This document shows positions 1-47,887 of a DNA stretch of 47,887 bases, piece after piece. The stretch lies in IMG/VR virus record IMGVR_UViG_3300036760_000293, positions 1 through 47,887 of that record; one strand, written 5' to 3'. A program made the translations under genes and the position numbers. The stretch is from a virus. Below the pieces are notes generated by a model. That model saw only the letters and a list, made by a program, of their open reading frames with translations, had not been told where the DNA came from and made no database searches. How positions within the stretch are numbered: position 1 is the stretch's first letter; each line of letters starts with the position of its first letter.

Positions 1-127
1 ACCGATCAATTAGGACATTTGACATTGTATATTTTTGATTCTAAGTCTCTTGGTAAGCCTATTTATGAGACATTTTATGTTACGAATCAAAATGAATGGG
101 ATGCAAAATATGACAGTAAATTATTAG
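1..127. repeat. Terminal direct repeat (circular-assembly overlap)
   Basis: Bases 1-127 are identical to 47761-47887. The gene starting at 47533 reads in frame across the junction into 1-156, so this is the overlap of a circular or circularly permuted contig rather than two separate gene copies. The unit length is about 47,760 bp. The overlap is the length an assembler leaves at a circle closure. A true 127-bp terminal repeat in the virion cannot be excluded from sequence alone. Confidence 0.9.
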
Positions 128-156
128 AAGTTGGGCAATTAGCCCATACTGGATAG
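1..156 (+). CDS. C-terminal part of the 127-aa virion protein begun at 47533
   Basis: This is the last 51 codons plus TAG of the gene that starts at 47533. Joined across the circle it makes a 127-residue protein rich in aromatic residues and beta-type sequence. It is followed 10 bp later by the next structural gene. The family is not recognised; position between coat and adaptor genes suggests a head completion or tail-attachment role. Confidence 0.8.
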   Translation, partial: TDQLGHLTLYIFDSKSLGKPIYETFYVTNQNEWDAKYDSKLLEVGQLAHTG

Positions 157-165
157 GAGAAAATT

Positions 166-657
166 ATGTCACAAGGTATTTTCAAAACAGGTGAGGCCAT
201 TGATGTAACATACCAAGCGGCCAAACTAACTACAGGATTAACAGATGTTGTAATGAAGATTTACGACGAGACCCGCGTTCTCGATGGAGTGAATTTTCCA
301 GACGTTACGATGACCGAAATTGGTGCAACCGGCAGATACTACGGTTCATTTACACCCGATGCGGCCGGTGTATGGACTATATTTGTAAACAGTGTTACCA
401 AATCAAGTCCTGTCGTAAAAACATTTTTAGTCTGTACAGCTAACCTGGAAAGTATTACAGCCGGTATTGCGGCACTAAATGATTTGTCAGCCGCTGAGGT
501 TAATTCGGAAGTAGCTTCGGCTTTATCGACTTATAATGCTGCAACTGGAACTGATGTTTCTACTACTGAGAGTAACATACGTGGTACTGACAGTGATACT
601 CTAAAAACACTGTCAGACCAGGTCGATGGTATTGAGTCCCCGGCTATGTTAGGTTAG
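166..657 (+). CDS. Putative virion protein, 163 aa
   Basis: ATG start follows a GGAGAAAATT ribosome site. The first 90 residues alternate polar and hydrophobic residues like a beta-sandwich. The last 70 residues are Ala/Ser/Thr/Asp-rich and helix-prone (ITAGIAALNDLSAAEV). Small beta-domain proteins with such tails are common among phage head-tail and tail genes. It lies in the late operon between a small structural gene and a GTG-started gene. Family not recognised. Confidence 0.7.
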   Translation: MSQGIFKTGEAIDVTYQAAKLTTGLTDVVMKIYDETRVLDGVNFPDVTMTEIGATGRYYGSFTPDAAGVWTIFVNSVTKSSPVVKTFLVCTANLESITAGIAALNDLSAAEVNSEVASALSTYNAATGTDVSTTESNIRGTDSDTLKTLSDQVDGIESPAMLG

Positions 658-661
658 ACAT

Positions 662-925
662 GTGTATAAACTTGGAAAAAACAGGTTGTTTTATTGTTCG
701 AATAGTGATTACCAGGTAAACGTAACAGCTAAAATAATTAAACCAAACTTAAAAAACACCGAAATTGGAATGACTTATTTTACTGACAAGCTGTATTATT
801 TCGAAGTTTGTTTCGGTGAAACAGGATCACATGTTTTTGTTGTCTATGAAAATGGAATACAAAAACACAGGGAGATTCTGCTGGTTTCAGGTGGTGGTGA
901 TTTAACTATTTACCCGGAAGAATAA
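662..925 (+). CDS. Hypothetical protein, 87 aa, GTG start
   Basis: The open frame begins with GTG at 662, four bases after the preceding stop. An ATG at 660 is in another frame and stops after 19 codons. The protein has a beta-rich pattern (YQVNVTAKIIKP; HVFVVYENGIQKHREILLV) and an acidic end. The ribosome site is weak, so translation is probably coupled to the gene before it. It ends two bases before the adaptor-like gene. Function unknown. Confidence 0.6.
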   Translation: MYKLGKNRLFYCSNSDYQVNVTAKIIKPNLKNTEIGMTYFTDKLYYFEVCFGETGSHVFVVYENGIQKHREILLVSGGGDLTIYPEE

Positions 926-927
926 TT

Positions 928-1698
928 ATGGCTAATTTAAGACTTACATATAGCGACATCTATACGAGGGTCAGCAACTTTCTCGGCTTGACTACAACCG
1001 GGACGGCACCTACCGACACTAATTTGACCACCTGCAAGGACATTTGCCAGCGAGGTCTCCGCCGGTTCTTATACCCGGTTGACAATCGAACGGGCGATTA
1101 CTGGGAGTGGAGTTTTCTTCGTCCCCTGCATACGGTGAACCTGCTAACGGGTAAATGGCGTTACCAATTACCCGAAGACTTCTCATCCATAATCACAGAC
1201 CCGACGTACAGCGAAGACGACGGTTTTAAGCAAATGGCCAAAACATCGCCGGATAACATATTGAATTCGATGGCCGGCGGTGAGATAAGCTATGCACCTT
1301 ACTATTACAGCATAGTTACATCGACATACGCCCCTGAGATTGGCGAGTTTGACGAGATATGGTTTTATCCCAAGCCAGACAGTTCTTACAGGATACAATT
1401 CTACTACAAGTCCGATCCGGGCAAAGCCATAAACGCCGGTGAGTTTCTTCCGGGCGGCGTAAAATCAACGGAGGCTATTCTCGAAAATTGTCTCGCTATC
1501 GCCGAGGCCCAGGAGGACGAGGTATTAGGTATACACACTCAACTGGCAGACAAACTCACACAGGACTTGATAATAATTGATTCCAGTAAAGATGCAGGCA
1601 ATATGATTATCGGTAATTTGTATGAAAGCAGTAATGCAGGACAAGTGGCACGGGGTGACCGTGCCATGTTGACAGTGTATGACACAGAATTAAATTAA
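928..1698 (+). CDS. Head-to-tail adaptor-like protein, 256 aa
   Basis: The N-terminus (LTYSDIYTRVSNFLG) and the pattern of helical segments around a central beta region (WRYQLPEDFSSI, DEIWFYPKP) resemble adaptor proteins that bind under the portal in podovirus-like phages such as the SU10 group. The C-terminal half has the expected long helix (STEAILENCLAIAEAQEDE). Its place downstream of the coat protein and before tail genes fits a connector. Assignment is from pattern memory; a structure comparison would settle it. Confidence 0.6.
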   Translation: MANLRLTYSDIYTRVSNFLGLTTTGTAPTDTNLTTCKDICQRGLRRFLYPVDNRTGDYWEWSFLRPLHTVNLLTGKWRYQLPEDFSSIITDPTYSEDDGFKQMAKTSPDNILNSMAGGEISYAPYYYSIVTSTYAPEIGEFDEIWFYPKPDSSYRIQFYYKSDPGKAINAGEFLPGGVKSTEAILENCLAIAEAQEDEVLGIHTQLADKLTQDLIIIDSSKDAGNMIIGNLYESSNAGQVARGDRAMLTVYDTELN

Positions 1699-1719
1699 AA
1701 ATTATTCAGGAGAAAACTA

Positions 1720-2091
1720 ATGAGTGCAGAGAATTTCCAGGCCAAAGAAGATTATGGCAATACACAGAGAGTGAAGCAGTTTACTACGGCTCCCGGTGTA
1801 ATAACCTATACGGCAAAGACGGGCCGTGCGGCAGACGATTTTATAATCGACCGCGTATTGAGAGTCACTACTGGCTCGACATATAGTCTTACAGTTACTG
1901 TTCCAGACGGTGTTTACTATGGACAAACCCTTCTTGTATTATTTGAAGTAAAAGGTGGAACGGAAACAGTTGACGTGACGACCACAACGGGAGATGATGC
2001 CACACAAATGACCGCCGCCGGTGGTTACTGGTATGGTATGTGGCATGGTTCTACTATTGGTTGGTGTACTATTGCAAGTTCTGCTACGTAA
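1720..2091 (+). CDS. Putative virion protein, 123 aa
   Basis: ATG follows an AGGAGAAAAC ribosome site. The sequence is nearly all beta-strand-like with Thr/Val/Gly alternation and ends with aromatic strands (GGYWYGMWHGSTIGWC). This type of small Thr-rich beta protein is typical of capsid decoration or tail-associated proteins. The next gene has the same character, so the two may be a decoration pair. Family not recognised. Confidence 0.65.
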   Translation: MSAENFQAKEDYGNTQRVKQFTTAPGVITYTAKTGRAADDFIIDRVLRVTTGSTYSLTVTVPDGVYYGQTLLVLFEVKGGTETVDVTTTTGDDATQMTAAGGYWYGMWHGSTIGWCTIASSAT

Positions 2092-2108
2092 AAGAAAGTG
2101 AGGGTATA

Positions 2109-2426
2109 ATGAGTACAGCTTATCTTGGTGCAAGTGGTTCTCAAATACGTCATGGTGGCGGCTCTGTCCGGGTTACCCTGGCAGCAAATGTAGGCCAGGG
2201 TAACGGTGGAACGAGTTTGCCATGTGCCGGTTGCTGGGTTTCCGCCCCGTCAGGCAATACCGCTCCCACGAAATTTAATATCGGTGCGGCGGCATCAAAT
2301 GTATTAGGCGTAGAAATCGCAGAAGGTGTCCAGGCTCTTTGGATTCCTATTGATGATGTTTCGCAACTCTACTTCTATTCGGGTGGAGCAACAGACATAG
2401 TGGACATAACGTATTTACGCGGCTAA
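2109..2426 (+). CDS. Putative virion protein, 105 aa
   Basis: The ATG at 2109 is preferred over an upstream in-frame ATG at 2040 because it follows AGTGAGGG and leaves the preceding gene intact. The product is beta-rich with Gly/Ala/Ser loops (GGGSVRVTLAANVGQGNGG) and a strand-turn-strand end (QLYFYSGGATDIVDITYL), like small coat-decorating or tail proteins. It is followed four bases later by a nuclease gene of different composition. Confidence 0.65.
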   Translation: MSTAYLGASGSQIRHGGGSVRVTLAANVGQGNGGTSLPCAGCWVSAPSGNTAPTKFNIGAAASNVLGVEIAEGVQALWIPIDDVSQLYFYSGGATDIVDITYLRG

Positions 2427-2430
2427 GAAT

Positions 2431-2898
2431 ATGATTACTCGAAAATGTTGTACGTGTTTTATAGTAAAACCTTTAAGTGGATTTTATAAAAATAAACGTG
2501 AAAAACACGGTCATACTTATGAGTGTATAAGTTGTTCTTTGAGGCGGGCTAAAACCAACTGGTTAAAGAAAAAAGACAAACCAGAAATTAAACAGTGGAA
2601 TAGAGAAAAAACTAAAAAATATAATCTTAAAAATTTCTTTAATATGACTTTAGAAGATTATAATAGATTAGTTGAACAGCAAAATGGACTATGTGCAATT
2701 TGTGGTAAAGTAGAAACGATTTCAAATCAGTTTGGTTCACGACCGCTTTCTGTTGACCATGACCATAACACTGGAGAGGTTAGGGGTTTACTGTGTTCGC
2801 AGTGTAATCATCTTCTTGGAAATGCTAAAGACAGCATAGAGATTCTAAATAATGCAATAACGTATCTAAAGGAGAAACATAATGTCAGAATATATTGA
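2431..2898 (+). CDS. HNH / recombination endonuclease VII-like protein
   Basis: The 155-residue protein carries an endonuclease VII-type HNH core: a CAICGK knuckle (about residues 88-93), the catalytic DHDHNTG block (109-115) and a second knuckle, CSQCN (122-126). A further Cys cluster lies near the N-terminus. Such enzymes cut DNA and often spread as free-standing homing nucleases between phage genes. The gene is more A+T-rich than its neighbours and breaks a row of structural genes. Its TGA stop overlaps the next gene by 17 bp. Confidence 0.85.
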   Translation: MITRKCCTCFIVKPLSGFYKNKREKHGHTYECISCSLRRAKTNWLKKKDKPEIKQWNREKTKKYNLKNFFNMTLEDYNRLVEQQNGLCAICGKVETISNQFGSRPLSVDHDHNTGEVRGLLCSQCNHLLGNAKDSIEILNNAITYLKEKHNVRIY

Positions 2899-3100
2899 CC
2901 GCCATCTTAGCTGGCAGAAATATGCTAATAAAGAAATTAAAGCCGGGCGTAAACCGACGAAGTTCGAAGACTGGAAAGTGTCGCCTGTGTATTTCAAAGG
3001 TATATCTGAACAAACCTATGAATCTCAACTTAAAAGAGCGGGTATAGATTGGGAAAAAGATAAACCGAGTGCAAGACTTAAACGCAGTAAGGGCAAATAA
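2882..3100 (+). CDS. Hypothetical small basic protein, 72 aa
   Basis: ATG at 2882 lies inside the nuclease gene after an AAAGGAGAAAC ribosome site. The product is Lys/Arg/Trp-rich (LSWQKYANKEIKAGRKP; SARLKRSKGK) and likely helical. Its TAA overlaps the next ATG (TAATG), so it is translationally linked to the tail gene fragment that follows. Similar small basic proteins accompany phage tail genes, but no family is recognised. Confidence 0.65.
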   Translation: MSEYIDRHLSWQKYANKEIKAGRKPTKFEDWKVSPVYFKGISEQTYESQLKRAGIDWEKDKPSARLKRSKGK

Positions 3101-3324
3101 TGATAGAATTACCTTCTCCGATTCAAGGACTATCGAAAGGGATACCGGTAGATAAAGAATCCCCCGCAACGTCAGGGTATTTGAATAACGTACGTCCTGT
3201 CGATGTGTTAGAGTCTCGTATCCGCATAGGACAAAGACCAGGGTTGGATAAGTGGTCAGATGACCGAGCCGGGGATGTCGAACAGCCGATAGTGGCAATG
3301 TGTGTTGTGGCGGCAATGGCATAA
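3100..3324 (+). CDS. N-terminal segment of a tail protein (split gene)
   Basis: The 74-residue product has an N-terminus typical of large flat tail proteins: a proline-containing PIQGLSKGIPVDKES start, LNNVRP, and IRIGQRPGLDKW, ending in EQPIVAMCVV. In related phages this seems to lead directly into the kind of sequence found at 5180-6777. Here it stops, with TAATATG joining it to the next frame. It is probably the first piece of a gene broken by insertion of the modules at 3326-5227. Confidence 0.6.
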   Translation: MIELPSPIQGLSKGIPVDKESPATSGYLNNVRPVDVLESRIRIGQRPGLDKWSDDRAGDVEQPIVAMCVVAAMA

Positions 3325-3325
3325 T

Positions 3326-4105
3326 ATGGCTGTTTATTCTTATACATACTGGGGAACCGCTACTGGTACTGTAAACATAGGTCAACAGTATAAAATTGAC
3401 GGTGTTGTACAATTTCAAATAGTATCGGCCACTAATACCCCGATTCCAGGAGGATTATATAGGTGTTTCTTTGAGGCAACGGGCACTATTTTACCCTCCA
3501 CAGTTTATAATGAGACTGTTTTTGGTATTACTTTAACTACTGGTGCGTATAATACGGCTCTTGTTTTGTCAACAGTGTGTACAAGATATACCGGGGGGAA
3601 CTATTATGCGTTTGAAGTTGCTTCTGGAATAGGAAATTTTCAAACAAGTGTAGGAAGTAATTCTTATTATGAATATTCTTCCGGTATTCCTTTTGTTGGT
3701 ACATTAACACCAAGTCGAGAAGGTTATTCTTTTACTCCGGCTTCAATGAATTTTAATATATCATCCGCTTCTTTAGTCTCTCCGGATAGATTCGTTGCCA
3801 CAATAAGTACGTCTTACGTAAATATAACCGGAACTATATCTGGCACAAGTTCTCTATCTGGGGTTTTAACAGTTGGGAGTAGACTTAAACCCCCATCAGC
3901 GACTTATTGGTATGACAGTGGAGAAGGAACAGCTTTTTATTATAGACTTTGGATTATGCCTGATGGAAGTTACGGAGACCCGCCGCCAACGGGTACAGAA
4001 AACATAGATTATGAAGTTCTCGCAGGGTATGAGCCGAATTTTATTAACACAAATCGTAGATTGATTGCTATAGCAAAAAATTCACTATATTATGAAAGTA
4101 TATAA
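3326..4105 (+). CDS. Modular tail-associated protein, 259 aa
   Basis: ATG at 3326 comes one base after the previous TAA; an in-frame GTG at 3302 is less likely. The first 120 residues are Tyr/Thr/Gly-rich beta sequence. Next comes a block like carboxypeptidase-regulatory or adhesin repeats (GTLTPSREGYSFTPAS), then one copy of the ITGTISGTSSLSGVLT repeat. The end, RLIAIAKNSLYYESI, resembles the end of the protein at 4502-5227. It looks like a surface domain cassette. Confidence 0.65.
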   Translation: MAVYSYTYWGTATGTVNIGQQYKIDGVVQFQIVSATNTPIPGGLYRCFFEATGTILPSTVYNETVFGITLTTGAYNTALVLSTVCTRYTGGNYYAFEVASGIGNFQTSVGSNSYYEYSSGIPFVGTLTPSREGYSFTPASMNFNISSASLVSPDRFVATISTSYVNITGTISGTSSLSGVLTVGSRLKPPSATYWYDSGEGTAFYYRLWIMPDGSYGDPPPTGTENIDYEVLAGYEPNFINTNRRLIAIAKNSLYYESI

Positions 4106-4107
4106 AA

Positions 4108-4500
4108 ATGTCTTTTTCCGATTATACAGAAAATAAATTTATTGACCACATAACCGGTAAAACATCCTTTACCAAACCCATTTGCTTTGTGGGGTTATCA
4201 ACAGCAGACCCCGGTGAAGACGCCTCTGGTTTAGCAGAACCTGTAGGTAACGGATACGCAAGAGTGGGAACCGCCGGGGCCGACTGGAACGCGGCAAGCG
4301 GGGGCTCTGCTACCAACGCCAACGCCATAGTGTTTGCTGTAGCATCTGGTTCGTGGGAGACTATAACACATTTTGCTACATTTGACGCTGCCAGTGGTGG
4401 AAATATGTTAGGCTCTAATGCTTTAACAACACCACACGCAATTACTACCAATCAAATTGCCCGATTCGCCGCCGGAGCTTTGACTATAACTCAGGGATAA
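4108..4500 (+). CDS. Tail fibre-associated protein (Gp80-like), 130 aa
   Basis: The sequence has the signature of a family common in phage tail regions: SFSDYTENKFIDHITG, then FVGLSTADPGEDASGLAEP, NGYARV, and a Gly/Ala beta end (THFATFDAASGGNML). Such proteins are usually annotated as tail fibre or Gp80-like components and sit on the particle surface. It is joined to the next gene by TAATATG. The family is recognised with fair confidence; its exact place in the tail is not known. Confidence 0.7.
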   Translation: MSFSDYTENKFIDHITGKTSFTKPICFVGLSTADPGEDASGLAEPVGNGYARVGTAGADWNAASGGSATNANAIVFAVASGSWETITHFATFDAASGGNMLGSNALTTPHAITTNQIARFAAGALTITQG

Positions 4501-4501
4501 T

Positions 4502-5227
4502 ATGGCCCTTGTATTAAATACAAATTGTGGTTTCGTAACCGTCGCACCTACCAATGACCCAACAGGCACAAACATATCTCCTATAGATGGATATGCCCTC
4601 GCACAAAAAGACGTTGCTCCTGTCGGTGCTATTAAAATTACTGAAATAGGGTGGTACACAGGTGAAAACACAAATGGAGCCAATTATGAACTTGGATTAT
4701 ATAGTCATAATGCCGGTGGAGAGAAACCAGATGCTCGATTAGAAGTATCAACCGGAAATGCAAAAGGCACTACAAAAGGATGGAAAAAGGTTACTGTTGA
4801 TTGGACTATAGTTGCGGGAACAACTTATTGGTTAGCATTACAAGTTGATGCGGTATCCGACGCTACTTATATGGATAGAAGTTCCAGTGGTGGAAAAAGA
4901 TACATTATGACTGGTGGTGGACAAACTGCATTAGAAAGCACTTGGCCTGCGGGTGGCTCAACTGTCGAGTATATTATAGCTATTTATGCTGTATGGGAAG
5001 AAGCGGCAGAGGAATATGTAGATATAACCGGTACTATTACCGGCACAAGCAGTCTTTCAGGTACACTAACATTAATTGATATAGTTCCTATGACCGGCAC
5101 AATTACCGGAACATCTGCTTTATCCGGCGAATTAACATTATCATCTAATTGGCAAACTGATAATTTTATCACAATCAAACGATTAATAGTTATCGGCAGC
5201 GATAGTTTATACTATGAGGTAATATAA
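4502..5227 (+). CDS. Beta-sandwich tail-associated protein, 241 aa
   Basis: Residues 1-165 look like a jelly-roll carbohydrate-binding-like domain (ITEIGWYTGENTNGANYELGLY; GTTYWLALQVDA). Two copies of the TGTITGTSxLSGxLTL repeat follow. The end, DNFITIKRLIVIGSDSLYYEVI, looks like the missing linker of the split tail gene, since the next gene continues as LTQLAASVGQI. Its TAA overlaps the next ATG (TAATG). Confidence 0.65.
   Translation: MALVLNTNCGFVTVAPTNDPTGTNISPIDGYALAQKDVAPVGAIKITEIGWYTGENTNGANYELGLYSHNAGGEKPDARLEVSTGNAKGTTKGWKKVTVDWTIVAGTTYWLALQVDAVSDATYMDRSSSGGKRYIMTGGGQTALESTWPAGGSTVEYIIAIYAVWEEAAEEYVDITGTITGTSSLSGTLTLIDIVPMTGTITGTSALSGELTLSSNWQTDNFITIKRLIVIGSDSLYYEVI
5024..5143 (+). 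repeat. Coding repeats of a 16-residue TGTIxGTSxLSGxLT unit
   Basis: Two copies of a Thr/Gly/Ser-rich unit are encoded here. A third copy lies at about 3822-3877 in a different gene. The bases are also alike (ATAACCGGTACTATTACCGG and variants), so this is recent duplication or recombination between neighbouring tail genes. Confidence 0.6.
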
Positions 5228-6777
5228 TGTCGGGGAGTTTAACACAGCTTGCAGCATCTGTCGGACAGATTGATACGGCTGACCAACTTACTGTGACGTC
5301 AGCATTTCAGAAGGTATTTATTGCTAATGGTGCAAACTTAAAGATTGCTGATTTTATAAATACAAAACTCACTACAGCCGATGTAAAACCTGCCGGTAAG
5401 GTGTATCCTACAAGCGGTACGGTTCTTACCGGTGGAACATCTGCCGCCAAGATGATTGTAGATTTCTGTAGTGCCAATGATAGTACTGCTTATGTGTATG
5501 GATATAGGACAACCTCTGCTACATTTTCCAGTGGTGAAACAGTTACCGGGACAGTAACAACCCCGACAGGGTTAGCGGGAGATGTTAGTTTTGTAATAAG
5601 TGCCGCTGAGACTGCATCTCCACACTGGTATAGCTGGACGGTATATGCCGCTGACTCTACCTATTTTGGAGCAATGCCAGCAAAGGCATATTTAGTATGT
5701 GTCTATCGTGGCAGGTTAGTTCTGGCGGGAAATCCACAATATCCAAACCAGTGGTACATGACAAGGGTGGCAAAACCATTTGATTTCCTGTATGGTACTG
5801 ACGACCCGATGAGTGCCGTTGCTGGTAACAATGCCGATGCGGGACAATGCCCGGATATTATACGCTGTCTTATATCTTTCCATGATGATTATTTAATATT
5901 CGGTTGTGCTTCTACTATATGGATTCTGCGAGGAGACCCCGTTGCCGGTGGTTCTCTGGATAATTTAAGCGACACAACGGGAATATTTGGCTCCAATAGC
6001 TGGTGTTTTGATGATGATAGAAATTTGTACTTCTGGGGCACTGGCGGAATTTATAGAGTTGAAGCAAACTTTTCAGGTATAACAAATTTAACAGAAACTT
6101 CAATACCGGAACTTATTAAAGATGAGCTTCCCAATCCTTCCACCCATAGAATAACAATGGGGTTCGATAAACGAAGAAATGCAATTTTAATATGTATAAC
6201 CGTATTAGCAACGGGTGTAAATTCTAATTATTTTTATAGTCTAAAAACAAGAGGATTTTTCCCGGAATTGTACCCTGAAGAATGTGGAACATATTCACTT
6301 TTTTACTATGATTCTAACGACAGTAATTATGCTGACCTTTTGGTTGGTTGCAGGGACGGGTATATTCGTAAGTTCCTGGATACGGCAAAAGATGACGACA
6401 TAGGAAGCGTAGATGAGGCAATATCTTCTTATGTAACTTACCCGATAACACCACTATCCGGGTTAGATACTAATGGCAGGCTATCCGAAATGGTATTTGA
6501 TTTGTCCGGTGGTGCTTCCAGCGGTAGTTTTACAGATACAGATGGGGTTACTTATTCATTATTCAAAGGGGACGATGCTGAGACAGTACTGGAAGATATT
6601 AAGGATGGAGCAACGGCGTTTACGTCTGGTACTTTGAGCGGAACGGGAAGAAAAAACAAAATACGCCCGAGAATGAGAGGGGCTTATATGGGATTGAAAC
6701 TACACAATTCTACTGCTGCTCAGGCTTGGTCGGTGAACAGGGTACTTTTTGACACGAAGAAAGCGGGGAAAGTATAA
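5227..6777 (+). CDS. Tail protein, stabilisation-protein-like, 516 aa
   Basis: The start (SLTQLAASVGQIDTADQ, AFQKVFIANG) reads as the middle of a larger protein. The body has WYMTRVAKPFDF, GNNADAGQ, DDYLIFGCASTIWILRG, NLYFWGTGGIYR and DLLVGCRDGYIRKF, an all-beta propeller-like pattern seen in large podovirus tail or stabilisation proteins. Length is about that of the family's C-terminal part. The N-terminal part is at 3100-3324. The role is probably the tail tube or nozzle region. Confidence 0.65.
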   Translation: MSGSLTQLAASVGQIDTADQLTVTSAFQKVFIANGANLKIADFINTKLTTADVKPAGKVYPTSGTVLTGGTSAAKMIVDFCSANDSTAYVYGYRTTSATFSSGETVTGTVTTPTGLAGDVSFVISAAETASPHWYSWTVYAADSTYFGAMPAKAYLVCVYRGRLVLAGNPQYPNQWYMTRVAKPFDFLYGTDDPMSAVAGNNADAGQCPDIIRCLISFHDDYLIFGCASTIWILRGDPVAGGSLDNLSDTTGIFGSNSWCFDDDRNLYFWGTGGIYRVEANFSGITNLTETSIPELIKDELPNPSTHRITMGFDKRRNAILICITVLATGVNSNYFYSLKTRGFFPELYPEECGTYSLFYYDSNDSNYADLLVGCRDGYIRKFLDTAKDDDIGSVDEAISSYVTYPITPLSGLDTNGRLSEMVFDLSGGASSGSFTDTDGVTYSLFKGDDAETVLEDIKDGATAFTSGTLSGTGRKNKIRPRMRGAYMGLKLHNSTAAQAWSVNRVLFDTKKAGKV

Positions 6778-7301
6778 TGGGTTTGTATAGAAATAAACGT
6801 GGAGATTATGTAGAAGCGGGACCGGTGTCTCCTGGGCCAGACTGGTATCCGACTCAAGCTCCTCCTTCCAGAGGAACAAATCTACAGAGTTTGTATAATA
6901 ACTTTAGCCAGAGAGAAGAAGAAGCCAAAACATCCAATCTTAAAAGAGAATCGGAGATAAGGGGAATTTATGCCGATATTCTTAATTCAATTTCGGGCAG
7001 CAATGATTCTCTAAGAGCCTCCGGGCTTGCTGACATCGAAAGACAGGCGGGGACGTTAACTGGACAGGAAACCCAGGGAATGATTAGCTCCGGGCTATAT
7101 GGTACTACAACTGCGGCAGCCATTCCAAGAAACGTGGCTGCAAGTTTTACCCAACCATCGAGGATTAAACTTGAAGATTTACTACAGGGAAGAAAGAGAG
7201 AGGCCCAACTCGGATTAGCGGGATTTGTGGAACGAATTGAGAATCCTTATCCCGATTATAATACTTTAATGCAGGCTATGATTGCACAAGGAAGCTCTTG
7301 A
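6777..7301 (+). CDS. Virion protein interrupted by in-frame TGA (174 aa to TGA)
   Basis: The ATG overlaps the previous TAA (TAATG). The product has a proline-rich head, a coiled-coil middle (REEEAKTSNLKRESEIR), an Ala/Gly-rich segment and a helical end. At 7299-7301 TGA follows QGSS, yet the same frame stays open for 38 more codons to a TAA at 7416. The next gene starts there with the same TAATATG spacing seen at 3324 and 4500. The real gene is probably 6777-7418, with readthrough, a recent nonsense change or a base error. Confidence 0.7.
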   Translation: MGLYRNKRGDYVEAGPVSPGPDWYPTQAPPSRGTNLQSLYNNFSQREEEAKTSNLKRESEIRGIYADILNSISGSNDSLRASGLADIERQAGTLTGQETQGMISSGLYGTTTAAAIPRNVAASFTQPSRIKLEDLLQGRKREAQLGLAGFVERIENPYPDYNTLMQAMIAQGSS

Positions 7302-7418
7302 GGAAGTGTAGGACAAAATGTTGATATGTATGGAAACCCCCGTAATCCTATTTCTGGTATGATTGATTATGGTTTAGGATTTGGTCAAGGACGTCCTACT
7401 GGACTCTTTGCAAGATAA
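7302..7418 (+). other. In-frame downstream extension after TGA
   Basis: Thirty-eight sense codons continue in the frame of 6777-7301 after its TGA. They read like ordinary late protein (YGNPRNPISGMIDYGLG, then FGQGRPTGLFAR) and end at TAA 7416-7418, one base before the ATG of the next gene. Confidence 0.6.
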
Positions 7419-7419
7419 T

Positions 7420-7869
7420 ATGTCTCTTGTAAGTAATATCAAAGATAATGATTCCGTAAGTATCAGACAGGCTATCGCCAAACTTGGTTCTATTAAACTC
7501 GGCACTACAGCTTCTCCTATTTATGCGGGACTTACTCTAACCGGGCTTACAGACCATTCACTTATCTATGTCGATGGTGGTGGTGTTTTAACTTCTCTTG
7601 GTACGGCTACAGACGGACAACTACCAATAGGTGATACTGGTGGTGTTCCGGTACTGGCTACTTTAACAGGAACCGCCAAAAGAGTTTCTGTAACCAGTGC
7701 AGCAGGGTCTATTACATTGTCTGGGCCACAAGATTTGGATACTGTAGATAGTCCTACATTTACTGGATTAAATTTCTTAGAAGTAAGTGAATTACCCAGT
7801 CCTATAACCGAGGGTAAAATAATAAGATTAGTAACAGACAATCGTTTATATTTTGGAAAGGTAGTATAA
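7420..7869 (+). CDS. Tail fibre-like protein, 149 aa
   Basis: ATG at 7420 follows TAA by one base; an in-frame ATG at 7381 would overlap the extension of the previous gene. The product carries fibre-shaft repeats (ASPIYAGLTLTGLTDHSLIYVD; DTVDSPTFTGL), a pattern found in trimeric phage fibres. The end (ITEGKIIRLVTDNRLYFGK) is a beta hairpin type. TAATG links it to the next gene. Confidence 0.65.
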   Translation: MSLVSNIKDNDSVSIRQAIAKLGSIKLGTTASPIYAGLTLTGLTDHSLIYVDGGGVLTSLGTATDGQLPIGDTGGVPVLATLTGTAKRVSVTSAAGSITLSGPQDLDTVDSPTFTGLNFLEVSELPSPITEGKIIRLVTDNRLYFGKVV

Positions 7870-8267
7870 TGGCAGCAGAATGGAAAAAAATATTATTAGA
7901 AGGTGATGCTGGTACAAGCTGTAAAGTATTAGTTAGTGCCAATGACACCACGGAGGGTTATCTCGGTGCTAAAATAGTTGCGGGAACAAGTATGGAGGAG
8001 ACCCTGAGTGGTGCTGGAGATGAAACATATACCCTCGGGGTTATAGCAGATGGAATTACTGCGGCACAAATAGCAGATGATGCTGTTGGTTCGGAACACA
8101 TCGAAGCGTTAAGTGATGATTTGGATTTTGCTGGTAATGAGGCAACAGATATGGCAGTTCATAATGTTGCCGACGCTACTGCACGAAATGGACTTACACC
8201 GGTTCTTGGTAAAATTGTGTTTCAAGTGGATACTTTACACCCATATATTTGTACTGCAATTGCATAA
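7869..8267 (+). CDS. Fibre-associated virion protein, 132 aa
   Basis: The start MAAEWKKILLEGDAG is paralleled by MALEWKKIP in the next gene, so the two share an attachment or assembly motif. The rest is low-complexity Asp/Ala/Gly shaft sequence (ITAAQIADDAVGSEHI), as found in phage fibres. Stop at 8265-8267, nine bases before the next ATG. It is probably a fibre or baseplate-side subunit. Confidence 0.6.
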   Translation: MAAEWKKILLEGDAGTSCKVLVSANDTTEGYLGAKIVAGTSMEETLSGAGDETYTLGVIADGITAAQIADDAVGSEHIEALSDDLDFAGNEATDMAVHNVADATARNGLTPVLGKIVFQVDTLHPYICTAIA

Positions 8268-8276
8268 GGATTTTAT

Positions 8277-9035
8277 ATGGCCCTCGAATGGAAAAAAATA
8301 CCCACCGTTCCCGTTCCTGTTGCCGATGGTGGAACAGGGCAAGTTACTGCACAGGCGGCTATTGATACTTTGACAGCAGTAACGGGAGCAACCAATGAGC
8401 ATGTACTTACAAAAGATACTGCTACTGGTAACGCTATTTTTAAGGCTGCTGTTGGCGGCGGTGGAGACGATGTTAAGGTTGCTATTGATGCTGGGGCTAC
8501 CGCGGGGTATTTAGGGGCGGCTTCGAACGATGGAGTATTAAGAACAGGTTCCGGACTTACTTATACCGATGGCGGGGATTATATAACAATAGATACTGTT
8601 GCAAAGCAAATACCATCAGGTGGTTTATATCTCGATGCCGCGGTAAACAACCATGCCAATGATAGTGTTTTTCTTATCCCTCTTGATACAAAAAAGTCTG
8701 GATTTACTGATGGGATAGAATCTACAGGAGACCATAGAATAACACCAGGCGTTGCCGGTTACTATAGTATTCACGGTTGTATTTGCTGGTCGAGTTCATT
8801 TATTAATAATTCATATTACCAGGCACGGGTATACATTAGTACCAATTTAGTGGCTATTAACACATCGAATCCAAACGCGGGTGGGGATACGTTTGTTCAC
8901 ATTAGTCTTAATCCAGTGTATCTTAGTGCTTCTGATTATATAGAACTATTCGGATGGAAACATGGGGATACTACCGCAGCCGATGTTGCAAGTGGTTCTT
9001 ACAGTACTTTTCTTTCTGTTCAAAGAGTTAGATAA
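8277..9035 (+). CDS. Tail fibre with C1q-like tip, 252 aa
   Basis: The N-terminus begins MALEWKKIP, followed by the fibre motif VADGGTGQVTAQAAIDTL. Residues 60-120 form a Gly/Ala/Asp shaft. The last 120 residues resemble a C1q/TNF jelly-roll head: GVAGYYSIHGCICWS, YQARVYISTNLVAINT, LNPVYLSASDYIELF, and a final TFLSVQRV strand. Such tips bind host surfaces, so this is the best receptor-binding candidate. Ribosome site AAGGATTTT precedes the ATG. Confidence 0.7.
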   Translation: MALEWKKIPTVPVPVADGGTGQVTAQAAIDTLTAVTGATNEHVLTKDTATGNAIFKAAVGGGGDDVKVAIDAGATAGYLGAASNDGVLRTGSGLTYTDGGDYITIDTVAKQIPSGGLYLDAAVNNHANDSVFLIPLDTKKSGFTDGIESTGDHRITPGVAGYYSIHGCICWSSSFINNSYYQARVYISTNLVAINTSNPNAGGDTFVHISLNPVYLSASDYIELFGWKHGDTTAADVASGSYSTFLSVQRVR

Positions 9036-9157
9036 TTCTTAGGATTTGGGATTGTGGAGAAATAAGATGTGCCTGTGATACTGGTAGAATTGTAGAATAC
9101 AGGGCCAACGAGGTTTTAACAGAACTTTATATTGCTGTTTGTGGTTGGTGGGTATAA
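9035..9157 (+). other. Open frame without ATG/GTG/TTG start, 40 codons
   Basis: An open frame ending at TAA 9155 reads IWDCGEIRCACDTGRIVEY and then ANEVLTELYIAVCGWWV. It looks protein-like, but only ATT codons (9035, 9044) are available as starts. It abuts the stop of the fibre gene and ends one base before the next ATG. It may be a start-codon-mutated small gene or use a rare start. Confidence 0.3.
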
Positions 9158-9158
9158 A

Positions 9159-9335
9159 ATGAACCAGGAAATAATCCATAAAATCAGGTGGTTGCAAAGA
9201 GTAGAGGGACATCGTCCTTGTTTTCGGTCGGGTAAACTGGAATGTTCTTATGAGAACGAGTGTTGTTGGGCCGAAATTTGTGACTTCGAAATGAATTGCA
9301 TAAAACCCTTGATTAAATTTGAGATAGTAGAATAA
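9159..9335 (+). CDS. Small Cys-rich protein, 58 aa
   Basis: ATG at 9159 gives a compact protein with seven Cys (RPCFRSGKLECSYENECCW, then EICDFEMNC), possibly metal-binding. It lies between a fibre gene and a coiled-coil virion gene. Family not recognised. Confidence 0.55.
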   Translation: MNQEIIHKIRWLQRVEGHRPCFRSGKLECSYENECCWAEICDFEMNCIKPLIKFEIVE

Positions 9336-9348
9336 AGGAAGATTAAAA

Positions 9349-10131
9349 ATGGGTATTGAAATAAGACCATCGGGTGAAGCGGCTGCTTATGCCAGTGCCG
9401 GGCAAATAATAGGAGCAGGACAAAGGGCCGAGGAAGAACGGGCCAGGGCGGACGAACAAGCGGCAAGAAATCAGCAACTACAAGCCCAGGACATGGCAAG
9501 ACAATGGGAAGTACAAAAAATGCTCCTTAATTCCCAACAGGATTTTTCCCACGAACAGAGAATGAGACAGGTCGAGTTGGACAAAGAGGCAAGGTCACAC
9601 GAATGGGAATTGCAGAAAGCCGAAATAGCGTCCAGGATGGATTTCGAACAACAGGAAAAAGAGAGGATACGCAGAACAGCGGCGTACACAGCCGGTAGGG
9701 ATGTAATTAATGAAAATGAAGGACTATCGAAAGAACAAAAAGATGCCGCTAATTTTCGTTTGTCTTCGAAATATCCCGATATTCCAGAAGCTGCTGCGGG
9801 TTTGGGTATGAATCCACGGGAACAACAGGCACAAACTACAGTCCAAAAACGCAGGGAATTAGAGGCCATTATCGGGCCGGAATTAGGTAAACTTATGAGT
9901 CTTGATGAACTTCAGGCTGAGGCTGATAGAATTACAGGAACAGCATCACGAATACCTACTACGCCAAATGAACAAACAAACACTAATGGAATAACCGCCA
10001 CAAACCCGACAACAGGAGAAAAACAAATATCCTATGATGGTGGGAATACATGGCAACCTTTCGAACCCGCTATTTCGAAATTATCCAGGCCAGCGTATAA
10101 TGGTGGTATAGGACAATATGGAGGATGGTAA
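9349..10131 (+). CDS. Coiled-coil internal virion protein, 260 aa
   Basis: Residues 20-125 form a long charged Gln/Glu/Arg/Ala-rich coiled coil (AEEERARADEQAARNQQLQA). A helical part follows, then a Thr/Asn-rich linker (TTPNEQTNTNGITATNPTTG) and a Gly/Tyr end. Together with the huge protein that follows, it matches the pair of internal or ejection proteins made by short-tailed phages. The ribosome site is AAGGAAGATTAAAA. Confidence 0.6.
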   Translation: MGIEIRPSGEAAAYASAGQIIGAGQRAEEERARADEQAARNQQLQAQDMARQWEVQKMLLNSQQDFSHEQRMRQVELDKEARSHEWELQKAEIASRMDFEQQEKERIRRTAAYTAGRDVINENEGLSKEQKDAANFRLSSKYPDIPEAAAGLGMNPREQQAQTTVQKRRELEAIIGPELGKLMSLDELQAEADRITGTASRIPTTPNEQTNTNGITATNPTTGEKQISYDGGNTWQPFEPAISKLSRPAYNGGIGQYGGW

Positions 10132-10134
10132 GAT

Positions 10135-13100
10135 ATGAACCTGCCCGAAGGATTTATTTTAGATAAACCGGTACGAACACAACCAACTGTAACACCGCCT
10201 CCAGGTTTTGTCATCGATTCGGATATTAATAATACTACAACACAGGCACAATCTTTAATAAGTAGATTTGGTAAGGGTTTGTATAATGCTATCCCAGAAA
10301 TAGAACGTGGTATTTATAAACAAGCATTACGTTTTTCTCCTGGTGTGATGGAACTAACAATAAAAGCCCAGGATGAAATATTGTCTGGTTCTCTCGGGCC
10401 AGAAGAAGCTAAAAGGATGCAAGAATATTTAGCCAAAGGAAGAAAACTGGCTGAACGTTTGAAACCTATTCCAGTACCGGAAGCTAAAACATGGCAAGAA
10501 AAAGGAGTCGATGTCGCTGCTGGTCTTATTAAATTTATGGCACAGCTGGGAATACTACGTAAGGGACTACCAAAAGGTACACCAGAAGGAATAGTATGGG
10601 AAATGCAGAATCTTGTGACTGGAGGCACCCCTGGACATGGTGCGGCTATGTATGCTTTATTCGGTATCCCGGGTAAGGTAATTCCTGGTACTTCCAAATT
10701 GGCTAAAGGCGGTAAATTGGCTGCTGAATCTGTATTACTCGGTGGTACTACCGCGTTGGAACAAAAACTAACCACCGGGGAAATTGACTGGAAAGATGTC
10801 GCTGTTAGTGCCGGTATTCCAGTTGCTTTGCATAGTTTAGGTTATGTTAAATCGAGAATAAAAGCCGGTGATAAGAAAGTTATCGAGGCGGCCCGAAATA
10901 TTCGAACATCTCAATGGCAGGCTACTACAACAGCCGGTGATATACTTAAAAGAAAGGCTGAACAAAAAATTTCAACAGGAAAAAATCCTGAACCCAGTAA
11001 AATGACAAAACAAGAATTTAGTAAATCTGGTGAAGTCGTTAATCATTTAGTTAGGTTAACACAGGCATATCGAGAAGGTAAAATTATTCCCCAAAAAGTA
11101 TTCGATAGTTATAGTAATGATTTACAATCCACTGATTATGGAACTAAATGGACAGCAAAACAAATTTTCGAATTGAAAAAACTTCAAGAAACCAAACCAG
11201 TAAAACCTGGACAAATTGTCAATGCCTATAAGACTACTTCAGGAAGCCGTACAAATATTCCTGAGACCGGTATAGTTAGACAAGGTGAAAGATATATAGA
11301 TAAAGTAACCGGCGAAGATGTTATTCTCGATAAAACTGCATCTGGAAGTGCCATGCAAAATGCACCCAAATCAACAACGATACCCGCCGAGGCGATGAAG
11401 GGGAAAGTCGCTGGCGAGTCGCTGGCGGAGAAAAAATGGTATCATGGTGGCCCCACTACATTAGAAGGTGGCGGTTTAGTAGAAGGAATGGTTACACATG
11501 ATTACTTAGAAGCACTACATTTTTCTAAACAGCACAAGAATGGAGTAGTTTATGAAGTTTCTCCAAAAGCAGTAGACCAAGCAAAACCTGGATCTAAAGA
11601 TGAAAATGGAATGTTAATCAATAACCCAGAACAATATGGATTTATTAAGCCAGTTAAGAGAGAAGATATGCCTTTCCCAGTCAAAATAGTCACTGGCGAA
11701 ACCGTCGTAGAAACCCCCAGTATAGATACCACAATAAAAAAGATAAACGAATATGCAGGCAAGGCCGCTGAGTTTCGTAAGACCGAAAGAGAACCGGCAC
11801 TTAAAGAATTTCATGCCAAGCAAGTTGCCGGTGGTAAAGAACAACTGGAAATAAACAAAGATAAAACAGCACAAGAGAGGTTACGTTCTATTGGTAAAGG
11901 AATGTATGGCACAGCGGAAAAAGGAGAGTTTACTCCTCCCCCGTTAGAAAATTCAGAATGGAATACCATATCACAAAAAGCAATAGATGTATATGGTGAC
12001 GATGTATTCAAACTTAATAATATTCAAAAAAGTTTGGACAGTTGGAGAAACACAGGTAAACTTCCGACTAATTATGAGTTGGGCCTATTAGAACCAGTCA
12101 TAGGAGAATCGACAATTGAAAACTTATATAAATTAGCACAGAAGCAAAGAAAGTTTACTCCCTGGGATATTATCCCTCTTACTATTAGTACATTGAAATC
12201 ACCGTTTGGTTACGACCCACAAGCCGCACGGCAACTATCGGGTATTATGTTTAGAAATCCTTTGATTTATATCAAAAATGTTTATAAAAATATACGGGCA
12301 TATACCGGTAAAGATTACGCCAGTAAATTATCCGAACAATTAGAGGCCGACCCGATGTGGAAGTTGGCCCAAAAGAAAGCTGAACTTAACCTATTAGGAG
12401 TTAAACCCTGGAAAGCATTATCTAAAACACAAACAAGACTGCAACAGTATGGTGACTTCACAGAAGCCCTGAATAAAAGTGATAATAAGTTTTTCCAAAA
12501 ATGGGGAAAACTATTATCAGCTTCCGAACGTGGGGCCAATCTTGGTATCGATAGTGCTATGATTGATTTGCTTAAAGGCAAAGCAAGACAATTAGAGCAA
12601 ATACAAGAACGCAATATAAGACGCGGTAAACCTATTTGGACGGAAGAACAGGTCGATAAATACTGGAAAGATGCCGGTAAAGATATTAATGCTTTTACCA
12701 AGCGTGTTATTGCAACAAATCCATCCGCACGCAAAATACAAAATGCGGCCAACCTAATTATGTTCTCTCCTGCTTACACAGCCTCTTACCCGTATAGAAG
12801 TTGGAGAACACTTAGAAATTTGTTTGCCGGTACTCCTGGCAACAGGACTACGGCGTTGCAATATACGTTAAGCCAAATTGCCGCACTAACGGCTTTAAGT
12901 GCCATACCCGCTTATGTGGCACACAAGTATAGAACTAATAATCCAACCGAAGAACCGCCGATAGATAGTTCTACCAATCCACTTAATACTTTATGGGGAC
13001 ATCTCAGGCATGGTACTGATGTTTATGATTTTACATTCGGCGAAGGAAGTTATTATAGATTGTTAGGCAGGATAGGTGTTAGTGCTGTTTTGTACGGAGA

Positions 13101-13938
13101 AAAACTGGCCACAGGAAAAGAACGAACACAATTATGGAATAGGACAGCCCCTAATGCCGGTGAAGAAATCAGGCGGTTTCTTGCTTCGAGAGAAACAGTT
13201 GCATTAGGCCTGGCTAAAACTTTAATGACCGGCAAAGACTGGTTGGGTAATCCTATCGATACCCAATTTGTCATAAATCAAATGATGCCGATGTCAGCAT
13301 TGAAAGATTTAGTAGATGCCGGGTTTGCTAATGGAACGTGGCAAAGTACGATGCAGGAGGATATAAGTGAAGGTAGTAAAAATTTTATGGCAACCATTCC
13401 TCCCGCTTTAACCGGGGTCCTCGGTGCTGGTGTTACGAGTTATAAAGTTAACCCGTCTTCAACCAGGAGTAACTTTAGAAATGTTATAGCCAAAAACGAA
13501 TACAAGAAACCCTGGGATGATTTGACACGAATCGAACAGGCGAGATTAAACATAAAATACAAGGACAGTTTTAATAAACTTAATATGGCTGTTTCACAGT
13601 ACCGTGTTGAAAATCCTACGAACACACAAGCTTTGGTGGATAAAATCAGGACAGAAGAAAACAAGTCCGGCGATAAAATACGTAAAAAATTAAACAGTAC
13701 GGCCAGGGAATTATTAAAGGGTGTTTCTGTTAATGTCAATAGAAGTCCTCGAAAACTGTTTCTAAATGACAAGAGATATAACAGGTATATGGAATTAACG
13801 GCCAAATATCTTAATGAAAGAGTGGTTAAACTTAAACTTGACAACGTACGTCCTGATATTAAAAAGTCGATGCTTCAATCGGCTGTCATTTATGCCAAAG
13901 CCAAAGCGTATTACGACCTGGAGAAAGAGGGTATATAA
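10135..13938 (+). CDS. Giant internal (polyvalent-type) virion protein, 1267 aa
   Basis: The largest gene here. It begins with LPEGFILDKPV, followed by proline-rich linkers and Lys/Ala-rich helices. Near residues 433-530 a block WYHGGPTTLEGGG...LHFSKQHKNGVVYEVSP resembles ADP-ribosyltransferase-like folds fused in phage polyvalent proteins. Residues 790-1100 (FSPAYTASYPYRSWRT, IAALTALSAIPAYVAHKY, RRFLASRETVALGL) look like the membrane-active part of the LPD38-type region. It is probably packed in the head and injected with DNA. Confidence 0.65.
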   Translation: MNLPEGFILDKPVRTQPTVTPPPGFVIDSDINNTTTQAQSLISRFGKGLYNAIPEIERGIYKQALRFSPGVMELTIKAQDEILSGSLGPEEAKRMQEYLAKGRKLAERLKPIPVPEAKTWQEKGVDVAAGLIKFMAQLGILRKGLPKGTPEGIVWEMQNLVTGGTPGHGAAMYALFGIPGKVIPGTSKLAKGGKLAAESVLLGGTTALEQKLTTGEIDWKDVAVSAGIPVALHSLGYVKSRIKAGDKKVIEAARNIRTSQWQATTTAGDILKRKAEQKISTGKNPEPSKMTKQEFSKSGEVVNHLVRLTQAYREGKIIPQKVFDSYSNDLQSTDYGTKWTAKQIFELKKLQETKPVKPGQIVNAYKTTSGSRTNIPETGIVRQGERYIDKVTGEDVILDKTASGSAMQNAPKSTTIPAEAMKGKVAGESLAEKKWYHGGPTTLEGGGLVEGMVTHDYLEALHFSKQHKNGVVYEVSPKAVDQAKPGSKDENGMLINNPEQYGFIKPVKREDMPFPVKIVTGETVVETPSIDTTIKKINEYAGKAAEFRKTEREPALKEFHAKQVAGGKEQLEINKDKTAQERLRSIGKGMYGTAEKGEFTPPPLENSEWNTISQKAIDVYGDDVFKLNNIQKSLDSWRNTGKLPTNYELGLLEPVIGESTIENLYKLAQKQRKFTPWDIIPLTISTLKSPFGYDPQAARQLSGIMFRNPLIYIKNVYKNIRAYTGKDYASKLSEQLEADPMWKLAQKKAELNLLGVKPWKALSKTQTRLQQYGDFTEALNKSDNKFFQKWGKLLSASERGANLGIDSAMIDLLKGKARQLEQIQERNIRRGKPIWTEEQVDKYWKDAGKDINAFTKRVIATNPSARKIQNAANLIMFSPAYTASYPYRSWRTLRNLFAGTPGNRTTALQYTLSQIAALTALSAIPAYVAHKYRTNNPTEEPPIDSSTNPLNTLWGHLRHGTDVYDFTFGEGSYYRLLGRIGVSAVLYGEKLATGKERTQLWNRTAPNAGEEIRRFLASRETVALGLAKTLMTGKDWLGNPIDTQFVINQMMPMSALKDLVDAGFANGTWQSTMQEDISEGSKNFMATIPPALTGVLGAGVTSYKVNPSSTRSNFRNVIAKNEYKKPWDDLTRIEQARLNIKYKDSFNKLNMAVSQYRVENPTNTQALVDKIRTEENKSGDKIRKKLNSTARELLKGVSVNVNRSPRKLFLNDKRYNRYMELTAKYLNERVVKLKLDNVRPDIKKSMLQSAVIYAKAKAYYDLEKEGI

Positions 13939-13974
13939 TAAAAAAGTCATAGGTAACACCCGTGTCCCTATGAC
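13939..13974 (-). terminator. Rho-independent terminator of the leftward arm
   Basis: GTCATAGG (13946-13953) pairs perfectly with CCTATGAC (13967-13974), with an inner ACAC/GTGT pairing. On the minus strand the stem is followed by six T (13945-13940). It lies about 200 bp past the last leftward gene and opposite the end of the 1267-aa gene and the holin leader, so leftward transcripts run antisense to the holin gene before stopping. Confidence 0.75.
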
Positions 13975-13986
13975 TAATGATAGGTG
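13970..13986 (+). promoter_or_regulatory. Shared 17-nt translation leader (holin copy)
   Basis: ATGACTAATGATAGGTG here is identical to 44394-44410 in front of the coat gene. In both places the start codon begins exactly six bases after the element, so AGGTG acts as the ribosome site. The element also encodes a mini-frame beginning M-T-N-D-R. Confidence 0.65.
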
Positions 13987-13991
13987 CCTGG

Positions 13992-14168
13992 ATGAATGAG
14001 CCAACCATAAGAGAAAGATTAACCAGGATAGAAACAATACTGGAAAATCATATTCATCACCATGAATTAAAAGACAAATGGATGATTAGAATTGTCGGCG
14101 GGTTGGTGTCTGGTATTATCATGTTGATTCTGCCTGGATTTTTGTGTTGGATTCGTAGTGTTATTTAA
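13992..14168 (+). CDS. Holin-like small membrane protein, 58 aa
   Basis: ATG at 13992 is preferred to the in-frame ATG at 13977 because AGGTG precedes it by five bases. The N-terminal 25 residues are a charged helix (RERLTRIETILENHIHHHE). Residues 35-54 are one membrane segment (VGGLVSGIIMLILPGFLCWI). This layout matches small XhlA/class III-like holins. It is the last rightward gene, where lysis genes are usual. Its stop overlaps the stop of the converging gene. Confidence 0.6.
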   Translation: MNEPTIRERLTRIETILENHIHHHELKDKWMIRIVGGLVSGIIMLILPGFLCWIRSVI

Positions 14169-14590
14169 CTTACCAATGTAGTTTGTTTACCATTACCATT
14201 AACCTGTTTCTCTAATACTTGTTCCCTTGGGCTCTTAAGATAACGCCCTAAACCAAGTCCCATTAAAGCGGGAAGCATTAGGGGCAACGGCCCGGTAGGA
14301 TCGAATACTGTTTGTTTAATCTCCATCGAATTGGTAATACTATAATCCAAAGCGTCAACAGAGTACTTAAATTTATTCACTACCTGTCGTTTTAGTCTTA
14401 TTGCATCGAAGAGACTTGTGTATAATGGATTGGCAGAAGTATAACCGCCGTTTATGGCAATCACATCGGGGTCAAGATATGCCGGTATTAATACATCCTG
14501 GATACAACTTGTTCCCATGAAGACAACCAGGAATAACACTAAAAATCCTGCGAATAGTTTTTGTTTTTTGTTCACTTGTTTTCCTTTCAT
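14165..14590 (-). CDS. Putative lipoprotein, 141 aa
   Basis: The N-terminus is Lys-rich, followed by a hydrophobic stretch and MGTSC at residues 25-29, a slightly atypical lipobox (Gly at -3) with Cys29 as the lipid site. The mature part has no recognised domain; the tail is basic (GRYLKSPREQVLEKQV). Being the last leftward gene and opposite a holin, an outer-membrane lysis (spanin-like) role is possible but unproven. AAAGGAAA precedes the ATG. Confidence 0.6.
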   Translation of the reverse strand: MKGKQVNKKQKLFAGFLVLFLVVFMGTSCIQDVLIPAYLDPDVIAINGGYTSANPLYTSLFDAIRLKRQVVNKFKYSVDALDYSITNSMEIKQTVFDPTGPLPLMLPALMGLGLGRYLKSPREQVLEKQVNGNGKQTTLVS

Positions 14591-14595
14591 TAATA

Positions 14596-14724
14596 TTACT
14601 GTTTCTTGTTTTCGATTACTTCTTTCATCTTCTTATCCCAATACTCTTTTATTTTAACCTGTTTTTCAGTGTACTTTTTTATAGCATTTTCACAGGCTTG
14701 TTTTGTTAGGTCTTCAGCTTTCAT
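14596..14724 (-). CDS. Small charged protein, 42 aa
   Basis: ATG at 14724 overlaps the upstream stop (TAATG). The product is a Lys/Glu-rich helix (KAEDLTKQACENAIKKYTEK). It sits tightly between two genes of the leftward arm. Family unknown. Confidence 0.6.
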   Translation of the reverse strand: MKAEDLTKQACENAIKKYTEKQVKIKEYWDKKMKEVIENKKQ

Positions 14725-15152
14725 TATTTTTCATCCAACCATTTCGTATAATGTGTTTTGTGTGTTAAAATAAATTCCAGTTCCAATCCTTCTTCTTGGT
14801 CTGAATCATATATCTTCGTTGCCTTAAATCCACCTGTGCCTACCGAACACCTAATGTCCATTCCAGACACTTCTTGTAATAGTTCCCGGGCACACAATAC
14901 TAAATCGACAATAGATGGTACTTTCGTATCTCCATTAGCCTGATACCAACACCAATTCGTAGTCAACATTGCCTTGTGTACTTTCTCGAAATTAAAATCA
15001 CTAATAATTTTGTCAATTAACTCTTTCATTCTTTCACCATCTTTCTGTTTTCCTATTAAATTCGAACCAGTTTTTACAGGTGTTATTTTTATTTCTTGTT
15101 TCCATTTAGGCCAAGACTTTACTATTTTCCTGGCATGTTCGAAATGATTCAT
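14724..15152 (-). CDS. Hypothetical protein, 142 aa
   Basis: The protein begins MNHFEHARKIVKSWPKWKQE, a Trp/Lys-rich helix, and later has LIDKIISDFNFEKVHKAM and an acidic end. N-terminal stretches of this type are seen in many small phage proteins of unknown role. It follows a terminator at 15178-15216, so it is probably expressed from its own promoter or by readthrough. Confidence 0.65.
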   Translation of the reverse strand: MNHFEHARKIVKSWPKWKQEIKITPVKTGSNLIGKQKDGERMKELIDKIISDFNFEKVHKAMLTTNWCWYQANGDTKVPSIVDLVLCARELLQEVSGMDIRCSVGTGGFKATKIYDSDQEEGLELEFILTHKTHYTKWLDEK

Positions 15153-15177
15153 TTTATTATCCTACTATATTATTCCT

Positions 15178-15216
15178 AAAAAATAACAAGTAGCCCTAAC
15201 GGTGAGCCAGGGCTAC
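15178..15216 (-). terminator. Rho-independent terminator
   Basis: GTAGCCCT (15190-15197) and AGGGCTAC (15209-15216) form a perfect 8-bp stem with an 11-nt loop. On the minus strand it is followed by TTGTTATTTTTT. It lies just after the stop of the DUF669-like gene. Confidence 0.8.
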
Positions 15217-15240
15217 CTGTTCGAGCAAAAGAGATATGTG

Positions 15241-15873
15241 TTACAATTCTAATGCCTCGATAATAAGATCGGCTACTTCAGGATAAGTTGCATAATCATC
15301 TTGGTCAATATCTAACTCATACTCATCGATGATCTCCTGGAGACCGGCTTCATTATCTAATTTACCCATCTTACTTACTATCTTTGCTGTCAATTCCTCT
15401 TTGTCATCGGCCTCACCAGTCTCTTCGGCCTTACCATCATTCCCTGGTTCTTTTACATCCACGTCTTCGAGCAACCCAATGAAATCGACATTGGTAAACT
15501 CCTGCTTTGTTCTCACGCGGAAAGCAATAGGCATTCCTTCTGACTGCCCGGCAACTTCGGCAATATCTTCCGCATCCCCCGGTGGTTCGATTCCAAGAAC
15601 TGCTAAATCACCCTGGAACCAACATAAATTATCTTCAGTCTCGAGACCGGCAATCTTGATTTGCTTACGGCCTTCGAAACCTTCCGGGGCAGTAGCCTCG
15701 ATTGTCCATACACATTGAAGACGATGGGCATCGGATTTGGACAACCCGACAACGGCACTTTTAATAACACCCTCGTAATCACCGTCAGGCAAGCCACCAC
15801 CTGTTCGCGGGGAAGCACCCTTCCACTTTTTCTGCAATGCACGTAATTTTTCTACTACAGATTCTTTTGCCAT
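15241..15873 (-). CDS. ssDNA-binding protein, DUF669-like, 210 aa
   Basis: Residues 25-120 (LPDGDYEGVIKSAVVGLS; RLQCVWTIEATAPEGFEGRK; CWFQGDLAVLGI) have the pattern of DUF669 proteins, phage OB-fold-like partners of recombinases. The rest is strongly acidic (GNDGKAEETGEADDKEELTA), as in SSB tails that recruit partners. It lies next to a Sak4-like ATPase and a RecB-like exonuclease, which supports a recombination and replication role. Confidence 0.7.
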   Translation of the reverse strand: MAKESVVEKLRALQKKWKGASPRTGGGLPDGDYEGVIKSAVVGLSKSDAHRLQCVWTIEATAPEGFEGRKQIKIAGLETEDNLCWFQGDLAVLGIEPPGDAEDIAEVAGQSEGMPIAFRVRTKQEFTNVDFIGLLEDVDVKEPGNDGKAEETGEADDKEELTAKIVSKMGKLDNEAGLQEIIDEYELDIDQDDYATYPEVADLIIEALEL

Positions 15874-16037
15874 ACATTTATCCTTTCGTTAAAAAATAGT
15901 ACTATTTTACAACTATTACAAAAACTATGTTGTTTTCTATGTCGATACACCTCCTTTCCTTTCATTACCACACACTGATTAGGCGTCCCAGGAGCCCCGT
16001 AGAGACACGATCTTTCTCCTACCCACCAATGACACAC
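15855..16037 (-). CDS. Possible small Cys/His-rich protein, 60 aa
   Basis: A GTG-started frame begins just after the stop of the Sak4-like gene and overlaps the next gene by 19 bp. It contains CHWWVGERSCLYG and HSFCNSCKIVLFF, which might bind zinc. No clear ribosome site precedes the GTG. A strong AAGGAGGT inside the frame is not followed by a good start. It could equally be an untranslated spacer. Confidence 0.3.
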   Translation of the reverse strand: MCHWWVGERSCLYGAPGTPNQCVVMKGKEVYRHRKQHSFCNSCKIVLFFNERINVWQKNL

Positions 16038-16043
16038 CTGTTT

Positions 16044-16997
16044 TTACGTGGTTATTTTTCTATGTCGTTTAATCAATTTTTTATGGGACTTAGTTCCACT
16101 ACTGAAACAACCCAAAAGATTATCGACTGCTTCCCGCTCGGTTGCAAACCGCATTGTTCCCTCCGGGTATTTCTTTAATAGAACATTCAGGTTGTCTTTG
16201 GCCTCTTCTGTCTCACTACTCAGGCAGGAGATACACCTGGTGGGGCGGCTCTTTGCTTTTCTAATTACATCGTTTACAACCCTCATATGTAGTATCATCG
16301 AACAGGCATCACCCACCGAGTTGTAAATCGAATTACTTAAATCCATACTGGCCTTTTCAACTTCCCTGTTGTTCTCCGTTCGTTTTCTTTCCCGCTCGTG
16401 TGATAGTATCAAAACACCTGGGCCTAATGATGCCAGTCTCAATACCTGGTATTCGAGTTCGAAGCGTAATTCCTGCCACGCTTCGGCGAACCAACCGTCC
16501 ATGCCTACTTTACGTGTTGCCTCACGCAAATCGGCTATTTCCATGTCGTGACATATCGTACTGATACCGAGGGGGGCCAAAGCGTCGATAGTATCTATAC
16601 ACCACATCTTAACAGTCTCGACTAATCCGGGAGACTTTTCCATCTTATCGACAAACGCACGGAAGGTAGGCCATGTCGGAACCATTGTTTTACGGATGTT
16701 CCAACTGTGATTGACACGTTCGCATTGGATAAAATATACACCAGGTTCGGGCAAGTGATATTTCTCTTGCAAAGCAAAACCAAGTTCCTCGGCAAACTTG
16801 CTTTTACCTATGCCCGGCATACCATAGACAGCCGAGATGGACTCTTCGAAACAGGTTGTAGCTGCAGATGCGGCTGTTTCGAATTCTACATCATGTATTG
16901 TTTGTTGTTTCTCGATACGCTTTAAGCGGGAAGCGAATTTGCTTTTCTTACCGGTTTTTGCTACACCCAATGTTCCCCGTTTAATTATTTGTTTCAT
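16044..16997 (-). CDS. Sak4-like RecA-fold ATPase, 317 aa
   Basis: Walker A GMPGIGKS (residues 59-66), Walker B WCIDTIDAL (132-140) and a following ILILSHE-type strand (VLILSHERER) match AAA_24/Sak4 single-strand annealing ATPases. These load on ssDNA with an SSB-like partner. Gene order Sak4, small genes, Fe-S exonuclease and DUF669 protein matches known phage recombination modules. Length fits the family. A Lys/Arg-rich N-terminus and tail may bind DNA. Confidence 0.75.
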   Translation of the reverse strand: MKQIIKRGTLGVAKTGKKSKFASRLKRIEKQQTIHDVEFETAASAATTCFEESISAVYGMPGIGKSKFAEELGFALQEKYHLPEPGVYFIQCERVNHSWNIRKTMVPTWPTFRAFVDKMEKSPGLVETVKMWCIDTIDALAPLGISTICHDMEIADLREATRKVGMDGWFAEAWQELRFELEYQVLRLASLGPGVLILSHERERKRTENNREVEKASMDLSNSIYNSVGDACSMILHMRVVNDVIRKAKSRPTRCISCLSSETEEAKDNLNVLLKKYPEGTMRFATEREAVDNLLGCFSSGTKSHKKLIKRHRKITT

Positions 16998-17016
16998 CCT
17001 TTTGCTCCTTATATTT

Positions 17017-17148
17017 TTACTTTACAATTCTGTGTAAGTCAGCCAAAACAACAATCGCCGGATCGAACGCAAATCTTGCCCCTGTTTTCGTAGCCTCTTG
17101 CAATTCTTTTACTGCCGCATCGTGTGGATTTATATTCGTACCAGGCAT
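17017..17148 (-). CDS. Small protein, 43 aa
   Basis: An open frame with ATG at 17148 gives MPGTNINPHDAAVKELQEAT followed by FDPAIVVLADLHRIV. GAAAGGTAAAAA precedes it. It fills the gap between two early genes and its stop is 20 bp before the ATG of the Sak4-like gene. Family unknown. Confidence 0.55.
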   Translation of the reverse strand: MPGTNINPHDAAVKELQEATKTGARFAFDPAIVVLADLHRIVK

Positions 17149-17159
17149 TTTTTACCTTT

Positions 17160-17417
17160 CTATATTATCGAACTGGCGGCCACAACTTCTATTGACATTT
17201 GTTGTTTATCATCTTTTTCATTCCAAGTTGGTGGAATACCGAGAGATGAACAAAGTGCCATAAACTCGAACATTTCATTACTACTATTACCGTGTGTTAT
17301 CGACAACCTAAGAATCCTTATATTTTTCCATCCTTTCATTTTATACCTATCACCGTGTTGATTCGATGTTGCGTATACATATTGTTTCAGTCTTTCTGTT
17401 TTTATCGAGTGTATCAT
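17160..17417 (-). CDS. Hypothetical protein, 85 aa
   Basis: ATG at 17417 follows AAAGGAGCAAAAG. A longer frame upstream would overlap the exonuclease gene and is not chosen. The product has a basic N-terminal half (LKQYVYATSNQHGDRYKMKG) and a mixed end. It is encoded between the exonuclease and the Sak4-like gene. Function unknown. Confidence 0.6.
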   Translation of the reverse strand: MIHSIKTERLKQYVYATSNQHGDRYKMKGWKNIRILRLSITHGNSSNEMFEFMALCSSLGIPPTWNEKDDKQQMSIEVVAASSII

Positions 17418-17433
17418 CTTTTGCTCCTTTGTA

Positions 17434-18393
17434 TTATTGTTCGAGTTCTTCTTTTTCCAAATCGTACAACACCGTTCTCTGTTTATAAAACCACAAGTAC
17501 ATATTATAATTACCGGGATGTAAACACAATGGTAAAAACTCACAACCGGAATAGTCCGAACATTTATCCCCTGTTTCCGGCCAGTAGTTAGGATCGAGTA
17601 GTTGCTCTTTACTTAATTTATCATAAATGTCTTTAAGTATCTCGGCCATCCTCTCGATACTATTGCCGACCGAATTGACAAACTGTTTTACAAGGGACAA
17701 TTGCAGCCAAACATAATACATCTCTGGCCTGTCGACACAATCCTGGGCAATCTCGGCAATAAACTCATCGACCGTTTGGTTTTTCTTTACCCTCTTTTGC
17801 GGCTTCTTAAATATACAATAGACACATTTGTTATAGTGTTTGTTCTTACTATTACGATTGGCCCAACAATAGGAGTTGATTTGTTTATCGAGTTTTAACG
17901 AATCCAAATAACTTCGATTAACTTTACTTGCCGTCTTAATCTCGTATAAACTCGGCGTATTCTCATAAACACCTTCGCCGTCTTCAGTACCGCAATAAGT
18001 AACACCACATCTTAACTCGGCATTAACAGGAACTTGTGACCGGGTAATTGACATTCCATGTTCCCTGGCCTGTTCTTTGGCTTTACCCAGTATAACTTCG
18101 ATAAGATCGTACTGGAGATTAATCTCACCGGTCAGGGCGTTCGTATCATACCCTACGAGGCACTCATTACTTTTTTTCTTTATCAACTGTTTCCAGTTTC
18201 TCTCGCCCAGGAGAATACTTTCGAATCCTTCACCCAACACAGAACCATACCAGAAGTTCATATTCAGATTTTTGCTTTGCAAATTTTTTATGTATCTCCA
18301 AAAGTATCTTCGGGGACAAGAAAACGCCGCCATCTTGTGAACACTTACTACTCTTAATTTCGTACTCGGTATAATACTATTCGGTTTTTTCAT
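17434..18393 (-). CDS. Fe-S PD-(D/E)XK exonuclease, RecB/Cas4-like, 319 aa
   Basis: RecB-family layout: CPRRYFWRY near residue 26, WYGSVLGEGFE (48-58), the catalytic LYEIKTAS (149-156, Glu151/Lys153) and QINSYCWA (171-178, QxxxY). Four Cys (26, 277, 284, 290) have the AddB/Cas4 arrangement of one N-terminal and three C-terminal ligands for a 4Fe-4S cluster. It probably resects ends for the Sak4-like annealing ATPase. Its ATG overlaps the previous TGA. Confidence 0.8.
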   Translation of the reverse strand: MKKPNSIIPSTKLRVVSVHKMAAFSCPRRYFWRYIKNLQSKNLNMNFWYGSVLGEGFESILLGERNWKQLIKKKSNECLVGYDTNALTGEINLQYDLIEVILGKAKEQAREHGMSITRSQVPVNAELRCGVTYCGTEDGEGVYENTPSLYEIKTASKVNRSYLDSLKLDKQINSYCWANRNSKNKHYNKCVYCIFKKPQKRVKKNQTVDEFIAEIAQDCVDRPEMYYVWLQLSLVKQFVNSVGNSIERMAEILKDIYDKLSKEQLLDPNYWPETGDKCSDYSGCEFLPLCLHPGNYNMYLWFYKQRTVLYDLEKEELEQ

Positions 18394-18977
18394 ACCCGCA
18401 ATCCTTCTACTTGATAAATACTCAAACCGCTTACCTCTCTTATACCATTACGTATGGCCTTATTCACAGCAACACTGTCCAACACAAGAAACTCTCTCGG
18501 CACTTTATCAATATCTATAACCGAATATGTCCAACGTACGGCCACCGTAGTTTCTCGACTTACTTTAACTCCTGGTACTACAATACCGTGTATTTCATGT
18601 CCTTTTACGGCATGTGCGTCCTGAATTTTTTGTCTCCGTTCTAATTCCTTTTGTGCTTTCTCTTCCTGGACCTGGCGAAATTCCATTATTTTATTACGGA
18701 TTATTTTATCCGCCACAATAAAAGGTTCACTTAAATTTCTGAACATTTCATTGGCCACTTTTATACTTGTGTTAAGCGGCTTTGTAATCTCTTTTCTTTT
18801 GTCCTCGATGGTTTTAATAGCATGTTTGATTCGAACCAAGGCGGTGTGTGCCTGTTCTTCCTGTTCTATTGTCGTAACTCGAATCGATACGGCCTGTTTT
18901 GTCATTAAAGCTGCATCGTCTTCTGCTTTTTCGATAACAGTAACAGGGATGATCGAAGTATTTGTTTTCTTTGCCAT
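18390..18977 (-). CDS. Coiled-coil protein of phage recombination modules, 195 aa
   Basis: Residues 35-120 form a long charged helix (IKHAIKTIEDKRKEITKPLN; FRQVQEEKAQKELERRQKI). The last 60 residues include VRWTYSVIDIDKVPREFLVL and end in SGLSIYQVEGLRV. Proteins with this coil plus VPREYL-type end are common near phage recombination genes, role unknown. The TGA overlaps the exonuclease ATG, so the two are coexpressed. Confidence 0.7.
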   Translation of the reverse strand: MAKKTNTSIIPVTVIEKAEDDAALMTKQAVSIRVTTIEQEEQAHTALVRIKHAIKTIEDKRKEITKPLNTSIKVANEMFRNLSEPFIVADKIIRNKIMEFRQVQEEKAQKELERRQKIQDAHAVKGHEIHGIVVPGVKVSRETTVAVRWTYSVIDIDKVPREFLVLDSVAVNKAIRNGIREVSGLSIYQVEGLRV

Positions 18978-18981
18978 TATT

Positions 18982-19215
18982 TTATTCCTTTACTATCCAC
19001 CTTAACATATTTTCACCGAGTTCTTCGACATCATCTTCTTCGATAGATTCGAGTTCTTCTTCATTCTCGATAGAGTCATTCGAGTCTAATGCCGCACTTA
19101 ATGCCTCGTCATAATCATCGAACGTTTTAGCTTTTTTAGGTAAATCAACTTTCATTTCGTCGAACTTACCAATCCAGTAATCACCGAATCCTGATTTCAT
19201 TATTACAAATTTCAT
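18982..19215 (-). CDS. Small acidic protein, 77 aa
   Basis: Residues 1-30 are basic to mixed (FVIMKSGFGDYWIGKFDEM). The second half is strongly acidic (SNDSIENEEELESIEEDDVE). Acidic early proteins can be DNA mimics, but nothing specific supports that here. It lies four bases upstream of the coiled-coil gene. Confidence 0.6.
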   Translation of the reverse strand: MKFVIMKSGFGDYWIGKFDEMKVDLPKKAKTFDDYDEALSAALDSNDSIENEEELESIEEDDVEELGENMLRWIVKE

Positions 19216-19232
19216 TTCTTTTTCCTCTCTAA

Positions 19233-19721
19233 TTAAATCTCGTTTGCCCGTTCGAACGCCGCCCGGAAAATCTGCGGTAGCAAATCCATATTCACCCTTT
19301 TATCCACGAACACAATTGGAATGTTATATTTATTCGTAATCTCGGCCACCCAATAATAGACTGTCTTAACCGTACATCTTGCTCTTCCCCTACTCTTACG
19401 TCTTACGTGTGTCAACGCACGGGCGATATTCTGTTCACTTAACACATCTTCCACAATCATACACTTGACCGGGTATTTACCCAGGCGTTTCAAGAACCGC
19501 TCGAATGTAGGACGATAATCATTGGCCAAATCATTCAACAATTCGACTAAGCCACTCTTTTTTTCAATGGCAATTACCTTTTCGAAATTTTTAATGGTAT
19601 AATCACCCGTTGTCAATCTCTTTTTTTCCATTTCGAATGGCAAATACCAGGGACATTTTTCGCGGTCGTCAACCAGGATAGTAAATTGAAGCGGAATTTT
19701 TTTTGTTTTCAAATATCTCAT
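19233..19721 (-). CDS. ERCC4-type nuclease, 162 aa
   Basis: Motifs match the XPF/MUS81 nuclease core: VDDREK (17-22), LTTGDYTI (36-43, Asp40) and IEKKSGLVELLND (52-64), a variant of the ERKxxxD site. The rest includes a conserved-looking basic patch (VRRKSRGRARC). Stand-alone ERCC4 proteins in phages are thought to cut branched DNA. It sits between a YopX-like and an acidic gene. A helix-hairpin-helix domain is absent. Confidence 0.8.
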   Translation of the reverse strand: MRYLKTKKIPLQFTILVDDREKCPWYLPFEMEKKRLTTGDYTIKNFEKVIAIEKKSGLVELLNDLANDYRPTFERFLKRLGKYPVKCMIVEDVLSEQNIARALTHVRRKSRGRARCTVKTVYYWVAEITNKYNIPIVFVDKRVNMDLLPQIFRAAFERANEI

Positions 19722-19724
19722 GGT

Positions 19725-20084
19725 TTACCCGGTAACTTCCCAAACTTCTTCTACTTCATCTATATAAGGAATATCGAATCCACCTTGTTTCCATTCGACA
19801 ATTACCTGTTTTATCCCGTTCCCTGGATAACCGGAAGCTATCCATTTTAATTTGTCTCCCTCGTATATTTTCATACCATTCTTATCTTTCAGACCGGTGA
19901 ATTGTTCGACTGTTTCAGGAAGGACTTCAATTAAGTCATTATAACTTATACCTACATCATACTTACCGTATGTCGACGAATAGCAATCTTTTTCGATAAT
20001 AAAGTGTTTATCATCGCAAACAAGATAATACCCATATACCTGTTTGCCTTCTTTTGTTTTACCCCTGAACCCTGTTTCTCTCAT
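19725..20084 (-). CDS. YopX-like protein, 119 aa
   Basis: It begins RETGFRGKTKEGKQVYGYYL and has the family core EQFTGLKDKNGMKIYEGDKL (about residues 60-79), the hallmark of YopX/PF09643 proteins found in many phages, function unknown. The rest is a small beta-barrel-like fold. Its stop is three bases from the next gene, so both share a transcript. Confidence 0.8.
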   Translation of the reverse strand: MRETGFRGKTKEGKQVYGYYLVCDDKHFIIEKDCYSSTYGKYDVGISYNDLIEVLPETVEQFTGLKDKNGMKIYEGDKLKWIASGYPGNGIKQVIVEWKQGGFDIPYIDEVEEVWEVTG

Positions 20085-20099
20085 TCTAAATCTCCCCGT

Positions 20100-20264
20100 T
20101 TATTCTTCATCGTCATCCACTGAATAAACATCGTGACAATCATGATTATGTTCCAAGCAAAAGCCACACATCGTTTTTTCACAAACGGGACAATAAACAA
20201 AATCTACGACAGACACCGGTTGACCACATATTGCACAATCTTCTGAAAAACCCCAACGATCCAT
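20100..20264 (-). CDS. Small zinc-finger protein, 54 aa
   Basis: ATG at 20264 follows AAAGGAGCAACC. The chain has Cys pairs CAIC, CPVC and CGFC plus HNHDC, a double zinc-ribbon or B-box-like layout, and an acidic end (DDDEE). It is the first gene after the promoter at 20317-20344. Probably a protein- or RNA-binding early regulator. Confidence 0.65.
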   Translation of the reverse strand: MDRWGFSEDCAICGQPVSVVDFVYCPVCEKTMCGFCLEHNHDCHDVYSVDDDEE

Positions 20265-20316
20265 TGGTTGCTCCTTTGAAAATCTTCAGCTTTCGAATCC
20301 CTATTGCCACTACCAA

Positions 20317-20344
20317 GTTATACCATACTATTTGCCGATGTCAA
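20317..20344 (-). promoter_or_regulatory. Sigma70-type promoter, leftward
   Basis: TTGACA (20344-20339), a 16-base spacer, and TATAAC (20322-20317). It lies in the short gap between the polymerase gene and the zinc-finger gene and would drive genes from 20264 leftward, giving the recombination genes a second promoter. Confidence 0.75.
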
Positions 20345-20355
20345 GGGAAAAATAA

Positions 20356-22281
20356 TTAAATTTCCAAATTTTCTTTTTCCGCCCAAGACTTAGTGGTTCT
20401 CGCCACATCTATACGAAATCTCAACCCAATTTCCATTAGTTCTTTTATTTCCGACATACATTTTATAGTATCGATACAAAACTGTCTTTCATCTTTTTGG
20501 ATTTTTCGTTCCAGGATTATCTCATCATAAACAGGGAGTACGATTTTTACACCTGGGTATTTTTTCTCATATATCTCATCGACTTGTAGCAGCCCTTGCT
20601 TGAATGCTTGTGCTGAACCCCCCTGGACAATACAATTGACAGCCTTATAGCTCTGCCCGGTCGGAACATGATATTTTCTGCCGAAATAATCCTGGACATA
20701 TCCATACATCTTTAGCTCATCTTCCAACCGTAGTTGCAACTCACGAACGAAAGGAAACTCCCTGTTATAAATCTTCATCTCCTCCTTAGCCTGCCCGATG
20801 GTCAAATTCTGTGACGCAGCCATCGCTTTTATGCCTAACCCATATATCACCCCGAAGTTTTGATTCTTGATAATCTTTCTCTTATCTGGCCGTCCTAACA
20901 AATCGGCCATATGTTGATGCAGGTCAGCACCATCCAGGTATGCCTGGAGCATATCGTCTGCTCCAGCGTAAGACAGGAACATTGCCATCTCCTGCTGAGA
21001 CACATCGAAAAAATAAAGTGCCCTGTTGTTTCTCGGGACGAAACAATCCCTAACATGATTTAACCTGCCCCTTTGCTTGGTATCTTGGTTGGGAATATTT
21101 AATAGGTTTGGCCCCGAACAACTTGGTCGTCCTGTCCTCGTATTAGTCGGGTTAATACTGCAATAAATCGTTCCACCAGTCCTTTCGGCCTGCCCGGTCA
21201 ATGGTTTCAAATAGGTATTAACAATCTTACTATACGCCCTGAAATCCAACAACACTTTAATAAATCTTTCTGCCCGTTCGGGAACACCCTCCCTAATTAT
21301 TCGATTCAAAGTATCGACACCTGTTGTTTCTTTTCCCGCGATCTTTAATTGCCCGGACCTCACACCCAAAAACTTCAACGCCTCTACTATTTTCTTCGGC
21401 CCGAGTGTAAAACCAGGTGGTGACAACTCGTCGAGTATTCTTCTTTTTACTTTAATCTTCGGCAGCAGTGCCTTCAATTCAGCCCGTCCCCGCTTAACGT
21501 CGAATCCCATCCCCGCTTCCTCGATTTTAGTAACAACGTGGGTAATGGCCATCTCGCGGTCGAATATGTTCGCATACTCACCGGCCATATAGGGTGATAA
21601 TTTCTGGAATAATTGCCAAGCTGTAAAAACATCTATCAAGCTATACTTTCCAATTATTTCATCCGGTATAAAAGAATAGTTTACATACTCGATATTCTCA
21701 TAATTCCAACCGGGATTCCATTCTTCTTTCCTTTTATTCCAATATCTTTTCGTCTTGGTAAATTCCTTTTTTAGCGGTTCTTCCCAATCAGAAAGTTTGG
21801 GACATATAAACTCACACAACGCCTGTAAGCTATGACTTTTCCTGCGATCCCAGAAAATTCGTGACATTGTAAGTGTGCAAACCTTATCGCCATTGACTTC
21901 AATACCACTATTCTTACAAATTCTTAGATCATATTTTAAATTATGGGCAACTTTCATACAACCTAATGCGAGTATTTTCTTACATTCGTCATATAGCTTC
22001 GACTTATAGCGTCCCCAGACAAGAGTTAACTTGCCCTCATGTTGAAAACAAAGTGAAATGCCAAATGGAAAAGGATGAGAAACGATCCTGTCATTATCAT
22101 CATGCAACACTGATGGTGTATAAAAAAGCAAACCAGTGGTCTCAGTATCGAAACAAACCAAATCCTTTGGTTCTCGTAAAATCCTTTTTGTTTTAGGATT
22201 TAGCCCGGTAATCCTAATGGCATTTTCGTATTGTTCATAAATCTCTCGGTATGTGTTTATGTTGTCCATATATGCTTCCAT
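20356..22281 (-). CDS. DNA polymerase, family A, 641 aa
   Basis: Exonuclease motifs: CFDTETTG (43-50), AHNLKYD (112-118), YSLID (213-217). Polymerase motifs: TRTGRPSCSGPNLLNIP (381-397); motif A FFDVSQQEM (424-432); motif B RKIIKNQNFGVIYG (468-481) with Phe where T7 has Tyr; motif C VYDE (584-587). The motif C His is replaced by Tyr, and motif A reads DVSQQE rather than the usual DYSQIE. The N-terminus is short, with no 5'-3' exonuclease. It should copy the phage genome. Confidence 0.85.
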   Translation of the reverse strand: MEAYMDNINTYREIYEQYENAIRITGLNPKTKRILREPKDLVCFDTETTGLLFYTPSVLHDDNDRIVSHPFPFGISLCFQHEGKLTLVWGRYKSKLYDECKKILALGCMKVAHNLKYDLRICKNSGIEVNGDKVCTLTMSRIFWDRRKSHSLQALCEFICPKLSDWEEPLKKEFTKTKRYWNKRKEEWNPGWNYENIEYVNYSFIPDEIIGKYSLIDVFTAWQLFQKLSPYMAGEYANIFDREMAITHVVTKIEEAGMGFDVKRGRAELKALLPKIKVKRRILDELSPPGFTLGPKKIVEALKFLGVRSGQLKIAGKETTGVDTLNRIIREGVPERAERFIKVLLDFRAYSKIVNTYLKPLTGQAERTGGTIYCSINPTNTRTGRPSCSGPNLLNIPNQDTKQRGRLNHVRDCFVPRNNRALYFFDVSQQEMAMFLSYAGADDMLQAYLDGADLHQHMADLLGRPDKRKIIKNQNFGVIYGLGIKAMAASQNLTIGQAKEEMKIYNREFPFVRELQLRLEDELKMYGYVQDYFGRKYHVPTGQSYKAVNCIVQGGSAQAFKQGLLQVDEIYEKKYPGVKIVLPVYDEIILERKIQKDERQFCIDTIKCMSEIKELMEIGLRFRIDVARTTKSWAEKENLEI

Positions 22282-22361
22282 GTTTTTTTGTCGATAATAT
22301 CTTTTATTGCGTGTCCTGGAACACCATACTGATCTCCAATTTCTTTTCGATAATCATTCAT
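22257..22361 (-). CDS. Micro-protein with HTH-like segment, 34 aa
   Basis: ATG at 22361 overlaps the previous TGA (ATGA) and the frame runs 25 bp into the polymerase gene. The chain RKEIGDQYGVPGHAIKDIID, then KKTWKHIW, is like the small helix-turn-helix found at the ends of phage HNH nucleases (YGVSxxTIxxIxxGKTWKH). It may be a relic of a nuclease or a real small regulator. Confidence 0.45.
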   Translation of the reverse strand: MNDYRKEIGDQYGVPGHAIKDIIDKKTWKHIWTT

Positions 22362-22522
22362 AGGCTAATTCGATCATTTAGATCATTTATTTCTTTTTGC
22401 ATAACCCGGATTGTCTCATCTTTGTCGATAATCATATTATTCAAATTTTCACTTACATCACAAACAGGACAAAGTCTTCCCGTGTAACAAACTTCATCGT
22501 GACCATCGCTACATAGATTCAT
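22358..22522 (-). CDS. Small Cys-motif coiled-coil protein, 54 aa
   Basis: The chain starts LCSDGHDEVCYTGRLCPVCD, a C-H-C-CxxC zinc-like head, followed by a helical, leucine/isoleucine-spaced tail. It is packed between the phosphoesterase and the micro-protein upstream of the polymerase, with ATGA overlap downstream. Possible dimeric regulator; not recognised. Confidence 0.5.
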   Translation of the reverse strand: MNLCSDGHDEVCYTGRLCPVCDVSENLNNMIIDKDETIRVMQKEINDLNDRISL

Positions 22523-22531
22523 TTTAGTCTC

Positions 22532-23449
22532 CTACATTATGGGATATTTTCGCAACTCCACTTTCGGCAATGCAAACGCTTTACCCTGTACATACTGGTC
22601 GTAAAACGGCCACACGACAATCTTACAAGTCATAAACGCCCGTGCGGGATAACACGAGTTAGATTCGTAAGTTCCCCGGCCTATAGAATGACTATCGAGC
22701 CACGATCCCGGGTTGGCCGCATACCTGTATTTCCAAAACAACTCTTTAGGCAATTCTCCCCTGGCCGGGACAACGGCTGCCATTTTAGGAGGAATATCGA
22801 AATAAGTATGAGTATGCCCTGACAAACACACATCAGCACACTCCCATTCGTCCAGCATTGCCTGAAGTTTAGCCGGTTCTGCCCCTACACTTCTCCCGGC
22901 CCCATACCCATGCCTCATATAAAGAACCACCGTAGTCGTCGAATTTTTCATACCCGACGGACGCTTAAATCTAAAACGAATCAAACATTCGTCCGATAGG
23001 TTCGGGCAGCCTAATTTCTCACACAATTCCTCTTGTACGTCTATATTATGGTACTTCCGCAAAGACTTCTCATGGTTTCCTTCCAATGCCCCGATTATCA
23101 AGTGTTTAATAGGATGCAAAACCTGTTCGATTCTTTTAATCTCCCTGTTAGGAAGTGCCGCCAGGTTGTCTTTGATTTCTTCAGTAGTACCTTTAACGAG
23201 CCAGTCTGCTACGTCTGAAAAATCGAACCGTTTTCTGTCTGACGGGCTAATTGAATTAGCAGCGTCCCCGCCGAGAAGAACACGGGCATGCCTGTTCGGA
23301 GTTTCTTCTCTTCGTAAAATCTCTTGTACCTGTTTTTTAATTGCGGTTTCATTACAGTTGGCTTTACCGATGTGCATATCGTAGAAGGGAAATATTTCAA
23401 CCCTATCTCCACGACCACAGCAGTTAATTATATGTTCGATTATTCGCAC
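22532..23449 (-). CDS. Metallophosphoesterase, 305 aa
   Basis: Calcineurin-like metal motifs are complete: YDMH (23-26), GGDA (60-63), GNHE (124-127), RHGYG (179-183) and SGHTHT (210-215). It may act on DNA ends or nucleotides, like SbcD-type or nucleotide phosphoesterases. It overlaps the nucleotidase gene by 10 bp, which hints at a shared nucleotide or DNA-repair role. No SbcC partner is visible. Confidence 0.8.
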   Translation of the reverse strand: MRIIEHIINCCGRGDRVEIFPFYDMHIGKANCNETAIKKQVQEILRREETPNRHARVLLGGDAANSISPSDRKRFDFSDVADWLVKGTTEEIKDNLAALPNREIKRIEQVLHPIKHLIIGALEGNHEKSLRKYHNIDVQEELCEKLGCPNLSDECLIRFRFKRPSGMKNSTTTVVLYMRHGYGAGRSVGAEPAKLQAMLDEWECADVCLSGHTHTYFDIPPKMAAVVPARGELPKELFWKYRYAANPGSWLDSHSIGRGTYESNSCYPARAFMTCKIVVWPFYDQYVQGKAFALPKVELRKYPIM

Positions 23450-23982
23450 AGAACCTCCGAACTTTTTTTAACAACTTCCAATGTTTCATTGGCCCGGTAA
23501 TGAAGTTCATTCCAGGGACGCGGCACTAAGATACCCATTCCACCAGCCTTGACAAACTCTGTAATATTCTCATCTTTGTCGTCTACCAGGAGAGTACCCG
23601 GCCCAGCAAATAATGATTTTGGTTCTTGTGTGATAATGAGCCGCTTATTAAAAACAGGTATATGTTCGTTTACCCAACGAGCTTTGCCCGTCCATGAACC
23701 GAAATTAGGCATAGGAGTCGTGAGTAAATGAACATCGAGAGGAAATCTTTTTAACACAGCTTCTAAAATTTCTATCCCGTCGTGCATCCATTCCAGGTCG
23801 GACCAGAAAGTTATATCACAACGTGAATTTACCTGGTCTCTTGTTATCCCCCAGGATTCCCAAAAACTATATTCTATTAAATTAAAATAATTATAAGGTT
23901 GCCCGAACTCATCACAAACCCCTTTGAAAAAATTAACAAGAACGCCATCTAAATCTAAGTACACCTTTAATGACTTTCCCAT
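23440..23982 (-). CDS. 5'(3')-deoxyribonucleotidase-like HAD enzyme, 180 aa
   Basis: HAD motif I is LDLDGVL (9-15, Asp10 and Asp12). LLTTP is motif II and LLVDDKDEN motif IV. This is the NT5C-like layout that dephosphorylates (deoxy)nucleoside monophosphates. Phages use such enzymes to shape nucleotide pools. It adjoins a dATP/dGTP diphosphohydrolase-like gene. GGAGG precedes the ATG by six bases. Confidence 0.75.
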   Translation of the reverse strand: MGKSLKVYLDLDGVLVNFFKGVCDEFGQPYNYFNLIEYSFWESWGITRDQVNSRCDITFWSDLEWMHDGIEILEAVLKRFPLDVHLLTTPMPNFGSWTGKARWVNEHIPVFNKRLIITQEPKSLFAGPGTLLVDDKDENITEFVKAGGMGILVPRPWNELHYRANETLEVVKKSSEVLCE

Positions 23983-23985
23983 TTT

Positions 23986-24126
23986 TTACCTCCGAAAAAT
24001 AATAGTCCGAACAACCACGGGTAAAAGCGAAGCAATTCCTGTTCTCCATCGATAGGTCGAACAATCACAAATGCCCGTCGCAAAGAAAGAACTAACTATT
24101 ATTAACATTACGATTGTTCGGAACAT
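23986..24126 (-). CDS. Small membrane or exported protein, 46 aa
   Basis: ATG at 24126 overlaps the previous stop (TAATG). The first 20 residues are hydrophobic (RTIVMLIIVSSFFATGICDC). The rest is basic with a second hydrophobic stretch. The frame ends four bases before the next gene and includes its GGAGG ribosome site. Unknown role; possibly a membrane micro-protein. Confidence 0.45.
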   Translation of the reverse strand: MFRTIVMLIIVSSFFATGICDCSTYRWRTGIASLLPVVVRTIIFRR

Positions 24127-24782
24127 TAATATCCTCCTGGAACTGGTTTAGTGCGATCGATATATTTCATCTTGGTTTTAAGTATTTCATGCAATCTACC
24201 CATAATGTTAAATAACTGGCCACATAAAGCATCCTCGAGTTCGACCGGCCCATGGTTGTCTTCTGTAGTATATCCATCTGTTAGCAACCAAGCATCCATA
24301 AAATGCCGTCCATTACTACTATGGTATATTTCTTGGGGTATTCCTTTCTTCCAATTGTCGAAGTCCCGGTAATTCCCACCAGGTTGCAACCTATGTTTGT
24401 CGAGATACTGAACATAACGGCGTAATACAACCGGTGATAATGCTTTGACATAATCGAGTTTTCCTTGTGCCGTATCCCTCGTACTACCAGATGGAAATTG
24501 TCTTATTTCGTCCATTTTATCGAAATTACGAATTTGTTTTTCATGTTTTTTAGTTATTATACTCGGAAATTTATCTTCCCTATATAGTATTAAATCCTTT
24601 TCACCGAACCACCCGGATTTGCCATACCTGAAACTTAAATAATATGGTAAAGGAAGAATATTATTAATTCTTATGATTTTCCCGGTTTCACCACATAAAC
24701 ACAAATAAAAAGACAAACCAATTTCTTTCATTCGTTTTTTAGTCGCCACAACTTTTACCGTGTCTCCAACTTCGAATTTCAT
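24126..24782 (-). CDS. dATP/dGTP diphosphohydrolase-like (DUF5664) protein, 218 aa
   Basis: Residues 1-70 look like a small beta-barrel with a KOW/SH3 character (FEVGDTVKVVATKK). Residues 95-205 have the DUF5664/PF18909 pattern: GSTRDTAQGKLDYVKALSPV, RRYVQYLDKHR, GGNYRDFDNWKKGIP, then DAWLLTDGYTTEDNHGPVEL and EDALCGQLFNIMGRLHEIL. The family, linked to MazZ-like dATP/dGTP hydrolysis, is known in phages. The fused N-terminal barrel is unusual. Without a PurZ gene, a Z-DNA role is not supported. Confidence 0.65.
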   Translation of the reverse strand: MKFEVGDTVKVVATKKRMKEIGLSFYLCLCGETGKIIRINNILPLPYYLSFRYGKSGWFGEKDLILYREDKFPSIITKKHEKQIRNFDKMDEIRQFPSGSTRDTAQGKLDYVKALSPVVLRRYVQYLDKHRLQPGGNYRDFDNWKKGIPQEIYHSSNGRHFMDAWLLTDGYTTEDNHGPVELEDALCGQLFNIMGRLHEILKTKMKYIDRTKPVPGGY

Positions 24783-24795
24783 GTCAATCTCCTCT

Positions 24796-25434
24796 TTAAT
24801 ATAATGCTTTATCTAAATCCAGGCTCATTTTAACAATATAATTAGGCCGTGTCTCTGGTGCGGAATATATCAAACTCGCCGGGTGTTGATAATGTAAATA
24901 CTTCCATCCATATTTCATTTCACCCATATACCGCTGCACAGCTTGTTCTGCATCTCTTCCCAGGGCCACTATTATACGTGGCTGTACGATACTAATCTCT
25001 TCTGCCAAGTATGCCCAGCAATTCTCTTTCTCCTCTTCCGTACTTGTCCTGTTCTTCTCTGGATGACAATGTATAGCGTTCGATAAAAAACAATCTCTTC
25101 TATCCAACCCGCTTAATCTTAATACAGCATCGATAATAAACCCTGAACCTAATATAAATGGCAATCCACTATACACACCGAGATCATGTGCTGACTGTCC
25201 CACGAACATCACATCGGCGTTCAAATTTCCCCATCCACAAACCACCTCGGTGACACGCCTGACATTTAATCCCGGGCAATAATTACATTTTCTTAACCTA
25301 TGACACAAACGGTGATACTTCTTACCTTTTTCATACAACATAAATAAATCTGCAAAAGCATTGTTTATAAAACTACCGCTTTCCAAATCGCAGAATTTAC
25401 TTAATTGTTCCAGTTTATCACTTTTCTTACTCAT
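24796..25434 (-). CDS. Uracil-DNA glycosylase, Fe-S family, 212 aa
   Basis: Start taken at 25434, whose ATG overlaps the upstream TGA (ATGA); an in-frame ATG at 25482 is less likely. UDG motifs: VGQSAHDLGVYSGLPF (78-93), SNAIHCHPEKNRT (118-130), ALGRDAEQA and HYQHPASL (181-188). Four Cys (50, 53, 123, 139) match the 4Fe-4S ligands of family 4/5 enzymes. It would remove uracil or deaminated bases from DNA. The motif A GQSAHD differs from the common GExPG. Confidence 0.8.
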   Translation of the reverse strand: MSKKSDKLEQLSKFCDLESGSFINNAFADLFMLYEKGKKYHRLCHRLRKCNYCPGLNVRRVTEVVCGWGNLNADVMFVGQSAHDLGVYSGLPFILGSGFIIDAVLRLSGLDRRDCFLSNAIHCHPEKNRTSTEEEKENCWAYLAEEISIVQPRIIVALGRDAEQAVQRYMGEMKYGWKYLHYQHPASLIYSAPETRPNYIVKMSLDLDKALY

Positions 25435-25628
25435 TTGTTCTTCCTGTTTTCCCCTATCATCTTTCGTTCCCTTTCCGCACATTCTTCACACACATCTTCT
25501 TTCGTACCATCATCTCTTACATGACATGTTCCCGGCGTTAAATCCTTAAAACATAAACAACAATACAAACAGGTATGTTCGGACATTTTTTTGCCGTGCA
25601 GCAAACAAACCGGGTCAATTTTATTCAT
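25431..25628 (-). CDS. Zinc-ribbon protein, 65 aa
   Basis: Repeated Cys pairs (HTCLYCCLCFKD, GTCHVR, CEEC) fit a small treble-clef or ribbon. The tail is charged (AERERKMIGENRKNK). ATG overlaps the previous TGA and its own TGA overlaps the glycosylase ATG, so the three genes are coupled. Role unknown. Confidence 0.6.
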   Translation of the reverse strand: MNKIDPVCLLHGKKMSEHTCLYCCLCFKDLTPGTCHVRDDGTKEDVCEECAERERKMIGENRKNK

Positions 25629-25909
25629 TTTCGACGCTCTCTTTTCCTGTCCTCTTCGTATTTTTGCAATTCATCTTCATCACCTGCAAACTCTTTCATA
25701 TTCTCGAACTCCCATCCCAATTTAGTTCCATATTCTTCCAACCCCATTTCCTTGGTGTCAGCTTCGATGCCTAACAAAGTTTTCCCGTCGATGTTTTCCG
25801 AATCAATTTTGCTTAATTTTTGTTTTACCTGTTTTCTTACCGCCCTATGTACGTTAAAGTGAAGTTTTTTAGATATTGTAATAATAGCTTTTTTGAAACT
25901 TCTACTCAT
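25625..25909 (-). CDS. Hypothetical basic/acidic protein, 94 aa
   Basis: The N-terminal half is basic (SRSFKKAIITISKKLHFNVH; AVRKQVKQKL). The C-terminal half is acidic and helical (EFAGDEDELQKYEEDRKRER). The TGA overlaps the next start (ATGA). Not recognised. Confidence 0.6.
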   Translation of the reverse strand: MSRSFKKAIITISKKLHFNVHRAVRKQVKQKLSKIDSENIDGKTLLGIEADTKEMGLEEYGTKLGWEFENMKEFAGDEDELQKYEEDRKRERRK

Positions 25910-25919
25910 TCTCTTTGCC

Positions 25920-26066
25920 CTATCTTAAATGTTTCGGAAGGCTTTTCAACCTTGCTTCTTGTTCGAGATAATATAAATCGTTCAAAACCTGGTTTATGGA
26001 AACATATTCGTTGCGTTTAGAGATTTTTGCATATTTATTATATACCTGTTTAATTATTTTTATCAT
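25920..26066 (-). CDS. Small protein, 48 aa
   Basis: ATG at 26066 lies inside the previous small gene. The chain (IKIIKQVYNKYAKISKRNEY, then NQVLNDLYYLEQEARLKSL) is a basic helical protein. Its stop is 10 bp before the next gene. Unknown. Confidence 0.5.
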   Translation of the reverse strand: MIKIIKQVYNKYAKISKRNEYVSINQVLNDLYYLEQEARLKSLPKHLR

Positions 26067-26214
26067 CTTCGTGCCTTCTCTTTCGCTCGCCCGTCAATTT
26101 GCCTTTAAGTCCTACACATATCTTCAAAGCATCTTGCAACCCGTAAGTAGCAATCCATGTTATATAACTCCTGTCGATTAAAAATCTAATCTCGTCTTCC
26201 GGGCGTTTTTTCAT
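26050..26214 (-). CDS. Small protein, 54 aa
   Basis: ATG at 26214; the chain is KKRPEDEIRFLIDRSYITWI and then basic (KGKLTGERKRRHEDDKNN). It overlaps the next small gene by 17 bp. It follows a T6 tract at the end of the preceding micro-gene. Unknown. Confidence 0.5.
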   Translation of the reverse strand: MKKRPEDEIRFLIDRSYITWIATYGLQDALKICVGLKGKLTGERKRRHEDDKNN

Positions 26215-26226
26215 CGTATCTTCTTC

Positions 26227-26307
26227 TTAAAAAACCGGCAGGGCAGGCAGACGCCACATCCGCAAACACAAAGTCCAGGCCTGGTTAAGCGTTAGTTTTT
26301 TTGTCAT
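26227..26307 (-). CDS. Micro-protein, 26 aa
   Basis: ATG at 26307 has GGAGACAAATCG in front and lies about 30 bases after the promoter at 26345-26372, so it is well placed for expression. The chain is KKLTLNQAWTLCLRMWR plus a Pro/Leu tail. Its end is unusually G+C-rich and echoes the nearby RNA-like element (see 26395-26635). Confidence 0.5.
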   Translation of the reverse strand: MTKKLTLNQAWTLCLRMWRLPALPVF

Positions 26308-26344
26308 TCGATTTGTCTCCATTAAACTCTTTTGCCACTATTAT

Positions 26345-26372
26345 ATTATATCACATTATTCCTGTAAGTCAA
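26345..26372 (-). promoter_or_regulatory. Sigma70-type promoter, leftward
   Basis: TTGACT (26372-26367), a 16-base spacer and TATAAT (26350-26345). It follows the T-tract of the structured element and precedes the 26-aa micro-gene, so it restarts leftward transcription. Confidence 0.8.
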
Positions 26373-26394
26373 GGAAAAAATCTTTTCGAACAAT

Positions 26395-26635
26395 AAAAAA
26401 CAGGCAGGGCGGGCAGGGTTGGCATTACCCGCTACCTGCTAACACACGATCCCGGGCATGCTTGTCAGTTCGAGTTTCCAAGACGGTTCGATACGATGAG
26501 TTTCCAGGCCCTTTATCCCAAGCCGTCACCCGGGATCACCTAATCGCCGGGTTCTTTATGATAAACGGTTTAGTCATGTGCCTGCCCCGTCCCGTCGTTT
26601 CACACGCCCCGCTGCCCTGCCTGCCGGGAGAAGGA
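26395..26635 (-). ncRNA. G+C-rich structured RNA-like element
   Basis: This stretch is far richer in G+C than its neighbours and has no good gene. Ends 26401-26410 and 26614-26623 are perfect inverted repeats (CAGGCAGGGC/GCCCTGCCTG). Inside are GATCCCGGG (26448-26456) with CCCGGGATC (26529-26537), a continuing GCTTG/CAAGC helix, an A+T stem at 26558-26577, and a duplicated GAGTTTCCA (26472, 26498). On the minus strand the last arm is followed by six T, like a terminator. A mobile MITE-like element is the alternative. Confidence 0.55.
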
Positions 26636-26644
26636 AAATGATAT

Positions 26645-27034
26645 TTACATACCACCTATATATTTAGGAAATACAGCCTTTTTAGTTACAATCACATCCG
26701 CATCTTCGTATAATCCTATTGACTGGCTTCCAACGTGATTCACCCATTCTTTTTTAATCCTGCATTTTACAATTTTGCCTGGAAAATCATAATCTGCGTT
26801 TTCTTTTGCGTCTTTGTAATGTAACCAAAAATGACCACCACCCCGATACCTGTTAAAACCCTTAATAGTGTTTTGTTCGAATTTCACGGCCCCTGCATGA
26901 AGAGGCATTAATTGAACACAGGTAAGCCATTTTCCTTTATATTTCTCTACGACCTTCCATGCAACAAATTCACCCGGTAACCTGGACAATATCTTCTCTC
27001 TCTTTTCCTTACTATATACCTTTTCCAAACACAT
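26645..27034 (-). CDS. Hypothetical protein, 129 aa
   Basis: Begins CLEKVYSKEKREKILSRLPG, then EFVAWKVVEKYKGKWL, a pattern seen in phage proteins of unknown role. It has aromatic-rich middle segments (GGGHFWLHYKDAKENA). GGAGAAAATGAT precedes the start. It is the last gene before the structured element. Confidence 0.65.
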   Translation of the reverse strand: MCLEKVYSKEKREKILSRLPGEFVAWKVVEKYKGKWLTCVQLMPLHAGAVKFEQNTIKGFNRYRGGGHFWLHYKDAKENADYDFPGKIVKCRIKKEWVNHVGSQSIGLYEDADVIVTKKAVFPKYIGGM

Positions 27035-27052
27035 ATCATTTTCTCCTCTTTT

Positions 27053-27163
27053 TCAATTCGATACCAGGCATCGGGAATATGGGCAAATAGGGCAAGTGGA
27101 AAACTGGCTTAAAAAACCATTAAGACATATTCTCCCTGCCAGGGTGGTAATCATATTTGCCAT
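27053..27163 (-). CDS. Possible micro-protein with Cys motif, 36 aa
   Basis: ATG at 27163 opens a short frame ending TGA at 27053, with STCPICPYSRC near its end (C-x2-C-x4-C). The ribosome site is weak. It precedes the next gene's GAGGAG site, so it could be translated as a coupled leader. Confidence 0.35.
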   Translation of the reverse strand: MANMITTLAGRICLNGFLSQFSTCPICPYSRCLVSN

Positions 27164-27211
27164 GCCCGGTATAAGAATTTTTTAGTTTTTGGGTCTTTAA
27201 CGCTGGCAATT

Positions 27212-27418
27212 TTAACTTTTGCCGGCATAGTAATGGTAATAAACGTACCGTGCATCGGGAAAACATTGTAATTCTGCACGAAAATCAGACAATGCTTTGT
27301 TTCTTTTGCATTCGAACTCCCCTATTTTCATGTTCATCTTACGAACTATTTTGGCCAACTCTTTCATTTTTTTTAACGCGGCCTTGTTTTTGCCATCTAA
27401 TTCGGACAGTTTATACAT
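27212..27418 (-). CDS. Small coiled-coil protein, 68 aa
   Basis: Lys-rich helical chain (ALKKMKELAKIVRKMNMKIG) ending in an aromatic stretch (YVYYHYYAGKS). It begins one base after the preceding gene's stop. Unknown. Confidence 0.6.
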   Translation of the reverse strand: MYKLSELDGKNKAALKKMKELAKIVRKMNMKIGEFECKRNKALSDFRAELQCFPDARYVYYHYYAGKS

Positions 27419-27419
27419 T

Positions 27420-27662
27420 TTAATTTCTCCTATTTTTTAGTGCCGGGTGATTGTGTATATTAGTTATAATTCTATGCCAAAAATAAACATAACCTTTTTC
27501 ATAAAGTGACAGTTCGTTATGGATTTGTCCGAACAAATCATCAGCATCGGTAACGGGTGTAAAATTAAATAAACAATACAGTTTATTCACTTCCTCCCAC
27601 GATTCCAAGGTAATAACTACCGGGTTAAATTTCTGTCCTGGTTGTTCCTGTTCGATTTTCAT
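27420..27662 (-). CDS. Hypothetical protein, 80 aa
   Basis: AAGGAAGACAGGA precedes the ATG. The protein has a short beta start (KFNPVVITLESWEEVNKLY) and a helical end rich in His and Asn. Composition and place are typical of accessory early genes. Not recognised. Confidence 0.65.
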   Translation of the reverse strand: MKIEQEQPGQKFNPVVITLESWEEVNKLYCLFNFTPVTDADDLFGQIHNELSLYEKGYVYFWHRIITNIHNHPALKNRRN

Positions 27663-27673
27663 TCCTGTCTTCC

Positions 27674-27805
27674 TTAAATTCTTCGATAATTAACCCGGGC
27701 CTGGCTCATCGACCAATACGCCGGTATACACATACCCAATGCCTGGACCACCGCCGGTATTAAATTGTCAGAATTTAATTTTTTTACCTTTTTTGCTTTT
27801 CTCAC
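27674..27805 (-). CDS. Possible GTG-started protein overlapping the ATPase end, 43 aa
   Basis: A GTG at 27805, within the last codons of the ATPase gene but in another frame, opens a chain RKAKKVKKLNSDNLIPAVVQ followed by ALGMCIPAYWSMSQARVNY. It fills the gap to the next gene. The start is not preceded by a strong ribosome site. Confidence 0.35.
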   Translation of the reverse strand: MRKAKKVKKLNSDNLIPAVVQALGMCIPAYWSMSQARVNYRRI

Positions 27806-29033
27806 CGCTGTAGCAAATATCATAATCCAGTTTCTTCAGCATTTTCTCCCATTGGCCTGGTTTTCCCAGTGTATACATAGTTTTATCCCTGCCGCCGTGC
27901 CCGGCTATTGGTTGTGTTTCACATATCCCTACCAGTTTGAGATCATCGAGCCTTTCATCACAAGTTCGTTTACACCAGCCGAATCGTTCGATCAAATCGC
28001 CGGCTGTCAATCCATCTTTATCGATAAACATATTCAACAACCGTAATGTATTAAGAGGTAGAGTATGTGCTGCCACGTGTCTTACGAACACCACATCCTC
28101 ACCCATAACTCTTTCATGTCCTCTTGCCATAGCCACACCCTTTGCCAGGCTTATTAGCTGCGAGTATAGTCTTGCCGCTCTTTCTGGTCTTGCTACGTCT
28201 GCATCATGCGTATATTTATTCCTTGTAACTGCTGTTCTTGCAATTGCGACGGTTTTTGCCGTATATTTAAGCACATCAGCCTGTCTTTTCGTAATACCCG
28301 GCTCTTTAGGCTCTCTACCGAGCATTTCATACGCCGCTTCATGCAACGCTTCATTCAGCTCACTTTCCTTGTTGTTCAAGATAGCATCACATATAGCAAA
28401 CTCTTCTTTATCGCTAATTGCGGGCATCCTGTACCCGATAAATCTCTGGCCCAGCTCGGCATCTACTATCGAATGATTATCGATAGCGTCGGTCACAGCA
28501 GCTATTAGTCCGAACCGGCAGGTAATTGCAAGTTGTCCTATGCTGCCGAAATTTTTTGTAAGTGTACCATCGTACGCACACCGCAGTATTCCCAAAATAG
28601 ACTTTAATTCCTTATAATCTTCGGTCAAAAGTGGCGACAAATCTTTAACAACCAGGATTTTTTTATCGGCCTGTGAAAGCAACGAATTTTTCATAATTAC
28701 CTTTAGTGTTTTTTCCGTTGGTCTGCCCATTCCTAACCCAGGCAACAAACTTGCCTTAGTTAATGTGTCTGTCGTATAAATGCTTTCGTGCCCGGCCAGC
28801 GGGTCGAGGATAGTTGTCTTACCGGCACTGCTTGGCCCTATCAAGTATGCCCATACCGGCTTAACGTCCAGCCTATTGGCAAATATCACGCCCCATACGA
28901 AGTCGATATAATCATGGTTTTCGGTCAAGACAAGATACTTGCTTATCTTTTCCTTATATACCTCGACCGGGTTAAGCGTTTCGTGTCGGGAAGTACCACT
29001 TCCCTTCGTATGTTTGATTTTCTTTTTGGCCAT
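27768..29033 (-). CDS. AAA-type ATPase with C-terminal winged-helix segment, 421 aa
   Basis: Walker A GPSSAGKT (66-73) and a Walker B-like strand ILVVKDLSPLL (126-136, Asp131). The pattern LKSILGILRCAYDGTLTKNF, then FGLIAAVTDAIDNHS and LGQRFIGYRMP, matches a phage ATPase family used near replication genes. After residue 330, DGLTAGDLIERFGWCKRTCDERLDDLKL looks like a winged helix. As no DnaB-type helicase or primase is visible, it may fill a helicase-loading or helicase role. Confidence 0.7.
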   Translation of the reverse strand: MAKKKIKHTKGSGTSRHETLNPVEVYKEKISKYLVLTENHDYIDFVWGVIFANRLDVKPVWAYLIGPSSAGKTTILDPLAGHESIYTTDTLTKASLLPGLGMGRPTEKTLKVIMKNSLLSQADKKILVVKDLSPLLTEDYKELKSILGILRCAYDGTLTKNFGSIGQLAITCRFGLIAAVTDAIDNHSIVDAELGQRFIGYRMPAISDKEEFAICDAILNNKESELNEALHEAAYEMLGREPKEPGITKRQADVLKYTAKTVAIARTAVTRNKYTHDADVARPERAARLYSQLISLAKGVAMARGHERVMGEDVVFVRHVAAHTLPLNTLRLLNMFIDKDGLTAGDLIERFGWCKRTCDERLDDLKLVGICETQPIAGHGGRDKTMYTLGKPGQWEKMLKKLDYDICYSGEKSKKGKKIKF

Positions 29034-29074
29034 CCCGTTTCCTTTTAGTTCGGTTCTTCTCTTTTGCCGCCCGT

Positions 29075-29102
29075 ATTATAATACACATTTTCGAAAAGTC
29101 AA
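29075..29102 (-). promoter_or_regulatory. Sigma70-type promoter, leftward
   Basis: TTGACT (29102-29097), a 16-base spacer, TATAAT (29080-29075), placed between the 38-bp repeats and the ATPase gene. It fits the same pattern as 20317 and 26345. Confidence 0.8.
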
Positions 29103-29104
29103 GA

Positions 29105-29231
29105 GAAAAACAGCTAATTTCTACCTATTATATATATTAAAAGTAGAAAAAAGAAAAACAGCTAATTTCTACCTATTATATATATTAAAAAGAAAAACAG
29201 CTAATTTCTACCTATTATATATATATTAAAA
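29105..29231. repeat. Three 38-bp A+T-rich direct repeats
   Basis: Copies at 29105-29142, 29153-29190 and 29192-29231 share GAAAAACAGCTAATTTCTAC then CTATTATATATATTAAAA (third copy has an added TA). On the minus strand each holds TATATATAATAGG, a -10-like string. They stand immediately upstream of the promoter at 29075-29102. Next to them is a run of 17 A (29228-29244). Confidence 0.85.
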
Positions 29232-29288
29232 AAAAAAAAAAAACAACATACACATTTATATATAAGGTACAGTTTAGCTGTAAATTTG

Positions 29289-29528
29289 TTAAATTTGCCT
29301 AAAAAGGGCATCGCTAAACAGTGTTTTTGGCAATTCACCGTTCAACTGGTCTATTTTTCCCTGGTTTAATCGCTTAGCTCTTTCCAGCTTATCGTCGCTC
29401 GTAGCTATAATTGCCGCGATAAATCTCTCGACCGGGGTAATCCCTGGCCTGGTTTGTCCTAAAACTTTCCACACCGTCAAAAATGCCTTATATTTTATTT
29501 CCTCATCGTTCATTTTCAGCAGCCTCAT
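29289..29528 (-). CDS. Hypothetical protein, 79 aa
   Basis: Helical charged chain (NDEEIKYKAFLTVWKVLGQ; ERFIAAIIATSDDKLERAKR). An ATG four codons in is an alternative start. Stop one base upstream of the preceding small gene, with no spare bases. Unknown. Confidence 0.6.
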   Translation of the reverse strand: MRLLKMNDEEIKYKAFLTVWKVLGQTRPGITPVERFIAAIIATSDDKLERAKRLNQGKIDQLNGELPKTLFSDALFRQI

Positions 29529-29529
29529 T

Positions 29530-29697
29530 TTAAACCTCGATTTTTATTTGTTTATAAATTTCAATATCGAAACAAAACACTTTAATCGCCAAACCTATTT
29601 CATGATAATCACTGGCATAATCATCTAACTTTTCAAAACACAACGGTAACGCCCATTCCCACGTATCGACATAACATTCGAATTTCCACATTTTCAT
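29530..29697 (-). CDS. Small protein, 55 aa
   Basis: ATG at 29697 overlaps the preceding TGA (ATGA). The chain (KMWKFECYVDTWEWALPLCF, then EIGLAIKVFCFDIEIYKQI) is aromatic and beta-like. Unknown. Confidence 0.55.
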   Translation of the reverse strand: MKMWKFECYVDTWEWALPLCFEKLDDYASDYHEIGLAIKVFCFDIEIYKQIKIEV

Positions 29698-29867
29698 TCC
29701 CCACTTTCGATATATGGCAAACCCATTTCATCGAACCCAATTAGCTCTCCATCGGCAAACGTATCGTCATCTAAACTATAAAGTCTAAATGAATGGTCTT
29801 TAGCGTCCCACCTTAGGTATGCACCGGTCGTATAAACTTTTTCATTATCTTTAATAAATCTTTTCAT
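29694..29867 (-). CDS. Small protein, 57 aa
   Basis: ATG at 29867 follows AAAGGAGAGTTCGAA and overlaps the preceding stop. The chain RFIKDNEKVYTTGAYLRWDA and DELIGFDEMGLPYIE-type acidic end form a compact beta-rich protein. Unknown. Confidence 0.55.
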   Translation of the reverse strand: MKRFIKDNEKVYTTGAYLRWDAKDHSFRLYSLDDDTFADGELIGFDEMGLPYIESGE

Positions 29868-30013
29868 TTCGAACTCTCCTTTTGCTTTATTAATTTATAA
29901 TATTCGGTTAGTGTTATCCAGACAATACGTAAATCGAAAAGTATGTTCGCGACCCGGCTTAAATCACCAGCCTTGCTTACTTTAATTCTTATATACTTGT
30001 CTTTTTTTAACAT
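29864..30013 (-). CDS. Small basic protein, 49 aa
   Basis: ATG at 30013. Chain LKKDKYIRIKVSKAGDLSRV, then NILFDLRIVWITLTEYYKLI, looks helical. The gene ends in TGA overlapping the next ATG. Unknown. Confidence 0.5.
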   Translation of the reverse strand: MLKKDKYIRIKVSKAGDLSRVANILFDLRIVWITLTEYYKLIKQKESSK

Positions 30014-30065
30014 TTCATCTTTTATCCCTATATAACATAATATCGAACCGGCCTGGCATATTGCT

Positions 30066-30254
30066 TTAATCCCCAGGCCGATGGTTTTTTATCCACCAGT
30101 CTTTTAGCCAGCATCGATCCTCCACGGGGAAGTCGTCAAGCTGCCATTTCGAATTAGGCGGGTTATTTTCGTAGTCGTCGTGCGATTTATCATGTAACCA
30201 ACATAGTATCATCGCACCTATAAAAAGTAAAATACATACGATTAAGTCATACAT
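30066..30254 (-). CDS. Small membrane protein, 62 aa
   Basis: ATG at 30254 follows GGGGGGCGAAAACA; an upstream in-frame ATG at 30287 overlaps the micro-gene. One membrane segment (LIVCILLFIGAMILCWL, residues 4-20) precedes a Trp/Asp-rich tail (CWLKDWWIKNHRPGD). Role unknown. Confidence 0.6.
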   Translation of the reverse strand: MYDLIVCILLFIGAMILCWLHDKSHDDYENNPPNSKWQLDDFPVEDRCWLKDWWIKNHRPGD

Positions 30255-30271
30255 TGTTTTCGCCCCCCGAA

Positions 30272-30325
30272 TTAATAAAACACACACATACAGGCAATAA
30301 TAAATAAGAATACTATTAACCCCAT
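30272..30325 (-). CDS. Hydrophobic micro-protein, 17 aa
   Basis: ATG at 30325 has a strong GGGGAGGCG ribosome site. The product GLIVFLFIIACMCVF is a single membrane segment. The site is stronger than those of several larger neighbours, which argues for real translation. Confidence 0.45.
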   Translation of the reverse strand: MGLIVFLFIIACMCVFY

Positions 30326-30423
30326 TTTACGCCTCCCCGGTAAACTATAACATATGTATCCACAGTTTTACCACTATCACCTAACAGGCAAATCGAACTG
30401 GTAACTTCATATTTCGTCGACAT
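30316..30423 (-). CDS. Small protein, 35 aa
   Basis: ATG at 30423 lies two bases after the peptidase stop (TGAAATG). The chain STKYEVTSSICLLGDSGKTV, then a beta strand, is short. It overlaps the micro-gene start. Unknown. Confidence 0.45.
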   Translation of the reverse strand: MSTKYEVTSSICLLGDSGKTVDTYVIVYRGGVKWG

Positions 30424-30424
30424 T

Positions 30425-31258
30425 TCAGACCCCGCTTTCGATATACCCGTCATTCCCATATTGTTCGTTAACCCTTGCATAAATCATATTTTCAAAACAG
30501 TCTTTACATATGTAAAAATTAAATACCGGTTCGGCACTATAACCGCCGCAAATATCACATATACCTGTATTGCTACTATTGCTCCATAAATCATACCTAC
30601 CCTGTAAACTCCCATCCTGGACAAACCGTGTATCCCTATATTTTCGGTAAAATTCCTTAAACAATTTAACCTGTTCTTGTGTTACTTTAATATTGCAATA
30701 ACTGTCTTTACCGTGTGCCAGTTCGTACCCGATACCCAAATTAAAACAACATGCTTTTGTTTTCAATTCACATATATCGCTGTAAATCCCGTTACCAATA
30801 CACCAGTATTCTTTTAAGGCCCTGTCGAATTCGTCGCTACTACAACCATACGTTACGACATCATTTCCCGCCCGGTCGAATTCCACGATCCAGTTATACT
30901 CTTTGCAAGCATGGAATTTACACGTAGTGCCGCCGCTTTCTTCATGGTCTGTAAACAATAAATCGACCCGTAATTCCTTCGATAATTCGAACGCCAACAT
31001 CGCACCCAAACGATCATCGAGACCACGGGCATAAATTCTTTCGAATTCCATATTTTTTGCCAGCCGTGTTCTTATAAACCGCGGGGGTCGTATTGTGTCG
31101 AGATGTGCTACGAACAAAACCGGCCCACCACGCTCGATAAAAACTCTACGTGTTTTCATATTTCCAATACCGTGTTTCTTTAACGCCTTAAAGATAGTTT
31201 CGGTAGGTTTTAGCCATATGCCATCTTTTAGCCTACGTAGTATTTCATCGTTAGTCAT
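30425..31258 (-). CDS. M42/M20-like zinc metallopeptidase with zinc-ribbon tail, 277 aa
   Basis: Metal motifs of the M28/M42/M20 clan: FVAHLDTI (49-56, His52, Asp54), RGLDDRLGAML (78-88, Asp81), FTDHEESGG (102-110, Glu106/Glu107), VEFDRAG (125-131, Asp128) and ELAHGKD (179-185, His182). After residue 230, CDIC and CKDC form a zinc ribbon not usual in the family. It may cut small peptides or be repurposed. It overlaps the next gene by 8 bp. Peptidases of this clan are uncommon in phages. Confidence 0.7.
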   Translation of the reverse strand: MTNDEILRRLKDGIWLKPTETIFKALKKHGIGNMKTRRVFIERGGPVLFVAHLDTIRPPRFIRTRLAKNMEFERIYARGLDDRLGAMLAFELSKELRVDLLFTDHEESGGTTCKFHACKEYNWIVEFDRAGNDVVTYGCSSDEFDRALKEYWCIGNGIYSDICELKTKACCFNLGIGYELAHGKDSYCNIKVTQEQVKLFKEFYRKYRDTRFVQDGSLQGRYDLWSNSSNTGICDICGGYSAEPVFNFYICKDCFENMIYARVNEQYGNDGYIESGV

Positions 31259-32477
31259 CGAATAATTTTCCAGTTAGTTCCACACTTTTATCGACAAACG
31301 CCAGTTTTTTCATATTTCGGTCATCTTGTGCACAGTCATCGCACAAATTATTTTCGTCTAAACCGGGAAACGATTTATCGCAATTATCGCAGGTACTATA
31401 ATCATCCAGGCACGATTGACAGACATTTTTGTCACCGTTGTTTACGTTAAATGTCTCACTATACCAATTATTACAATCTTCACATTGGCCATAATAACAA
31501 CCTGCACAATCCTTACAAACGTAAATATTTTTGTCCTCGATATGCACGACATCGTCACTTAAAACTTCCCGGTCACATTTCTCACAATGTGAAAAAACTT
31601 CACAATAACAATTTTCACAGTAATAGTCACCATCTTCGGAACATAAAGCACTATCTTCAGGGACATTCTCATTGCAGTTACAGCAGTTAACACCCTGCTT
31701 TATATACCCATCGGTACTGTCCAACGTACCATCGCCCGGGTATTTGCTATTACGATGAAATATATCCAATAGTCCATTTGTTATCCGGTATCCCGTCAAC
31801 GTGTCCATATACGGCACTTCACCATCGTAATAGTCGAGTCCAGACACAATACAACTATCATAATCGATCCCGGCAACATCATCGATCCCAGGATACATAT
31901 TTTGCCTATATGCCCACTTTTTGTTTTTAGCATATTCGATCATAGACTCTTTTAATGTTTCACTGTCCGAGTAAACCCTGTCCATCAAAAATTTGCCACA
32001 ATCCAATTTGTGGACAATGGCCCTGGCTGAATTACCATTATGCAACATTATCAACTGTCGGAATCTACCGGGATTATTTTCATAAAGTCCGACACAACCG
32101 GAATTACTGCCAGTCATACAAGAACTACTTCCGACTGCGTCTTTATAATTTTGTGTAACCTGGCAACCACTATCGAGCCGAATCTCGATGTCAGGATATA
32201 AGTACCGGTTAATCGTATCGGCCATTTTGCTGATTTGAACATCCGACATAAAACCATTATTTAAGCCTAACTTTCTTGTCAAAAAACGCCCTGTTTTCAT
32301 TTTCATCCGGTCTTTGCCTGGCACATCGTATGCAAGAAAACCACAAATATTATCATTTGGTTTACCTGGTACTAAGTTGTTCAGGGTATTTATAATTGGC
32401 AATAATCTACCTTGCCAATTATTGTTTTTTTGTTCGAAAACCATTTCTCGTATCAATTTTAATATATAGGTTTTCAT
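31251..32477 (-). CDS. Multi-zinc-ribbon protein, 408 aa
   Basis: ATG at 32477 follows GGAGACAAAGAAA; the in-frame TTG at 32492 lies within that site. Residues 100-190 (SSSCMTGSNSGCVGLYENN, GKFLMDRVYSD) form a family-like domain seen in phage proteins. The last 150 residues carry at least eight CxxC or CxxxC pairs (NCCNCNE, CENCYC, HCEKCDRE, CKDCAGC, QCEDC, CQSC, CDNC, CDDC), a chain of zinc ribbons. Probably binds nucleic acid or proteins. Its stop overlaps the peptidase start. Confidence 0.7.
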   Translation of the reverse strand: MKTYILKLIREMVFEQKNNNWQGRLLPIINTLNNLVPGKPNDNICGFLAYDVPGKDRMKMKTGRFLTRKLGLNNGFMSDVQISKMADTINRYLYPDIEIRLDSGCQVTQNYKDAVGSSSCMTGSNSGCVGLYENNPGRFRQLIMLHNGNSARAIVHKLDCGKFLMDRVYSDSETLKESMIEYAKNKKWAYRQNMYPGIDDVAGIDYDSCIVSGLDYYDGEVPYMDTLTGYRITNGLLDIFHRNSKYPGDGTLDSTDGYIKQGVNCCNCNENVPEDSALCSEDGDYYCENCYCEVFSHCEKCDREVLSDDVVHIEDKNIYVCKDCAGCYYGQCEDCNNWYSETFNVNNGDKNVCQSCLDDYSTCDNCDKSFPGLDENNLCDDCAQDDRNMKKLAFVDKSVELTGKLFDD

Positions 32478-32505
32478 TTTCTTTGTCTCCAATTTAATCG
32501 AATAA

Positions 32506-32562
32506 TAAAACCCACAAGTCTATACTGTATCGAATCGACTACAGTATAGTATTGACGATTCT
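32506..32562 (-). repeat. Hairpin repeat, copy 1 (CTATACTGTA / TACAGTATAG)
   Basis: Arms 32520-32529 and 32540-32549 are perfect 10-bp inverted repeats with a 10-base loop. Flanking TAAAACCCA to the left and GTATTG to the right also match the copy at 33692-33741, so about 50 bp is repeated. It precedes the zinc-ribbon gene in the leftward arm. Confidence 0.75.
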
Positions 32563-32857
32563 ATGGCGTACGGTATGGCCTATCGATTGACCTACCATAA
32601 CGCTCGCCTACCGGGCAATACCGTTGTTTTTTCTTTGCCAATGCTTCGAAATACATTTTGCTATTCTCTTTTGCACGTTTTGCAATTTGTCCTGGCGTAA
32701 ATTCCTGTTTGTCTCGATAATCGTCGTCATAATCGTCGTCATAATCGTTATCATTATCGTAACAATCTCCACAACCGTCACAGGTTGGGCCTACGAGATT
32801 TCCTTCTTCATCGAATTCTTCTGGTAACATTATACCATTTTCATCGAACATACACAT
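32561..32857 (-). CDS. Asp-rich Cys protein, 98 aa
   Basis: ATG at 32857 follows CAGGAGAATTAAA; the ATG at 32875 is the alternative. The chain has TCDGCGDC, then a repeat of Asp/Tyr (DNDNDYDDDYDDDYRD), from tandem ATCGTCGTC repeats in the DNA. The end is basic. Could bind metal or act as an acidic mimic. Unknown. Confidence 0.55.
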   Translation of the reverse strand: MCMFDENGIMLPEEFDEEGNLVGPTCDGCGDCYDNDNDYDDDYDDDYRDKQEFTPGQIAKRAKENSKMYFEALAKKKQRYCPVGERYGRSIDRPYRTP

Positions 32858-32875
32858 TTTAATTCTCCTGTTCAT

Positions 32876-33166
32876 TTAACCTTGTACATAATAACCCCGT
32901 ACCAATTCCGCCTTGGCCAATTCATAGCCGATATAAGCGGCATATTCGGCAGACACATTGATACAATTCTCGTCGATATATCTCATTGCGTTCTTGCAAA
33001 CAGCAGTTGCCGAGCCTTGAAATGATATAAGTGGATTGTTGTCAGTTGACATTATATCCAGCCGTACTTCACCGGTCTCCCGAACATGGACAATCGAAGC
33101 ATAATATCCACTATCATCCTGCCGCCATTCGATGTCTTCGACTTGTCTTAACTCCCATATTGCCAT
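32876..33166 (-). CDS. Hypothetical protein, 96 aa
   Basis: Beta-rich start (AIWELRQVEDIEWRQDDSGY), helical end (EYAAYIGYELAKAELVRGYY). TTAAATG links it to the Asp-rich gene. No family recognised. Confidence 0.6.
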   Translation of the reverse strand: MAIWELRQVEDIEWRQDDSGYYASIVHVRETGEVRLDIMSTDNNPLISFQGSATAVCKNAMRYIDENCINVSAEYAAYIGYELAKAELVRGYYVQG

Positions 33167-33167
33167 T

Positions 33168-33536
33168 TTATTTTACCTCACTTTCATTTTCATTTAGCCA
33201 ATTATTTACATACCGTGCCAAAACTTCGGCACGTTTTACGACATTAAAAGCATAATCTTGAAATGGCAGTTCGTACTTCCAATCCAGATCATGTTCGACA
33301 TCCCCTGGAAAATACTTATATAACAACGCACGCAAGATTTTCGGCGGAATATTTCGAATGGGAAACTTCAGCCAGGTAGCACTTTTTCGCAATTCTATGA
33401 GCAATTCTGTCCATTTTAATTTTCGGGCATTATGCCACCCGGATAATTCCGGCGAGCCTACCGTTTCAATTTCGCAAACAATATGCCCACCTAATTCCTT
33501 AAATATACCTGTTTGTGTCTTTATGTCAATTATCAT
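33168..33536 (-). CDS. Hypothetical protein, 122 aa
   Basis: The chain IIDIKTQTGIFKELGGHIVC, then a helical Lys/Leu part and NIPPKILRALLYKYFPGDVE, shows no known motif. It follows the promoter at 33651-33679 and is one of the first early genes. Confidence 0.6.
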   Translation of the reverse strand: MIIDIKTQTGIFKELGGHIVCEIETVGSPELSGWHNARKLKWTELLIELRKSATWLKFPIRNIPPKILRALLYKYFPGDVEHDLDWKYELPFQDYAFNVVKRAEVLARYVNNWLNENESEVK

Positions 33537-33548
33537 TCTACTTTGCTT

Positions 33549-33632
33549 TCATACCAATGTCAAATAACACCAAAACGCTAAAACCCATATTTCACGCCTA
33601 AATATTATTTGTTTTATTGTTGTCATGGTCAT
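33549..33632 (-). CDS. Possible hydrophobic micro-protein, 27 aa
   Basis: ATG at 33632, about 20 bases after the promoter at 33651-33679, opens a short chain TMTTIKQIIFRREIWVLAFW ending in a hydrophobic stretch. Plain leader sequence is the alternative. Confidence 0.3.
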   Translation of the reverse strand: MTMTTIKQIIFRREIWVLAFWCYLTLV

Positions 33633-33650
33633 ATTTCTCATTCTCTATAT

Positions 33651-33679
33651 ACTATAACAAATCCTGTTTACTTTGTCAA
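33651..33679 (-). promoter_or_regulatory. Sigma70-type promoter, leftward
   Basis: TTGACA (33679-33674), 17-base spacer, TATAGT (33656-33651). It lies just below the hairpin repeat at 33692-33741 and drives the early gene at 33536 and those after it. Confidence 0.75.
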
Positions 33680-33691
33680 GTGAAATTTCGC

Positions 33692-33741
33692 TAAAACCCA
33701 TAAATCTATACTGTATTGCTACAGTATAGTGTTGTAGATTT
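33692..33741 (-). repeat. Hairpin repeat, copy 2
   Basis: Arms 33706-33715 and 33720-33729 form a perfect 10-bp stem with a 4-base loop (GCAA on the minus strand, a GNRA-type tetraloop). It shares flanks with the copy at 32506-32562. Sits between the first leftward gene and the promoter at 33651. Confidence 0.75.
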
Positions 33742-33743
33742 AA

Positions 33744-33956
33744 TTAATCAGAAGACAAACTACTTCCACAACCAGACAACCGAGCTATTTCCTCATGGGT
33801 AGTAATTTTAAGTTTATAGTGTGTAGATAACCATAAACGCAAGGAAACAGCATCGACCCGGGCAAGACAATCCACAAATTTTCGTATTGCTTCTTCTTCA
33901 TAGCCTGCACTAATCGGAACAACGTAACTGCATTCGAATCTATATTCGTTCGACAT
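33744..33956 (-). CDS. First leftward early protein, 70 aa
   Basis: The chain SNEYRFECSYVVPISAGYEE, then a helical part and LKITTHEEIARLSGCGSS, has no clear domain. It is the first gene after the leftward promoter at 34009, so a regulatory or takeover role is possible. Ribosome site GAAAGGATAAAATA. Confidence 0.6.
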   Translation of the reverse strand: MSNEYRFECSYVVPISAGYEEEAIRKFVDCLARVDAVSLRLWLSTHYKLKITTHEEIARLSGCGSSLSSD

Positions 33957-34008
33957 TATTTTATCCTTTCAAATCAAAAGTACATTAAATATCTCTTAAA
34001 CTATACAA

Positions 34009-34037
34009 ATTATACTATATTATCGTGCGAAATGCAA
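34009..34037 (-). promoter_or_regulatory. Leftward early promoter
   Basis: TTGCAT (34037-34032), 17-base spacer, TATAAT (34014-34009). It precedes the 70-aa early gene and opens the leftward arm. Confidence 0.7.
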
Positions 34038-34169
34038 ACAAAATATCGTAAATATCTAAAAATAGTTAAAATAGTTATAACTTCATATACACAATAGACT
34101 TATACTCTATCTTCAATGTATAAATATGGTATGACTACGACTGTAATCGATATTTCGAAAACATTTCTC

Positions 34170-34197
34170 TTGACATTCGAATTCGATACTGTAGAAT
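34170..34197 (+). promoter_or_regulatory. Rightward promoter overlapped by TTCGA boxes
   Basis: TTGACA (34170-34175), 16-base spacer, TAGAAT (34192-34197). The spacer contains two TTCGA boxes and the start site would fall beside the box at 34201. The phased array then continues downstream, so the promoter looks controlled by whatever binds the boxes. Confidence 0.65.
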
Positions 34198-34300
34198 ATA
34201 TTCGACAACTGTAGAGAGCATTCGACAATAATAGGGAATGTTCGACACGTGTCGAATATGTTCGACAATAATAAAACCTATTCGATAGTTGTGGCACTTT
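34182..34300. promoter_or_regulatory. Phased TTCGA operator-like array
   Basis: TTCGA begins at 34182, 34201, 34221, 34241, 34261 and 34281, spacings 19, 20, 20, 20 and 20 bp. Units alternate: dyads such as TTCGACACGTGTCGAA (34241) and TTCGATACTGTAGAA (34182), and single boxes TTCGACAATAATA (34221, 34261). Twenty-bp spacing places the sites on one DNA face, as in repressor or iteron arrays. The binding protein is unknown. Confidence 0.75.
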
Positions 34301-34346
34301 GATAAGTTAACCGCGGAAATATGAAAAGCCTGGCCGGGGCGATAAT

Positions 34347-34564
34347 GTAATACTTACCTATGACAGTTGTAATACGAAGAAACAAAATGCAAATAGAAAA
34401 TATGATAAATCTTCGTGCCCTGCTTAATAAGAACGGGTACTAAATAGGAATGACTACTATTAAGCAATACGGCTTACGCCTGGCCTAACCTATGACAGTT
34501 GTAATACTTATCAACCTATGACAAATGTAATACTTATCAACCTATGACAGTTGTAATACTTTGC
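34347..34564. repeat. 26-bp direct repeats (CCTATGACAGTTGTAATAC)
   Basis: Three tandem copies start at 34487, 34513 and 34539 with 26-bp period, each AACCTATGACAGTTGTAATA plus CTTATC (the middle has AAATG for AGTTG; the third ends CTTTGC). A part copy (TGTAATACTTA) plus a full core lies at 34347-34375. Such iterons typify phage origins. Confidence 0.8.
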
Positions 34565-34747
34565 ACTGTAGTACTTCATCACGTAGTAGCAGGGGGCCAG
34601 GTACGGCGACGGAAGATAAAGGATGCTAAGGGTGGTATGCTTTTAGAGAAATAATATTAAAACCTGGAAGTGAGAAAGGATATAGTCCTATAATATCTTA
34701 ACTGGATACAAACCTATAATGAATATTGCCAAATTAGGAGACAAGAA

Positions 34748-34804
34748 ATGACAAGAACCGAAAGAATTAGAAATACACAGGGGGTATTTACCTGGTACAT
34801 CTAA
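34748..34804 (+). CDS. Micro-frame, 18 aa
   Basis: ATG at 34748 has TTAGGAGACAAGAA in front and overlaps a ten-codon frame from 34719 (ATGA). The chain is TRTERIRNTQGVFTWYI. It may be a translated leader before the 41-aa gene. Confidence 0.35.
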   Translation: MTRTERIRNTQGVFTWYI

Positions 34805-34817
34805 TTGGGAGGTAATT

Positions 34818-34943
34818 ATGTTCGACACTGGATCGAAAGAAATGGCACGTCTTGTTGTTATGCCTGGAGAAAAAGTAGGGCAGTTTCCGGGTATTATTAC
34901 TAAAGGCAGTATTGAAGTAGTAAAAACAGGAATAACAGGCTAA
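34818..34943 (+). CDS. Small protein, 41 aa
   Basis: ATG at 34818 follows GGGAGGTAATT. The chain FDTGSKEMARLVVMPGEKVG, then FPGIITKGSIEVVKTGITG, is compact and beta-like. It is the first sizeable rightward gene and ends before a terminator. It could be the regulator of the arm, but no DNA-binding motif is seen. Confidence 0.55.
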   Translation: MFDTGSKEMARLVVMPGEKVGQFPGIITKGSIEVVKTGITG

Positions 34944-34946
34944 ACA

Positions 34947-35024
34947 ATGAACTTCGATTATAACATATATTTATCCGGGTGGAGGAGTGTACCCAAAGAC
35001 TGCGGTTGCTCCTCCTGTTTTTAA
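34947..35024 (+). CDS. Possible micro-frame inside the terminator, 25 aa
   Basis: ATG at 34947 opens a frame NFDYNIYLSGWRSVPKDCGC ending SSCF, covering the terminator stem. It might be a leader peptide; evidence is weak. Confidence 0.25.
   Translation: MNFDYNIYLSGWRSVPKDCGCSSCF
34981..35022 (+). terminator. Rho-independent terminator / attenuator before the late genes
   Basis: GGAGGAG (34981-34987) pairs with CTCCTCC (35009-35015); TGTTTTT follows. It stands between the 41-aa gene and the terminase block, so late transcription must read through it. Confidence 0.7.
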
Positions 35025-35038
35025 TTTAGTCTATAATT

Positions 35039-35251
35039 ATGAAACTAAAAGCCATAAAAAACGATTCGAATATCGTGTTTTCAGAATTGAATAAATATAT
35101 GGACAATTTACATTCCGTATTAATGAAAACAAAAGCTATCATAGGTAATGATTTGGCCTCGTGTAAAAGAGATAATTGTACTGCCGGTAAACCATGTACT
35201 ACCTGTAGATCATTAAGAACATTAGATAAAGAAATAGATAGTTTTTTATAA
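35039..35251 (+). CDS. Small protein upstream of terminase, 70 aa
   Basis: Helical start (KLKAIKNDSNIVFSELNKYM) and Cys pairs (SCKRDNCTAGKPCTTCRS). It is three bases from the small terminase gene. Unknown. Confidence 0.6.
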   Translation: MKLKAIKNDSNIVFSELNKYMDNLHSVLMKTKAIIGNDLASCKRDNCTAGKPCTTCRSLRTLDKEIDSFL

Positions 35252-35253
35252 CA

Positions 35254-35928
35254 ATGGCCAGGAAGAAAAAAACAAAGATCGATGAAGTAAAAGAAAAACA
35301 GGTGGAGTATGAAGTAACACCTGTGAAATGGGAAGCCGGTCAGGAGAGAAAAGAACAAGGCTATTGGACTGGTAAGTATAAACCGGAATACGATGATATA
35401 GCGTCGAGACTAATAGCCGTTGGATTTACAGAAAAGAACTTGGCTAATACATTCGGCATTACATCATCTGCATTAAAGGGCTGGAAAAGGAGTTTTCCGA
35501 GTTTTAATAACGCTTGCAGGGGAGGTAAGTTAGGCCAATTAAGGAAGTTAGCCGCAAATAGTATGCTCGAAGCGGTTGGTTATGATTATAAAACCACAAA
35601 GACAAAAACGACCTATGATAGAAATGGAAATGTCGATGGAACTGAGATACAAACTATCGACAATCACCAGGCTGGTAATGCTACACTGGCCATGTTTATT
35701 ATGTGTAATTTGAGTAACCAGTTGCAGTTAGGCGATGAGGATGGATGGAAGAGTAAGCAGAAAGTCGAAGTGGAGAACAAGAACCTATCTATTAACATAA
35801 CTGCGGAATTGGTTGGCGAACAGATTGATAGATTAGCGGGTAAACTATTAAGTAGCAACAACATTAAACAAATAGAGGCCGAGATTATAGAACCCAAAGT
35901 AGTTGAAAAGGAGATACGAAATGAATGA
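35254..35928 (+). CDS. terS: Terminase small subunit, 224 aa
   Basis: After a Lys-rich head, residues 65-95 form a DNA-binding helix-turn-helix (EKNLANTFGITSSALKGWKR; SFNNACRGGK). LRKLAANSMLEAVGYDYKTT resembles the oligomer core, and the Glu/Lys tail binds partners. Located immediately before a zinc-ribbon gene and the large terminase. Size and gene order match small terminase subunits, which choose packaging sites. TGA stop overlaps the next gene. Confidence 0.7.
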   Translation: MARKKKTKIDEVKEKQVEYEVTPVKWEAGQERKEQGYWTGKYKPEYDDIASRLIAVGFTEKNLANTFGITSSALKGWKRSFPSFNNACRGGKLGQLRKLAANSMLEAVGYDYKTTKTKTTYDRNGNVDGTEIQTIDNHQAGNATLAMFIMCNLSNQLQLGDEDGWKSKQKVEVENKNLSINITAELVGEQIDRLAGKLLSSNNIKQIEAEIIEPKVVEKEIRNE

Positions 35929-36178
35929 AGGTTGGATGTGTCCGAGGTGTAAAAAGGTTAATGCACCTGGTGTTGAAAAGTGTGATTGTAAGGAAGATAC
36001 GAATGATTTCGAATCACTAAAAAAACATCTTAAGGAATATGGATATATACCACAAAAACCGATAATTCCTTATATATATTATCCCGACTGGACATATAGA
36101 CCTTTTTGGCCATTTTATCCTGACTGGATATACAGGCCATATTATTATACATCGACAGGTGATATTTGTATTGAATAA
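35921..36178 (+). CDS. Zinc-ribbon, Tyr/Pro-rich protein, 85 aa
   Basis: ATG at 35921 overlaps the small-terminase stop. The head WMCPRCKKVNAPGVEKCDC is a zinc ribbon; the tail has YIYYPDWTYRPFWPFYPDW, a Pro/Tyr/Trp repeat. Odd composition for a terminase neighbour. Function unknown. Confidence 0.55.
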   Translation: MNEGWMCPRCKKVNAPGVEKCDCKEDTNDFESLKKHLKEYGYIPQKPIIPYIYYPDWTYRPFWPFYPDWIYRPYYYTSTGDICIE

Positions 36179-36238
36179 ATGAACGCTGAACAATACAAAA
36201 TTTGTTCTAATTGTCATAGAGAAATTCATTGTACATGA
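36179..36238 (+). CDS. Cys-rich micro-frame before terminase, 19 aa
   Basis: ATG at 36179 gives NAEQYKICSNCHREIHCT with a C-x2-C-x5-C set; its TGA overlaps the terminase ATG. ATGAACGCTGAA at both starts is duplicated, so one start may derive from the other. Confidence 0.4.
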   Translation: MNAEQYKICSNCHREIHCT

Positions 36239-38229
36239 ACGCTGAAAAATTCAAAAAAATAGCAAAAAGTCCGACGGTATTCTTTAATTCTATACCTAAA
36301 GACCCAAGAGAAAACATTGCGTTCAGAAAGGATTTACATGGATTTCTTTGTGATGATAAAAAAGCTACGGCAGAATATTTAGCTTTATGTTTTTTAGACC
36401 CGTGCAGCTTTTTCAACAGTTCTCTTTTTACGTTTAATTCTCAGTTGCAGCATAAACATATTCCTTTTATTTTATGGCCCCACCAAGAGATAGGAGTAAG
36501 AAGTGTAAAAGATGCTATTGAAACCGGGCAGGACAGGTTCTTTAAGAAGTCAAGAAAGCAAGGTGCGACGTATATAAACCTCGGGATACTTTTACTCTAC
36601 TCACTTATCAACCCCGATGAACGCTTTTGTCTTGGGTCGAGAAAAGAGAGCCTGGTTGACGATGGCTCTGAGATTAAGGACGGCCATGTAATTGGGTCGG
36701 AAGAGACTTTGTTCTATAAACTTTTGTACATGTTGAATACTTTGCCCAAATATTTGCAACCTCCTGTTTACAAAAAACACCTATTCATGCAGAGTCTTGC
36801 TAATGGGTCTGCATTTAAGGGCGAGGCAACGAACATTGGTTTCGGTAAAGCATTTAGAAGCAGGGTTACATTGGTAGATGAGGCCGCACAAATTGACCCC
36901 AAGGAGGCCGGGTGGATTATAGAAAACCTGGCTGATACATCTTCCACATCGATATTTAATAGTACAACCGGCCCATGGGGAGCAGCACATCCGTACTCGA
37001 AATTAATGATAGAACATCCTGATAAGGTCATCGAACTAAGTTTTTATGATTCACCCGAACAGGGTGCTGGAAGATACACAAGTCCTGAAGACGGAAAGGT
37101 GATGATAAAAGATGTGGAATATTATAAAAAAAAGTATCCAGGAGCATTTAGGAATATTAACCAGGACATTGTTTATAGTGTGGCTGATTTACCTAATGTG
37201 TTTCCTTTCATTGCTGACGGCAATATTAGCAATTTCGGCTGTGATCGTACGGCTTGGTTAGATACATTTGAAAAAGATAAGGCCGTAACACCACGGGGTA
37301 AAGCACAAAACCTATTGGGTATCGAGAGTGGTTCGACTGATATGTTTTTCCAATTCGGCCTTTTCGATAAACTGAAAGACAAAACAAGGGCACCTTATTA
37401 TTACGGGGACATTAACTATTCGTTCGACAAAGACAGTTATATCTATGAGTCGTGGTTTGAAAATGGTGGCCCCAACAGCATATTATCCTGGTGGTCTGAA
37501 TTAAAAGATGCCCGTCCATTCCAGGGGCATAACTATGTCGTAGGATGTGATATATCGAAAGGTACTGGTACGACTAATTCTGTGGCCGCTGTCCTGGATG
37601 TTAATACGAATGAAATTGTCGGCCTGTTGGTAACACCTTATTTAACTATCACTGATTTCGCCGAGAAGGTCGTTGCATTGTGTGAATGGGTGGGTGGCAA
37701 TGTAACACCTCTTTTAATTTGGGAAGAGAACGGTGCACCTGATTTTCTTAAACGGGTGGATGAATTGGGATATTACAATCTTTATGTAAAAGAGGACAAA
37801 TCAGGACACAAGAATAAAAGTGGAAACAAATACGGGTGGAGAAGTACATCCGGGCCTAATGGTAGTAAGTTGGAAGTTCTTAGCGGTATGGATGCCGCAT
37901 TACACGAAGGATTAAGAGAGAAACCAAGATTCAGCCCGTTAATAATTTACGATGACCAAACTATTAACGAGATGTCGAGTTACGTTTGGTTCGAGGGTAA
38001 GATCGATATAGGACCGGCAGCCGCACAAACAGAATCATCCGGGGCCAAGGCGTCTCATGGTGACAGGGTAATAGCCATTGCAGTTGCCAATCATGGCAAG
38101 AAACAACAGCAACCAGGTACTGGTGTTGAAAGTCACTTCTATTCGGAAAATAGTTGGCAGGCAAGGAAAGAAGCAAAAGAGATGAAAGAAGAAAAACAGG
38201 AGGCTAATGGGAAGAGGTGGTGGAACTAA
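36235..38229 (+). CDS. terL: Terminase large subunit, 664 aa
   Basis: ATPase: deviant Walker A KKSRKQGATY (104-113), lacking the usual GKS/T; its Lys precedes the loop, as in lambda gpA. Walker B TLVDEAAQ (212-219). STTGPWG follows as motif III. Nuclease: GCDISKGTG (Asp), LIWEENGAPDFL (Glu) and SHGDRVIAIA (Asp), an RNase H-like triad. It cuts and pumps DNA into the capsid with the small subunit. Start at 36235 is chosen over TTG 36229. Full length. Confidence 0.85.
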   Translation: MNAEKFKKIAKSPTVFFNSIPKDPRENIAFRKDLHGFLCDDKKATAEYLALCFLDPCSFFNSSLFTFNSQLQHKHIPFILWPHQEIGVRSVKDAIETGQDRFFKKSRKQGATYINLGILLLYSLINPDERFCLGSRKESLVDDGSEIKDGHVIGSEETLFYKLLYMLNTLPKYLQPPVYKKHLFMQSLANGSAFKGEATNIGFGKAFRSRVTLVDEAAQIDPKEAGWIIENLADTSSTSIFNSTTGPWGAAHPYSKLMIEHPDKVIELSFYDSPEQGAGRYTSPEDGKVMIKDVEYYKKKYPGAFRNINQDIVYSVADLPNVFPFIADGNISNFGCDRTAWLDTFEKDKAVTPRGKAQNLLGIESGSTDMFFQFGLFDKLKDKTRAPYYYGDINYSFDKDSYIYESWFENGGPNSILSWWSELKDARPFQGHNYVVGCDISKGTGTTNSVAAVLDVNTNEIVGLLVTPYLTITDFAEKVVALCEWVGGNVTPLLIWEENGAPDFLKRVDELGYYNLYVKEDKSGHKNKSGNKYGWRSTSGPNGSKLEVLSGMDAALHEGLREKPRFSPLIIYDDQTINEMSSYVWFEGKIDIGPAAAQTESSGAKASHGDRVIAIAVANHGKKQQQPGTGVESHFYSENSWQARKEAKEMKEEKQEANGKRWWN

Positions 38230-38423
38230 TGAAATATAAAGCCGGGGATAAGGTTACACACTTTACTGGTGTTTGTGGAATGATAACAAGTGTTTTTTTG
38301 GATACGAAAAATTATTGGTTTGTGTATCTAAAAGATAATAGGGAACTTATGCGGGTAGAAATAAATGAATGTGAGATCGAAGGATACACAGAAGACAATA
38401 AAATAGGATTTGGCAAAAAATAG
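38229..38423 (+). CDS. Small KOW-like protein, 64 aa
   Basis: ATG overlaps the terminase stop (TAATG). The chain KYKAGDKVTHFTGVCGMITS, then NYWFVYLKDNRELMRVE, looks like an SH3-like barrel found in small phage head proteins. Unknown role. Confidence 0.6.
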   Translation: MKYKAGDKVTHFTGVCGMITSVFLDTKNYWFVYLKDNRELMRVEINECEIEGYTEDNKIGFGKK

Positions 38424-38442
38424 GACATAAAAAATTGTGGTA

Positions 38443-38743
38443 AATTAAAAGTGTAGATAGAAAGTAAGAAAGGCAGGTAGTAAGTATGATAGTTAGAGTT
38501 AGTAAACAAAATGGATTCGAATTGTATGATTGTACTAAATTAATTATGCAGGTAACCGGCACGAAAAATAACCCAGGAGGTATAGTTGATTTAGTAGAAT
38601 TTCGTTTATTTGATAACAAAGAAGAATTAGTGACTTTAGAAATCGATGAAAAATCTCAAGTTTACGTTATGAATAATGATGGTCAAACAATAACAAAATA
38701 TTATTCTTAATTAAATAATTACTACTATCTACACTTTTTAATT
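38443..38743. repeat. Inverted repeats flanking the 74-aa gene
   Basis: AATTAAAAGTGTAGATAG (38443-38460) and CTATCTACACTTTTTAATT (38725-38743) are near-perfect inverted repeats, one extra T aside, either side of one gene. They may fold in the transcript or mark a mobile cassette. Confidence 0.7.
38486..38710 (+). CDS. Gene between inverted repeats, 74 aa
   Basis: Chain IVRVSKQNGFELYDCTKLIM, then VDLVEFRLFDNKEELVTLEI, a beta-rich small protein. A+T-rich and flanked by inverted repeats, unlike neighbours. No family recognised; possibly an acquired moron. Confidence 0.55.
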   Translation: MIVRVSKQNGFELYDCTKLIMQVTGTKNNPGGIVDLVEFRLFDNKEELVTLEIDEKSQVYVMNNDGQTITKYYS

Positions 38744-38758
38744 AACAAGGTTTAAAAG

Positions 38759-40561
38759 ATGGTAAATGTTCTCGATGAGAAAGATGTTAAACATAACCGT
38801 GTGGTGAGATACCAGGCCCTTGCAAAAGCGTGGCAGAAAAAATGGGAAGGGGCTTTATATCACTCGCAGAAATTGCAACAACTTTGGATTTCAGGATATT
38901 ATAACAAAGGTTATTCCCGCTGGCATCTTATCAACCTAATGAATCGTGCAGTGTCGGCTGGTATTGCTTATCTTGCAGAAGGGAACCCGAAAGTTCTTAT
39001 CGAGCCGGTTGCCCCGAGTTTAAGATCATATGCCTATGGTATGAGATTGATAACTAATTTCCTGGTTGAGAAATACAATTTTGCAGAAAATGTATTGACC
39101 CCAGGTGCTATAGCATCTTATTTCGGTGCGGCCATAGCCAGGACATTTACCGAGTACGACAGGTGTGTATCGATAGGTAATGAAAAAATAAAAGTTGGTA
39201 CACCTAAAGTTGCTATCATAGAGCCATGTGATTATACCGGGGACCCATCTGTTAAGGTCAGGGCTGATTTTGCCTTCGAAGGTGATTTATACAGGTTACC
39301 CACAGACTATGCCAAGGACTTGTTTGCAAGGAAAGACAAATATGGAAAGCAAATAGCAGATTTCATTACTGCCGATGCAAACCTCGATAGTAAATACAGT
39401 GCAACTGAAATAACATTCAAAGATGGTTATGATTTTAATAAACTTGCATTGGATGAATATAGTACGTTTATAGACATATACAATTACAAAGAAAAAACAA
39501 TAGAAACAATAATGCCAATGGGACATAAGGCTGTTGTCATAAAGACAATTGACAGTAAATTCAACCCATACGATTACCTGGGATATAAATATCCCCCGAA
39601 TTGTCCTATTCCAATTCCTCCTGCGTGGGATATTTACGATCTCGATGAAAATATAAATCTTGTGGCCAAGTCGGAAAGAGAGAAAGCTGAAGCTCATAAA
39701 ACAATCATTGCCGCAGAACCTACCGGCAAGAAGGCCGCTGAAGCAGTATTAAAAGGTAAAAACATGGACGTTATTACCGTAAAAGGAATGGATGGTGTAA
39801 AACAGTTTTCATTCGGTGGGGTCAGCAGCGAAGGACTCAGTTGGATACAATGGGCCGAACAGGAGTTCCAAAAGGCTGGTTCTACTTCCAGTGATATTGT
39901 ATCAGGCAGGGGACCATCATCCGATACTTTGGGACAAGACCAGTTGATATTCTCGAACGCAACCAGGATGATTAACGGGTATTATACCAAGTTTCACAAT
40001 TGGGAGGAGTCCATATTACGCAAATGGGTCAATGTGACTATGGATAATCCTTCTACGTATGTGAAAATACTTAATACAGTTAAAATTCCTGGCTTGGGCG
40101 ATTTCGAATACCCGGTATATTATTCGAAAGCGGATAAGGTTGCAGATTTTTCTCAATTAGTGTTAAAGGTTGTTCCTTATAGTACACAACGAATGACACC
40201 GGAAATGAAGTATCAACGGTTAATTCAATTAATGACCACATGGATAATGCCAACGTTGCAACTCAGGCGTGAGCAAGGAGCCGACATTGATTTACAAATG
40301 GTGGATAGATTGATAGCAGATTACGGCGGTTTCGATGAATTTCCACAGTGGTATAAATCGGCCATTCCACCGGACGGACCTGATGTTAATTATATAATGA
40401 AGACAGAAGGTAATAAATCGAAAAACCCGGGACAACTCAATGACTCAACGGGTGCGTTGGATGTTTCAAGACTTGCCAACTCACAGGGATACGACATGAG
40501 AAATGGTGTGGGAGCAGAACGTAATATTAACCAGGAACAAACTAAAGGGATCACACAATGA
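38759..40561 (+). CDS. Portal protein, 600 aa
   Basis: Place after large terminase and before protease/scaffold, length and helical layout suit a portal. Regions: QQLWISGYYNKGYSRWHLIN, IMPMGHKAVVIKTIDSKFNP, then SWIQWAEQEFQKAGSTSSDI and GRGPSSDTLGQDQLIFSNAT, the typical stem and wing helices. The end is Asn/Gln-rich. Its TGA overlaps the protease ATG. It forms the 12-mer vertex and binds the terminase. Confidence 0.75.
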   Translation: MVNVLDEKDVKHNRVVRYQALAKAWQKKWEGALYHSQKLQQLWISGYYNKGYSRWHLINLMNRAVSAGIAYLAEGNPKVLIEPVAPSLRSYAYGMRLITNFLVEKYNFAENVLTPGAIASYFGAAIARTFTEYDRCVSIGNEKIKVGTPKVAIIEPCDYTGDPSVKVRADFAFEGDLYRLPTDYAKDLFARKDKYGKQIADFITADANLDSKYSATEITFKDGYDFNKLALDEYSTFIDIYNYKEKTIETIMPMGHKAVVIKTIDSKFNPYDYLGYKYPPNCPIPIPPAWDIYDLDENINLVAKSEREKAEAHKTIIAAEPTGKKAAEAVLKGKNMDVITVKGMDGVKQFSFGGVSSEGLSWIQWAEQEFQKAGSTSSDIVSGRGPSSDTLGQDQLIFSNATRMINGYYTKFHNWEESILRKWVNVTMDNPSTYVKILNTVKIPGLGDFEYPVYYSKADKVADFSQLVLKVVPYSTQRMTPEMKYQRLIQLMTTWIMPTLQLRREQGADIDLQMVDRLIADYGGFDEFPQWYKSAIPPDGPDVNYIMKTEGNKSKNPGQLNDSTGALDVSRLANSQGYDMRNGVGAERNINQEQTKGITQ

Positions 40562-41346
40562 AAGAATGGTTTAAGAAACACGGTAGAAAAATAGTTATTG
40601 TAATTTATGTTATCCTGGTTTTACTAATATCAGTGCCTGTTGTTAAAAACGGGTTACAAGATGTTACCTTTACACATACTATTCAAAAGTCCATCAAATC
40701 AGTAGTCCATGTTTCTTGTCCTGGGTGGCAGGGTAGTGGATTTGTTATTGACAAACATATTATAGCAACTGCCCGGCATATCGTAGAAAATGTCGAGTCT
40801 TTCGATATTACCTTTAGTGATGGAAATAAAATTCATGCCACTAAAGCCGTATCCGATAAGGAACACGATGTTGGTTTTATTTGGATTGAAGAGGAATTGC
40901 CTTATAATGTTATTGCCAAATTAGGAAGTATTAAAAATTGTGTTTTGGGTGAAGACTTATACATCATCGGCTCTCCCTATGGTAAGATTAATTTTAACTC
41001 GGTGACCAAGGGTATTGTTTCAGGTATCGATAGAAATTGGGATGAGATAGACCCGTATACGAATAAAAAGTACGGATGGGAAGTTGCATTTACATCCGAT
41101 AGTGCAGTACATCCTGGTAATTCCGGTTGTCCTGTTTTCACAATGGATGGTGTTGTAAGAGGTATAGTTGTAGGTATGTTTTCACCGGTACTTAATTGTT
41201 CCATGCCATGTGATTTATTTCTAAATGATGTCGATACAATTAGACAAATGTTCTTAATGAACAAATACCAGGTTGAAAAAATTGCAGTTACAGGTAGTAT
41301 TTATTACAATTATGAAAATGACACTGATTATTACGAGGTTGAATAA
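40558..41346 (+). CDS. Membrane-anchored trypsin-like serine protease, 262 aa
   Basis: Residues 11-27 are one membrane segment after a basic head (WFKKHGRKIVIVIYVILVLL). The S1C/HtrA-like triad is complete: ATARHIV (His74), EHDVGFIWI (Asp104), HPGNSGCPVF (Ser189). No PDZ domain is present. It sits in the portal-scaffold interval where a prohead protease is normal, but with a chymotrypsin fold and membrane anchor. TGA/ATG overlap with portal. It may cut head proteins or host-surface proteins. Confidence 0.75.
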   Translation: MKEWFKKHGRKIVIVIYVILVLLISVPVVKNGLQDVTFTHTIQKSIKSVVHVSCPGWQGSGFVIDKHIIATARHIVENVESFDITFSDGNKIHATKAVSDKEHDVGFIWIEEELPYNVIAKLGSIKNCVLGEDLYIIGSPYGKINFNSVTKGIVSGIDRNWDEIDPYTNKKYGWEVAFTSDSAVHPGNSGCPVFTMDGVVRGIVVGMFSPVLNCSMPCDLFLNDVDTIRQMFLMNKYQVEKIAVTGSIYYNYENDTDYYEVE

Positions 41347-41498
41347 TGCCCAAAGAATTAGAAGCAAAATTAAAACGTGAAGGTGAGAAAAAAGGATTTA
41401 CAGGTGACAGGCTCGACGCCTATGTCTATGGTACTTTACGTAAAACAGGATGGAAACCCAACAGGGAAAAAAGAACTAAATATCAAAGAAGTAAGTAA
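41346..41498 (+). CDS. Small basic phage protein, 50 aa
   Basis: ATG overlaps the protease stop. The chain PKELEAKLKREGEKKGFTGD, then AYVYGTLRKTGWKPNREKR, matches a widespread phage small-protein type (ADAYVYGTLRKTGW). Likely a DNA- or head-associated protein. Its stop overlaps the next ATG. Confidence 0.65.
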   Translation: MPKELEAKLKREGEKKGFTGDRLDAYVYGTLRKTGWKPNREKRTKYQRSK

Positions 41499-41752
41499 TG
41501 TTAAAACCAGCAAAAAATCAAGCATCTATTACTAAATTATATATCAGGGCCGGTTTACCTGCACCAAAAGGAAAAGGCGAACACACAATTGTTTTTCATA
41601 AACGGGTTGTTGCAATAGCGAAAAGTTATACGGGTAATGGAAGTAGTCCTAAAGACGCTCTTAGTAAAGCATATCCTACTGCAATGAAACAATTGGGTGC
41701 AAATAAAGCCGTACAGAAATCTCATAGAAGTAAATATCGAAGGAGTAAATAG
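41498..41752 (+). CDS. Small basic protein, 84 aa
   Basis: Lys-rich chain (LKPAKNQASITKLYIRAGLP; KDALSKAYPTAMKQLGANKA) with an end (SKYRRSK) like the previous protein (KYQRSK). Possibly paralogous or coassembled. Function unknown. Confidence 0.6.
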   Translation: MLKPAKNQASITKLYIRAGLPAPKGKGEHTIVFHKRVVAIAKSYTGNGSSPKDALSKAYPTAMKQLGANKAVQKSHRSKYRRSK

Positions 41753-41847
41753 TGTGTCTTGGAAAAATAAATGATTTTCTAAATTGTTCGGCATTTTTGC
41801 TTTTTATGATATTTGTAATTGTGTGTTATTATTTAAATTCACATTGA
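41752..41847 (+). CDS. Membrane micro-protein, 31 aa, GTG start
   Basis: GTG at 41752 overlaps the previous TAG. One membrane segment (FLLFMIFVIVCYYL). The stop lies three bases before the next membrane gene, so both may form a set. Confidence 0.45.
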   Translation: MCLGKINDFLNCSAFLLFMIFVIVCYYLNSH

Positions 41848-41850
41848 AAT

Positions 41851-42120
41851 ATGTTCGGATTTGTATTACAAATATCGACGGTAATTTGCAGCCTATTGAC
41901 AACATGGTTACTTTCACGAAAAGGGAAAGAGAAATGGGGATACCTTGTTGGTTTGTGTACGATACCTTCTTGGATTCTAATGGAACTTTTTTATAGACAG
42001 TATTTTTTTTGTTCTCTAAACCCCATTTATATAGTATTATGGTGGCGGGGTGTAGTTGGACATTGGGGGCTAAATGAAAAATGGGACGTAATAAATTATA
42101 TCATACGGAAGAGCAGTTAG
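41851..42120 (+). CDS. Membrane protein, two or three segments, 89 aa
   Basis: Hydrophobic stretches FVLQISTVICSLLTTWLL and WGYLVGLCTIPSWILMELFY, then PIYIVLWWRGVVGHW. Such small membrane proteins recur among phages. Could be a second holin or sensor; not certain. Confidence 0.55.
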   Translation: MFGFVLQISTVICSLLTTWLLSRKGKEKWGYLVGLCTIPSWILMELFYRQYFFCSLNPIYIVLWWRGVVGHWGLNEKWDVINYIIRKSS

Positions 42121-42126
42121 AAAAAT

Positions 42127-42375
42127 ATGAAGATTAACAAAAAATTCGGACAACCAGTAGATATAATATGGAAAGACGCTTGTGAAGTACCAGGGTGGAA
42201 GTCACTCGATGAGGCTTTACAGGTTCCTTCTGAATCTATATGCAAAACACGGGCTTTTTTTTTAGGTCGAACAAAAGAATATATAACTATTGCACATACG
42301 GTCGGACTGGATGAACACAATGATATGTGTGGTATAATCCATATACCGGTTTCGTGGATAATTAAACTTAAATAG
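42127..42375 (+). CDS. Hypothetical protein, 82 aa
   Basis: The chain has WKDACEVPGWKSLDEALQVP, FFLGRTKEYITIAHTVGLDE and a beta end. This pattern is seen in phage accessory proteins. No role assigned. Confidence 0.6.
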   Translation: MKINKKFGQPVDIIWKDACEVPGWKSLDEALQVPSESICKTRAFFLGRTKEYITIAHTVGLDEHNDMCGIIHIPVSWIIKLK

Positions 42376-42385
42376 GAAACAAGAC

Positions 42386-42556
42386 ATGAAGTGTTTGGAA
42401 AAGTACACAATTGAACAAATTAAAGAGATGACACCGGAAGAAATTAAAGTTGTATGGTATGAAGTGGTTGAAGAGAAACAAACAATGGACAAGAGACATA
42501 CTATTGTCGAGATGATTGAAATTATGGAAGCCAAAAAACCTTCGATTAGAGATTAA
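42386..42556 (+). CDS. Small helical protein, 56 aa
   Basis: ATG at 42386 after ATAGGAAACAAGAC. The chain KCLEKYTIEQIKEMTPEEIK, then VVEEKQTMDKRHTIVEMIE, is Glu/Lys helical. Next gene begins two bases after the stop. Unknown. Confidence 0.55.
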   Translation: MKCLEKYTIEQIKEMTPEEIKVVWYEVVEEKQTMDKRHTIVEMIEIMEAKKPSIRD

Positions 42557-42557
42557 G

Positions 42558-42923
42558 ATGATTTTTTGTTATACATGTAGTTCCAAAAAAGGATGTGGCC
42601 ACACATTCGAGTTATCCGTGCCAGTTAAAGATTGGAAGAACAAAACAAAGTGTCCGAAGTGTGGAAAAATGGCTCCACAAAATCTTCTTGCCCAACATTC
42701 TGGTGATAATGTTGGTAGCCAGATGATGGAGTATAATTTCGATGGTCCTACTGGAACCAGGCTTTATGGTGCATCATACTTGCCAAATCAAATCGATGAG
42801 GCAAGAAAACTTCACCCAGGAACAGATTTCAAATTTCACAACGGCTGTTATTTGCCAGTGATTAAACACAGGGTACACAAGTTAAAGTATCTTAAAGAAA
42901 TGGGATTCATAGAAAAAGATTAA
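42558..42923 (+). CDS. Zinc-ribbon protein, FmdB-like head, 121 aa
   Basis: ATG at 42558 is chosen, as it begins the ribbon head FCYTCSSKKGCGHTFEL with CPKCGK following. The tail (GTRLYGASYLPNQIDEARKL; CYLPVIKHRVHKLKY) is mixed. Probably binds nucleic acid or a partner. Confidence 0.65.
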   Translation: MIFCYTCSSKKGCGHTFELSVPVKDWKNKTKCPKCGKMAPQNLLAQHSGDNVGSQMMEYNFDGPTGTRLYGASYLPNQIDEARKLHPGTDFKFHNGCYLPVIKHRVHKLKYLKEMGFIEKD

Positions 42924-42938
42924 TTAGGAGACAAAAAA

Positions 42939-43202
42939 ATGGCTGAAATTATTCACAGGTGTGCGGTATGCGAAGCTGACTTTCGTCCAGGATCGTTGGA
43001 CAAAGACGGTAAATGTAGTAAATGTGCTAAAGATTTTCCAACGGTAAAGAACAAACTTGAGGCAATGGCCCTTAATAGACCTGAGCTTCTAATAGGGGAA
43101 AAACTTACCGTTGAAAAAGTGAGACAGGTTGTAAAGGAAGAACTTAATGCTTTTATGGCAGGACGGAAAGTTGAGCCCGAGAAGGAGACAAAAAATGAGT
43201 GA
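42939..43202 (+). CDS. Zinc-ribbon protein, 87 aa
   Basis: CAVCEADF and CSKCAKDF form a ribbon; the rest is a helical stretch (EKLTVEKVRQVVKEELNAFM). TGA overlaps the next ATG. Ribosome site TTAGGAGACAAA. Confidence 0.65.
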   Translation: MAEIIHRCAVCEADFRPGSLDKDGKCSKCAKDFPTVKNKLEAMALNRPELLIGEKLTVEKVRQVVKEELNAFMAGRKVEPEKETKNE

Positions 43203-43380
43203 AACAACCGAAAAAGATTTAAGTAGAGAACAGGACATGTTAATTTGTTTCGAATCTGGTCACTACAAAAAAGTTACTGGACAATGGAAAGGTGATAGTG
43301 TTTGGACTCACTGGACTAAACCTAATGGTAAACGAATACATATTAATAAAGACAAAGTAGAATATTATGAAGAATTATAG
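43195..43380 (+). CDS. Small protein, 61 aa
   Basis: ATG at 43195 lies in the previous gene after GAAGGAGAC. The chain has CFESGHYKKVTGQWKGDS and WTKPNGKRIHINKDKVEYY, a compact beta-type fold. No family recognised; head-region accessory. Confidence 0.55.
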   Translation: MSETTEKDLSREQDMLICFESGHYKKVTGQWKGDSVWTHWTKPNGKRIHINKDKVEYYEEL

Positions 43381-43390
43381 GAGATAAATA

Positions 43391-44359
43391 ATGCCCGGTG
43401 GTATTGTAATAAATAATGACAATCAAGATGTTGTTGACAATAATACACAAACCAATGGTGATAAAGTCGATATAACCAAACAAACCGATTCTGATTTCAT
43501 GGAAGGCACAGTTGATTATATCAAGGATGTACAGGATAAAGTCGAACCCGGTGATGCTGGTACAGATGATGATGCCAATGAAACACAAGATATTAATAGT
43601 GTTAAAGATGAGTTGGCCGGATCGGACATACCTGATGAGTTTTCAAGTGCTGCCGAAGCTGCTGGAATGACACCTGAAGACATTATTGCCCTTGCAGACG
43701 GTTACACTGATAAAGAACTTATAGAACTTATTCCGTATCTCGAACAAAGCTTGGAAAACAAAGATGATACCAATGACAAAGTAAACAAAGATGTAAACAA
43801 GACAGATGATAAAGTAAACAAAGATGTGGACAAGAACACAGAACTTGAAAAAGAAATTGTCGATAAAATATCGAAACAACTCGAAGAAAAATTTGGTACA
43901 TCTCTTAAAGAAATTAATGAATTTAAGGCACATCAGGAGGAACAATCGAAAATACGAGCGGTCGATACAGTTTCAAAAATACTCGATAGTGCTTCTAAAG
44001 ATTTCCCTATTTTCGGGAAAACAGACGAACTTCCAAGATTCGCTTCTGGTCGTTTGGCCGGTCAGTTGATACCAAACAGCCCGGCTTTGAAGGCAAGATT
44101 GGAAGTTCTAAGGTATGCAGACGCATTTATGAGTCAAGGGGCAAACATAGATAATGCTATGTCCATTGCTCTTGGAACTTATAAAGGTCTGCACCTCGAA
44201 AAAGAACTCGAACGGAAACTTGTTCAGGACTTAAAAAGACACGAGACAAAACTCTCAGGTGCACGTGTAGGTAGAGAACTCAAGAATAAACACGTTGACA
44301 CCCGCGATGAAATCATCGATGAAATAAGACAAATACAGAGAGCAGCCGGTATTGATTAA
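43391..44359 (+). CDS. Scaffold protein, 322 aa
   Basis: Strongly acidic Asp/Asn-rich head, then Lys/Asp repeats (DKVNKDVNKTDDKVNKD), coil (EKEIVDKISKQLEEKF) and a basic helical end (KRHETKLSGARVGRELKNK). This, and its place before the coat gene, are typical of internal scaffolds. It would guide coat assembly and leave, perhaps by the upstream protease. Confidence 0.7.
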   Translation: MPGGIVINNDNQDVVDNNTQTNGDKVDITKQTDSDFMEGTVDYIKDVQDKVEPGDAGTDDDANETQDINSVKDELAGSDIPDEFSSAAEAAGMTPEDIIALADGYTDKELIELIPYLEQSLENKDDTNDKVNKDVNKTDDKVNKDVDKNTELEKEIVDKISKQLEEKFGTSLKEINEFKAHQEEQSKIRAVDTVSKILDSASKDFPIFGKTDELPRFASGRLAGQLIPNSPALKARLEVLRYADAFMSQGANIDNAMSIALGTYKGLHLEKELERKLVQDLKRHETKLSGARVGRELKNKHVDTRDEIIDEIRQIQRAAGID

Positions 44360-44393
44360 GTCTAAGTGTAATGGATTGTAAACGGAATTATTA

Positions 44394-44410
44394 ATGACTA
44401 ATGATAGGTG
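44394..44410 (+). promoter_or_regulatory. Shared 17-nt translation leader (coat copy)
   Basis: Exact copy of 13970-13986; start codon at 44416 six bases after it. Encodes a mini-frame MTNDR ending at TGA 44409, so initiation at 44416 may depend on it. Confidence 0.65.
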
Positions 44411-44415
44411 ATAAA

Positions 44416-45540
44416 ATGGCAGCCGAGCCAATTTTCGAACAAAACCTCGATGTGCTTCATGGCACAATCGAGCGTTTTATGATTAAGGAACCACCCCTTA
44501 CCTATGCGTATGAGACTTATGAGGATTTGAATATATGGATGAATCCGAATATCATGCAGGTAACAGGGGATGTGCTTAAAGGATTTATTACAACTGGTAC
44601 GGTTGGTAATGCCGGGGCCAAGAATCCTTGGGCTGAAGATAATATTATTGTAAAGAACATTACCAAAGAGTATTCCATTACCCCATTTAAGCACTACGCC
44701 GGGGCAATGGCGTTTAACAAAATGGAAGTATCGGCCAATAGTGGCCCTGAGAAGATTTTCGATGCTGTTAAGTTACAGTATCGTAAAGCCAAGGCCGAAT
44801 TGATCGATGCTATACGTCTTGCTTATTGGACAGGCCCTACAGGAGCGGCAGATGTAGATGCTATGCTTTCTATTCCCTGTTGGTTGCCTCTTGGTACGGT
44901 AAGTTCCACTGGTGGTTATACAGGTTATACGCCAAAATACAATGACGCTGCTGTTGCTGGCAATGCACACGGGACCGCTTTTACCAAGGGCGGTTTGACA
45001 AGCTCTGCATCCGTCAATCCTGAGATGGCAAGTTATTATGCAGACCACCAGGGAAATATCGACGAAAGTTTGATGCGTCTTGTTAATGAAGCGATGATGC
45101 GGCTGAATTTCAAGCCCCCGGTTGCTGTTCCCGACCCGGTGTTGTCCCAGGTTAATAAGTATGCGTGTTTTAGCTCCAAGAATGTGATGCTTACACTAAA
45201 TACGTTGTATCAAAAACTCAATAGTAATGTTGGTCCGAACATGTTTGCCAATGGATACTACCCGTTGAGCATGATACCGCTTCCTGGTGCTATTCGCCTG
45301 GTGTGGGTGGACATTCTCGATACCCGTAGGGATGCTATTTATGGTGCTGATCCTATATTCGGTATCAATATGAATGTGTTGTACCCGACGTATTTGAAGG
45401 GTTGGAACATGACGTTGACTGAAAATGATAACTCTAACCGACACCTGGTTGGTCAGAAGTTTATCGACTTCGGCGGCCAGGTATGGTGTGATGTTCCGAG
45501 TAAGGCAGGATTCCTCATTTCCGATTGTCCTGCGGCGTAA
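44416..45540 (+). CDS. Major capsid protein, HK97-fold type, 374 aa
   Basis: Start at 44416 is preferred to the in-frame 44401 because the shared leader sets the ribosome site. The chain has FEQNLDVLHGTIERFM, NIWMNPNIMQVTGDV, ITPFKHYAGAMAFNK, then AKAELIDAIRLAYWTG (E-loop/spine-like helix), GPNMFANGYYPLSMIP and GQVWCDVPSKAGFLIS. Size, gene order after scaffold and long spine helix fit a coat protein. It forms the icosahedral shell. Confidence 0.8.
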   Translation: MAAEPIFEQNLDVLHGTIERFMIKEPPLTYAYETYEDLNIWMNPNIMQVTGDVLKGFITTGTVGNAGAKNPWAEDNIIVKNITKEYSITPFKHYAGAMAFNKMEVSANSGPEKIFDAVKLQYRKAKAELIDAIRLAYWTGPTGAADVDAMLSIPCWLPLGTVSSTGGYTGYTPKYNDAAVAGNAHGTAFTKGGLTSSASVNPEMASYYADHQGNIDESLMRLVNEAMMRLNFKPPVAVPDPVLSQVNKYACFSSKNVMLTLNTLYQKLNSNVGPNMFANGYYPLSMIPLPGAIRLVWVDILDTRRDAIYGADPIFGINMNVLYPTYLKGWNMTLTENDNSNRHLVGQKFIDFGGQVWCDVPSKAGFLISDCPAA

Positions 45541-45580
45541 TGTAAATTCAGTTTAACTTTATAATTAGAAAGGGAATACC

Positions 45581-46657
45581 ATGAGTGTTACTTATGGATT
45601 AGACCCCAAGTCGAAAACGATTACTGTATACTATACAGGATCGAGTACTATCTACGAGGGTATGCCTGTTTGTTATGAGTTTAATGCCACTACCAACTGG
45701 TTAGGCAAAAGTTCGGCAGACCTTACGGTAGAAAGTACTACTACGGCTGAAGGGTATCAAAATGAAGGTAAGTTTATCAGGGTGGAAGACCCCGATTCAG
45801 ATAATATTATGTTCTTTGCAGGTGTTGTTGCCGGTTCCGGGAAATCTGGAAAAACCGGCCCGTGTGCTTTGGATATTTATATACCCAATGGGGCCATTGT
45901 TCCTGTTAGGTCTTATATCAGTTCTACGACCGGTGTAAACGCACTTGCTTTAATGAGTGGTACACAGTATTTAGGCAACCTTAATGCTGGTAACAGTAAC
46001 GGTGCTGGCAGGTTTGTTGCTGTGGCAATGGAAACGGTTGATAGAAGTTCTACCGCCGGTTTGTGCCTGGCGAAACTTTGCCCTGACCAGTTTTTGTTCC
46101 AAAGCTGCGGATCAACAAAGATGAAGTTTGCGACCGCAGGTACTATTGAAGTGGCCGCTAATCTTATCAACTGTGTGTCATCAGAAACCACAGGAACATT
46201 CACAGCCTTGTTTGTGCGTTCAGAAGTTGCTACTGCCGATAGTGGTGATGTTGCTTTGGCCGTCTATGGTGAGGCAAATGTAACGGCTGTCGCTGCTGGT
46301 AGTTATTGTATCGGTAACAGGTTTAGTTTAAACTTGTGGGGTGGAACACAGACGGCAGGTCATATTCACGCTTTGTGTGCTGAGATTTACGAGGAAGGTG
46401 CAAATCTTACTGGTACAACGTATATTTCTCCGTTGTTTCTACGTACTCAAATTGATGCCACAAATCCGCCTGCTGCAAACTCACATTGGATGATTACTTG
46501 TAGATGTGATGGTGCGGATAAACCGGATGGGTTGCTTGTTGCCTTGAGTGCAGACGCTATTAAGTTTGCTGCACAATCATCTGCGGCTGTTTCACATACC
46601 ATTCCTGTCAGGGTTGCTGGCACGACTTATTACATTATGGTTAGTAGTGCTGCTTAA
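45581..46657 (+). CDS. Head-associated beta protein, 358 aa
   Basis: Gly/Thr/Ala-rich beta domains (DLTVESTTTAEGYQNEGKFI; VVAGSGKSGKTGPCALDIYI; VAGTTYYIMVSS). GSGKSGKT resembles a P-loop but lacks the rest of an ATPase. Placed just after the coat gene like decoration proteins. A terminator follows. Confidence 0.65.
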   Translation: MSVTYGLDPKSKTITVYYTGSSTIYEGMPVCYEFNATTNWLGKSSADLTVESTTTAEGYQNEGKFIRVEDPDSDNIMFFAGVVAGSGKSGKTGPCALDIYIPNGAIVPVRSYISSTTGVNALALMSGTQYLGNLNAGNSNGAGRFVAVAMETVDRSSTAGLCLAKLCPDQFLFQSCGSTKMKFATAGTIEVAANLINCVSSETTGTFTALFVRSEVATADSGDVALAVYGEANVTAVAAGSYCIGNRFSLNLWGGTQTAGHIHALCAEIYEEGANLTGTTYISPLFLRTQIDATNPPAANSHWMITCRCDGADKPDGLLVALSADAIKFAAQSSAAVSHTIPVRVAGTTYYIMVSSAA

Positions 46658-46665
46658 TAACTAAT

Positions 46666-46702
46666 TATAGGGGGCTTGAAATATAGCCCCTTATAACTTT
46701 TT
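46666..46702 (+). terminator. Stem-loop terminator after the coat pair
   Basis: TATAGGGGGCT (46666-46676) pairs with AGCCCCTTATA (46685-46695), 8-nt loop, then ACTTTTT. May partly terminate late transcripts, giving more coat than tail RNA. Confidence 0.7.
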
Positions 46703-46717
46703 GAAAGAAGATAAGAT

Positions 46718-47026
46718 ATGTTAGTAACAGTTTCAGAAACATTAAAGACGTTCGATGGTCAGGCAATGAAGGATTCGGATGGCCAGGGAAATGCGATAGA
46801 CGCTACTTTGAAATTAGCTCTTGTTAATGCTTTACTTAATCCAGTTCAAAACGAACCTGGAGTAGATAAAATAAAGAAGTATGAACTTGCACGGAAGATT
46901 TACAAAGCGGGGAATGAGGTTGAACTAACTGCTGAGGAAATCACCTTGTGCAAGAAAAGAGTTGGTGAAGTATTCCCAAATCCTATCGTTGTCGGACAGG
47001 TTTTTGAAATACTTGAGGATAAGTAA
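46718..47026 (+). CDS. Hypothetical structural-region protein, 102 aa
   Basis: The chain LVTVSETLKTFDGQAMKDSD, then KLALVNALLNPV, KIKKYELARKIYKAGNEVEL and PIVVGQVFEILED, has the outline of a protein that recurs beside the coat/adaptor genes of phages. It may be an assembly factor. No catalytic motif. Confidence 0.6.
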   Translation: MLVTVSETLKTFDGQAMKDSDGQGNAIDATLKLALVNALLNPVQNEPGVDKIKKYELARKIYKAGNEVELTAEEITLCKKRVGEVFPNPIVVGQVFEILEDK

Positions 47027-47061
47027 GGAACGAGGCAGAGTTGAAACTCTTGTCTCCTTAG

Positions 47062-47122
47062 GTAACAGGGGTAAAAGGATTTACCCTTGTTACATACTTG
47101 ATACAATGTAACGTATGTAACA
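47062..47122 (+). promoter_or_regulatory. Two overlapping stem-loops (switch-like leader)
   Basis: Stem A: GTAACAGGGGTAAA (47062-47075) with TTTACCCTTGTTAC (47080-47093), loop AGGA. Stem B: TGTTACATAC (47088-47097) with GTATGTAACA (47113-47122). They share bases 47088-47093, so only one can form. They lie 19 bases before a TTG-start gene. Confidence 0.6.
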
Positions 47123-47140
47123 TTTTGAAAGGATAATGCT

Positions 47141-47533
47141 TTGGCAGCTACGTTGGATATTACCACTGTTTTTAAGATAGATGGACTATATTCCGGGAAT
47201 GAGACAATACCGAATAAATTCACCCACACCACTACCCCGGCAGAGGTTGTTAAAGGCTGTCCTGTTACTGGGACTACCGCCACAACCCTGGATTTAGGCG
47301 ATATTGCCGCCGGCAGCGGGTTTAGCCTGTACCTGGAAGCATTAGTGGGAAATTTCTACGTGAAACTTGGGGCAACAACTGGGACCCCTTTGTCAACGGA
47401 TTCACAAATATATATTAAGACCGGCGAAGGATATATTATACCAATCAATCCGAATGCAACAGCCATGCCGGGTATTAGATTTGTCGGTGATAGTGCTACA
47501 GCTAAATTGCTGTATTGCCTTGTAGGAAGCTAA
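47141..47533 (+). CDS. Putative virion protein, 130 aa, TTG start
   Basis: TTG at 47141 follows AAAGGATAATGC; no in-frame ATG fits before conserved-looking sequence. The chain is Thr/Gly-rich beta (TTPAEVVKGCPVTGTTATTL; IYIKTGEGYIIPINPNATAM). TAATG overlaps the next gene. Role: head or tail completion. Confidence 0.65.
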   Translation: MAATLDITTVFKIDGLYSGNETIPNKFTHTTTPAEVVKGCPVTGTTATTLDLGDIAAGSGFSLYLEALVGNFYVKLGATTGTPLSTDSQIYIKTGEGYIIPINPNATAMPGIRFVGDSATAKLLYCLVGS

Positions 47534-47887
47534 TGGAACTTCGTCAAAGTACACAACAAACGGTAAGGGTTGGCGTATTGTTAACCAAACAGGTTAAACT
47601 TACTGACCCTCTGAATCCCGTCTATGGTGCACAGTTAAGCTGGTACTATTGGAGATATTTAATCAAACCGGATGGGACTGTAATTGACGCAGTAACAAGG
47701 CCCTGGATGGATATACCCAACTGTGCTGGATGTTATTACCTAACTTTATTAGCCCCTGACACCGATCAATTAGGACATTTGACATTGTATATTTTTGATT
47801 CTAAGTCTCTTGGTAAGCCTATTTATGAGACATTTTATGTTACGAATCAAAATGAATGGGATGCAAAATATGACAGTAAATTATTAG
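47533..47887 (+). CDS. Virion protein begun here, continuing at 1-156 (127 aa)
   Basis: Start ATG overlaps the prior stop. Chain (ELRQSTQQTVRVGVLLTKQV; SWYYWRYLIKPDGTVIDAV) is beta-rich. The frame runs to the window end and resumes at base 1 on the circle, ending TAG 154-156. Family not recognised. Confidence 0.8.
   Translation, partial: MELRQSTQQTVRVGVLLTKQVKLTDPLNPVYGAQLSWYYWRYLIKPDGTVIDAVTRPWMDIPNCAGCYYLTLLAPDTDQLGHLTLYIFDSKSLGKPIYETFYVTNQNEWDAKYDSKLL

Follow-up and report, generated by a model that had tools for sequence, protein, structure and literature searches.

Several kinds of small noncoding element bounded by inverted repeats are known from phage and bacterial genomes. In a Wolbachia prophage, wDam-MITE-1 is a 217-nt MITE with 24-nt inverted terminal repeats and a 9-nt target duplication (PMC5447182), and domestication of MITEs has been suggested as the origin of the noncoding RNAs, flanked by terminal inverted repeats (TIRs), that the PLE satellite and several phages carry (PMC7567579). 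The G+C-rich block described here, from a virus of the IMG/VR collection, resembles wDam-MITE-1 in being about 220 nt long, noncoding, bounded by TIRs and inserted in a phage genome (PMC5447182), but its ends match over 10 bp rather than 24, it has an equivocal target duplication, and the searches turned up no family of copies. With the RNAs of the PLE satellite, P1, P7, N15 and P4 it shares a noncoding, inverted-repeat-flanked character and a phage-like genomic setting (PMC7567579); those RNAs are transcribed, however, whereas any transcript of the block is putative, and its sequence matches no annotated phage. The REP, BIME and REPIN sequences mobilised by RAYT/TnpA-REP transposases are likewise G+C-rich palindromic noncoding DNA with end motifs repeated in both orientations (PMC3116915, PMC8266576), yet REPs are about 20-40 bp long and present at high copy in host genomes, while for the block neither a multicopy family nor a transposase gene was seen. 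Intrinsic terminators, finally, also present a G+C-rich stem directly followed by a U tract and also occupy the space that separates one operon from the promoter of the next; the known ones have a short loop where the block has an apical domain of about 190 nt. The block thus looks like a modest, clearly bounded case of a type already described, resembling the MITEs and TIR-flanked RNAs of phages, although membership is not proven. The reading we prefer, and to which we give a probability of roughly 55%, is that a lineage-specific insertion brought in foreign G+C-rich DNA, about 225-240 bp long, noncoding and bounded by TIRs, which is MITE- or REPIN-like in character and now terminator-like.

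The block and its neighbours

The window, by which we mean the whole stretch of DNA analysed, is the complete 47,887-base virus record. It encodes a DNA polymerase, a UDG-family protein, an AAA ATPase and a PD-(D/E)XK nuclease, and its tail and head proteins gave weak matches only. Within it the block occupies positions 26401-26627 (ends approximate; 59% G+C; no strand assigned). An earlier note, made from the sequence, had described an island far richer in G+C than the rest of the phage and carrying no long gene, and both observations hold: 26401-26630 is the most G+C-rich 230-base stretch of the window, at 0.591 against a mean of 0.399 (sd 0.050); the block contains no ATG/GTG/TTG ORF reaching 60 aa, and a Pfam search with its open frames gave no match. 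The idea of a protein-coding remnant was dropped, Pfam and a tblastn search of plasmids both being without a match.

The genes on either side are on the minus strand, along which the order is a 129-aa gene, its stop, the right end of the block, the block, its left end, a T6 tract and a promoter. The 129-aa gene (26645-27034, minus), for a putative protein, stops just before the insertion. At the opposite, left edge is a phage promoter, TTGACT-N16-TATAAT (26345-26372, minus), with 11 of 12 consensus bases. The earlier note had overlooked this strong, conserved promoter just past the T tract; it had also missed two features described below, the left-end near-copy (26228-26250) and the relatives' empty sites. 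The promoter belongs to a near-consensus sigma70 family, seen in the window again at about 29075-29102 (minus) and also in contigs L004, L010, L013, L015 and L016, with a T/C-rich run ahead of the -35 box (TTTTTCNCTTGACN...TATAAT) and with positions conserved across this uncultured phage group.

Empty sites in related viruses

Several related contigs were located by way of the DNA polymerase and of a 421-aa protein encoded nearby. The orthologous interval is present in five of these viral contigs (L004, L010, L013, L015 and L016; 72-79% identity in the neighbouring protein), and the G+C-rich block is missing from the orthologous site in every one; when the block is omitted, the flanks of the window align to the relatives. 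All five show synteny of the promoter and the genes around it, and the promoter is retained throughout as TTGAC-N16/17-TATAAT following a T/C-rich run. On the other side of the site, the 129-aa gene retains its C-terminal peptide in L004, L010 and L013 (the full-length protein at 43% identity in L010; the KAxFPKYIG C-terminus in L004 and L013), and in these three the distance from the upstream stop to the -35 box is only about 20 nt. The upstream sequence of L015 and L016 differs from that of the window. A search for the block through the whole records of nine related viruses found no trace of it. At an identity of only about 70%, the relatives do not allow the exact ends of the insertion to be fixed.

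Because five relatives share the locus and the promoter without the block, it is best read, on this comparison, as a lineage-specific insertion and not as a conserved phage RNA. The absence of the block from relatives in which the flanks are kept also makes insertion in a single lineage far simpler than several losses. With few phages sampled, at about 70% identity, one might still propose that the element is ancestral and was lost independently in the relatives; this would require several lineages to have lost it at one site with the flanking gene end and the promoter intact, and we consider it extremely improbable. Under the insertion reading the block would owe its presence to transposition or recombination, and not to five losses elsewhere, and would have lodged in the gap that separates the 3' end of a minus-strand gene from the conserved promoter beyond it. 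The source of the inserted DNA was probably the host or another mobile element.

One of these relatives has an insertion of another sort: the DNA polymerase gene at L015:7400-8240 carries roughly 270 in-frame codons that are intein-like, starting with Cys and ending HN-S, and a second internal frame specifies an HNH-endonuclease-like peptide, VHHIDGNPKNND.

Inverted ends and the search for copies

The two ends of the block form a perfect 10-bp inverted repeat, with CAGGCAGGGC at 26401-26410 (plus) and, at 26614-26623 (minus), a right copy that reads GCCCTGCCTG on the plus strand. They coincide with the composition borders of the block, and a 10-bp match between its first 20 and last 30 nt arose in 0.05% of dinucleotide shuffles (p about 0.0005); the 10-bp inverted ends of the earlier note are thus confirmed. 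Throughout the window, only two perfect 10-bp inverted pairs are both G+C-rich and separated by 60-400 nt: the block ends and one other, in which the right end is shared and the left end is replaced by its near-copy, at 26237. This near-copy, TAAAAAACCGGCAGGGCAGGCAG (26228-26250, plus), matches at 21 of 23 positions (91%), includes the A6 and lies 166 bp from the left end, on the other side of the promoter; a 23-mer pair of equal quality appeared in none of 40 shuffles of the region. It encodes the C-terminus of a 26-aa ORF, MTKKLTLNQAWTLCLRMWRLPALPVF (26227-26307, minus), and we have only a suspicion that it truncated a formerly longer gene there.

These ends bear on two other explanations. 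The block could be a fragment of DNA from a host or another foreign source, for instance genic or intergenic, that entered by illegitimate recombination and has inverted ends by chance: its foreign composition, the empty sites of the relatives and the lack of copies are all compatible with this, and short G+C-rich GGCAGG motifs do arise by chance in unrelated phages, but the rarity in shuffles of 10-bp ends placed at composition borders, the recurrence of one end nearby and the failure of the open frames to match Pfam or plasmid proteins render it rather unlikely. Alternatively, a chimeric stretch might have been joined into the phage contig during assembly, as a sharp composition shift in a metagenome-derived record, with no match elsewhere, could suggest. 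We hold this to be very improbable, since both flanks belong to one phage locus whose order is conserved, an internal chimera of 225 bp with two breakpoints is itself unlikely, and a near-copy of one end sits outside the block.

The earlier note had left two options, a new phage noncoding RNA or a MITE-like repeat captured from a host. The second fits better, given the empty sites, the inverted ends and the near-copy, but it is unproven, no multicopy family having been found. The block does have the terminal inverted repeats of a MITE, and it is short and gene-free, with five relatives empty at the site. The evidence for a target-site duplication is equivocal: an 8-bp sequence, AAGGAAAA, occurs at 26371-26378 and at 26631-26638 (both plus), but its copies do not abut the inverted repeats, such a coincidence has a chance of about 4%, and the left copy also falls within the conserved motif upstream of the promoter. 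For want of a multicopy family and of a clear target duplication, then, a MITE is not proven.

Searches for further copies gave negative results. No second copy of the block was found in its own genome, and BLAST against phages, plasmids and E. coli returned nothing of note. In IMG/VR, patterns of the end motifs yielded either no matches or five without wider similarity, and the stem signature GATCCCGGG-N-CCCGGGATC picked out 14 loci, all unrelated. An exact 18-mer of the core, run against 257 Gb of GTDB genomes, hit three isolated chance matches of 18-19 nt; no copy appeared in either of two phylum samples, each made up of about 390-400 genomes and scanned without a positive control. Of further copies sharing its ends, such as a MITE would have in common with an autonomous transposon, only the 23-nt near-copy of one end within the phage itself was found; the reach of these negatives is limited, as the host may lie outside the collections searched and exact-pattern scans miss diverged copies. 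The block is accordingly a candidate mobile element only, a second full copy being absent everywhere searched; nor was a transposase found among the scanned phage proteins.

These scans also brought up other structured loci. A stem of GATCCCGGG...CCCGGGATC, G+C-rich and enclosing 68-69 nt, is present at L030:4705-4791, L033:937-1022, L034:1751-1836 and L040:3346-3432, viral contigs of 37-45% G+C, in two related forms that are not homologous to the block; it looks like another structured element. An intergenic G+C-rich stretch in a further viral contig (L007:1600-1742) has inverted ends, GGGCGGGCAGGCGG and CCGCCTGCCCGCCC, and an architecture similar to that of the block, with no wider sequence match. 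Its segment at 1724-1742 was considered as a homologue on account of a similar GGCAGGGCGGGCAGG end and rejected, the remainder being non-homologous.

Folding and a possible transcription stop

The inner repeats noted earlier fare unevenly. Arms of a 9-bp inverted repeat are present at 26448-26456 (GATCCCGGG) and at 26529-26537 (CCCGGGATC; both plus), and the block holds three inverted 9-mer pairs in all, a number reached by 0.55% of shuffles. The 9-bp stem extended by a second helix, as proposed, does form in the folds of the plus strand and of the DNA, but it is absent from the minimum-energy fold of the minus strand, in which the arms pair with other bases. The duplicated GAGTTTCCA is indeed there twice (26472-26480 and 26498-26506, plus), but not significantly so, 8.6% of shuffles reaching such a duplication. 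The proposed A+T stem, TTTAT-G-ATAAA, with its 1-nt loop, is trivial and no credible hairpin.

Folding of the whole element gave z-scores of -1.40 (plus strand), -1.64 (minus strand) and -1.28 (as DNA). These correspond to a folding energy that is ordinary for the composition. Since the end repeat is rare in shuffles and the folding z is ordinary, the ends are real and exceptional RNA structure is unsupported. Rfam offered no match at the gathering score and nothing credible at E<=5 (best E 3.4, far below the cut-off), and with no homologue found in the searches above either, a new phage noncoding RNA of conserved form finds no support. Two RNA-based candidates were also set aside: a retron-like noncoding RNA, suggested by the paired ends, as no reverse transcriptase occurs among the scanned proteins (small ORFs were only partly scanned), and a group II intron, raised by a GTGTG motif, to which Rfam lends no support.

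The ends pair stably in the minus-strand ensemble, where 26614-26625 pairs with 26399-26410 over 12 base pairs, 10 of them at a probability of about 1.0, and this closing stem runs directly into a U tract. As an isolated duplex the block ends have an energy of -25.2 kcal/mol (p 0.002 against shuffled ends). The T6 reported on the minus side is where it was said to be, as A6 on the plus strand at 26395-26400, directly after the closing stem. The ends thus have the G+C-rich stem and immediate U tract of an intrinsic terminator and lack its short loop, and a simple terminator scan did not call the block.

Such ends might also be those of a lineage-specific noncoding RNA born in the phage, or of a leader or 3'-UTR structure under selection, transcribed from the minus strand and finishing at its own 3' U tract. 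The stable closing stem followed by the U tract would suit it, as would an orientation that agrees with the direction of transcription, and L010 has a different structured-looking noncoding stretch just past the same promoter (8050-8372). Against it are the want of a homologue or Rfam match, a fold z of only -1.6, a composition foreign to the phage, and the absence of any minus-strand promoter-like site above the scan cut-off between the 129-aa gene and the block; we judge it unlikely.

We return to the inserted element, whose end stem and U6 probably serve as a transcription stop for the upstream operon, on the evidence of the modelled folds. In a transcript of the upstream minus-strand operon, the block ends would pair as a 12-bp G+C-rich stem abutting the U tract, the whole acting as an oversized intrinsic terminator of stem, apical domain and U tract; the operon would then end just ahead of the next promoter, which would be insulated. 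The further step, that a captured palindromic element has been domesticated as a lineage-specific regulatory RNA, whose closed stem and U-tract end both terminate the operon and yield a stable structured transcript, is in our view doubtful.

Two other noncoding features of the relatives may be recorded here. The stretch past the orthologous promoter in L010, roughly 320 nt long and directly adjoining it, contains several G+C-rich hairpins and a long ATGGAATTAAAT/ATTTAATTCCAT pairing (fold z -0.93); it has no Rfam match and is absent from the other relatives. A hairpin, ACAACAGGGAC...GTCCCTGTTGT, with a T run after it lies at L015:2460-2530, L016:1915-1985 and L013:6650-6724 with 75-93% identity, and is likely a conserved phage terminator.

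If the insertion reading is right, the locus is a clean case of a short foreign noncoding sequence taking up residence in a phage genome with little room to spare, an event made directly visible by the empty sites of the relatives. Pairing ends at the spot chosen could have made the block useful as a terminator, and those same ends could point to the host once a genome carrying the same repeat turns up.
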